Source of the DNA: Bacillota bacterium
Lineage (GTDB): Bacteria > Acidobacteriota > Terriglobia > Acidiferrales > UBA7541
Length of the DNA: 32,985 bases
Reading direction: 5' to 3'
NCBI GenBank assembly: GCA_023511565.1
Contig: JAIMBE010000011.1
Span: 1-32,985 of the forward strand
A program made the translations under genes and the position numbers. The notes beneath the pieces were generated by a model. The model was not told the DNA's origin. It saw only the letters and a program-made list of their open reading frames with translations, and did no database searches. Positions 1 to 32,985 of the stretch are shown piece by piece (within the stretch, counting starts at the first letter, position 1; each line of letters opens with the position of its first letter).

Positions 1-75
1 TGGCTCCCCGGGCAGGACTCGAACCTGCAACCCTTCGGTTAACAGCCGAATGCTCTACCATTGAGCTACCGGGGA
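1..75 (-). tRNA. tRNA-Asn (anticodon GTT)
   Basis: Read on the minus strand, the sequence folds as a complete cloverleaf. The acceptor stem begins TCCCCGG and closes with CCGGGGA, followed by discriminator G and an encoded CCA that ends exactly at the first base of the window. The D arm has the form TAGCTCAATGGTAGAGC. The anticodon stem-loop TTCGG-CTGTTAA-CCGAA gives anticodon GTT, decoding Asn AAC/AAU. The T arm carries GGTTCGAGTCC. Discriminator G is usual for bacterial tRNA-Asn. Whether further tRNAs follow downstream lies outside the window. Confidence 0.97.
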
Positions 76-114
76 GCGGAGCTACGGAACACCGCTGGTG
101 GCTCAGAGAGTGCG

Positions 115-143
115 AGTGTAGCGAAGCCACCGGGAAACGTCAA
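115..143 (-). promoter_or_regulatory. Promoter of tRNA-Asn (TTGACG-N17-TACACT)
   Basis: On the minus strand a -35 box TTGACG (143-138) and a -10 box TACACT (120-115) are separated by 17 nt, close to the sigma-70 consensus. The predicted transcription start near 108 leaves about 33 nt before the mature tRNA 5' end. The same pair of hexamers recurs upstream of the next minus-strand gene (546-573). Confidence 0.7.
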
Positions 144-236
144 TTCGCGGTCCGGCACGGGCGCTGCGGGTCGGGCGGGAAGTGAGTTGGAAACGCGAAG
201 AGCTGGCCGAAGGGGTTTGTTGCAGAGTGCCGGCGG

Positions 237-527
237 TTACTGCAGTCGTTGAGGTTGGGCGTCGCTGCCGACCAGGGTTTCAAAGATGGCCAGCACGCGC
301 CGACGATAATCCACGATGCGTTCGAAGACAGGACGCTGGGCCGGTTCGCGTTCGGCTTCGCGGTGCCACTTGGCCAGAATTTCGGCGGGGACTTCGATGT
401 CGCGGCGGAGCTGTTCGATCGAATAGCCGCGCAGGAACAGTCCGTAGAAAAACGCGGCTTCGCGCTGGGGAAACTCCAAATCCCGCTCGGAGTCGGGCCA
501 CGGGTTCGGAATGGGGAGCGTAGACAT
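237..527 (-). CDS. Small conserved-looking hypothetical protein with HTH-like segment
   Basis: 96 aa, mostly helical and charged, without signal peptide or membrane segment. Residues about 35-58 (GYSIEQLRRDIEVPAEILAK) resemble the first two helices of a helix-turn-helix of the transposase/resolvase type, a stretch in which a second helix follows 'PAEIL'. That similarity is weak and the function is unknown. The ATG at 527 is preceded by TGGAGT at suitable spacing, and a good promoter lies just upstream, so expression is credible. It reads toward the tRNA-Asn. A longer frame on the opposite strand covers the same DNA but lacks a promoter or recognisable protein and is taken as a shadow. Confidence 0.6.
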   Translation of the reverse strand: MSTLPIPNPWPDSERDLEFPQREAAFFYGLFLRGYSIEQLRRDIEVPAEILAKWHREAEREPAQRPVFERIVDYRRRVLAIFETLVGSDAQPQRLQ

Positions 528-545
528 GCTGACTCCAGAAGCTGC

Positions 546-573
546 AGTGTACCGAAATGCGCGTCCCCGTCAA
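546..573 (-). promoter_or_regulatory. Promoter (TTGACG-N16-TACACT) of the 96-aa gene
   Basis: Minus strand: -35 TTGACG (573-568) and -10 TACACT (551-546) are 16 nt apart. The transcription start is predicted near 539, giving about a 12-nt leader that contains the GGAG ribosome binding site of the gene starting at 527. Confidence 0.65.
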
Positions 574-701
574 GATTTTCCGGCACAATCCGTCTTCCAG
601 GCAGCGATACGGTGGAACGAATTCAGCGGTGCTTGTCAAGTATTTTCGACTGGGATCCGGTTCTGTCGTTCCCAGTGCGGGCGCGGCGTGCTGCGGGCGT
701 A

Positions 702-989
702 TCAGGAACGGCCACGGGAGAGGCGGACGAATTCGCGCAAAGCGATGACGTTCGGGGCGTAGGCGTTGACGCGCCCGACATCCACGGGCAGGTCGAGCAG
801 TTGGGCCTGTTCGAGGCTCAAGCCGGCTTCGTCCAGTTCGCGGACACTGAACCCCGCCGCAGGCTCCACGCGACCCCCGCCCAGCCGTGCCATCGGCCGC
901 AGCGGTCGGAAGGGTTCCGAGGCACGCTGGATGCGCTCGAAATATTCCCGCCATTCGCGCCGGGTCCACATGGTTGCGTCTCGACTCAC
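702..989 (-). CDS. Small protein with ribosomal protein L13e-like domain
   Basis: 95 aa from GTG 989; this start is chosen because GAGGA lies 7 nt upstream. A GTG at 1007 and an ATG at 971 are also in frame. The C-terminal half contains GFSVRELDEAGLSLEQAQLL followed by a VD-x2-R stretch and NVIALREFV. This aligns by eye with eukaryotic/archaeal L13e (GFS-x2-EL-x2-AG...I-x-VD-x2-R...NV-x-L). The N-terminal WTRREWREYFERIQ also recalls the 'W...R' start of L13e. Bacterial ribosomes have no L13e, so the role is unknown; a nucleic-acid- or ribosome-associated function is only a guess. No neighbour suggests a pathway. Confidence 0.65.
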   Translation of the reverse strand: MSRDATMWTRREWREYFERIQRASEPFRPLRPMARLGGGRVEPAAGFSVRELDEAGLSLEQAQLLDLPVDVGRVNAYAPNVIALREFVRLSRGRS

Positions 990-1073
990 GCCCACATCCT
1001 CGTTCACTTGATCAGATGCGGGTTGTCCTTCCAGGGTCGCCTGTCCGGGTGCGCCCCTGTGGAATTCCGGCGG

Positions 1074-1101
1074 ATTCTAACCCCAACCGGGGGCGGCGCA
1101 A
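1074..1101 (-). promoter_or_regulatory. Promoter (TTGCGC-N16-TAGAAT) of the L13e-like gene
   Basis: Minus strand: -35-like TTGCGC (1101-1096), 16-nt spacer and -10 TAGAAT (1079-1074). Transcription would begin near 1067, leaving a leader of about 78 nt before GTG 989. It is divergent to the thiI promoter. Confidence 0.5.
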
Positions 1102-1181
1102 GACAGATGTGCGCAAAGGTTAATGCCCTTTTCGCACCATGGGCGAGGCCGTTCCGGCCGGCGTCGGTCTTGCGGTTGGAG

Positions 1182-1190
1182 TGCTATACT
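1182..1190 (+). promoter_or_regulatory. Extended -10 promoter of thiI (TGC-TATACT)
   Basis: TGC followed by TATACT (1185-1190) forms an extended -10 element; no convincing -35 box is visible. Transcription would start near 1197, about 21 nt before the thiI ATG. The same TGC-TANNNT pattern recurs upstream of several other genes in the window. Confidence 0.55.
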
Positions 1191-1217
1191 GAGTTGTTGT
1201 GGCTGCGAGGGATTCCC

Positions 1218-2471
1218 ATGCCCGCAAACCGGCAGGTCATCGTCGTGCACTATCACGAGCTGTGGTTGAAGGGCGGCAACCGCCGGTTCTTTCTCGGCAA
1301 GCTGATCGTGGCGCTGCGCAAGGCGCTGGAGGGCATTCCGGTCCGCCGGATCGGGCAGCCCAGCGATCGCATTTTGCTCGAATTCGGGGAGGGGGCTCAG
1401 CTTGACGAAGCGCTCGCGCGGCTCGCGCGCGTGTTTGGCGTGGCGAATTATGCTCTGGCGCGCCGCACCGACCGCGACCTGGAAGCGATCTGTCGCGCGG
1501 CGTGGGAGGAGGTGTGCGGCGAGGTGTTTTCCAGCTTCGCCGTGCGCACAAAGCGCAGCGACAAGTCGTTCCCGATGCGCGCGAACGAAGTGGAACGGCG
1601 CGTGGGCCGCTATCTGCTCGAGCGGCTGCGCGAGGCCGGACGTAACGTGCGCGTCGGCCTGGACGCGCCCGAGCTGACCTGCCGCATCGAGATCACCGCC
1701 GACGACGCTCTCATCTATGCCCGGAAAATTCTTGGCGCCGGCGGCCTGCCGGCCAATACGGCCGGCCGGGTGCTGTGCCTGCTGTCCGGCGGATTCGATT
1801 CTGCGGTGGCAGCGTACAAAATGATGAAGCGGGGCGCCCATGTCTCGTTTGTACATTTCTACGGCGCCGGGGCGCGCCCGGGGGAATCTTCGCTGCACGT
1901 GGCGCGGGAGTTGGTGCGGCATCTGACACCGTATCAATTTACCTCACGGCTCTATCTGGTGCCGTTCGAGCCGATCCAGCGCGAAATCGTGCGTCGGGCG
2001 CCGGAGCGGTATCGTGTGCTGCTCTACCGCCGAATGATGCTGCGGATCGCCGAACGGTTGGCGCGGCGCGACCGCGCGCTGGCACTGGTCACCGGCGACA
2101 GCCTGGCACAGGTGGCCTCGCAGACGCTGCACAATCTGGTGGCTGTGGGTGCGGCGGTGCAGTTGCCGCTGTTTCGTCCGTTGCTGGGCGAGGACAAGCA
2201 GCAAATCCTGGCGGTGGCGCGGCAGATCGGTACCTACGCCATCTCCGCGGAACCGTTCCACGACTGCTGCCCGTTGTTCCTGCCCCGCGTGCCGGCATTG
2301 CACTGCTCGGCCGGAGAGTTGGACACCGCCGAAGCCCTCCTCGATCTCGAGGAGCTGGTGCGCCGCGGCGTGGCCGCGACGCAGCTCGAGCGCTATCGCT
2401 GGACGGCGGGCCGCGTGGTGCCTGTCGAAGCGGTTCGCGCAATCCCGGCCAGTTCCAGCGGCTCCGCGTAG
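1218..2471 (+). CDS. thiI: tRNA 4-thiouridine synthetase ThiI, without rhodanese domain
   Basis: 417 aa, cytoplasmic. ThiI adenylates uridine 8 of tRNA and transfers sulfur to make s4U; in many bacteria it also serves thiazole synthesis. Residues 5-60 form the N-terminal ferredoxin-like domain, about 60-165 the THUMP domain, and 175-400 the PP-loop ATPase with SGGFDS at 190-195 and TGDSLAQVASQT at 292-303. A Cys pair (C350, C351) lies where the resolving cysteine of the E. coli enzyme is found. The protein ends soon after, so the C-terminal rhodanese domain is absent and sulfur must come from elsewhere. ATG 1218 is chosen because GAGGG precedes it and homology begins there; the frame is open far upstream but that stretch is not protein-like. 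Confidence 0.93.
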   Translation: MPANRQVIVVHYHELWLKGGNRRFFLGKLIVALRKALEGIPVRRIGQPSDRILLEFGEGAQLDEALARLARVFGVANYALARRTDRDLEAICRAAWEEVCGEVFSSFAVRTKRSDKSFPMRANEVERRVGRYLLERLREAGRNVRVGLDAPELTCRIEITADDALIYARKILGAGGLPANTAGRVLCLLSGGFDSAVAAYKMMKRGAHVSFVHFYGAGARPGESSLHVARELVRHLTPYQFTSRLYLVPFEPIQREIVRRAPERYRVLLYRRMMLRIAERLARRDRALALVTGDSLAQVASQTLHNLVAVGAAVQLPLFRPLLGEDKQQILAVARQIGTYAISAEPFHDCCPLFLPRVPALHCSAGELDTAEALLDLEELVRRGVAATQLERYRWTAGRVVPVEAVRAIPASSSGSA

Positions 2472-2478
2472 GGCTGCC

Positions 2479-2664
2479 TTGGCCAGCGGCAGCAAAACCG
2501 TCCGACAGTTCTGTTTCGGGTTGCTGTTGCTTGGCGCCTGGGCCGTACACTTCCTTTTCGTTTGGAACCTCGCTCCACTGCTATTGCTGCTGATCCGGAT
2601 TGCGTTGATCGTGCTTTCCCTGTTCTGGGTGCTTGCCTGGCGTGGTGCGTTGCGTACTCGTTGA
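2479..2664 (+). CDS. Putative small membrane protein (TTG start)
   Basis: 61 aa if started at TTG 2479, 7 nt after the thiI stop. After a short basic N-terminus (SGSKTVRQ) come two hydrophobic segments, about residues 10-27 and 29-54, rich in Leu/Ile with few charges, ending in RGALRTR. This is a plausible two-helix inner-membrane protein with a positive-inside tail. A possible weak binding site, TAGGG, precedes the TTG. No family is recognised. The hydrophobic pattern could still be a chance reading of GC-rich DNA, so confidence is moderate. Confidence 0.42.
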   Translation: MASGSKTVRQFCFGLLLLGAWAVHFLFVWNLAPLLLLLIRIALIVLSLFWVLAWRGALRTR

Positions 2665-2682
2665 CGACGCCACGATTTGCGC

Positions 2683-2710
2683 CTGGACATCGCTGCGGCT
2701 GCGCTATCAT
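2683..2710 (+). promoter_or_regulatory. Promoter at head of polysaccharide cluster (CTGGAC-N16-TATCAT)
   Basis: A -35-like CTGGAC (2683-2688) and -10 TATCAT (2705-2710) are separated by 16 nt. Transcription would start near 2717, just before a terminator-like hairpin and about 50 nt before the first gene of the cluster. Confidence 0.45.
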
Positions 2711-2723
2711 GAGGCCGGCAAAG

Positions 2724-2748
2724 GTCCCGGAGCACCGGGACGGTTTTT
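2724..2748 (+). terminator. Rho-independent terminator-like hairpin in leader
   Basis: A perfect 7-bp stem, GTCCCGG (2724-2730) and CCGGGAC (2735-2741), closes an AGCA tetraloop. It is followed by GG and five T residues (2744-2748). It could end the thiI transcript or, because a promoter lies directly upstream and the glycosyltransferase gene directly downstream, act as a leader attenuator for the cluster. Confidence 0.65.
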
Positions 2749-2767
2749 CTCTCGGAAGCAGACCGGC

Positions 2768-5185
2768 ATGACCCACCGCACACGCGCTCCGCATGGCGGC
2801 GCTGAGCCCCAAGTGCCGCGCCGCACGACCGTGCCGCTGTCGAAGCCTACCTCCACAGTGGCTTCGCCAACGGCGTCCGCGGCTCCCGATGCGGCCGCAG
2901 ACTCCGCCGCGAAATCGGAGCCCACCTATATAGCCCTGCTCGGGAGGCCCGACCAGCCCACCGACGGCATCGCCGACTACTGCGCACAGCTTCGCGCGGC
3001 CCTGGCGGAGCAGGGCTGCGCATTGGTGCTCGCACGGGTGGACTGGGCGGGGCTGGGGTGGCGGCGGGCGCTGGCCCGGCTTCGCACGCAGGCCCGCGCT
3101 TGGCGCGGCGGCTGGGTGCTGGTGCAGTACACCATGTTTGCCTGGAGTCGTCGGGGCTTTCTGGTGAGCTTGCCTGCCGTTGTACGGACGCTCAGGGCAG
3201 CCGGTGCCAGAGTGGCGCTCCTGTTGCACGACCCGCTGGTTCCTGCGAGCCCTTCGTGGAAACACCGGCTGCGGCAGAGAATCGCTCGTGCCGTGTTGCG
3301 GCGGATCTGTCGCGACGCAGATCGAGTGCTCACCACCATCGCGCCGGAAAAAATCCCTTGGCTGGCTGCGGCACCGGAGCTGCTGGCGAAAACTTCCCTG
3401 GTACCCATTGGCAGCAACGTGCCGGTGCGGGAGCGAGCAGCCGCTGCGCCAGACGATTCGCTGGTCACGGTCTGTGTGTTTGGCGTCACCGAAGGCCACC
3501 GGGAAGAAGCGCGTACGCTGGCCCGTGTGGTGCGCGCCGCCGCTGAAGAAGTGGGGCCTATTCGCCTGCGGGTGTTCGGCCGCGGTGCCCAGCAAGCCGA
3601 GCCGGTGCTGCGAGAAGCACTTTCCGGTGCGCCGGTGGAGCTGGAGCTGCACGGGGTGTTGCCGGCCGAGCAGGTTGCGGATCGGATCGGCAGCAGCCAC
3701 GCGCTCCTGTTCGTGCGCGGCGGGATTTCGACTCGCCGCGGCAGCGCCATCGCGGCCATTGCCTGCGGCGTGCCGGTCGTGGCGTACGCAGGCGAGGAAA
3801 CTGCGCCCCCGATGACCGAGGCCGGAGTCCGGCTGGTGCCGCGGGGTGATGAAACCGCCTTGGCCCACGAGCTGGTCCGCGTGCTGGCTGACCCCGGCCT
3901 GCGGGAAGAGCTTCGGCAGAAGAATCGTGCTGCCTGGGAAGCGCATTTTTCCTGGACGGCCGTGGCAGGCAGGATTCGGCAGGCGCTCGATGAGTTCACT
4001 CCCTCCGGGCAGCGCCGCTATCGTCTGCTGGCGCTGGCCACCCATCCAACCCAGTATGGGGCTCCGGGCTATCGCTGGATGACTCAGCATCCGCGGCTGG
4101 AGCTCACCGTGGCCTATCTGAGCCTGCGGGGAGCCGAAGCTGCGTACGACCCGGAGTTCGGCCGCAACGTGCAGTGGGATGTGCCGCTGCTGGAGGGCTA
4201 TCGCTGGGCGCATCTGGGCCAGTACGGTCGTCTGGGCAGCCTGACGCGGCTGTGGCGTCTGGTGCACTGCGGACGCTGGGATGCGGTCGTCGCCTACACC
4301 GGATATCGCGCAGCGGCATTCTGGGTGGCGTTGGCGGCGGCTCGGCGGAGTCGGGCGGCGGTGCTGTTCGGCACCGACGCGCACACACTGGAGCCGCGCG
4401 TCGGCGGCCGCTGGAAAATCTTCGTCAAGCGCTGGCTGTGGCCCCGGCTGTTTCGTCTGGCGGACATCGTGATTGTTCCATCGAGTGGCAGTGTGGCGCT
4501 GATGCGTTCGCTGGGCATTGCGGCCGAGAAAATCGCTCTCACCCCCTATGCCGTGGACAACGCCTGGTGGCTGGAGCAATCGTCCCGTGCCGATCGCGCC
4601 GCGGTGCGTGCGGCTTGGGGTGTGCCGCGGGACGCTCCGGTCGTGGTTTTCAGTGCCAAGCTGCAGCCGTGGAAGCGCCCGAGCGACCTGCTGCGTGCGT
4701 TTGCGGCCGGTGGTGTGGAATCGGCGCATCTGGTGTTTGCCGGCGATGGCCCGTTGCGCGGCGCACTGGAAGCCGAAGCCCGCGCGCTGGGTGTCGCCCC
4801 GCGGACGCACTTTCTCGGTTTTGTGAATCAATCGCAGCTTTCGGCGGTGTACACTGCGGCAGACCTGCTCGTGCTGCCGTCAGGCTACGAGCCATTCGGC
4901 GTGGTGGTGAACGAAGCGATGCTGTGCGGCTGCGGCGTGGTGGTCAGCGACCGTGTGGGTGCGCGGTTCGACCTGGTGCGGGAAGCCGAAACGGGATTCG
5001 TTTTCCCGATGGGCGATGTACAGGCGCTGGCCGGCATCCTGCGCCGTGTGCTGCCCGACCGGGAATTGCTGCAGCGGTTGGGCACGGCCGCGCGCGAACG
5101 CATGCGCACCTGGTCGCTGGCAGAAAACACCGACGCCGTCGTCGCCGCCCTGGACCGACGATTCAACAGAAGGGAGCTCGGATGA
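2768..5185 (+). CDS. Tandem fusion of two GT4-type glycosyltransferases
   Basis: 805 aa, probably cytoplasmic or membrane-peripheral, transferring sugars from nucleotide-sugar donors in polysaccharide assembly. Residues 1-52 are a Pro/Ser/Thr/Ala-rich linker-like N-terminus. Residues about 53-415 form a first GT-B unit beginning YIALLGRPDQPTDGIADY; its C-terminal half has GGISTRRGSAIAAIACGVPV and lacks a clear E-x7-E motif. Residues about 416-800 form a second, canonical GT4 unit with FAGDGPLRGALE and the E-x7-E motif EPFGVVVNE near residue 708. Each half is about the usual length of a single enzyme, so this is a two-domain fusion that may add two successive sugars. ATG 2768 is the first plausible start after the leader hairpin. 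The stop overlaps the next start by 4 nt (ATGA), indicating translational coupling. Confidence 0.88.
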   Translation: MTHRTRAPHGGAEPQVPRRTTVPLSKPTSTVASPTASAAPDAAADSAAKSEPTYIALLGRPDQPTDGIADYCAQLRAALAEQGCALVLARVDWAGLGWRRALARLRTQARAWRGGWVLVQYTMFAWSRRGFLVSLPAVVRTLRAAGARVALLLHDPLVPASPSWKHRLRQRIARAVLRRICRDADRVLTTIAPEKIPWLAAAPELLAKTSLVPIGSNVPVRERAAAAPDDSLVTVCVFGVTEGHREEARTLARVVRAAAEEVGPIRLRVFGRGAQQAEPVLREALSGAPVELELHGVLPAEQVADRIGSSHALLFVRGGISTRRGSAIAAIACGVPVVAYAGEETAPPMTEAGVRLVPRGDETALAHELVRVLADPGLREELRQKNRAAWEAHFSWTAVAGRIRQALDEFTPSGQRRYRLLALATHPTQYGAPGYRWMTQHPRLELTVAYLSLRGAEAAYDPEFGRNVQWDVPLLEGYRWAHLGQYGRLGSLTRLWRLVHCGRWDAVVAYTGYRAAAFWVALAAARRSRAAVLFGTDAHTLEPRVGGRWKIFVKRWLWPRLFRLADIVIVPSSGSVALMRSLGIAAEKIALTPYAVDNAWWLEQSSRADRAAVRAAWGVPRDAPVVVFSAKLQPWKRPSDLLRAFAAGGVESAHLVFAGDGPLRGALEAEARALGVAPRTHFLGFVNQSQLSAVYTAADLLVLPSGYEPFGVVVNEAMLCGCGVVVSDRVGARFDLVREAETGFVFPMGDVQALAGILRRVLPDRELLQRLGTAARERMRTWSLAENTDAVVAALDRRFNRRELG

Positions 5186-5943
5186 AGGCCTCTTGGATGT
5201 TTCAAAACCTTGCAAGCCGTGCACGATTCGCTTTGCGCCATCCTGCTTATACCCTGCGTTCTCTTCTTAATGAAGTCTTGCTAGCAGATGAGAGGTTCCT
5301 TGCGGAGGCCACGGGTGTTCCCGTCAGAAAGCTGCGCACGTTTCTGAACGAACCCTTCCGGTCGCAAGGCTTTTCCACCCACCTCGCCGCCTGCCGTGCT
5401 GAACTTCAGGGCTTGAAGATCCAGAGCGCGGCCCCATTTGGAAAAAAAATCCTGTTGCAGTACGCGCTGATACGAGCCGTGCAGCCGGACGCCGTTGTAG
5501 AGACCGGTGTGGCGAACGGTGTTTCTTCTGCCTACCTGTTGTTGGCGCTCCAGACGAACGGCAGGGGACGTCTGCATTCCATAGAGGTTGGTGATGCGGC
5601 TTTTCTCCCCAAAGGGAAGACCGTTGGTTGGGTGGTTCCGGACTGGCTGCGCGAGCGGTGGCAGTTGCACATCGGCGATTCCACCAAAGTGCTGCCAGCA
5701 CTTCTCCCCAGGATAGCTCCCATCGATGTGTTCATTCACGATAGCCTGCATACCTACGAGCACATGATGGAAGAATTTGTCTGCACATATCCATTTCTGC
5801 GACCGTACGGGTTCTTGCTGGCCGATGATGCGCTCTGGAACGAGAGCTTCCGGGAATTTTCTGACCAGGTGAAGGCACGGTACGCGCGGATTCTCCACGG
5901 GGTTGGCTTTTTGCGAAAAGAAAACTCTCACACCGGCGTCTGA
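5182..5943 (+). CDS. Class I SAM-dependent methyltransferase-like protein (Methyltransf_24 type)
   Basis: 253 aa, cytoplasmic. The Rossmann core starts near residue 98 (VVETGVANGVSSAYLLLAL), where E-x-G-x2-x-G is the SAM-binding loop. It is followed by an acidic residue after beta-2 (LHSIEVG) and a D-x-FIHDSLH segment, as in enzymes of the Methyltransf_24 group that methylate sugars or small molecules. The start ATG is preceded by AAGGGAG and overlaps the upstream stop. In this cluster it probably modifies a sugar or glycan end, by inference from location. Its base composition is visibly less GC-rich than that of its neighbours, with runs such as GGAAAAAAAATCC, which may mean more recent acquisition. 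Confidence 0.8.
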   Translation: MKASWMFQNLASRARFALRHPAYTLRSLLNEVLLADERFLAEATGVPVRKLRTFLNEPFRSQGFSTHLAACRAELQGLKIQSAAPFGKKILLQYALIRAVQPDAVVETGVANGVSSAYLLLALQTNGRGRLHSIEVGDAAFLPKGKTVGWVVPDWLRERWQLHIGDSTKVLPALLPRIAPIDVFIHDSLHTYEHMMEEFVCTYPFLRPYGFLLADDALWNESFREFSDQVKARYARILHGVGFLRKENSHTGV

Positions 5944-5985
5944 AATGATTGACGTAATCCGGCAGCAGGCCCGAGCCTACGAACC

Positions 5986-7158
5986 ATGAGGGTACTCATC
6001 TACACGCATGCGTTTGCGCCCCGGGTAGGCGGCGTGGAGACGTTCGTGATGCTGCTGGCGCAGGGGTTGAGCCAGCAGGCAGACATGACCGTCACCGTGG
6101 CCACCCCGACACCGGCCGATGGTTTTGATGATCGCAGCCTGGGTTTTCGCGTGGTGCGTCAGCCCTCGCTCGCCACGCTTTGGCGACTGCTCGGCGAAGC
6201 CGACATCGTCCAGCTCGCAGGCCCTGTTTTTTTGCCCCTGGCACTGGCCCTGCTGCGGCGCAAAGTCACCATCGTTGAGCACCACGGTTATCAGGCGTGC
6301 TGTCCGAACGGGTTGCTGTTCTACGAGCCGATGAAAACCTGCTGCCCGGGTCATTTCCAGGCCCGGCACTACGGCATGTGTCTGCACTGCAATGCCGCCG
6401 CCGGATGGCTGACCAGTGCCAGAATGCTGCTGCTTACCTTCCCACGTCGGTGGCTGTGCAAGCGGGTCACCCGCAATGTGCCGATTTCGCATCATGTGCT
6501 GGTACGGCTGGCGTTGCCTCGCTCCCAGGTCATCTACTACGGCATCCCGAAACCTGCCGAACGCGAGGTAGAGGTAAATGACACCAGAGGGGTGAACGGA
6601 TCGCCCGTGATTGGTTATGTGGGCCGCCTGGTGCAAGAGAAAGGCATTCCTGTGCTGGTGGAAGCGGCCAGGCAACTGGCTGCCCGGGGTTGCGAGTTTC
6701 GGCTTTGTCTGGTCGGGGATGGCCCGGAGCGGGCCTCGCTCGAAGCCGCGATCGAGCAGGCCGGCCTTTCCAACCGCGCACAGATCACCGGTTTTTTGCA
6801 GGGGCCGGAGTTGCAAAACGCTGTCCATGCGTTGGACGTCGTGGTGCTCCCTAGCATCTTGGAGGAAACCGCAGGCTTGGCCGCCATCGAGCAGATGATG
6901 CGCGGGCGGGTGGTTGTGGCATCGGCCATTGGTGGACTGGGCGAAATCGTGGAGGGAGGTGGAGTGAAGTTCCCGCCGGGTGATGCGGCCGCACTCGCTG
7001 CTTGTTTGGAAGGGCTCCTTGCCGACCCCTCGCGCTGGAGAGAAATCGGTCACCGGGCCCGCGCCTTAGCGCTGCAACGGCACCAGCAAGAACGCATGGT
7101 GGCCGACTATGCTGAGCTGTACCGCACTTGCCTGGCAGGGTCTGTTGCCAGGAAGTAA
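5986..7158 (+). CDS. GT4 glycosyltransferase with cysteine-rich insert
   Basis: 390 aa. The N-terminal GT-B half opens RVLIYTHAFAPRVGGVETFV, the glycine-rich donor/acceptor loop typical of the family. The C-terminal half has GYVGRLVQEKGIPVLVEAA, LVGDGPER and the E-x7-E motif inside LEETAGLAAIEQM. Between about residues 105 and 135 lie six cysteines in the pattern CC-x12-CC-x11-C-x2-C, a possible metal-binding insert seen in a subset of such enzymes. It would add a sugar to the cluster's glycan; donor and acceptor are unknown. It starts 42 bp after the methyltransferase and no strong binding site is seen, so translation may depend on upstream ribosomes. A 7-bp inverted repeat at its 3' end (7131-7152) has no T tract. 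Confidence 0.88.
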   Translation: MRVLIYTHAFAPRVGGVETFVMLLAQGLSQQADMTVTVATPTPADGFDDRSLGFRVVRQPSLATLWRLLGEADIVQLAGPVFLPLALALLRRKVTIVEHHGYQACCPNGLLFYEPMKTCCPGHFQARHYGMCLHCNAAAGWLTSARMLLLTFPRRWLCKRVTRNVPISHHVLVRLALPRSQVIYYGIPKPAEREVEVNDTRGVNGSPVIGYVGRLVQEKGIPVLVEAARQLAARGCEFRLCLVGDGPERASLEAAIEQAGLSNRAQITGFLQGPELQNAVHALDVVVLPSILEETAGLAAIEQMMRGRVVVASAIGGLGEIVEGGGVKFPPGDAAALAACLEGLLADPSRWREIGHRARALALQRHQQERMVADYAELYRTCLAGSVARK

Positions 7159-7285
7159 AAAACGGGAGAATGCACGACTGCCGGCCGGTGTTTTATTGTA
7201 GGGACAGCTGGGTACAAGCCGGGCTCGCGCGTCGTGGATGCGGTGAGCCGCTCTTGCAGCTTCGGTACAGGGCACGGCATTTGTT

Positions 7286-7314
7286 TTGGACGAGCCGGAG
7301 ACTGCGGCTAGACT
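7286..7314 (+). promoter_or_regulatory. Internal promoter of polysaccharide cluster (TTGGAC-N17-TAGACT)
   Basis: A -35 TTGGAC (7286-7291), 17-nt spacer and -10 TAGACT (7309-7314) make one of the best sigma-70-type promoters in the window. It lies in the 257-bp gap between the third glycosyltransferase domain and the second methyltransferase. Transcription from near 7321 would give a leader of about 95 nt, so genes 7416-12265 probably form a separately driven operon. Confidence 0.65.
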
Positions 7315-7415
7315 ACGGCAGGCGACACAGTGGTGGGCAGAATTGAGGTTCCGCCTAGGGAAAATGATTGCCCCCATCGCGAGGTGTACCACCGAGTTTG
7401 TCAGGAAAGGGCCGG

Positions 7416-8081
7416 ATGCTAGAGACTTGGACGCCCGCCGGGCTGCACGAGTTTGTCGCTCGACAGATTGCGGGGCACTTCGGCACCCGGCGCGGCCGCG
7501 CCATTGATCTGGGGGCAGGCACCGGTGCATTTGCCGTGCGCCTGCGCGAGCTGGGATTTGACGTGCTGGCAGTGGATCATAATGCCGGCGGGTACAAAGC
7601 CGATCTGCCTTTCCTGGAGCTGGATTTGAATCGCTCCGACTTCGCAGAGGTGTGCGGGCTGCATTCTTTTCCGCTGGTGGTGGCCATCGAAGTGATCGAA
7701 CATGTGGAAAGCCCGATTGAATTTTTGCGAAATGTGGGCAGGTTGTTGACCACCGATGGCTTAGCATTCATCACTACGCCCAATGTGGACAACCTGCCGG
7801 CACGAGTAAAGTTTCTGCTACGGGGGAAAATCCGCGCGATGGACGAATCCAGCGAGCCGACCCACATCTCGCCGATCTTTCTGGATTTGTTGCGGCGTCA
7901 GTATCTGGTTCGCGCCGGGCTGCGGATGGTTCAGCACGTGCTGTACCCGCCGGGCGATTATCACTGGACGCGACGGCGGTATGCCTGGGCCTTTCGCCTC
8001 GCAGCCCGCTGGCTGCCCGGGGATGGCCTGGCCGGCGACAATCACGTCTTCGTGCTGGCGCAGAGGGAGCAGGCGCAATGA
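7416..8081 (+). CDS. Class I SAM-dependent methyltransferase (UbiG-like fold)
   Basis: 221 aa. Motif I IDLGAGTGAFAVRLRELGFD (about residues 30-50) binds SAM, followed by motif II VLAVD and post-motif VVAIEVIEHVESPIEFLRNV, which is characteristic of Methyltransf_11/23 enzymes. A basic, aromatic-rich C-terminal part (residues 150-205) may contact a lipid-linked or membrane substrate. ATG 7416 is chosen because AGGAAAGG lies 5-6 nt upstream; the frame is open somewhat further. The stop overlaps the start of the O-antigen ligase-like gene (ATGA), so the two are coupled. The likely role is methylation or capping of a saccharide, inferred from context. Confidence 0.85.
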   Translation: MLETWTPAGLHEFVARQIAGHFGTRRGRAIDLGAGTGAFAVRLRELGFDVLAVDHNAGGYKADLPFLELDLNRSDFAEVCGLHSFPLVVAIEVIEHVESPIEFLRNVGRLLTTDGLAFITTPNVDNLPARVKFLLRGKIRAMDESSEPTHISPIFLDLLRRQYLVRAGLRMVQHVLYPPGDYHWTRRRYAWAFRLAARWLPGDGLAGDNHVFVLAQREQAQ

Positions 8082-9724
8082 TTGCGGATCGCATGCGCGC
8101 AATCAACACCCAGCGGATCAAAACGCCGCTGTTGGCCTTGGGCGGGCTGCTGCTGGCCTACCAGGTGGGGGAATGGATTCTGTACGAGACAGGGCCGGAC
8201 CTGGTTCTCCGTTCCCTGGTCCTTCTCGCCCTGGTGATTGCGCTGGTCGTGCTCGCCAACTGGCGCTATGGCTTGTACCTGTTTCTCCTGTGGGTCATCG
8301 TGGAAGATCTGCCGCGGAAGTGGCTGGGCAACAGCATGGCGGTCTATTTTGGTAAGGACGTCCTGGTGGGCGTCGTCTATCTGGCGCTGGCCTTTGCGTG
8401 GATGAGGAGGCAGGTACGCAGCTTCCGTCCACCGTTTCTCGTGCCGCTGCTGCTTTTTGCCGGTGTGGTGCTGGTGCAGATGTTCAATCCCCACTCCCCG
8501 AGCGTGTTCTACGGCCTGCTGGGATTCAAACTGTATCTGTACTATGCACCGCTGCTGTTCGTGGGGTATGCGCTGCTGGAGACCGAGCAGGATTTACAGC
8601 GGCTGCTGCGCTTCAGCGTAGCGCTGGCGATCGTCGTTGCCGTGCTCGGGATCACCCAAGGAGTGATCGGCCTGGATTTCTTGAACCCGCGGGAGATGGC
8701 GCCGGAGCTGGAACAGATGACTCGGCTGACGCGCGTGGCCCCGGTTTCCAAGGAAGTTGTCGCGCGCCCTTCGGCCGTGTTTGTCAGTGATGGGCGGTTT
8801 GCCACCTACGTGCTGCTCACTCTGATCCTGGCGCTGGGGCTGGCCACGCATGAGTTCATCGTGCACGGCCGCAGACGCTGGTTTGCGGCTCTAGGCGTCG
8901 GCACACTGTTTGTTGCTGCTGTAATGACTGGTTCGCGCGGGGCGGCGGTCTATGCCGTGATCACCGTGCTGGGGCTGAGCGCGGCGGCACTGTGGGGCGC
9001 GCCCCTGCGTTGGCGCGGGCGGGAGCGAATTCGCCGGGCGATTCATGGAGTGCTGCTGACACTGGCGTTGGGCTTTCTCGTTGCTCTGATAGTGTTTCCC
9101 GAGGCCCTGGGCGCGCGGTGGGCGTTTTACTGGGAAACGCTCTCACCCACCAGCCCGGGCTACGAGCTCGCCCATCGGGTCCGCGACTACCCGTGGCAGA
9201 ATCTGGTCAAAGCCTTCCAGCAGCCCAACTGGGCGACCGGGAACGGAACCGGCACCGCTTCCCTCGGCACACAGTATGTGAGCCGCTACCTGGGCGTGCC
9301 TAAACTGCCGATTGGCGTAGAGAACGGCTACGGAGTCCTCCTGTTGGAGATGGGCATTGCTGGCTTGCTCACCTGGCTGTTGTGGACCTTCGCTGCGACG
9401 GTTGCGGCCTGGCGCGTGGTGCGCCGACTGCGCGGCACTCACCTGTTCCCAGTGGCCGCTGCGATTTTCTGGTTCGTCTTCCTGTTGCTGTTTCCGTTTA
9501 CCTACGGCGGGATGCAGCCCTACCAGAACTTTATTCTGAACGCGCATTTCTGGTTGCTGCTGGGGGTGTTGTTCCGCCTGCCCGGGCTGGCGACGGAAGC
9601 GCAATACCGCGCTTGGGCGGTAGCACGCTTCCGCACCGCTCCCGCTGGGCCTGCGGCCATTGCTCCGTTGGCCGGAAGTGCGCGCCGCGTGCGGCTGGGT
9701 CATGCGAGCGGCGAGGGAGCGTGA
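8078..9724 (+). CDS. O-antigen ligase/polymerase-like polytopic membrane protein (Wzy/WaaL type)
   Basis: 548 aa with about ten to twelve hydrophobic segments spread from residue 17 to 505 and a large periplasmic-type loop between about residues 330 and 405 (NWATGNGTGTASLGTQYVSR region). This is the topology of Wzy polymerases and WaaL ligases, which act on undecaprenyl-linked saccharides at the periplasmic face. The segment TGSRGAAVYAVITVLGL matches the conserved G-S-R-x-G block of this family. A tail of about 50 basic/Ala-rich residues follows the last helix. Polymerase and ligase cannot be told apart here. No Wzx flippase or export proteins are present in the window. Confidence 0.83.
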   Translation: MIADRMRAINTQRIKTPLLALGGLLLAYQVGEWILYETGPDLVLRSLVLLALVIALVVLANWRYGLYLFLLWVIVEDLPRKWLGNSMAVYFGKDVLVGVVYLALAFAWMRRQVRSFRPPFLVPLLLFAGVVLVQMFNPHSPSVFYGLLGFKLYLYYAPLLFVGYALLETEQDLQRLLRFSVALAIVVAVLGITQGVIGLDFLNPREMAPELEQMTRLTRVAPVSKEVVARPSAVFVSDGRFATYVLLTLILALGLATHEFIVHGRRRWFAALGVGTLFVAAVMTGSRGAAVYAVITVLGLSAAALWGAPLRWRGRERIRRAIHGVLLTLALGFLVALIVFPEALGARWAFYWETLSPTSPGYELAHRVRDYPWQNLVKAFQQPNWATGNGTGTASLGTQYVSRYLGVPKLPIGVENGYGVLLLEMGIAGLLTWLLWTFAATVAAWRVVRRLRGTHLFPVAAAIFWFVFLLLFPFTYGGMQPYQNFILNAHFWLLLGVLFRLPGLATEAQYRAWAVARFRTAPAGPAAIAPLAGSARRVRLGHASGEGA

Positions 9725-9971
9725 GGCCCCTGAACGGAGGAGCATCAGGAAAGGTCGAAGCGGGCTGTGCCGGCTGCTGGACAGCGTCGTCCCTGGTTGG
9801 GACGGCGCGCTGGCAGAAACGCTGTTGTTGGACCGACAATCCAGATTGTTTTCTGCCGTTGCGGTTCTGTTCTTTTTGCTGGTTGCCGCCGCGCGGGGTG
9901 TGCTAGCGTGGTACTTGTGGCGGCGGGGCGCCCTCGCGGCGCATCTGGTGAAACCAGCGCCGACCGAATGA
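9702..9971 (+). CDS. Putative small membrane protein in polysaccharide cluster
   Basis: 89 aa if started at ATG 9702, overlapping the preceding gene by 23 bp. The N-terminal 45 residues are basic. One strong hydrophobic helix lies at about residues 50-70 (LFSAVAVLFFLLVAAARGVL), followed by WYLWRRG and a short tail. No family is recognised. It fills the gap between the ligase-like gene and the next glycosyltransferase, ending 9 nt before that start, and could be a single-span partner of the membrane protein. No clear ribosome binding site is seen. Confidence 0.45.
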   Translation: MRAAREREAPERRSIRKGRSGLCRLLDSVVPGWDGALAETLLLDRQSRLFSAVAVLFFLLVAAARGVLAWYLWRRGALAAHLVKPAPTE

Positions 9972-9980
9972 GGGGGCACC

Positions 9981-11165
9981 ATGGCCCGAGCCCGGATTGC
10001 GGTGGTCTCTCCGTTCCTGGACAAACGCCACGGCACCGAGCTTTGCACGTGCGAGCTGATCGAGCGGCTGGCCGGCGAGTTTGAATTCCACCTCTACAGC
10101 CAGCGCGTCGAGGACCTGGATCTGTCGCGGGTGGTCTGGCATCGTGTTCCCGATGTGCCGGGACCGCACCTTGTCAAGTACCTGTGGTGGTTTCTGGCCA
10201 ATCACCTCTGGCGCTGGTGGGACGTTTGGGTGGGCGGGCAGCGGTTCGACCTAGTGTTTTCGCCGGGCGTGAACTGCTTGGATGCCGATGTGGCCATTGT
10301 CCATGTGCTGTTCAGCGTGGTGCGGGAAAAATTGGCGGGGAGCGATCGGCTGGTCGGGTATCCGCTGCGAAACTGGCCGCGGCTGATCCATCGGCGGGCG
10401 TATTACCGGCTCCTTTCGGTGCTGGAGCGGCGCGTGTTCGGCAATCACCGGATCCTGCTGGGCGCTGTTTCACGCCTGACGGCAGAAGAGGTGGCACGCC
10501 GGTTTCGGCGCGCAGAACTGCCCTGCGTGTTCTACGGCGGTGTGGATGGGGCTCAATTCCGTCCGACGCGCCGGCAAGCCCTGCGTCCGGCGGCACGCCG
10601 CGAACTGCAGCTTGCGCCCGAGGTATTCGCCGTGCTGCTGATTGGCAACGACTGGCGCCAGAAGGGCCTGCCCGTGCTGCTCGAGGCGGTGAGCCAGCTT
10701 GGCGAGGAGCGCGTCTGTGTGCTCGCCGTGGGCAGCGATGATCCGGAGCTGTGTCGGGAAGTGATCGCCCGGCATCGGCTGGATGACCGCGTGCGTTTTC
10801 TGCCTCTGCGGCCGGATGTGGAGTTCTACTACGCAGCCGCGGATGCCTACGCCGGCCCTTCGCTCGAAGACGCTTTCGCGCGGCCACCGGCTGAAGCGAT
10901 GGCCTGCGGCCTGCCGGTGATTGTCTCCAGCCAGGCCGGGGTGAGCGAGATTGTCACGCACGGTGAAGACGGTTTGATTCTGCAGGACCCGCGCAACGCG
11001 GAAGAACTTGCCGGATTGCTGCGTCGGTTGCTGGCAGATCCGGAGTTTGCCCGCCGCTTGGGTGAACACGCGGCGCAGAAGGCTGCGCAGCTCACCTGGG
11101 AAGCCGACGCTGCGGCCAAGCGCACCATGTTTTGTAGTGTGCTCGCCAAAAGAGAGCCCAGTTGA
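9981..11165 (+). CDS. GT4 glycosyltransferase
   Basis: 394 aa. The N-terminal half starts RIAVVSPFLDKRHGTELCTC, with the G-T-E loop common in GT4 enzymes. The C-terminal half carries LLIGNDWRQKGLPVLLEAV and the acceptor/donor region SLEDAFARPPAEAMACGLPV. There the first acidic residue at the E-x7-E spacing is Asp, with Glu directly before it, a variant common in this subfamily. ATG 9981 is preceded by GAGGGGG at good spacing. The stop codon overlaps the next gene's TTG start by 4 nt. It likely acts on the same glycan as its neighbours; the specific sugar is unknown. Confidence 0.88.
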   Translation: MARARIAVVSPFLDKRHGTELCTCELIERLAGEFEFHLYSQRVEDLDLSRVVWHRVPDVPGPHLVKYLWWFLANHLWRWWDVWVGGQRFDLVFSPGVNCLDADVAIVHVLFSVVREKLAGSDRLVGYPLRNWPRLIHRRAYYRLLSVLERRVFGNHRILLGAVSRLTAEEVARRFRRAELPCVFYGGVDGAQFRPTRRQALRPAARRELQLAPEVFAVLLIGNDWRQKGLPVLLEAVSQLGEERVCVLAVGSDDPELCREVIARHRLDDRVRFLPLRPDVEFYYAAADAYAGPSLEDAFARPPAEAMACGLPVIVSSQAGVSEIVTHGEDGLILQDPRNAEELAGLLRRLLADPEFARRLGEHAAQKAAQLTWEADAAAKRTMFCSVLAKREPS

Positions 11166-12265
11166 TTCTGGGAGTGTTTCCAGAATTGGATGGTATCGGC
11201 GGTGTCCAGCGCGCGAGCCGCCATCTAGCTGCTGTACTGACGGCCTATGCGCACCGGGTGGGCGGGTCGGTGCGCATGCTCGCACTGAACGATGCGCTGG
11301 GAAAACACCGCAGTCAAGTCGGCGGCTGCGAAATCGAGTATGAAGGTTTTGACCGCAGTCGCTGGGCCCTGACGCAGGCTTGCTGGCGGAGCACTGACCG
11401 TAATACACGGCTGCTGCTGGCCGCGCACCCCAATCTGGCCCCGCTGATCTCCGCCGCCAAACGGAAAGCACCCTCTGCACGGGCTGTCGTAGTCTGTCAC
11501 GGCATCGAAGTGTGGGCGCCGCTGGGCTGGCTCCGCCGCGTCGCGCTGGCCCAAGCCGATTGCATTTTGGCTCCCAGTTGCTACACCGCGGAGCAGGTGA
11601 CCCGTCAACAGGGTGTCCAGCGCAAACGCGTGCACCTGTTACCGTGGGCGCTGGAGCCGACGTTCTGGGAGATGGCGCAGCAGGCACAGGCACCGGGACG
11701 TCCCCCCGGTTTTCCCCCGGGACGTGTGGTGCTCGCCGTGACGCGGTTGGCTGCGGTGGATGCCTACAAGGGTGTGGACACGTTGATTCAGGCGCTGGTC
11801 CGGCTCCCGAACGACGCGCACCTGGTGGTGGTTGGCGAAGGCGATGACCGACCGCGACTCGAAGCTCTGGCTCGCGCGCAGGGCGTGGCCCGCCGGGTTC
11901 ACTTCCTGGGCGCGCTGGAGCGGGACGAACTGGTCGCTTGCTACCAGCACTGTGACATTTTCGCCCTGCCGAGCAAAGGGGAAGGATTCGGCCTGGTGTT
12001 CCTCGAAGCCATGGCATTTGGCAAGCCGGTGATTGGCGGGGCACACGGCGGCACGCTCGATATCATCGAGCATGGCACCAGCGGCTTCCTGGTACCCCAC
12101 GGCGATGTGGAACAACTGGCGGCGACGCTCACGCACCTGCTGGCCCACCCAGCCTTGTGCGAGGAACTGGGCCACCATGCCCGCGAGCGCGTGGCACAGC
12201 ACTACCTATTTCCGCAGTTTGCATCCCGCCTGAACGCGATCCTGGACGAACTGCTGGCCCGCTGA
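11162..12265 (+). CDS. GT4 glycosyltransferase (TTG start)
   Basis: 367 aa. It opens ILGVFPELDGIGGVQRASRH, where GGVQ is the typical GT-B N-terminal loop, so the TTG at 11162 (TTGA overlap with the preceding stop) is the natural start despite being a rare codon. The C-terminal half has VTRLAAVDAYKGVDTLIQAL, VVVGEGDDRPRLEALA and E-x7-E in KGEGFGLVFLEAMAFGKPV. Translation is probably coupled to the upstream glycosyltransferase. It is the last gene of the plus-strand cluster and ends only 7 bp from the convergent xerC gene, with no obvious terminator between them. Confidence 0.88.
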   Translation: MILGVFPELDGIGGVQRASRHLAAVLTAYAHRVGGSVRMLALNDALGKHRSQVGGCEIEYEGFDRSRWALTQACWRSTDRNTRLLLAAHPNLAPLISAAKRKAPSARAVVVCHGIEVWAPLGWLRRVALAQADCILAPSCYTAEQVTRQQGVQRKRVHLLPWALEPTFWEMAQQAQAPGRPPGFPPGRVVLAVTRLAAVDAYKGVDTLIQALVRLPNDAHLVVVGEGDDRPRLEALARAQGVARRVHFLGALERDELVACYQHCDIFALPSKGEGFGLVFLEAMAFGKPVIGGAHGGTLDIIEHGTSGFLVPHGDVEQLAATLTHLLAHPALCEELGHHARERVAQHYLFPQFASRLNAILDELLAR

Positions 12266-12272
12266 AACCCTT

Positions 12273-13247
12273 TCAGGCGCGCGGATGGGCTTTGTCGTAG
12301 ACTTCCAGCAACTGGCGAATGGAGGCATGCGTGTATTTCTGCGTGGTGGAAAGTGAGCGGTGGCCGAGCAGCTCTTGGATGGCGCGGAGGTCAGCGCCGT
12401 CGGCGAGCAGATGCGTAGCAAACGCATGCCGCAGCGCATGCGGGTGCAGGTCCCAGTTCTGGTTCACCAGGCGCGCGTATTTTTTGACAATCCGGCCCAC
12501 TGAGCGCGTGGTCAGCCGCCGACCCTGGTAGTTCAAGAACACGGCTTTTTCTTCTCCCGAGCGGCGGGCTTTGCGGAGCAACTCCGCCCGTACCGGCCAG
12601 TATCGTTCGAGCGCCTGCAGGGCCTTGGTGCCAAAGGGAACCACGCGTTCCTTGCGTCCCTTGCCGCGCACACGGAGCATCTGGTCGTTGCGGTCCACGT
12701 CTTCCACATTCAGCCCCACCAGTTCGCTCACCCGCAGGCCGGCGGCGTAGAGCAGCTCCAAGATGGCGCGGTCGCGGCGCACCAGCAGGCGGGATTCTTC
12801 CGCATCGGCACCGGGCCGATGGCGCCGGGCCCCCGCTTCGTCCGGAGAGTCGCCAGCAGCCTCCATCTGAAGCAGGGAGTCCAGAAAGGCGTTGATCTGT
12901 TCGGCACTGAGCACAGCGGGGATGCGTTTGGGTAGTTTTGGCGTAGCCACCAGGCGGGCCGGGTTCTGCGGCAACCAGCCTTCGCGCACACAGAATCTGA
13001 AGAACGAGCGCAGCGCTGCTAGCTTGCGCGCCACCGAGGTTTTCTCCAGGCGCTGGTCGTGCAGATGCGACAGGTATTCGCGGATCAGCCGGTGATCCAT
13101 CTTGGCCAGCGGGGGCGGCGCAGCAGCGGGGAGCGAGAGGTAGGCAAGGAATTGTTCCAGATCGCTACGGTAGTTGCGCAGGGTGTGCGGCGAAGCGTTT
13201 CTTTCATCGCGCAGATAGCGCAGGAATTTTTCGATCGCTTTGCGCAT
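12273..13247 (-). CDS. xerC: Tyrosine recombinase XerC/XerD family
   Basis: 324 aa, cytoplasmic, expected to resolve chromosome dimers at dif with a partner recombinase. Residues 1-105 are the SAM-like core-binding domain. Residues 150-324 form the catalytic domain with R172, K196 (RGKGRKER), H270-x2-R273, H296 and nucleophile Y305, so the active site is complete. Residues about 128-152 are a polar insert between the domains, longer than in E. coli XerC. It lies downstream of dprA and topA on the same strand, and has its own TATAAT 11 nt before the ATG, with no Shine-Dalgarno sequence. XerC is preferred over XerD only from the topA/dprA neighbourhood. Confidence 0.9.
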   Translation of the reverse strand: MRKAIEKFLRYLRDERNASPHTLRNYRSDLEQFLAYLSLPAAAPPPLAKMDHRLIREYLSHLHDQRLEKTSVARKLAALRSFFRFCVREGWLPQNPARLVATPKLPKRIPAVLSAEQINAFLDSLLQMEAAGDSPDEAGARRHRPGADAEESRLLVRRDRAILELLYAAGLRVSELVGLNVEDVDRNDQMLRVRGKGRKERVVPFGTKALQALERYWPVRAELLRKARRSGEEKAVFLNYQGRRLTTRSVGRIVKKYARLVNQNWDLHPHALRHAFATHLLADGADLRAIQELLGHRSLSTTQKYTHASIRQLLEVYDKAHPRA

Positions 13248-13258
13248 CGCCAGGTTCG

Positions 13259-13264
13259 ATTATA
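13259..13264 (-). promoter_or_regulatory. Consensus -10 box directly upstream of xerC
   Basis: Minus strand TATAAT (13264-13259), a perfect -10 hexamer, lies 11 nt before the xerC ATG. The predicted transcription start is within a few nt of the start codon, implying a leaderless or very short leader mRNA. No good -35 box is visible. Confidence 0.5.
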
Positions 13265-13327
13265 GGCACGCGGCGGGTGCCGGTGCATCCCCCGAAGCCA
13301 CGGCTGGCCACGCCGGCCCTCGGAAGG

Positions 13328-15832
13328 TCAGGAGCGTGTCGGAGCTGGCTCCGTGGTCTCGGCAGGACGCGGGTGGAGCTCCGCCGGGGCTTGCCACCCA
13401 CAGCCCTCCTGGAGGCACACGAGCGTCACTGCTTCCTTGCGCTTCTTTTCGACCACGAACTCGGCGCCACATTTCGGGCAGGGCTGGGCGACCGGTTTGT
13501 CGGGCGTGGTGAAATCGCATCCGGGGTAGCGGTTGCAGCCGTAGAAGACGCGTCGGCGGCCCTTGCGTGCCATGCGCTGCACCAGCTCGCCCTCGCCGCA
13601 CTTGGGGCACTTGATGCCCAGGGTCTGCGCGCGGATGTACTTGCACTTGGGATACGCCGAGCAGCCGACGAACTCGCCGTAGCGACCGTGCTTGCGCACC
13701 AGTTGCGAACCACACTCGGGACAGTTTTCGTCGAGCGGCACATCGGGCTGTCGGGCCCGGCGCGTGCCGGCGACAAGGCGGCGGGTGGTCTTGCACTCCG
13801 GGTAACCGGTGCAGGCCAGGAAGGGACCGTACCGCCCGCGTTTGATGGTCATTTCGCGACCGCAGTTCTCGCAGTATTCCGGACCGGACTCCGACTCGAC
13901 TTCTTCGCCGGCCACCTCGGCGGTCAGATCGCGGGTGAAATCGCATTCGGGATAGCGCGAGCAGCCGAGGAAGAAACCGTGCCGGCTGATGCGCTCCAGC
14001 AGCTCGCCCTGGCCGCATTTCTCGCACGGCAGGCCGGTGGATACGCCGGCCTTGTAGGACGCCATCTGGTCAGCCGCTTTTTCCAGGTCTTTTTCGAAGC
14101 GGTCGTAGAATTCCCGGACCGACTCCTTCCAGGGCAGCTTGCCTTCTTCGATTTCGTCCAGTTCTTCTTCCATGCGGGCCGTGAAGGTAACGTCGAAGAT
14201 GTCTTCGAAGCTTTTCACCAGCAGGTCGCTGACTTTTTCGCCGAGCCGGGTGGGCTTGAAGCGTCCCTGTTCGCGGAGGACGTATTCGCGCTCGACGAGG
14301 GTGGAAATGATTGTGGCGTAGGTGGAGGGCCGGCCGATGCCCTTTTCCTCCAGCGTTTTCACCAGCGTCGCTTCGGTGTAGCGCGGTGGCGGCTCGGTGA
14401 AATGCTGCTGCGGCCGCAACGAGTCCAGCCGCAGCCGCTCACCGACAGACACCTGGGGCAGGGCACGGCCCTCGGCTTCGTCGTCGGCTTCTGCTTCCTC
14501 GCGGCTCTCCTGAATGACCGCCAGGAAGCCATCGAATTTCAGCACGGAACCGGTCGCGCTGAACAGGTAGTCGCCCGCCGCCACGTCAATCGTCGTCTGG
14601 TCAAAGACCGCAGGAACCATCTGCGAAGCGACGAAGCGCCGCCAGATCAGCTGGTAGAGTTTCCAGAGGTCTTCGTCCAGGTAGGGCTTCACCTGGTCGG
14701 GCGTGCGCGTCACGTCCGTCGGACGGATGGCTTCGTGGGCTTCCTGCGCACTCTTTTTCGATTTGTAGAGATTCGGTTTTTCCGGCAAATAGCTGGGGCC
14801 GTAGGTGTCGGCGATCTGGCGGCGGACTGCGGCCAGCGCTTCGTCGGCCACCCGCACCGAATCGGTGCGCATATAGGTGATCAGGCCCACGGAGCCTTCC
14901 GCGCCCAGCTCGATGCCTTCGTAGAGCCGCTGTGCCAGCGCCATGGTGCGTTTGGCCGTAAACCGTAGCTTGTTGTAAGCCTCCTGCTGCAACTTCGAGG
15001 TAGTGAACGGGGGCGGTGGATAACGCCGTTTCTCCTTCTGCTGGACGGCCTCGACCTGCCAGAGCACCCCCTCGAGCGCCTGCAGGATGCGCTGGGCCTC
15101 CGCCTCGTTGGGGATTTCGATCTCCTTGCCCTGGTACGTGATCAGCTTGGCTTCGAAGACGGGCGGCGCTGCGGCTGCCAGGCGCGCGTGGATTGTCCAG
15201 TATTCCCGGGGAACGAAGGCACGGATTTCTCGTTCGCGCTCAACAATCAGCCGCAGCGCAACGGTTTGCACCCGACCGGCGGAAAGTCCGCGGCGAACCT
15301 TCTCCCACAGCAAGGGTGAGATCTGGTAGCCAACCAGGCGATCCAGCACGCGCCGTGCCTGCTGGGCATCCACCAGATTCTGGTTGATCCTTCCGGGTCG
15401 TGAAAACGCCGCCTGAATGGCCTTGGGCGTAATTTCGTGGAACAGGACGCGGTAGACGGGCTTGCCCCGCGCACCGGATCTGGATTTTTTGTTCCGCTGG
15501 GCCCCGTTGCCGGACAGCACTTCCGCCAAGTGGGCGGCAATCGCTTCCCCTTCCCGGTCCGGGTCGGTCGCCAGGTAGATGGCCCCGGCCTCTCGGGCCG
15601 ATTTTTTTAGCTCGTGGATCACCTTCATCTTGCCGGGAATGATTTCGTAGGTCGGCTCGAAGACGCGGCTGGCGTTTCGTTGGTTGTCGTCGGGCAACAC
15701 TACGCCCAGTTCCTTCTTGGGCAGGTCTTTCACGTGGCCCAGCGAAGCTTTGACGGTGTAGTTCCGGCCCAGGTACTTGTTGATAGTTTTCGCCTTGGCC
15801 GGCGATTCGACGATCACAAGTGTGCGTGCCAT
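13328..15832 (-). CDS. topA: DNA topoisomerase I with five C-terminal zinc ribbons
   Basis: 834 aa, type IA enzyme relaxing negative supercoils. The TOPRIM domain has [12 protein letters not shown] at 6-17 and D90-P-D92-R-E94. The catalytic tyrosine is Y320 in [10 protein letters not shown]. Residues 530-600 complete the toroid. From residue 603 to the end there are five C4 zinc-ribbon repeats of the form C-x2-C...C-x4-6-C (starting near 603, 654, 704, 742 and 785), which in the family bind single-stranded DNA and RNA polymerase. The start is ATG 15832 ([10 protein letters not shown]); the frame is open 49 codons further up but that stretch is not conserved-looking. There is no strong binding site. 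It lies between dprA and xerC. Confidence 0.95.
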
Positions 15833-16007
15833 AAAACGAACAACAACCCGGGGGCTGCGTGGCGCGCCGGATGCGCAGAAGGCATTCCGGTTGCCGGTCT
15901 GGTCATCGGCTCGGCGGAGTGGTCCGCGATGCCCGCACCCAATTTCCAGACTATTATGGCGGTCAAGCGGCCCGCTCACGCAAGCACTAGATTGGATGCG
16001 GTGCCGT

Positions 16008-17138
16008 TCACAATAGCACCCGGACGAACTGTTTGCCCGGGAGCTGGCGCACCACCCCTTTCATTTCCAGCTCGAACAGCGTGGAGAGGACTTCGGACGA
16101 ACTCATCGCCGACTGTTCGACCAGCTCGTCCACGTGACGCGCCTCATCGGTGGCCAGCAGCTCGTAGAGCCGACGCGCGGGCGCGGGCAGTGCCTCGGCG
16201 AGCAGGGAAGCGCGTTCGGCGGGCGTGGCGTCTTCGACCGGAAACAGTTCGGCGCGGAGGGCGGTGGGGAGCTCTTCGACCACGTCCTGCCAACCCGTGA
16301 CCAATTTCGCGCCCTGTTTGATGAGCTGATTCGGAGCAAAGCTCACCGGTTGCGTCACCGGGCCGGGCACCCCGTACACTTCCCGTCCAAACTCCATGGC
16401 CAGACGCGCGGTGATGAACGAACCGGAGTACTGCGCCCCTTCCACCACCACCACGCCAAGCGCCATGCCGGCGATGATGCGGTTGCGCACGGGAAACTTA
16501 TCCGGCGTGGGCATCGTGCCCAGGGGGAATTCGCTGACGAGGGCACCGCGCTCGGCAATGCGTTCAAGCAGCTTGCGGTTTTCTTTCGGATAGACCACGT
16601 CCACGCCGTTGCCCAGCACAGCGACGGTGGTGCCGCGCGCCGATTCCAGCGCACCGCGATGCGCAGAACTGTCAATGCCGCGTGCCAGACCGCTCACCAC
16701 CACCAGGCCGCGGTCAGCCAGGTCGCGGGCCAGCCGTTCCGACATCAGGTTGCCGTACGGAGTCGGTCGACGCGTCCCCACGATGGCCACCGCATGCCGG
16801 GCCAGTACATCAGCGTCGCCCCGCACATAGAGCAGCGGTGGCGGATCGTAGATTTCGCGAAGCAGCTTCGGGTAGCGGGCTTCCTCCCAGTGGATGAACG
16901 AGGCCCCAAACGTTCTGGCCCGCTCGATTTCCGCTTCCGCTTCTTTCAGTGCCGTCCCGGAGGTGAGCGCTTGCACGGCAGAAGCCGGCAACCGCAACGC
17001 TTCCAGCTCCGAGGGTGAGGCGCGGAACACGGCTTCCGGTGTGCCGTACTCCTGCAGCAGCCGCGCGGCCAGGCGTGCACCCAATCCGTGCGTCACCGCC
17101 AGGCCCACCCAGTAGAGATAGTCGCTGCGCTCGGCCAT
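16008..17138 (-). CDS. dprA: DNA processing protein DprA
   Basis: 376 aa. DprA loads RecA on incoming single-stranded DNA during natural transformation. Residues 1-65 are a helix-hairpin-helix/SAM-like N-terminal domain. About 105-285 is the Rossmann-like DprA core with GTRRPTPYG at 121-129, SGLARGIDSSAH at 149-160, FPVRNRIIAG at 215-224 and GVPG at 256-259. Residues 310-376 are a winged helix (DprA_WH). Full length for the family. The promoter TTGACA-N18-TAGGCT ends 9 nt before the ATG, so the mRNA is probably leaderless, and no Shine-Dalgarno sequence is present. topA follows 175 bp downstream and xerC after it. Confidence 0.94.
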   Translation of the reverse strand: MAERSDYLYWVGLAVTHGLGARLAARLLQEYGTPEAVFRASPSELEALRLPASAVQALTSGTALKEAEAEIERARTFGASFIHWEEARYPKLLREIYDPPPLLYVRGDADVLARHAVAIVGTRRPTPYGNLMSERLARDLADRGLVVVSGLARGIDSSAHRGALESARGTTVAVLGNGVDVVYPKENRKLLERIAERGALVSEFPLGTMPTPDKFPVRNRIIAGMALGVVVVEGAQYSGSFITARLAMEFGREVYGVPGPVTQPVSFAPNQLIKQGAKLVTGWQDVVEELPTALRAELFPVEDATPAERASLLAEALPAPARRLYELLATDEARHVDELVEQSAMSSSEVLSTLFELEMKGVVRQLPGKQFVRVLL

Positions 17139-17147
17139 TGCGCGCCG

Positions 17148-17177
17148 AGCCTACGCAGAGATTTCACAAAATGTCAA
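17148..17177 (-). promoter_or_regulatory. Promoter of dprA (TTGACA-N18-TAGGCT)
   Basis: Minus strand: consensus -35 TTGACA (17177-17172), 18-nt spacer and -10 TAGGCT (17153-17148). The -10 ends 9 nt before the dprA ATG, so transcription should start within a few nt of the start codon. Confidence 0.7.
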
Positions 17178-17360
17178 GTCCACAGCAGGGAGCCTGCCGG
17201 CCGGACGCCGGGACGACCGCCACGATTTCGGTGCGCACCACGTTCATCCCGCAGAGGGGGAATCAGTCGTGTACAGACCTAGGGCGTCACCGGTAGCGGT
17301 GGGTTGTGGTGGTTTTTTGGAACGGAACGCACAGAACCGGCCGACGAATGCCTCACGCTG

Positions 17361-17369
17361 TGCTAGACT
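17361..17369 (+). promoter_or_regulatory. Extended -10 promoter of the lipoprotein gene (TGC-TAGACT)
   Basis: TGC plus TAGACT (17364-17369) gives an extended -10 box. Transcription would start near 17376, leaving about 32 nt of leader with the GAGGAG binding site of the lipoprotein gene. No strong -35 is visible. Confidence 0.55.
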
Positions 17370-17407
17370 GATTTTCCCAGCCGTGACTTTTGCTTGAGGA
17401 GCCATCC

Positions 17408-18091
17408 ATGAGACTGGATCGCGCTGTGCTGTACCTGTTGCTGGCATTGGCCGTCGGGTTTGCCGGCTGTGCGAAGCCCGCGGAGGAATCCGCAACCGGC
17501 GAAACCTCCGGGGAAGCTGCCTCCGGCCGCACGGCTTCGGAACGTACTCGCTCGCAGCCGCGTCCGCAACCAGCTCCGGAGCCGATCGTGGTTCCGGCCA
17601 ACACGGAGCTGGAGGTGCGCCTGATTTCACGCCTGAGCTCGAAAGACAGCAAGGCCGGCGACACGTTCCAAGGCACGATCGAGGCCCCGGTGGTTGTGGA
17701 GGGCAAAACGGTGATCCCCAAGGGCGCCGACGTCACGGGTCGGGTCACCCGCGCCGTGCCTTCCGGGCGGCTGAAGGAACGCGCCGAGCTGTGGGTCACG
17801 CTGTCGAGCGTCACGTTTGGCGGCAAGACCTATGAGGTCACCACCTCCACCACCGGACACAAAGAAGGCAGCAAGGCCACGCGGGACATTGTCTTCATTG
17901 GCGGTGGTGCCGGTGCGGGCGCAGCCATCGGCGGCGCAGCCGGCGGGGGCAAGGGTGCCGCCATTGGAGCGGCAATCGGTGCTGCGGCCGGAACCGCAGG
18001 CGCCATGCTGACCGGCAAACGAGACATCGAGTTTCCGCCAGAGACGGTGCTGCGTTTCCGACTCGAGCAACCGCTCACCGTTTCGCGGTAG
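17408..18091 (+). CDS. Glycine-zipper lipoprotein, unknown function
   Basis: 227 aa. A lipoprotein signal peptide spans residues 1-20, with lipobox FAGC, so mature Cys is near residue 20. A low-complexity Glu/Thr/Pro-rich linker runs to about residue 60. A beta-rich domain follows (IVVPANTELEVRLISRLSSK, with later VIPKGADVTGRV), then a glycine zipper at about 165-205 (GGGAGAGAAIGGAAGGGKG and further Gly/Ala repeats) that could insert in or associate with the outer membrane. A C-terminal beta strand reads VLRFRLEQPLTV. It is an envelope protein, common in acidobacteria by my recollection; function unknown. ATG 17408 is supported by GAGGAG upstream. It converges with the VOC gene. Confidence 0.8.
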   Translation: MRLDRAVLYLLLALAVGFAGCAKPAEESATGETSGEAASGRTASERTRSQPRPQPAPEPIVVPANTELEVRLISRLSSKDSKAGDTFQGTIEAPVVVEGKTVIPKGADVTGRVTRAVPSGRLKERAELWVTLSSVTFGGKTYEVTTSTTGHKEGSKATRDIVFIGGGAGAGAAIGGAAGGGKGAAIGAAIGAAAGTAGAMLTGKRDIEFPPETVLRFRLEQPLTVSR

Positions 18092-18178
18092 ACGGACCGT
18101 GCTGCCGGGCAGGGCCGTGCCCACCCCTTCAGGCACCGCAGGGCCACTGCGCAGGGGTCAGGGGCAGGCTCGGTTGGG

Positions 18179-18577
18179 CTACAGCGGCCAGAGGGTCTCC
18201 ACGGCCAGCTCAAGCGAGTTGCCATCCGGGTCGCGAAAATAGACCGAGGGGATGTTCTCGCCAAAGGCGTGCTCCATTTCGATGGGCACGCCATAGCGGA
18301 CGAGATGCTGCTTCCAGGAGGCCATCTCCTCTGGTTTCACGCGAAAGGCCAGATGAACCGGGCCGATGGCACCGTGCGGGGGCGGTTTGGTCTGCTGGCG
18401 GGTTCGTGCAGCGCGGAACAGCAGCAGCACCGATCGCCCCGCAGCCAGCGCAGCCCCCTGCCCGTCGTCAAAGGTCTCGAGCAGTCGCAGGCCGAGCACT
18501 TCGCAATAGAACCGGACTGCGCGCTGCACATCTTCGACGTACAGCGAACTTTCCAGAACATTTTCTATCTGCGGCAT
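18179..18577 (-). CDS. VOC (glyoxalase/bleomycin-resistance/dioxygenase) family protein
   Basis: 132 aa, cytoplasmic. Two beta-alpha-beta-beta-beta modules form one VOC domain: SLYVEDVQRAVRFYCEVLGL in the first half, and GPVHLAFRV followed by SVYFRDPDGNSLELAV in the second. Likely metal ligands are the His of GPVHLAF and the Glu of SLELA. The first-module position usually occupied by His appears to be Glu. The substrate cannot be deduced. The ATG lies 9 nt after a TGC-TAGACT extended -10 box and has no Shine-Dalgarno sequence, so it is probably leaderless. It is divergent to mqnA. Confidence 0.85.
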   Translation of the reverse strand: MPQIENVLESSLYVEDVQRAVRFYCEVLGLRLLETFDDGQGAALAAGRSVLLLFRAARTRQQTKPPPHGAIGPVHLAFRVKPEEMASWKQHLVRYGVPIEMEHAFGENIPSVYFRDPDGNSLELAVETLWPL

Positions 18578-18586
18578 GGCGCAGAC

Positions 18587-18595
18587 AGTCTAGCA
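18587..18595 (-). promoter_or_regulatory. Extended -10 promoter of the VOC gene (TGC-TAGACT)
   Basis: Minus strand TGC (18595-18593) followed by TAGACT (18592-18587). Exactly 9 nt separate it from the ATG at 18577. Confidence 0.6.
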
Positions 18596-18710
18596 AGGAA
18601 TGCCGCCCGGGTGCTGCGCCAGGCAGGCCACCGGAACGCGAAGCCACAACAAAATGCAGTGCCCGGAAAATCCGTGGCGACCGCGGCGGGAAGCCGCAAT
18701 ACGGCTCCTG

Positions 18711-18719
18711 TGCTATATT
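18711..18719 (+). promoter_or_regulatory. Extended -10 promoter of mqnA (TGC-TATATT)
   Basis: TGC followed by TATATT (18714-18719). The predicted start near 18726 gives a leader of about 19 nt that includes AAGG before the mqnA ATG. Confidence 0.6.
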
Positions 18720-18744
18720 GAATCGTTTCGCGACGCCCAAGGTC

Positions 18745-19641
18745 ATGGCTCGCCTGCGCATTTCGGTGGTGGAATACCTGAACACGGCTCCGCTCGTCTG
18801 GGGATTTACCGACGGACCGTGGAAGGGCAAGTACGAGTTGAGTTTCACGCTCCCGTCGGAGTGCGCTGAGCAGCTTCGCAACGGCGCAGCGGACGTCGCC
18901 ATTATCCCCGCCATCGAGTATCAAACCATTCCGGACATCGTCCTTCTGCCAGGCATGGCGGTCGCGGCTCGGGGACCCGTGCGCAGCATCCTGCTGGTGA
19001 GCCGGCGGCCGATCGAGCGCGCGCAGCGCGTAGCCTTAGACACCAGTTCGCGCAGCTCACGCGCGCTGGTGCGCCTGTTGTTCCGGAATCGCTGGAAGGC
19101 TTCGCCGGAGTTCGTGGATGCCCCGCCCGACCCGGCCGCCATGCTGCAGTCGTGTGATGCGGCATTGATCATTGGTGACCCGGCACTGCGCATTTCCGTG
19201 AAGATGGATGCACTGGGCGAAACGCAGCCATCCGGTGAGGAGTGCTGCGGCAGCTCCGAGCCGTGGCCGGTTCCGGGGTTGTCGTCGTTTTTTCTCTATG
19301 ACGTTGCGCAGGAGTGGATCGAGATGACCGGCAAACCCTGCGTGCTGGCGGTCTGGGCGGCCCGGCGCGCGGCCGTAACGCCGGAACTGGTGGCCGATTT
19401 TCTGGCTTCCAGGGCGTACGGGCTGGCTCGCCTGCGTGACATTGCCGAAGGGGCTTCCCTGAAACTCGATCTGCCTGCGCCGGCCCTTGAAACCTACTTG
19501 CGAGAGAACATCGACTATGCACTGGACGCGGAGCATTGCGCCGGGCTGGAACTCTACTTCCGGATGTGTGCTGAAGCCGGTCTGATTCCGGCGGTGCGGC
19601 CGATGGAATTTGTCCCGCAGCCGGCACGGGTCACCGCTTAG
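18745..19641 (+). CDS. mqnA: Chorismate dehydratase MqnA (futalosine pathway)
   Basis: 298 aa, cytoplasmic. MqnA removes water from chorismate to give 3-[(1-carboxyvinyl)oxy]benzoate, the first step of menaquinone synthesis through futalosine. The protein opens RISVVEYLNTAPLVWGF, the hallmark start of the family, and has the periplasmic-binding-protein-like fold typical of it, including DVAIIPAIEYQ near residue 51 and ALIIGDPAL near 140. Length is usual. ATG 18745 is chosen over a longer open frame because homology begins there and AAGG precedes it. mqnC follows 13 bp downstream, supporting the assignment. Confidence 0.92.
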   Translation: MARLRISVVEYLNTAPLVWGFTDGPWKGKYELSFTLPSECAEQLRNGAADVAIIPAIEYQTIPDIVLLPGMAVAARGPVRSILLVSRRPIERAQRVALDTSSRSSRALVRLLFRNRWKASPEFVDAPPDPAAMLQSCDAALIIGDPALRISVKMDALGETQPSGEECCGSSEPWPVPGLSSFFLYDVAQEWIEMTGKPCVLAVWAARRAAVTPELVADFLASRAYGLARLRDIAEGASLKLDLPAPALETYLRENIDYALDAEHCAGLELYFRMCAEAGLIPAVRPMEFVPQPARVTA

Positions 19642-19654
19642 GAGCTAGTGGGAG

Positions 19655-20689
19655 ATGGGGATCTCTGCAGCGGAAGCTCTCGATCTGTTTGCCTCCGACG
19701 ACCTGATCGGTCTCGGGATGGCTGCGCATCAGGTGCGGCTGAAGAAAAACGATCCGCGCATCGTCACCTACCAGATTGACCGCAACATCAACTACACCAA
19801 CTTCTGCACCGAGTACTGTTCGTTCTGCGCCTTCTACCGGCCGATGGGCTCACCCGAAGGCTACGTCCTCGCGCAGGAGGACATCTTTCGCAAAATCGAG
19901 GAGACGATCGCGCTCGGCGGCACCGGCATTCTGCTGCAAGGCGGCCTAAATCCCGAGTTGCCGCTTTCCTTCTACGAAGAGTTGCTGCGGGCGATCAAGC
20001 GACGCTTCCCGCAGATTCATCTGCACTGCTTTTCGGCCCCGGAGATTCTGTGCATCGCCGAGGTGGCCGGGTTGAGCGTGCGCGAAACGCTGCTGCGGCT
20101 GCGGGACGCCGGCCTGGATTCCGTCCCTGGCGGCGGTGCGGAAATTCTCGACGACGAGGTGCGGCGGCGCATCTCACGGCTGAAATGCACGGCCGACGAG
20201 TGGGAGCTCGTGCATCGCACCGCGCATGCGCTCGGCCTGCGCACCACCGCCACGATGATGTTTGGCTGCGGCGAAGAATACCGGCACCGGGTGAATCATT
20301 TCGAGCGCCTCCGCCGCATCCAGGAAGACACCGGCGGCTTCACCGCGTTCATCCCCTGGATGTTCGCTCCGGAAAACACCCCGCTGGGTCGCCGCGTGCC
20401 GGAAACCACCGCGGTGGACTATCTGAAAACGCTAGCGATCAGCCGGTTGTACCTGGACAACATCGACCACATCCAGTCGTCCTGGCTCACGCCGGGCATC
20501 AAGGTCTGCCAAATCGGCCTGCAGTTCGGCGCCGACGATGTCGGCAGCATCCTGATTGAAGAAAACGTGGTCTATGCGGCCGGCGTCCGCAATCGCACCA
20601 ACGAAGCCGAGCTCCGCCGGATCATTTTTGATGCCGGGTTCATTCCGGTGCAGCGCGACACCCTCTACCGGACATATTTCTTGAAATAG
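19655..20689 (+). CDS. mqnC: Cyclic dehypoxanthinyl futalosine synthase MqnC
   Basis: 344 aa, cytoplasmic radical SAM enzyme that cyclises dehypoxanthinyl futalosine in menaquinone synthesis. The 4Fe-4S motif is C51-x3-C55-x2-C58 in NFCTEYCSFCAF, just after NINYTN. Other features of the MqnC/MqnE/CofH group are GGTGILLQGGLNPELPLSFY near residue 88, the P-G-G-G-AEIL motif (SVPGGGAEILDDEVR) near 155 and FIPWMF near 233. AGGAG precedes ATG 19655. Its position directly after mqnA argues for MqnC over CofG/H, and the mqnB and mqnD genes are not in the window. Confidence 0.93.
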   Translation: MGISAAEALDLFASDDLIGLGMAAHQVRLKKNDPRIVTYQIDRNINYTNFCTEYCSFCAFYRPMGSPEGYVLAQEDIFRKIEETIALGGTGILLQGGLNPELPLSFYEELLRAIKRRFPQIHLHCFSAPEILCIAEVAGLSVRETLLRLRDAGLDSVPGGGAEILDDEVRRRISRLKCTADEWELVHRTAHALGLRTTATMMFGCGEEYRHRVNHFERLRRIQEDTGGFTAFIPWMFAPENTPLGRRVPETTAVDYLKTLAISRLYLDNIDHIQSSWLTPGIKVCQIGLQFGADDVGSILIEENVVYAAGVRNRTNEAELRRIIFDAGFIPVQRDTLYRTYFLK

Positions 20690-20768
20690 CCGCCGCACGG
20701 TGTGGCCAGCACGGAGCCGGCCGGCACGAATTCCAACGACCGCACGCTTCGGCACATGGAGAAGGGCG

Positions 20769-21491
20769 ATGGGCTGCGGGAAGCTGCTTGCGGTGATTCT
20801 CGCTGCCGCGTGGGTCGGGCCAGCCGTGGCGGCGCAAGAGATGGCGGACTTGACCACGCCATTGCCGTTGCCTGAAGGCCACACGCTGATCCTCGGCTTC
20901 CAGGGCGGCCGCGAGAACTGGGATAGCAACACGGCGGTGCGCCGGCTAGCCCTGCGGTTGCGCAATCGGCGGCTTGCCGGTGTGCACGTCGAAACCATCG
21001 AGAATACACGACGGGGTATTGCGCTCCGGCTGGTGCAGCAAGCGTTGGATCGCAACCGGGATGGTGCGCTGGATGAAGTAGAAAAGCAGGCCGCCAGCTT
21101 GATTGTCTACGGACACAGCTTCGGCGGCGCTGCGGTGGTGAAGTTTGCCCGGCAGCTCGATGCGCTTGGCGTGCCTGTTCGCTTGACCGTGCAGATCGAC
21201 TCGGTCGGCTGGGGCGACGCCGAAATTCCGCCGAACGTTCGCCGCGCCGCCAACCTCTACCAGCGCAACGGCTGGTTCGTTCAGGGCGAAGCGCCGATCC
21301 GCGCCCGAGATCCCTCCAGGACCGAAATTCTCGGCAACTGGGAGTTTGATTATCGGCAGAAGCAGATCGATATTTCCCACGTGGGGTTTTTCAAGAAAGT
21401 TTTCCGCCACGCGCACACGCGTATGGAATACGACCCTGCGGTGTGGCACAAAGTGGAAGCCCTCATCCTGGCGGAGCTGCAACCGCACTGA
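20769..21491 (+). CDS. Exported alpha/beta-hydrolase-like protein with EF-hand loop
   Basis: 240 aa. A Sec signal peptide covers residues 1-22 (LLAVILAAAWVGPAVAAQE). HTLILGFQGGRENWDS starts the hydrolase-like core. The nucleophile elbow is G115-H-S117-F-G-G, a serine-hydrolase motif, and a later HVGFFKK...HAHTRMEYDP region may supply the catalytic His. Residues 94-105 (DRNRDGALDEVE) match a 12-residue EF-hand calcium loop just before the elbow. The substrate is unknown; a lipase/esterase-type activity is only an inference. AGAAGGG precedes ATG 20769. It follows mqnC by 79 bp and may be co-transcribed, but a link to menaquinone is not evident. Confidence 0.78.
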   Translation: MGCGKLLAVILAAAWVGPAVAAQEMADLTTPLPLPEGHTLILGFQGGRENWDSNTAVRRLALRLRNRRLAGVHVETIENTRRGIALRLVQQALDRNRDGALDEVEKQAASLIVYGHSFGGAAVVKFARQLDALGVPVRLTVQIDSVGWGDAEIPPNVRRAANLYQRNGWFVQGEAPIRARDPSRTEILGNWEFDYRQKQIDISHVGFFKKVFRHAHTRMEYDPAVWHKVEALILAELQPH

Positions 21492-21593
21492 GGTTTCTTT
21501 TCCTTCTACCGCCGCGGGTGCGTTCCGGGCTGCTGCCAGCTCTCCGCAGTCCACCTGCCGGGCGGGGCATGCGGCAACCGGCAGCCGCGTGGT

Positions 21594-22250
21594 TCAGTGC
21601 TTTGGTGTGTGAATGGAGATTTCGACTTCCGCGCCCTCAACAAGGTCCAGCGGTTCGGCTGGATGCAGCGCTCCGTGGGACCAGCGTGCCAGGATGCGGC
21701 GCGGGAGAGGCGAAGCGGACTGCACCGATCCAGATGACGCGGCCCGCGGTGACGTGCGGCGAGCCGTGGGCGGCAGCGAACCCAGACGGTCGAGCGCCTG
21801 GTTGGCCAGTGTGTCAGCGGCGGAATTCAGCTCGCGGGGGATGTGTTCGACGGAAAAATACTCCAGTTGCCGAGCGAGACGCTGGGCCTGCTCGAACAGC
21901 GGACGCAGCTTGGAATCTTTCACTTTGTAGCGCCGCTGCATTTGCCGCACGAGCAGCTCCGAGTCGCTGCGCACGGTCAGTCGCCGGATTCCGTGGGCAA
22001 GCGCGAAATCGAGTGCCGCAATCAGCGCGTAGTACTCCGCTTCGTTGTTCGTCTTGATGCCGATGTAGCGGGACAGCTGGTTCGACTTGCTGCCGTCGGG
22101 CCGATAGAAGATCACAGCATAGGCGGCCGGGCCGGGGTTGCCACGCGAAGCCCCATCCAGGTAGGCGCTGTGGAGATCGGTGGGCGAGTCGGGTTCGCGG
22201 AACAGACGGCGGGTTGCCGGCAGCGGTGCGGTCTTTTTCGCGGCAGTCAT
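21594..22250 (-). CDS. RNase H-fold protein with AF2212/DUF104-like C-terminal tail
   Basis: 218 aa. Residues 27-155 form an RNase HI domain with catalytic residues D32 (AYLDGASRGNPGPAAY), E72 (KTNNEAEYYAL), D96 (RSDSELL) and D146 (NSAADTLANQAL), so RNA:DNA hybrid cleavage is likely. A low-complexity linker runs to about 183. Residues 185-213 (RILARWSHGALHPAEPLDLV, then EGAEVEISI) resemble the AF2212/DUF104 antitoxin-like beta domain, an unusual addition. It is probably not the sole RNase HI and may act in primer removal or an unknown system. The gene overlaps the upstream zinc-ribbon gene by 4 nt (ATGA), so the two form an operon. Confidence 0.85.
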   Translation of the reverse strand: MTAAKKTAPLPATRRLFREPDSPTDLHSAYLDGASRGNPGPAAYAVIFYRPDGSKSNQLSRYIGIKTNNEAEYYALIAALDFALAHGIRRLTVRSDSELLVRQMQRRYKVKDSKLRPLFEQAQRLARQLEYFSVEHIPRELNSAADTLANQALDRLGSLPPTARRTSPRAASSGSVQSASPLPRRILARWSHGALHPAEPLDLVEGAEVEISIHTPKH

Positions 22251-22993
22251 GGAGTGGAGGAGTGCGCAACACCGGCCGCGTCGTGTTCGGCGCAGTAGAG
22301 GATGCGCGTGCAGGATTCGCAGTGGAAGATTTGGTCGTTGTCGGGTCGGCGCAGCTCCTGATAGACCTGGGGGCGAATGCGCACGCGGCAGGCCGAACAG
22401 GTTTCCTCACGCACTTCGGCCAGTGCGACGCCGCCGTGCTTGCGGGCAATTTTCTGATAGAGGTTCAGCAGGTCGGTCGGCAGCACCCGCAGGACGCGTT
22501 CGCGCTCGTCCGCCAAGGCGGCGAGTGCCCGCTCGAGATTCACCTGTTCGGCTTCCAGCTGGCTGCGTTCGGCGGCTGCGGAAGCTTCGGCTGCGCGCAG
22601 AGTGCGTTCCGCTTCGCGGAGTTGCCGCTCCAGTTCTTCGGCGGCCACCATGCGTTCCAGCAGGCGATCTTCCGCACGGGCCAGCTCGATTTCCGCCTGC
22701 GCGATTTCGTGCTGCAGGGCCCGGTAGGCTTCATTGCTTTTGACTTCGGCGGTCTGGTCTTTGTACTTGCGGATGCGCTGCTTCCACTGCTCGACGTCCA
22801 GTTCGAGCGTCTTGCGATCGGTCAGGCTTTTGGTGAGCGCGGCCCGGGAATCGTCCAGCAGCTTCCGCGCAGCCGCGAGCTGCCGTTCCAGTTCCGCAAA
22901 GCGCGCCGGAAACGACGAAAGCTGCTGACGCAGTTCCGCGGCGCGCCGATCCACGCTCTGCAGTGCGATCAAATGCTTCAGGCTGGGGTGCAT
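22247..22993 (-). CDS. Coiled-coil protein with C4 zinc ribbon (CT398/DUF164-like)
   Basis: 248 aa, cytoplasmic. Residues about 5-175 are a long coiled coil rich in Glu, Arg, Ala and Leu heptads. Residues 197-235 form a C4 zinc ribbon, C-x2-C (ETCSACRVRIRP) and C-x2-C (HCESCTRILYC). This is the architecture of the CT398/YbfC-like zinc-ribbon family, found next to RNase H in many bacteria; function is not well established, perhaps nucleic-acid or flagellar-associated. ATG 22993 lies 9 nt after an extended -10 TGC-TAGAAT. GAGGA abuts the ATG with no spacer, so a leaderless start is likely. Translation is coupled to the RNase H gene. Confidence 0.85.
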   Translation of the reverse strand: MHPSLKHLIALQSVDRRAAELRQQLSSFPARFAELERQLAAARKLLDDSRAALTKSLTDRKTLELDVEQWKQRIRKYKDQTAEVKSNEAYRALQHEIAQAEIELARAEDRLLERMVAAEELERQLREAERTLRAAEASAAAERSQLEAEQVNLERALAALADERERVLRVLPTDLLNLYQKIARKHGGVALAEVREETCSACRVRIRPQVYQELRRPDNDQIFHCESCTRILYCAEHDAAGVAHSSTP

Positions 22994-23002
22994 TCCTCAG
23001 GA

Positions 23003-23011
23003 ATTCTAGCA
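23003..23011 (-). promoter_or_regulatory. Extended -10 promoter of the zinc-ribbon gene (TGC-TAGAAT)
   Basis: Minus strand TGC (23011-23009) plus TAGAAT (23008-23003), 9 nt before the ATG at 22993. It probably drives the zinc-ribbon/RNase H pair from a leaderless transcript. Confidence 0.6.
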
Positions 23012-23072
23012 CAGGCACGGGGCGCCCCAGGGGCGGGTGCCAGTGCTTGGGCCGATGCCGGTGGGGCAACGG

Positions 23073-23100
23073 TTGCCTGCGCCGTCGCCCGCGATAGAGT
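23073..23100 (+). promoter_or_regulatory. Promoter of the tautomerase gene (TTGCCT-N16-TAGAGT)
   Basis: -35-like TTGCCT (23073-23078) and -10 TAGAGT (23095-23100) with 16-nt spacing. Transcription would start near 23107 and include the hairpin over the ribosome binding site. Confidence 0.45.
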
Positions 23101-23111
23101 GCCGAGCGTAT

Positions 23112-23124
23112 CCTCCTCGGGAGG
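23112..23124 (+). promoter_or_regulatory. Hairpin covering the ribosome binding site of the tautomerase gene
   Basis: CCTCC (23112-23116) and GGAGG (23120-23124) pair across a TCG loop. The second arm is the Shine-Dalgarno sequence of the gene starting at 23129, so the leader RNA could hide its own binding site. The stem is short, and its effect is unproved. Confidence 0.4.
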
Positions 23125-23128
23125 TGAA

Positions 23129-23326
23129 ATGCCCTACGTCCAGATCACTTGGGTGGCAGGCCGGTCGCCGGAACAGCAAAAGAAAATCGTCGAGCGTGTG
23201 ACCGCGGCGCTGGTCGAAGAAGGCCGCGCCCGGCTCGAAAACATCCATGTAACCTTCGTGGATCTGCCGCCGACGGATTACGCCGAAGGTGGGATCACGG
23301 TCGCGGAACAGAAACGCGCACCGTAG
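23129..23326 (+). CDS. 4-oxalocrotonate tautomerase family protein
   Basis: 65 aa, cytoplasmic, length typical of the small tautomerase family. Met is followed directly by Pro (MPYVQITWVAGRSPEQQKKI), and Pro1 after Met removal is the catalytic base of the family. The helix RSPEQQKKIVERVTAALVEE and the strand ENIHVTFVDLP complete the beta-alpha-beta fold. The physiological substrate is unknown. ATG 23129 has a strong GGGAGG binding site inside a small hairpin. The gene converges on the phosphatase gene with a 16-bp gap. Confidence 0.9.
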   Translation: MPYVQITWVAGRSPEQQKKIVERVTAALVEEGRARLENIHVTFVDLPPTDYAEGGITVAEQKRAP

Positions 23327-23342
23327 TGGGGCCGGCCCTGGT

Positions 23343-23861
23343 TCAGGATGCCTTCTTGTGGCGGCGGATGTAGTCGAGTGCAAACTCGTACAGGTTCTGG
23401 CTGCGCAGGCCGATCTTGCGAGCTTCCCGTTCTGCGTCCTCGAGGTTCCAACCATCGCGCAGCACGCGCCGGATCATCCAGAAGGCACCGACACGATTGG
23501 CCGAGCCACAGTGGATGAAGGCCGGCTGGTTGGCTGGGTCGTCGGTCACGCGCAGAAATTCGTCCACTTGCTCGGGCTTCGGGTCTGCGGTGGCGACAGG
23601 AATATGGATGTAGCGCAGACCGAGCTCGCGCACCTTGGCTTCTTCCTCGGCGGCATTGTACTCCGTGGGTTGCCGCAGGTTGATCACGGCGCGGATGCCT
23701 TGCTGTTTGAGCGCAGCCAGCTCTTCCAGAGTCGGCTGCCCGCCGGTGCAGACCTTTTCGTTCACCCGCAGGAAATTGCGAATCGAGCTCGGATCTTGTG
23801 CAGCAAGAATTCCGGCAAAGAACATCGCAGTCCCGAACTGCCACAGAACGTGTCGTTTCAT
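23343..23861 (-). CDS. Exported dual-specificity-type phosphatase (DSP-PTPase/DUF442-like)
   Basis: 172 aa. A signal peptide covers residues 1-21 (VLWQFGTAMFFAGILAAQD). The domain starts NFLRVNEKVCTGGQPTLEEL, where C-TGGQPT and INLRQPTEYN are typical of the DUF442/beta-lactamase-hydrolase-like phosphatase group. The signature loop is FIHCGSANRVGAFW: a Cys followed by four residues and Arg, the short P-loop of this subgroup rather than the classical C-x5-R. Substrate unknown. ATG 23861 has a strong GGGGGAGGAAGC site. It follows the selenoprotein gene on the same strand, separated by 340 bp and its own promoter with a dyad. Confidence 0.82.
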   Translation of the reverse strand: MKRHVLWQFGTAMFFAGILAAQDPSSIRNFLRVNEKVCTGGQPTLEELAALKQQGIRAVINLRQPTEYNAAEEEAKVRELGLRYIHIPVATADPKPEQVDEFLRVTDDPANQPAFIHCGSANRVGAFWMIRRVLRDGWNLEDAEREARKIGLRSQNLYEFALDYIRRHKKAS

Positions 23862-23897
23862 GCTTCCTCCCCCAGCTGGGTCTGCCGCAGGCTGCTG

Positions 23898-23934
23898 TTT
23901 TCTATATTTAGAAAAGACGTCTCCAGGCGGACAA
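23898..23934 (-). promoter_or_regulatory. Promoter with AT-rich operator-like dyad upstream of the phosphatase gene
   Basis: Minus strand: -35 TTGTCC (23934-23929), 18-nt spacer and -10 TAAATA (23910-23905). A perfect inverted repeat, TTTTCTA-N4-TAGAAAA (23898-23915), sits on the -10 box and stands out as AT-rich in this GC-rich DNA. It is a good candidate for a repressor binding site; no known regulator consensus is matched with confidence. Confidence 0.5.
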
Positions 23935-24201
23935 CCGTTTCTTGGAAACCCGGCTCCCGAACGGCCTTCGCTGGGCCTGATGGTATCTTCCTTTTGCCTC
24001 ATCCGCTCCCGATGCTGCAGTTCCTTTCCAAGCGGGCAGGAAGACCGACAGAGGCACTGCCCTCGTGTTGCCCCAGTTCGGCAACCTGCTTCACTGAACA
24101 GAAGTGCGGCTACCCCTGCCCACCCTGCACAGGTGGACGCTGCGGGGCCAGCCTCCAGCCTGCACAACAACAAACCTGCAAATCGGCGCGGGACCCTGGT
24201 T
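23935..24201 (-). other. Non-coding remainder of the 340-bp gap between phosphatase and selenoprotein genes
   Basis: The gap 23862-24201 holds the phosphatase promoter, dyad and leader in its first 73 bp. In the remaining stretch I see no convincing gene, RNA or repeat. A minus-strand frame runs through it in phase with the phosphatase but is Cys/Arg/Gly-rich and not protein-like. Confidence 0.4.
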
Positions 24202-24816
24202 TCATTCCTTCCGGTCGGTCGAACCGGTGGCGGGGACACCGGCTTGGTCGAGGGCTTCCAGAATCTGTTTGCCTTTCGGGCGGACCTGGTAGCTTTCGGT
24301 CAGATTGCGCCAGCGAACTACACCCTGCGGGTCGATCAGGAATTCTGCCGGCCGAGCAATATCGGAGCTGCCCGCCCCACCTTTGTGCACCAAGTCGTAG
24401 CGGCGGATGACGTCCAGCTTTTCGTCGGAGAGGAACAGGTAGCTGTACCCCTGCTTCGCGGCGTGTTCTTTCGTGATGTGCGGCGGGTCCACGCTGATGG
24501 CCACGATTTTTACGCCCCGGGATTCAATCTCCTGCTTGTGTTCTTCGATGCTCCGCAACTCGGAGTTGCAGTACGGTCACCAGTAGCCGCGGTAGAACAC
24601 CAGCAGAACCCACCGCCCCCTCCCGTCGGAGGCTTTCAGCAGGTCGGAGAGTTGTACCAAGTTGCCGTCGGTATCGGGCAGAGTGAACTCCGGAGCCTGG
24701 TCGCCGACTTTTGGAGCGTTCGCCGACCGAGGCAGTTGCTGTGCCGCTGCGACCATGACGAGTACTCCCATCAGGACAGCGAAGGCAACCCCACGACGTT
24801 TGACCCAGGTCTGCAT
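24202..24816 (-). CDS. Exported peroxiredoxin, probable selenoprotein (in-frame TGA at codon 80)
   Basis: 204 codons if TGA 24579-24577 is read as selenocysteine. Residues 1-25 are a Sec signal peptide (VAFAVLMGVLVMVAAAQQ). An AhpC/TSA thioredoxin-fold domain follows: VGDQAPEFTLPDTDGN, then WVLLVFYRGYW-U80-P-Y-C83-NSEL, then VKIVAISVDPP, FLSDEKLDVIRRYDLV and PAEFLIDPQGVVRWRN. In this family the residue after RG-x-W is the peroxidatic Cys; here it is TGA, and both sides are in one frame with good protein sequence. A SECIS-like hairpin lies 16 nt downstream. It would reduce peroxides outside the cytoplasm. ATG 24816 has GAGGGG upstream. Alternatives are a TGC-to-TGA mutation or sequencing error giving a pseudogene. 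The selA, selB, selC and selD genes are not in the window. Confidence 0.85.
24551..24565 (-). promoter_or_regulatory. SECIS-like stem-loop downstream of the UGA
   Basis: On the mRNA, CTCCG and CGGAG form a perfect 5-bp stem closing the pentaloop AGTTG. The loop begins 16 nt after the UGA and has G in its second position. This fits published bacterial SECIS rules: apical loop about 16-37 nt from UGA, G in the first two loop positions. A competing 6-bp fold, GCAACT-CCG-AGTTGC, overlaps it (24569-24555). Confidence 0.6.
24577..24579 (-). other. Candidate selenocysteine codon (TGA)
   Basis: In-frame TGA at codon 80 of the peroxiredoxin, replacing the peroxidatic Cys codon of the W-C-P-Y-C motif. 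The resolving-type Cys is retained three residues later. Confidence 0.8.
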
Positions 24817-24957
24817 GGTCCCCTCAAAGGGTCTTTCTCCCCCAATAGATGGGCACACGAGCGAAAGGTTTCAGATTATCCGGATTTTCGACCCTTCCCG
24901 GCTGCCAGCACGGGTGTGGAGTCGGTGCTGTGTTCGCCACGTCTGCGGCGTTGTCGC

Positions 24958-24986
24958 TTGACGCCCACCTTCCGTTCATATCATAA
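24958..24986 (+). promoter_or_regulatory. Promoter of the FecR-domain gene (TTGACG-N15/17-TATCATAA)
   Basis: -35 TTGACG (24958-24963) is followed by TATCATAA (24979-24986). The -10 is either TATCAT after 15 nt or TCATAA after 17 nt. The leader would be about 40 nt before ATG 25032. Confidence 0.55.
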
Positions 24987-25031
24987 AGGGGGCGGCGAAA
25001 AGTCAGATCAAAATTTCCGGAGCAAGGTGCG

Positions 25032-25844
25032 ATGATCCTCCGCCCGCGCAGGAATACAGGAATGTCTCTGGTGCTGATGGTGTGCCTTACAGCGCCAACG
25101 CCACTTTCCTCGCGGCAAGGCGCGCAACCCGCAGCCCGTGCGGGGGAAGTGGAGCGTGTGATTCCAGACGTGCACATCGAGCGCGAGGCAGACACCCGCC
25201 GTGCACAGTTGGTCGCCGAGCCGCGGACGCCGGTTTTCTGGCAGGATACGTTGCACACGGCCGCCCGGGCCCGCGCGCGGGTGCGGCTGGAAGATGGCTC
25301 GACTCTGAACCTGGGTTCCAGCTCGAGCCTGTGCGTCGTGCAACATGATGCTGCGGGGCAGCGCACACAAATCGAGCTCCAGTACGGCCGAATCCGTAGT
25401 CAGGTGGTGAAGTTGGCTCAGCCGGGTGCCGAGTTCCGCGTTCGCACCCCGGTGGGAACTGCGGGTGTGATCGGCACGGATTTCTTTCTGGCGTTTGAAG
25501 ACGGCGTGCTGAAGTTGCTCGTTTTCGAAGGCGTTGTGGAGCTGTGTAACCTGGCTGGAGACTGCATCCGGGTCGAGCGCGGGCAAACTTCGACGTTGCA
25601 ATCCTCCCCTTCGTCCAGTGCAGCCGTGCCCCCGCCGGAGCTGCCCCGGCTGGTTTCTCCCGCCGAATCCCTGCAGGCTGTGGAAAGCACTCAGGTCGAG
25701 CCGGGTCCAACGGCCGGCGGGGGGAAAGGCCCGGGCTGGTGGGTGGGTGTGCTCGGGTTCGCCGCTGTTGGTGTAGCGGCCATTGTGCTGGCCACACGCT
25801 CGACCACACAACCGCGACAACAGGGCGGGAACCAAGACCCCTGA
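25032..25844 (+). CDS. FecR-domain protein, exported and C-terminally anchored
   Basis: 270 aa. An N-terminal signal-type segment (GMSLVLMVCLTAPTPLSSRQ) follows an Arg-rich start. Residues about 65-180 form a FecR beta-helical domain: ARARVRLEDGSTLNLGSSSS, then VRTPVGTAGVIGTDFFLAFE and LLVFEGVVELCNLAGDCIRV. A Pro/Ser-rich linker leads to a C-terminal transmembrane helix at about 235-255 (WWVGVLGFAAVGVAAIVLAT). Classical FecR proteins are anti-sigma regulators, but no sigma factor or TonB receptor is adjacent, so this is one of the orphan FecR-domain surface proteins. GGAGCAAGG precedes ATG 25032. It is divergent from the selenoprotein gene and followed by a hairpin. Confidence 0.83.
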   Translation: MILRPRRNTGMSLVLMVCLTAPTPLSSRQGAQPAARAGEVERVIPDVHIEREADTRRAQLVAEPRTPVFWQDTLHTAARARARVRLEDGSTLNLGSSSSLCVVQHDAAGQRTQIELQYGRIRSQVVKLAQPGAEFRVRTPVGTAGVIGTDFFLAFEDGVLKLLVFEGVVELCNLAGDCIRVERGQTSTLQSSPSSSAAVPPPELPRLVSPAESLQAVESTQVEPGPTAGGGKGPGWWVGVLGFAAVGVAAIVLATRSTTQPRQQGGNQDP

Positions 25845-25846
25845 AC

Positions 25847-25870
25847 CCTCCTCGCAGCATCCTGAGGAGG
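25847..25870 (+). terminator. Hairpin after the FecR-domain gene (possible terminator)
   Basis: A perfect 7-bp stem, CCTCCTC (25847-25853) and GAGGAGG (25864-25870), with a 10-nt loop, begins 2 nt after the stop codon. No T tract follows, so it may be an mRNA end-stabilising hairpin rather than an intrinsic terminator. Confidence 0.4.
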
Positions 25871-26081
25871 CTTCCCGTGGGGCGAAGGACAGCTCTGGCG
25901 CATCGTGTCTCTGGCTCCCTCGATCCGTGGCGAAGCCGCTTCTCAATGGCCCAACGAAGAGCATCTCGACCCGTCGCGTTGAGGGTCTGGGCGATGGCGT
26001 CCGCTGTGGGATTCGAGGCTCGCGTGCTCACGTGTCCTCTTAACGCTCGCGACGGAGCCGTGGATTAGGTATTTCCAAAGA

Positions 26082-26101
26082 AGTGGTTTAGACTAACCAC
26101 T
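26082..26101 (+). promoter_or_regulatory. -10 box inside a perfect 20-bp palindrome upstream of the TldD-like gene
   Basis: AGTGGTT (26082-26088) and AACCACT (26095-26101) are exact inverted repeats flanking TAGACT (26089-26094), which reads as a -10 box. The -10 lies 9 nt before GTG 26104. The dyad is ideally placed for a repressor that blocks RNA polymerase, or may be coincidental. No strong -35 is seen. Confidence 0.55.
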
Positions 26102-26103
26102 CT

Positions 26104-27852
26104 GTGCCAACGATGAAGCGTGCCGTGCGAACGTCCGTTCGGCTCCGCGCCACCGCGATGCTGGTGGGTCTGGTGTGCGTGGGACTGCCGGTGGCTGTGC
26201 CCCAGGGCCGAACAGCAAAATCATCGCTGCTCACAGCGTTGGAGCAGGAGCTGGCGCGCTCGATGGAGGCCTTCGGGCGGCTCGATCCACCCCTCTACTT
26301 TGTCCAGTACACCATCACCGAACAGCACCGCGTCGAGGTGGTGGGGTCGAACGCAGCGCTGCTCTCCAGTCAGGAAAACCGCGCGCGCTGGTTGGAAGCG
26401 CGCCTGCGCGTGGGCAGCTACGAGTTCGATAACACGCGCAAGGTCGGTGACCGCGACCCCGGCATGTTCCAGAGTCCGGGCACGCAGATTCCGATCGAAG
26501 ATGATCTGGGCGTGATCCGGCGCGCCATCTGGCTGGAGACGGACCGGCAGTACCGTTCCGCGGCGCAGGCGTTCTTGAAGCTGCAGACCGACCGAGAGGT
26601 GAAAGTCGAAGGCGCCACCAGTGAGGCACCTGATTTCTCGCGCGAAGAGCCGCACCAGGCGTATCTGCCGACGGGTGAGATCCAGTTGGATCGCAGACCG
26701 TGGGAGGAAAAAGTCCGGCGGTACACGGCTGCCTTCCGGACCTCGGCGGCAATTCTGAACTGCATTGTCACGTTCAGCGCGCAGGCTACGAATCAGTTTC
26801 TGGTGAATAGCGAAGGCACCCGGGTGCAGTTCGGCAACATCCGCTATCGGCTCGAGCTGTTCACGCAGAGCAAGGCGCCGGACGGCATGGACATCAACCG
26901 CTATTTCAATTTTGACTGGACGGACCCCCGCGAAGCGCCCAGCGACACCGTAGTGCTCGAACGCGTGCAGAAGATGATTCGGGAAGCCGAGGCGCTGGTG
27001 GCGGCACCTCTGGTGGAACCGTTCGCCGGGCCGGCGCTGCTGACAGGTCGGGCCGCAGCCGTCTTCTTCCACGAAGTGTTCGGCCATCGCGTGGAAGGTC
27101 ATCGGCAAAAGGACATCACAGAGGGGCAAACCTTCACCGGCAAGGTGGGCGAGCCGATCATGCCTGAGTTCATCTCTGTCTATGACGACCCGACGCTGGC
27201 GCGGCTGCACGACACCGTGCTGCTCGGCCACTACCCCTACGATGACGAGGGCGTGCCGAGCCAGCGGGTCGCTCTGGTCGAAAATGGCGTGCTCAGAAAC
27301 TTTCTGCTTTCCCGTTCACCGCTGCCGGGGTTCCCCCGCTCGAACGGCCACGGGCGGCGCCAGCTCGGTTACGCGCCCTTGTCCCGGCAGGGCAATCTGA
27401 TTGTGGAGAGCCGGCGCCAGGTCAGCCCGACCGAACTGCGGCGGCTGTTCCTGGAAGAGGTACGGCGGCAGGGCAAGCCATTCGGACTGTGGATCGATGA
27501 CATCGCTGGCGGATTTACGTTTACAGGCCGTGGCCTGCCGCAGGCGTTTCAAGTGATTCCGCTGATCGTGTATCGGGTCTATGCGGATGGCCGCCCGGAC
27601 GAACTGGTGCGCGGAGTCGACATTGTGGGCACGCCCCTGGTTTCTCTGACCAAGATTCTGGCCACGGACAACCAACCGGAGGTTTTCAACGGTTACTGCG
27701 GTGCCGAGTCCGGTTCGGTACCCGTCGCAGCGGTGGCGCCCGCGCTGCTGATTTCCGAACTGGAAGTGCAGAAGAAGGAAACGTCCAGTGACAAGCCGCC
27801 GATCCTGCCACCGCCGCATCACGACCCGCTGGTCGCCGGAGGGAAGAGGTGA
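26104..27852 (+). CDS. Exported TldD-like metalloprotease (catalytic partner)
   Basis: 582 aa from GTG 26104 (ATG 26113 is the alternative). GTG is favoured because it lies exactly 9 nt from the -10, as in other leaderless genes here. A signal peptide-like hydrophobic stretch is at residues 16-34 (ATAMLVGLVCVGLPVAV). The C-terminal half is TldD/PmbA-like with the zinc motif H323-E-V-F-G-H328 (followed by RVEGH) and C532 in YCGAESGSVPVAAVAP, matching the HExxxH plus Cys metal site of E. coli TldD. Cytoplasmic TldD/TldE process peptides such as microcin precursors; an exported form would act in the periplasm, substrate unknown. The next gene, a paralogue without the metal site, overlaps its stop. 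Confidence 0.88.
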   Translation: MPTMKRAVRTSVRLRATAMLVGLVCVGLPVAVPQGRTAKSSLLTALEQELARSMEAFGRLDPPLYFVQYTITEQHRVEVVGSNAALLSSQENRARWLEARLRVGSYEFDNTRKVGDRDPGMFQSPGTQIPIEDDLGVIRRAIWLETDRQYRSAAQAFLKLQTDREVKVEGATSEAPDFSREEPHQAYLPTGEIQLDRRPWEEKVRRYTAAFRTSAAILNCIVTFSAQATNQFLVNSEGTRVQFGNIRYRLELFTQSKAPDGMDINRYFNFDWTDPREAPSDTVVLERVQKMIREAEALVAAPLVEPFAGPALLTGRAAAVFFHEVFGHRVEGHRQKDITEGQTFTGKVGEPIMPEFISVYDDPTLARLHDTVLLGHYPYDDEGVPSQRVALVENGVLRNFLLSRSPLPGFPRSNGHGRRQLGYAPLSRQGNLIVESRRQVSPTELRRLFLEEVRRQGKPFGLWIDDIAGGFTFTGRGLPQAFQVIPLIVYRVYADGRPDELVRGVDIVGTPLVSLTKILATDNQPEVFNGYCGAESGSVPVAAVAPALLISELEVQKKETSSDKPPILPPPHHDPLVAGGKR

Positions 27853-29669
27853 TGCGCCTGCGCGCCGGACTGGGCTGTCTGCTGCTGTTGGTGTGTGCGC
27901 CGCTGGTCACCGGTGCCCAGGTGGCCCGAGCGGTGCCCGGCGATACGGATCAGACGCTGCGTGCCATGCGCGACGAGATGCAGCGTTCCGTCGAACGGCT
28001 GCGCATTGCCGGGCTGGAGCCACCCTACTACATCGAATATCGCCTGCTGGATGTGGACCTCCGCAGCGTGACCGCTTCGTTCGGGGCGCTGATCTCGTCG
28101 AGCACCGTGCGGAACCGGCTGATGGCCGTGGACGTGCGCGTGGGTGATTACCAGCTCGATAGTTCCAACTTCCTCGCAGCGGAATCCTTTCAGGGGTTTG
28201 TGGGCTCGACGGGTTCGGTGGGCATCGATCGCGACTACGATTCGCTTCGGCAGGATCTGTGGCTGGCGACCGATCAGGCCTACAAGCAGGCGCTGGACCG
28301 GCTGGCGCGCAAGCGGGCCTACATTCGCAATCTGGCCCGCCCACCGGACATCCCCGATTTTTCCCGCGAGCGCCCGCTGGTCCTGCTGAACCCGCTGGTC
28401 GAGCCGGACTGGACCCGTCGCGACTGGGAAGCGGAGGCCCGCCAGGCCTCGGCGGTGCTGCGCAACTACCCCCAACTCCACGAGGCGCGGGTCACCTACC
28501 ACCTGATCTATTTCACTTACTACCTGATGAACAGCGAGGGCACGCAGATCCGTGTCTCCCGCAGTGTGGCGGGGATCGAAGCGGCTGCGAACACGCAATC
28601 GCCGGACAACGGCATGCCGCTGCACAATTTCTACACGGCCTATGCGCTCCGGCCGGCAGACCTGCCCACCGTGGATCGGGTGCAGCGGGAAGTGGAACGG
28701 ATGGCCCTGGAGCTCGTGGCCCTGCGCTCGAGCCCGCTGGCCGAGGACTACCTCGGGCCGGTGCTCTTCGCACCGCGGGCGGCCGGTGCGCTGCTGGCTC
28801 AGTTGCTGGCACCCTCGGTGTCGGGGGCGCGCTCGCCGCTCTCTCAGGGGAATTTTGTCGAACAGTTGCTGGAACGCTTTGGCGGTCGCAGCGAATGGTT
28901 GGCCCGCATGAACACGCGGGTGCTCCCGGCCAGTGTCTCGCTGACCGACGATCCGACCGCCGTGGAGTTCCGCGGTGAGAAACTGCTCGGCCACTACGAG
29001 GTGGACGACCAGGGGGTACGCGCCCAGCGTGTTGCGATCGTCGAAAACGGCATGTTGCGGGACTTGCTCATGTCGCGCCGGCCCGGCCAGCACAGCCAGC
29101 GTTCCAACGGGCATGCCCGTTCGGTTTTCCTGCAGGATCCGCAGCCGGCGATGAGCAATCTGTTTTTTGAGTCCTCGGAGACGAAATCCCCGGAGGAGCT
29201 GAAGGCGCAGTTTCTTGATCTGTGTCGTGCCGAACGCCGGCCGTGGTGCATTCTGGTGCGGGCGATGGACAATCCGATCCTGGCCGCGTTCTCTCAGGAA
29301 GATTCGTTTCAACTGCTGAGCGAAATCGCCGCCGGCGCTGCCAGCGGCGACCGCATGCCTCTGCTGGTCTATCGCGTGTGGGTCGAAGACGGCCGCGAAG
29401 AACTGATTCGCGGGGCCCGGCTGACCGGGCTGAATCTGCGCGCGCTCCGGAATCTCGTCGGTATTGGAAATGACCCCGCGGTGTTCCACTACTTCCAGAA
29501 CCCCACTCCCGGCTTTGCCGGGACGGCACTGAACGCTTTCGGTTCGGTGCAGAATGGACTGCCTGGTTCGGTGGTGGCTCCTTCGCTGCTGCTCGAGGAA
29601 GTCGAGGTACGCGGTGCGCGCGGCGAGCCGCGCCGCTCCCCGCTGCTGCCGCCGCCCCCATTCCAGTAG
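27852..29669 (+). CDS. Exported TldE/PmbA-like protein (non-catalytic partner)
   Basis: 605 aa. A signal peptide at residues 1-22 (AGLGCLLLLVCAPLVTGAQV) directs export. It is a clear paralogue of the upstream protein: LLDVDLRSVTASFGALISSS matches its N-terminal domain, YLMNSEGTQIRVS its NSEGTRVQF block, and DDPTAVEFRGEKLLGHYEVD its DDPTLARLHDTVLLGHYPYD. At the metalloprotease site it has FAPRAAGALLAQLLAPS, with no HExxxH, and at the C-terminal site NAFGSVQNGLPGSVVAP, with no Cys. This is the same division as TldD (active) and TldE (inactive), so a heterodimer is likely. Start ATG 27852 overlaps the upstream stop (TGATG); GTG 27849 is also in frame. GAAGAGG is the binding site. Confidence 0.87.
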   Translation: MRLRAGLGCLLLLVCAPLVTGAQVARAVPGDTDQTLRAMRDEMQRSVERLRIAGLEPPYYIEYRLLDVDLRSVTASFGALISSSTVRNRLMAVDVRVGDYQLDSSNFLAAESFQGFVGSTGSVGIDRDYDSLRQDLWLATDQAYKQALDRLARKRAYIRNLARPPDIPDFSRERPLVLLNPLVEPDWTRRDWEAEARQASAVLRNYPQLHEARVTYHLIYFTYYLMNSEGTQIRVSRSVAGIEAAANTQSPDNGMPLHNFYTAYALRPADLPTVDRVQREVERMALELVALRSSPLAEDYLGPVLFAPRAAGALLAQLLAPSVSGARSPLSQGNFVEQLLERFGGRSEWLARMNTRVLPASVSLTDDPTAVEFRGEKLLGHYEVDDQGVRAQRVAIVENGMLRDLLMSRRPGQHSQRSNGHARSVFLQDPQPAMSNLFFESSETKSPEELKAQFLDLCRAERRPWCILVRAMDNPILAAFSQEDSFQLLSEIAAGAASGDRMPLLVYRVWVEDGREELIRGARLTGLNLRALRNLVGIGNDPAVFHYFQNPTPGFAGTALNAFGSVQNGLPGSVVAPSLLLEEVEVRGARGEPRRSPLLPPPPFQ

Positions 29670-29749
29670 GCCGGGTCCGCAGAGCCTCGATGGCTCCCGC
29701 CGCTGCCGAGCGGCCGAGTGGTTTCTCAGGGGTTCGAGTTCCGCCGGAG

Positions 29750-31846
29750 TCAGCTCTTCGGCCGCAGGCGGATGCGGGCATCAGCCGCGCGGCATTCCTC
29801 CGGTCGTTCCGAAGCGAAGAAGGGATTGATATCCATCTCTTCGATCCCATCGAAATCCTGCACAAGCCGCGACAGGCGCAGAATCGCTTCCTCGAGCAGG
29901 GCGAAGGCAACTGGTTTCTGTCCGCGAACCCCGGCCAGAATGGGATAGCCACGGATGGCGGTGATCAGTTCCTGCGCGTCGAGGTCGGTGAGCGGCACGG
30001 GACGGAAGGCGACGTCGCGGAGGGTTTCGACGAACAGGCCACCCAGCCCGAACAGCACCAGCGGACCGAGATTCGGGTCACGCAGCATGCCCAGGATCGT
30101 TTCCCGGCCGGAGAGCATTTCCTGGACGAGCACGGTGTTTCCCAGTGCGCCGCCGTGCGTCAGGCCGTGGTAGGTGTGAAAGGCCTGATCGGTCGAGCGG
30201 ATGTTCAGGGCGAGGGCCCGGGCCTCGGTCTTGTGCGCGATCCCGCCCCAGGGAAGTTTCATGGCGACCGGGAAACCGAGGCTGCGCGCGGCCTCTTCCG
30301 CGGCTTCCGCCGAATGGACCAGCACAAAGCGCGCCACCGGGATGCCATACGCCTCCAGAACCTGAAAGCATTCGTGCAGGTGCAGGTCGTGCCGCCCTTC
30401 GCGCCACGCCTGTTCGAGAATTTGCTCGACGGCAGCGCGGTTGACCGGCAGCTTCGGTTCCTGCCCGTGGCCGCGTGCGCACCAGCGTCGTTGCTGTTCG
30501 AGCCCGGCCAAGGCTCGCGCAGCCGATTCCGGAAACTGACACAGCGCCAGGTGTTCCGGATAGGTTTCGTGCAGCAGCGCGCGGGACTCTTCCGGAGCCA
30601 TCAGCACACCGACCACGGGCTTGGCCGCAGTGCGCCGCGCTGTTTCCAGGGCCCCGATCACTTCGACCGGGTCGACCATCAGGGGCGGCACGAAAATCAC
30701 CAGGACCATGTCCACGCCCGGATCGGCCAGGATGCGTTCGAGCGCAAAACCGTAGAGCGGTGCATCGGCATTGGGCAGCATGTCGAGCGGATTCGCCACG
30801 CTGGCGTGTTCGGGCATGTGCGGGCGCAGGGCTTGCAGAGTCGCTTCGGACAGTTTGGCCATCTCGAGTCCATGTCCGATGACGGCGTCGGTGGCCAGGA
30901 TCGCCGGCCCGCCGGCATTGCTGATGATGGCCACCCGCGGGCCAGGAGGAAGCGGGTTGCGCGCGAACGCCAGGCCCAGGTCGAACAGTTCTTCCACCGT
31001 GCCGACCCGCTGCACGCCACAGTGCGCCAGGAATGCATCCAGCGCCAGATCGCTCGTGGCGGCCAGTGCACCGGTGTGTGAAACTGCCGCGCGCGCGCCG
31101 GCCTGCGTCTTGCCGGACTTCACCACGAGCAGGGGTTTCTTCCGGCTCACCTGGCGCGCCACCCGCGCAAATTCAGCCGGATGGCTGAAGGATTCCAGAT
31201 ACATCAGCACCACCGAAGTGGCCGGGTCGTCGGCCCAGTAGGCCAGCACGTCGTCGTCGGCGACATCCGCCTTGTTACCGAGGCTGGCGAACGAAGACAG
31301 TCCCAGGTTGCGCTCTTCGGCGATGCTCAGGATGGCCACGCCCAACGCTCCCGACTGGGAAAGAAACGCGACATTGCCGGCCAGCGGCATCGTCGGCGCA
31401 AACGTTGCGTTCAGCCGCACGTGTGGATCGGTGTTGATCACACCCATGCAGTTCGGGCCCACCAGCCGCATGCCGTATCGAGCCGCCTCCGCGGCTATCG
31501 CTTCTTCCAGTTGGCGGCCCTCTTCACCGGTCTCGCGGAAGCCGGCCGTGATGACGATCGCACCCCGAACGCCCTTCGCGCCGCATTCCGCAATCACGGT
31601 GGGCACGACCGGCCGTGGCACCACCACAACCGCCAGATCAATGGCCTCGGGGATGGAATGGACCGAAGGGAAACAGCGCAGGCCGAGCAGTTCTCGAGCT
31701 TTCGGATTGACCGGGTAGACCGGGCCGCAGAAGCGGTAGTTCAAAATGTTTTCCAGGATCTGCCGTCCGAGTGCCTTCGGAGCCGTCGAGGCACCGATCA
31801 CCGCCACCGAGCGAGGACGGAAGATGGGGTCGAGAGAATGAGGCAT
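29750..31846 (-). CDS. ADP-forming acyl-CoA (acetyl-CoA) synthetase, fused alpha-beta
   Basis: 698 aa, cytoplasmic. It interconverts acyl-CoA, ADP and phosphate with acid, CoA and ATP. Residues 1-130 are the CoA-binding Rossmann domain (PRSVAVIGASTAPKALGRQI). About 150-440 are succinyl-CoA-ligase-like domains with SQSGALG near 164 and the phosphohistidine H257 in AVSHTGALAAT. About 480-690 is the ATP-grasp domain: GFPVAMKLPWGGIAHKTEAR, with LFGLGGLFVE and EEMDINPFFA. Both subunits are fused in the order alpha-beta. No acetyltransferase domain is attached. The start is ATG 31846; the frame is open 30 codons further into the preceding gene. Substrate (acetate, propionate, branched acids) cannot be decided. 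Confidence 0.9.
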   Translation of the reverse strand: MPHSLDPIFRPRSVAVIGASTAPKALGRQILENILNYRFCGPVYPVNPKARELLGLRCFPSVHSIPEAIDLAVVVVPRPVVPTVIAECGAKGVRGAIVITAGFRETGEEGRQLEEAIAAEAARYGMRLVGPNCMGVINTDPHVRLNATFAPTMPLAGNVAFLSQSGALGVAILSIAEERNLGLSSFASLGNKADVADDDVLAYWADDPATSVVLMYLESFSHPAEFARVARQVSRKKPLLVVKSGKTQAGARAAVSHTGALAATSDLALDAFLAHCGVQRVGTVEELFDLGLAFARNPLPPGPRVAIISNAGGPAILATDAVIGHGLEMAKLSEATLQALRPHMPEHASVANPLDMLPNADAPLYGFALERILADPGVDMVLVIFVPPLMVDPVEVIGALETARRTAAKPVVGVLMAPEESRALLHETYPEHLALCQFPESAARALAGLEQQRRWCARGHGQEPKLPVNRAAVEQILEQAWREGRHDLHLHECFQVLEAYGIPVARFVLVHSAEAAEEAARSLGFPVAMKLPWGGIAHKTEARALALNIRSTDQAFHTYHGLTHGGALGNTVLVQEMLSGRETILGMLRDPNLGPLVLFGLGGLFVETLRDVAFRPVPLTDLDAQELITAIRGYPILAGVRGQKPVAFALLEEAILRLSRLVQDFDGIEEMDINPFFASERPEECRAADARIRLRPKS

Positions 31847-31878
31847 GGGTCGGATCCCGCCGTGCCGCTTGGACGGGT

Positions 31879-32772
31879 TTATGCGGTTCGAATTTTCCTT
31901 CCGTAATAGAAGTAACAGCGCAACCGTTCCAACCAACGAGCCCAGAGCCGCCGATAGCCTTCCCGGTCGCGCGCCGGCGAAGAGGCCGCCACGCCCAGAG
32001 TTCCGTGGCCCAGGTTCAGATGCACTAGCGAGACCACCGTGCCATACGGTGTCCGGGTAGCTTCGATGCGGACTTCACTGACCGGTGCGGTGGCTTCCCA
32101 GGACAGGGTCAGACGATGATTCTTCTCAAATTCCAAGATTCTGCCGGCGGCACGGGCTGCAGAATCCTTCCACTGCCACTCAAACCGTCCCTGCGGTCGG
32201 GCCTGCACGCGCGCTCGGCCGGGCAGTAGTTTGCCCATGGTGGTGCCGCTCAGCAGGGCCTTCAAGAGATCGGCCGGTGTGGCCCGCACCAGTGTGCGCA
32301 GATAGAGGGCATCGAACAGCCCGGGCGGCTCGAGCAGTGTTTTCAGCTTCAACAGGAAGTCGGCCCAGCGGTAGCGGAACGATTCGAGGTCGGTGCCCGC
32401 AGGCCCCTCGCCCTGCACCACGGTCACCAGGGAGGATGTCCCCTGCCCTTTGATCGTCCATACGACCGTGGGCTGGCCCGCTCCGCCGAGCACGAGGACG
32501 GCTCCGGGCACAACGTCCAGTACGGTACCCCGCCAGCAACCCTCTACGTTTCTGGGTGCTGATTTCTCCCACACGCCCCAGCACCATACAAACGGGCGCC
32601 CGGGTCGGCTGTCCATTTCCACAGGGCCGAGGACGATATCCCCGATCGTTCGTGGATGGGTGAGCGCCTGCCAGGCACGCTCGGCGGGGACAGCGAGGGC
32701 CAGTTGCTCGACAATCGGTTCGCGCGCACGCTGACGTTGGGCAGGCATCGTGGAGACTGGATGCGGCGGCAT
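31879..32772 (-). CDS. Protein with two SRPBCC (START/AHSA1-like) domains
   Basis: 297 aa if started at ATG 32772. An upstream ATG at 32796 overlaps the -10 box and is excluded; ATG 32748 is an alternative. Residues about 19-145 (EPIVEQLALAVPAERAWQAL, then GTSSLVTVVQGEGPAGTD) and about 165-287 (GKLLPGRARVQARPQGRFEW, later RTPYGTVVSLVHLNLG) each resemble an SRPBCC fold that binds hydrophobic ligands. AHSA1-like proteins end in a conserved W/F helix, seen here as EGYRRLWARWLERL. Tandem domains are uncommon. Function unknown. It lies 32 bp upstream of the acyl-CoA synthetase gene on the same strand and may be co-transcribed, and is divergent from the cation efflux gene. Confidence 0.72.
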   Translation of the reverse strand: MPPHPVSTMPAQRQRAREPIVEQLALAVPAERAWQALTHPRTIGDIVLGPVEMDSRPGRPFVWCWGVWEKSAPRNVEGCWRGTVLDVVPGAVLVLGGAGQPTVVWTIKGQGTSSLVTVVQGEGPAGTDLESFRYRWADFLLKLKTLLEPPGLFDALYLRTLVRATPADLLKALLSGTTMGKLLPGRARVQARPQGRFEWQWKDSAARAAGRILEFEKNHRLTLSWEATAPVSEVRIEATRTPYGTVVSLVHLNLGHGTLGVAASSPARDREGYRRLWARWLERLRCYFYYGRKIRTA

Positions 32773-32794
32773 GGCCCGCAGCGATTCCGCCGGC

Positions 32795-32800
32795 ATTATA
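32795..32800 (-). promoter_or_regulatory. -10 box TATAAT of the SRPBCC gene
   Basis: Minus strand TATAAT (32800-32795), consensus. Transcription would begin near 32788, which rules out the overlapping ATG at 32796 as translation start and favours ATG 32772 or 32748. No clear -35. Confidence 0.5.
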
Positions 32801-32821
32801 TAACGACCGGTGCGTCGGCCA

Positions 32822-32830
32822 TGCTAGGCT
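32822..32830 (+). promoter_or_regulatory. Extended -10 promoter of the cation efflux gene (TGC-TAGGCT)
   Basis: TGC plus TAGGCT (32825-32830), 16 nt before ATG 32847. It lies back to back with the SRPBCC promoter. Confidence 0.5.
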
Positions 32831-32846
32831 ATTCGGTCTGACAGGG

Positions 32847-32985
32847 ATGACCCCGGTGGCCGAAGACGCGTTGCGAGAAAAACGGCTGGCCGCGCTGGCT
32901 TCGGTGGGCTCGGCGCTGCTGCTGTTGTCGCTGAAAGTGTTTCTGGCCGTGGTGACGGGCAGTTTGGGCATCCTCTCAGAAGCCC
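32847..32985 (+). CDS. Cation diffusion facilitator family transporter (5' part only)
   Basis: Only the first 46 codons lie in the window. The translation has a charged start (MTPVAEDALREKRLAALASV) followed by a first membrane helix (SALLLLSLKVFLAVVTGSLG) and ILSEA. This is the TM1-TM2 junction of cation diffusion facilitators (x-G-S-x-x-x-L-S-[DE]-A), which export Zn2+, Fe2+ or Mn2+ in exchange for protons. Subfamily cannot be told from this fragment. ACAGGG precedes the ATG. Confidence 0.75.
   Translation, partial: MTPVAEDALREKRLAALASVGSALLLLSLKVFLAVVTGSLGILSEA

Follow-up and report, generated by a model that had tools for sequence, protein, structure and literature searches.

A predicted exported UxxC selenoprotein with a peroxiredoxin-like fold encoded in an Acidobacteriota genome

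A minus-strand gene in a draft MAG of the Acidobacteriota appears to encode an exported selenoprotein with a UxxC redox motif, in which the UGA at codon 80 would be decoded by means of a SECIS element and which would act as a peroxiredoxin-like thiol:disulfide oxidoreductase rather than as a peroxiredoxin proper. We assign this reading a probability of roughly 80%. The gene (204 aa, AhpC/TSA fold) occupies positions 24202..24816 of the window, i.e., the whole stretch of 32,985 nucleotides from contig JAIMBE010000011.1 (assembly GCA_023511565.1) that was analyzed, and was delimited from the reading of open reading frames (ORFs), Pfam, and an AF2 model.

Gene structure and genomic context

Two ORFs on the minus strand (24858..24577 and 24558..24202) lie in the same frame, with no frameshift between them in the ORF listing. 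Read from the start ATG at 24816 to the terminal TGA (24204-24202), the gene is interrupted by a lone in-frame TGA (24579-24577), and the AhpC-TSA Pfam match of the read-through protein extends across it (residues 37-169, E 1.8e-33, 115.5 bits against a cut-off of 26), which bears out the preliminary description of this DNA as containing one gene split into two ORFs. The read-through protein also matches the Redoxin Pfam, and PF00578 is matched by all 38 family members. The recoded residue, number 80 of the read-through protein, stands in the context VFYRGYWUPYCNSEL, where the UGA (24577..24579) encodes the first residue of the UxxC motif; the motif WUPYC and the AhpC-TSA match both agree with the earlier assignment to a UxxC protein of the AhpC/TSA type. 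A possible ribosome binding site, GAGGGG (24820..24825, minus strand), recognized in the sequence only, is adequate and not “good”, as it had been called, being just 3 nt from the ATG.

Residues 1-25 (24742..24816) comprise KRR, a hydrophobic stretch with a Kyte-Doolittle maximum of 2.65, and AAA ahead of QQ, and coincide with an N-terminal helix in the AF2 model (residues 2-25). The signal peptide proposed earlier is upheld by these features in the form of a predicted signal peptide or membrane anchor, from which we infer that the protein is exported. The next gene downstream (23346-24062, minus strand) encodes a DSP/BLH-type phosphatase (PF22741, PF04273), with a link to the selenoprotein that is only putative, and the divergent neighbor (25032-25841, plus strand) encodes a FecR-domain protein. 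No conserved operon partner was found in an all-against-all comparison of the flanking genes; a CT398/zinc-ribbon gene that recurs at 17 loci is located in the window at 22250-22993, non-adjacent to the selenoprotein gene. As no neighbor is conserved enough, no partner, whether reductant or substrate, can be named from context. No second credible case emerged when the window was scanned for further redox motifs interrupted by TGA and the matches were judged by eye; the others had no recognizable redox motif, and several fell in shadow frames or at the ends of genes.

Recoding of the UGA and the SECIS-type hairpin

The machinery for selenocysteine incorporation is complete in the source genome, a draft MAG of 2.6 Mb (90.8% complete, 235 contigs). 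The search for selA, selB, selC, and selD that had been proposed recovered SelA (E 6.4e-170), SelB (E 1.7e-113), SelD (E 1.3e-109), and a tRNA-Sec that scores above the gathering score and has a TCA anticodon. SelD (L055, contig C211 of G000) is itself a selenoprotein with UGA at the AAGUAAK site (AAGUAAKLSPG). In-frame TGA codons occur in 4 of the 11 AhpC-TSA matches above cut-off in this genome, namely the window gene and three peroxiredoxins. These three Sec-peroxiredoxin paralogues are of the TxxU type, their catalytic residue being encoded by UGA (TPGUNHE, TPGUTTE, and TGGUTREM), and are found on contigs C51 (L003), C96 (L004, minus strand), and C4 (L005) of G000. Sense sequence continuing after an in-frame UGA would also fit a reassignment of UGA to a standard amino acid such as Trp, or a regulated true stop with a short product, but such a reading is contradicted by the complete Sec machinery, by the use of UGA as the gene's own stop codon, by the location of the paralogue UGAs at catalytic Cys rather than Trp positions, and by selection on the downstream half. 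We reject UGA as a Trp codon and consider this explanation as a whole extremely improbable.

When 84,980 species genomes were scanned with patterns that omit residue 80 and thus do not favor U over C, 280 relatives were recovered, the best 80 of which, examined taxonomically, belong to the Acidobacteriota and Verrucomicrobiota together with a few MAGs labeled as other groups. The nearest relative comes from Terriglobia bacterium HOT.MAX.039 (78% identity). Homologues had been expected to carry C or U at residue 80, and codon 80 is indeed TGA in 83 of 84 non-duplicate orthologues and TGC in the remaining one, a count that covers the closer relatives, with the 200 weaker ones of the 280 outside it. 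Such position-specific conservation of TGA among orthologues is far beyond chance. A separate draw of 396 genomes from the phylum, which shares some genomes with the first orthologue set, gave TGA at all 19 loci besides the window's own. The close homologues among 61 relatives have TGA at residue 80 within the motif WUP[YF]C, and more distant AhpC/TSA relatives include Cys forms (L035, L037).

Between the window gene and the orthologue L059, dN/dS is 0.14 before the UGA and 0.17 after it, and synonymous changes are scarce immediately 3' of the UGA. Judged from these ratios, the downstream half is under purifying selection, which is in keeping with the intact C-terminal half that had been described. 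Of the outcomes that had been named as counting against a selenoprotein, a missing Sec machinery and frameshifts did not materialize, and the relatives have TGA. A pseudogene or a sequencing error, in which a Cys codon (TGC/TGT) had mutated to or been misread as TGA, might be suspected from the draft state of the MAG with its 235 contigs and from the appearance of the gene as two ORFs. However, the same codon is TGA in 83 of the 84 non-duplicate orthologues from independent assemblies, the dN/dS after the TGA is low (0.17), a SECIS-type hairpin is present, and a frameshift is absent; we rejected this explanation as refuted by the orthologue data and leave it only a minimal probability. On these comparative grounds, and as the preliminary description had it, this is a genuine selenoprotein gene with UGA80 recoded as Sec.

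The hairpin (CUCCG-AGUUG-CGGAG; 24551..24565, minus strand) begins 12 nt downstream of the UGA, inside the coding sequence. Its loop AGUUG has 5 bases with G at the second position and is closed by CUCCG/CGGAG, and 16 nt separate the UGA from the apical loop, a spacing that we take to fit the range of the bSECIS model. Each of the five stem pairs is present in no fewer than 80 of the 81 distinct orthologue sequences, and in a subgroup UCC/GGA has changed to CUC/GAG on both strands, a compensatory switch of a double pair that represents one event on the tree. The loop sequence requires the Leu codon TTR, and Leu is encoded by TTG or TTA at the loop in 77 of 81 sequences versus 18.5% over the rest of these genes. 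With the protein sequence taken as fixed, a single sequence would contain the exact 15-mer by chance with a probability of ~0.0009. For a single sequence, any SECIS-like hairpin within range has a 5.5% chance, and single-sequence folding revealed no unusual fold stability of the region (z = +1.33), so that the case for the hairpin rests on its conservation. By that measure it is preserved at the RNA level and is of the bacterial SECIS type.

In the single Cys (TGC) orthologue (L031, G040) the hairpin is gone and Leu is encoded by CTG, and the genome retains SelB; this orthologue could represent a Sec-to-Cys replacement without loss of the Sec machinery. A minority subclade with M/LSELQGLQ (L032, L149, L151, and L153-L155) has another hairpin, CUGCAA-GGU-UUGCAG, with its loop 24 nt after the UGA. 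The relatives also contain a second family, RSADWUPYCKGQL and near variants, with UGA at the same motif position (L036, L039, L040, L043, L044, L047, L048, and L051), of which L035 and L037 are the Cys forms, and a third family, RGHWUPFCLRQL, with UGA likewise at the N-terminal motif position (L038, L045, and L046).

Active site and proposed function

In the AF2 model, which is confident (pLDDT 88.5), Sec80 immediately precedes a helix formed by residues 81-92. The closest solved structures are the peroxiredoxins Bcp, AhpE, and PrxQ, with ResA within the top 50. Alignments to solved peroxiredoxins place U80 on the Thr/Ser of TxxC and the invariant second motif residue, Cys83 (24568..24570, minus strand), on the peroxidatic Cys, and alignment to the genome's own TGGU Sec-peroxiredoxin paralogue puts U80 on Thr and Cys83 on the peroxidatic Sec. 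Comparison with the same paralogue aligns Pro156 with the conserved active-site Arg of peroxiredoxins; in all 38 sequences this Pro is invariant, as is the Arg that sits one residue earlier (Arg155), and Arg155-Pro156-Ala157 (24346..24354, minus strand) marks the cis-Pro position. According to an atlas of the thioredoxin fold, the two positions are Cys and Pro in the thioredoxin/ResA type versus Thr and Arg in peroxiredoxins (PMC2757866), and both motif position 80 and Pro156 are thioredoxin-like and invariant in the present family. Two features of peroxiredoxins proper are absent: the Thr/Ser located three positions N-terminal to the catalytic Cys/Sec, U80 occupying the Thr site, and the active-site Arg at the thioredoxin cis-Pro position, which is replaced by Pro156. 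Because the Thr and Arg positions are thioredoxin-like, the preliminary statement that the TGA sits exactly at the peroxidatic Cys was wrong in detail, Cys83 taking that place. Its term “UxxC peroxiredoxin” holds as regards the motif and the AhpC/TSA fold and fails as regards a peroxiredoxin proper; with a thioredoxin/ResA residue pattern, “peroxiredoxin” describes the fold, not a demonstrated activity.

Sequence and comparison suggest that SelB and Sec-tRNA(Sec) would decode UGA80, aided by the SECIS hairpin in the coding sequence. The product would have a thioredoxin fold in its peroxiredoxin/ResA variant. Sec80 would lie at the N-terminal end of the active-site helix, Cys83 would follow a turn later, and the domain, if exported, would face the periplasm in a secreted or membrane-anchored form. 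Sec80 would then be the attacking selenolate on an oxidized substrate, either a protein disulfide or a peroxide, and Cys83 would resolve the intermediate to a Sec80-Cys83 selenenylsulfide, which could be regenerated by a periplasmic thioredoxin-like or DsbD/CcdA-type reductant.

Since the closest solved folds (Bcp/PrxQ/AhpE) are peroxiredoxins, the same selenoprotein could also serve mainly in peroxide reduction, as a periplasmic selenol peroxidase with Cys83 as the resolving residue. The AhpC-TSA and Redoxin matches are in line with such a role, as is the likeness to GPx, in which Sec takes the N-terminal motif position (UxxT; PMC13188914), but Sec and Pro stand where peroxiredoxins have Thr and Arg (PMC2757866) and the top NCBIfam score, although below cut-off, is to ResA, a thiol-disulfide oxidoreductase. 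A UxxC motif with a thioredoxin-type Pro instead of TxxC with Arg argues against a peroxiredoxin proper and for a peroxiredoxin-like thiol:disulfide oxidoreductase, and on these residues we favor the oxidoreductase over the peroxidase, to which we would give about one chance in three.

Comparison with known families

The orthologues may form an uncatalogued exported selenoprotein subfamily in the Acidobacteriota and Verrucomicrobiota, largely from MAGs of soil and groundwater, that as a rule uses Sec, with Cys as a rare exception, and has a conserved SECIS hairpin of its own, a proposal that we hold at slightly less than even odds. No description of such a subfamily in either phylum was found in the literature covered, to which subscription journals mostly did not belong. 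If the proposal is correct, it points to a redox role in the periplasm that Cys cannot adequately fill, and it would help to account for the retention of the Sec machinery in these lineages. The gene also suggests that Acidobacteriota make wider use of Sec than would appear from the few selenoproteins described in the literature covered. A nearly Sec-only exported redox enzyme in two phyla would make a good test case for Sec over Cys outside the cytoplasm. Annotation routinely splits UGA-containing genes, no NCBIfam model recovers the window gene, and the SECIS is regular enough in the family to serve in finding and annotating the remaining members.

Several known families share part of these features. 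Sec-peroxiredoxins (Prx/PrxU) have the same fold and a Sec in the active-site loop, but those proper have TxxU (PMC13188914), whereas the window protein carries its Sec three residues earlier and is without TxxU and the active-site Arg; against the PrxU model (NF040737) it scores 51 bits, the cut-off being 270. ResA/TlpA proteins share a CxxC-type motif, a Pro at the cis-Pro position, and an N-terminal hydrophobic helix, and ResA/TlpA gives the best NCBIfam score (60 bits, under the curated cut-off of 170); the window protein differs in having Sec for Cys, a peroxiredoxin-like RGYW context, and a structure nearer to Bcp/AhpE. The SelL-related redox protein model (NF040769) is related by profile (E 4.8e-15, 55.6 bits against a cut-off of 120). 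Altogether 20 NCBIfam families matched below, and none above, their curated cut-offs.

The closest likeness is to the “Prx-like thiol:disulfide oxidoreductase” (UxxC/UxxU), a listed family of predicted selenoproteins comprising UxxC proteins with PF00578 (PMC13188914, PMC1088965, PMC2398784), which shares the AhpC-TSA domain and has UxxC replacing TxxU. As the window protein has the listed features, PF00578 and UxxC, it is to be placed, by sequence, in this known predicted type. The known family has many Cys homologues, e.g., 2,740 Cys versus 225 Sec homologues for “Prx-like 1” of the GOS selenoproteome (PMC2398784), whereas the family of the window gene has almost none; the window protein is further set apart by its predicted export and its Acidobacteriota/Verrucomicrobiota lineage, in a comparison made by description and not with the reference WP_010940744.1. 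What appears to be new is that the protein is reached by no NCBIfam model above cut-off, is predicted to be exported, hardly ever has Cys in place of Sec, and occurs in this lineage.
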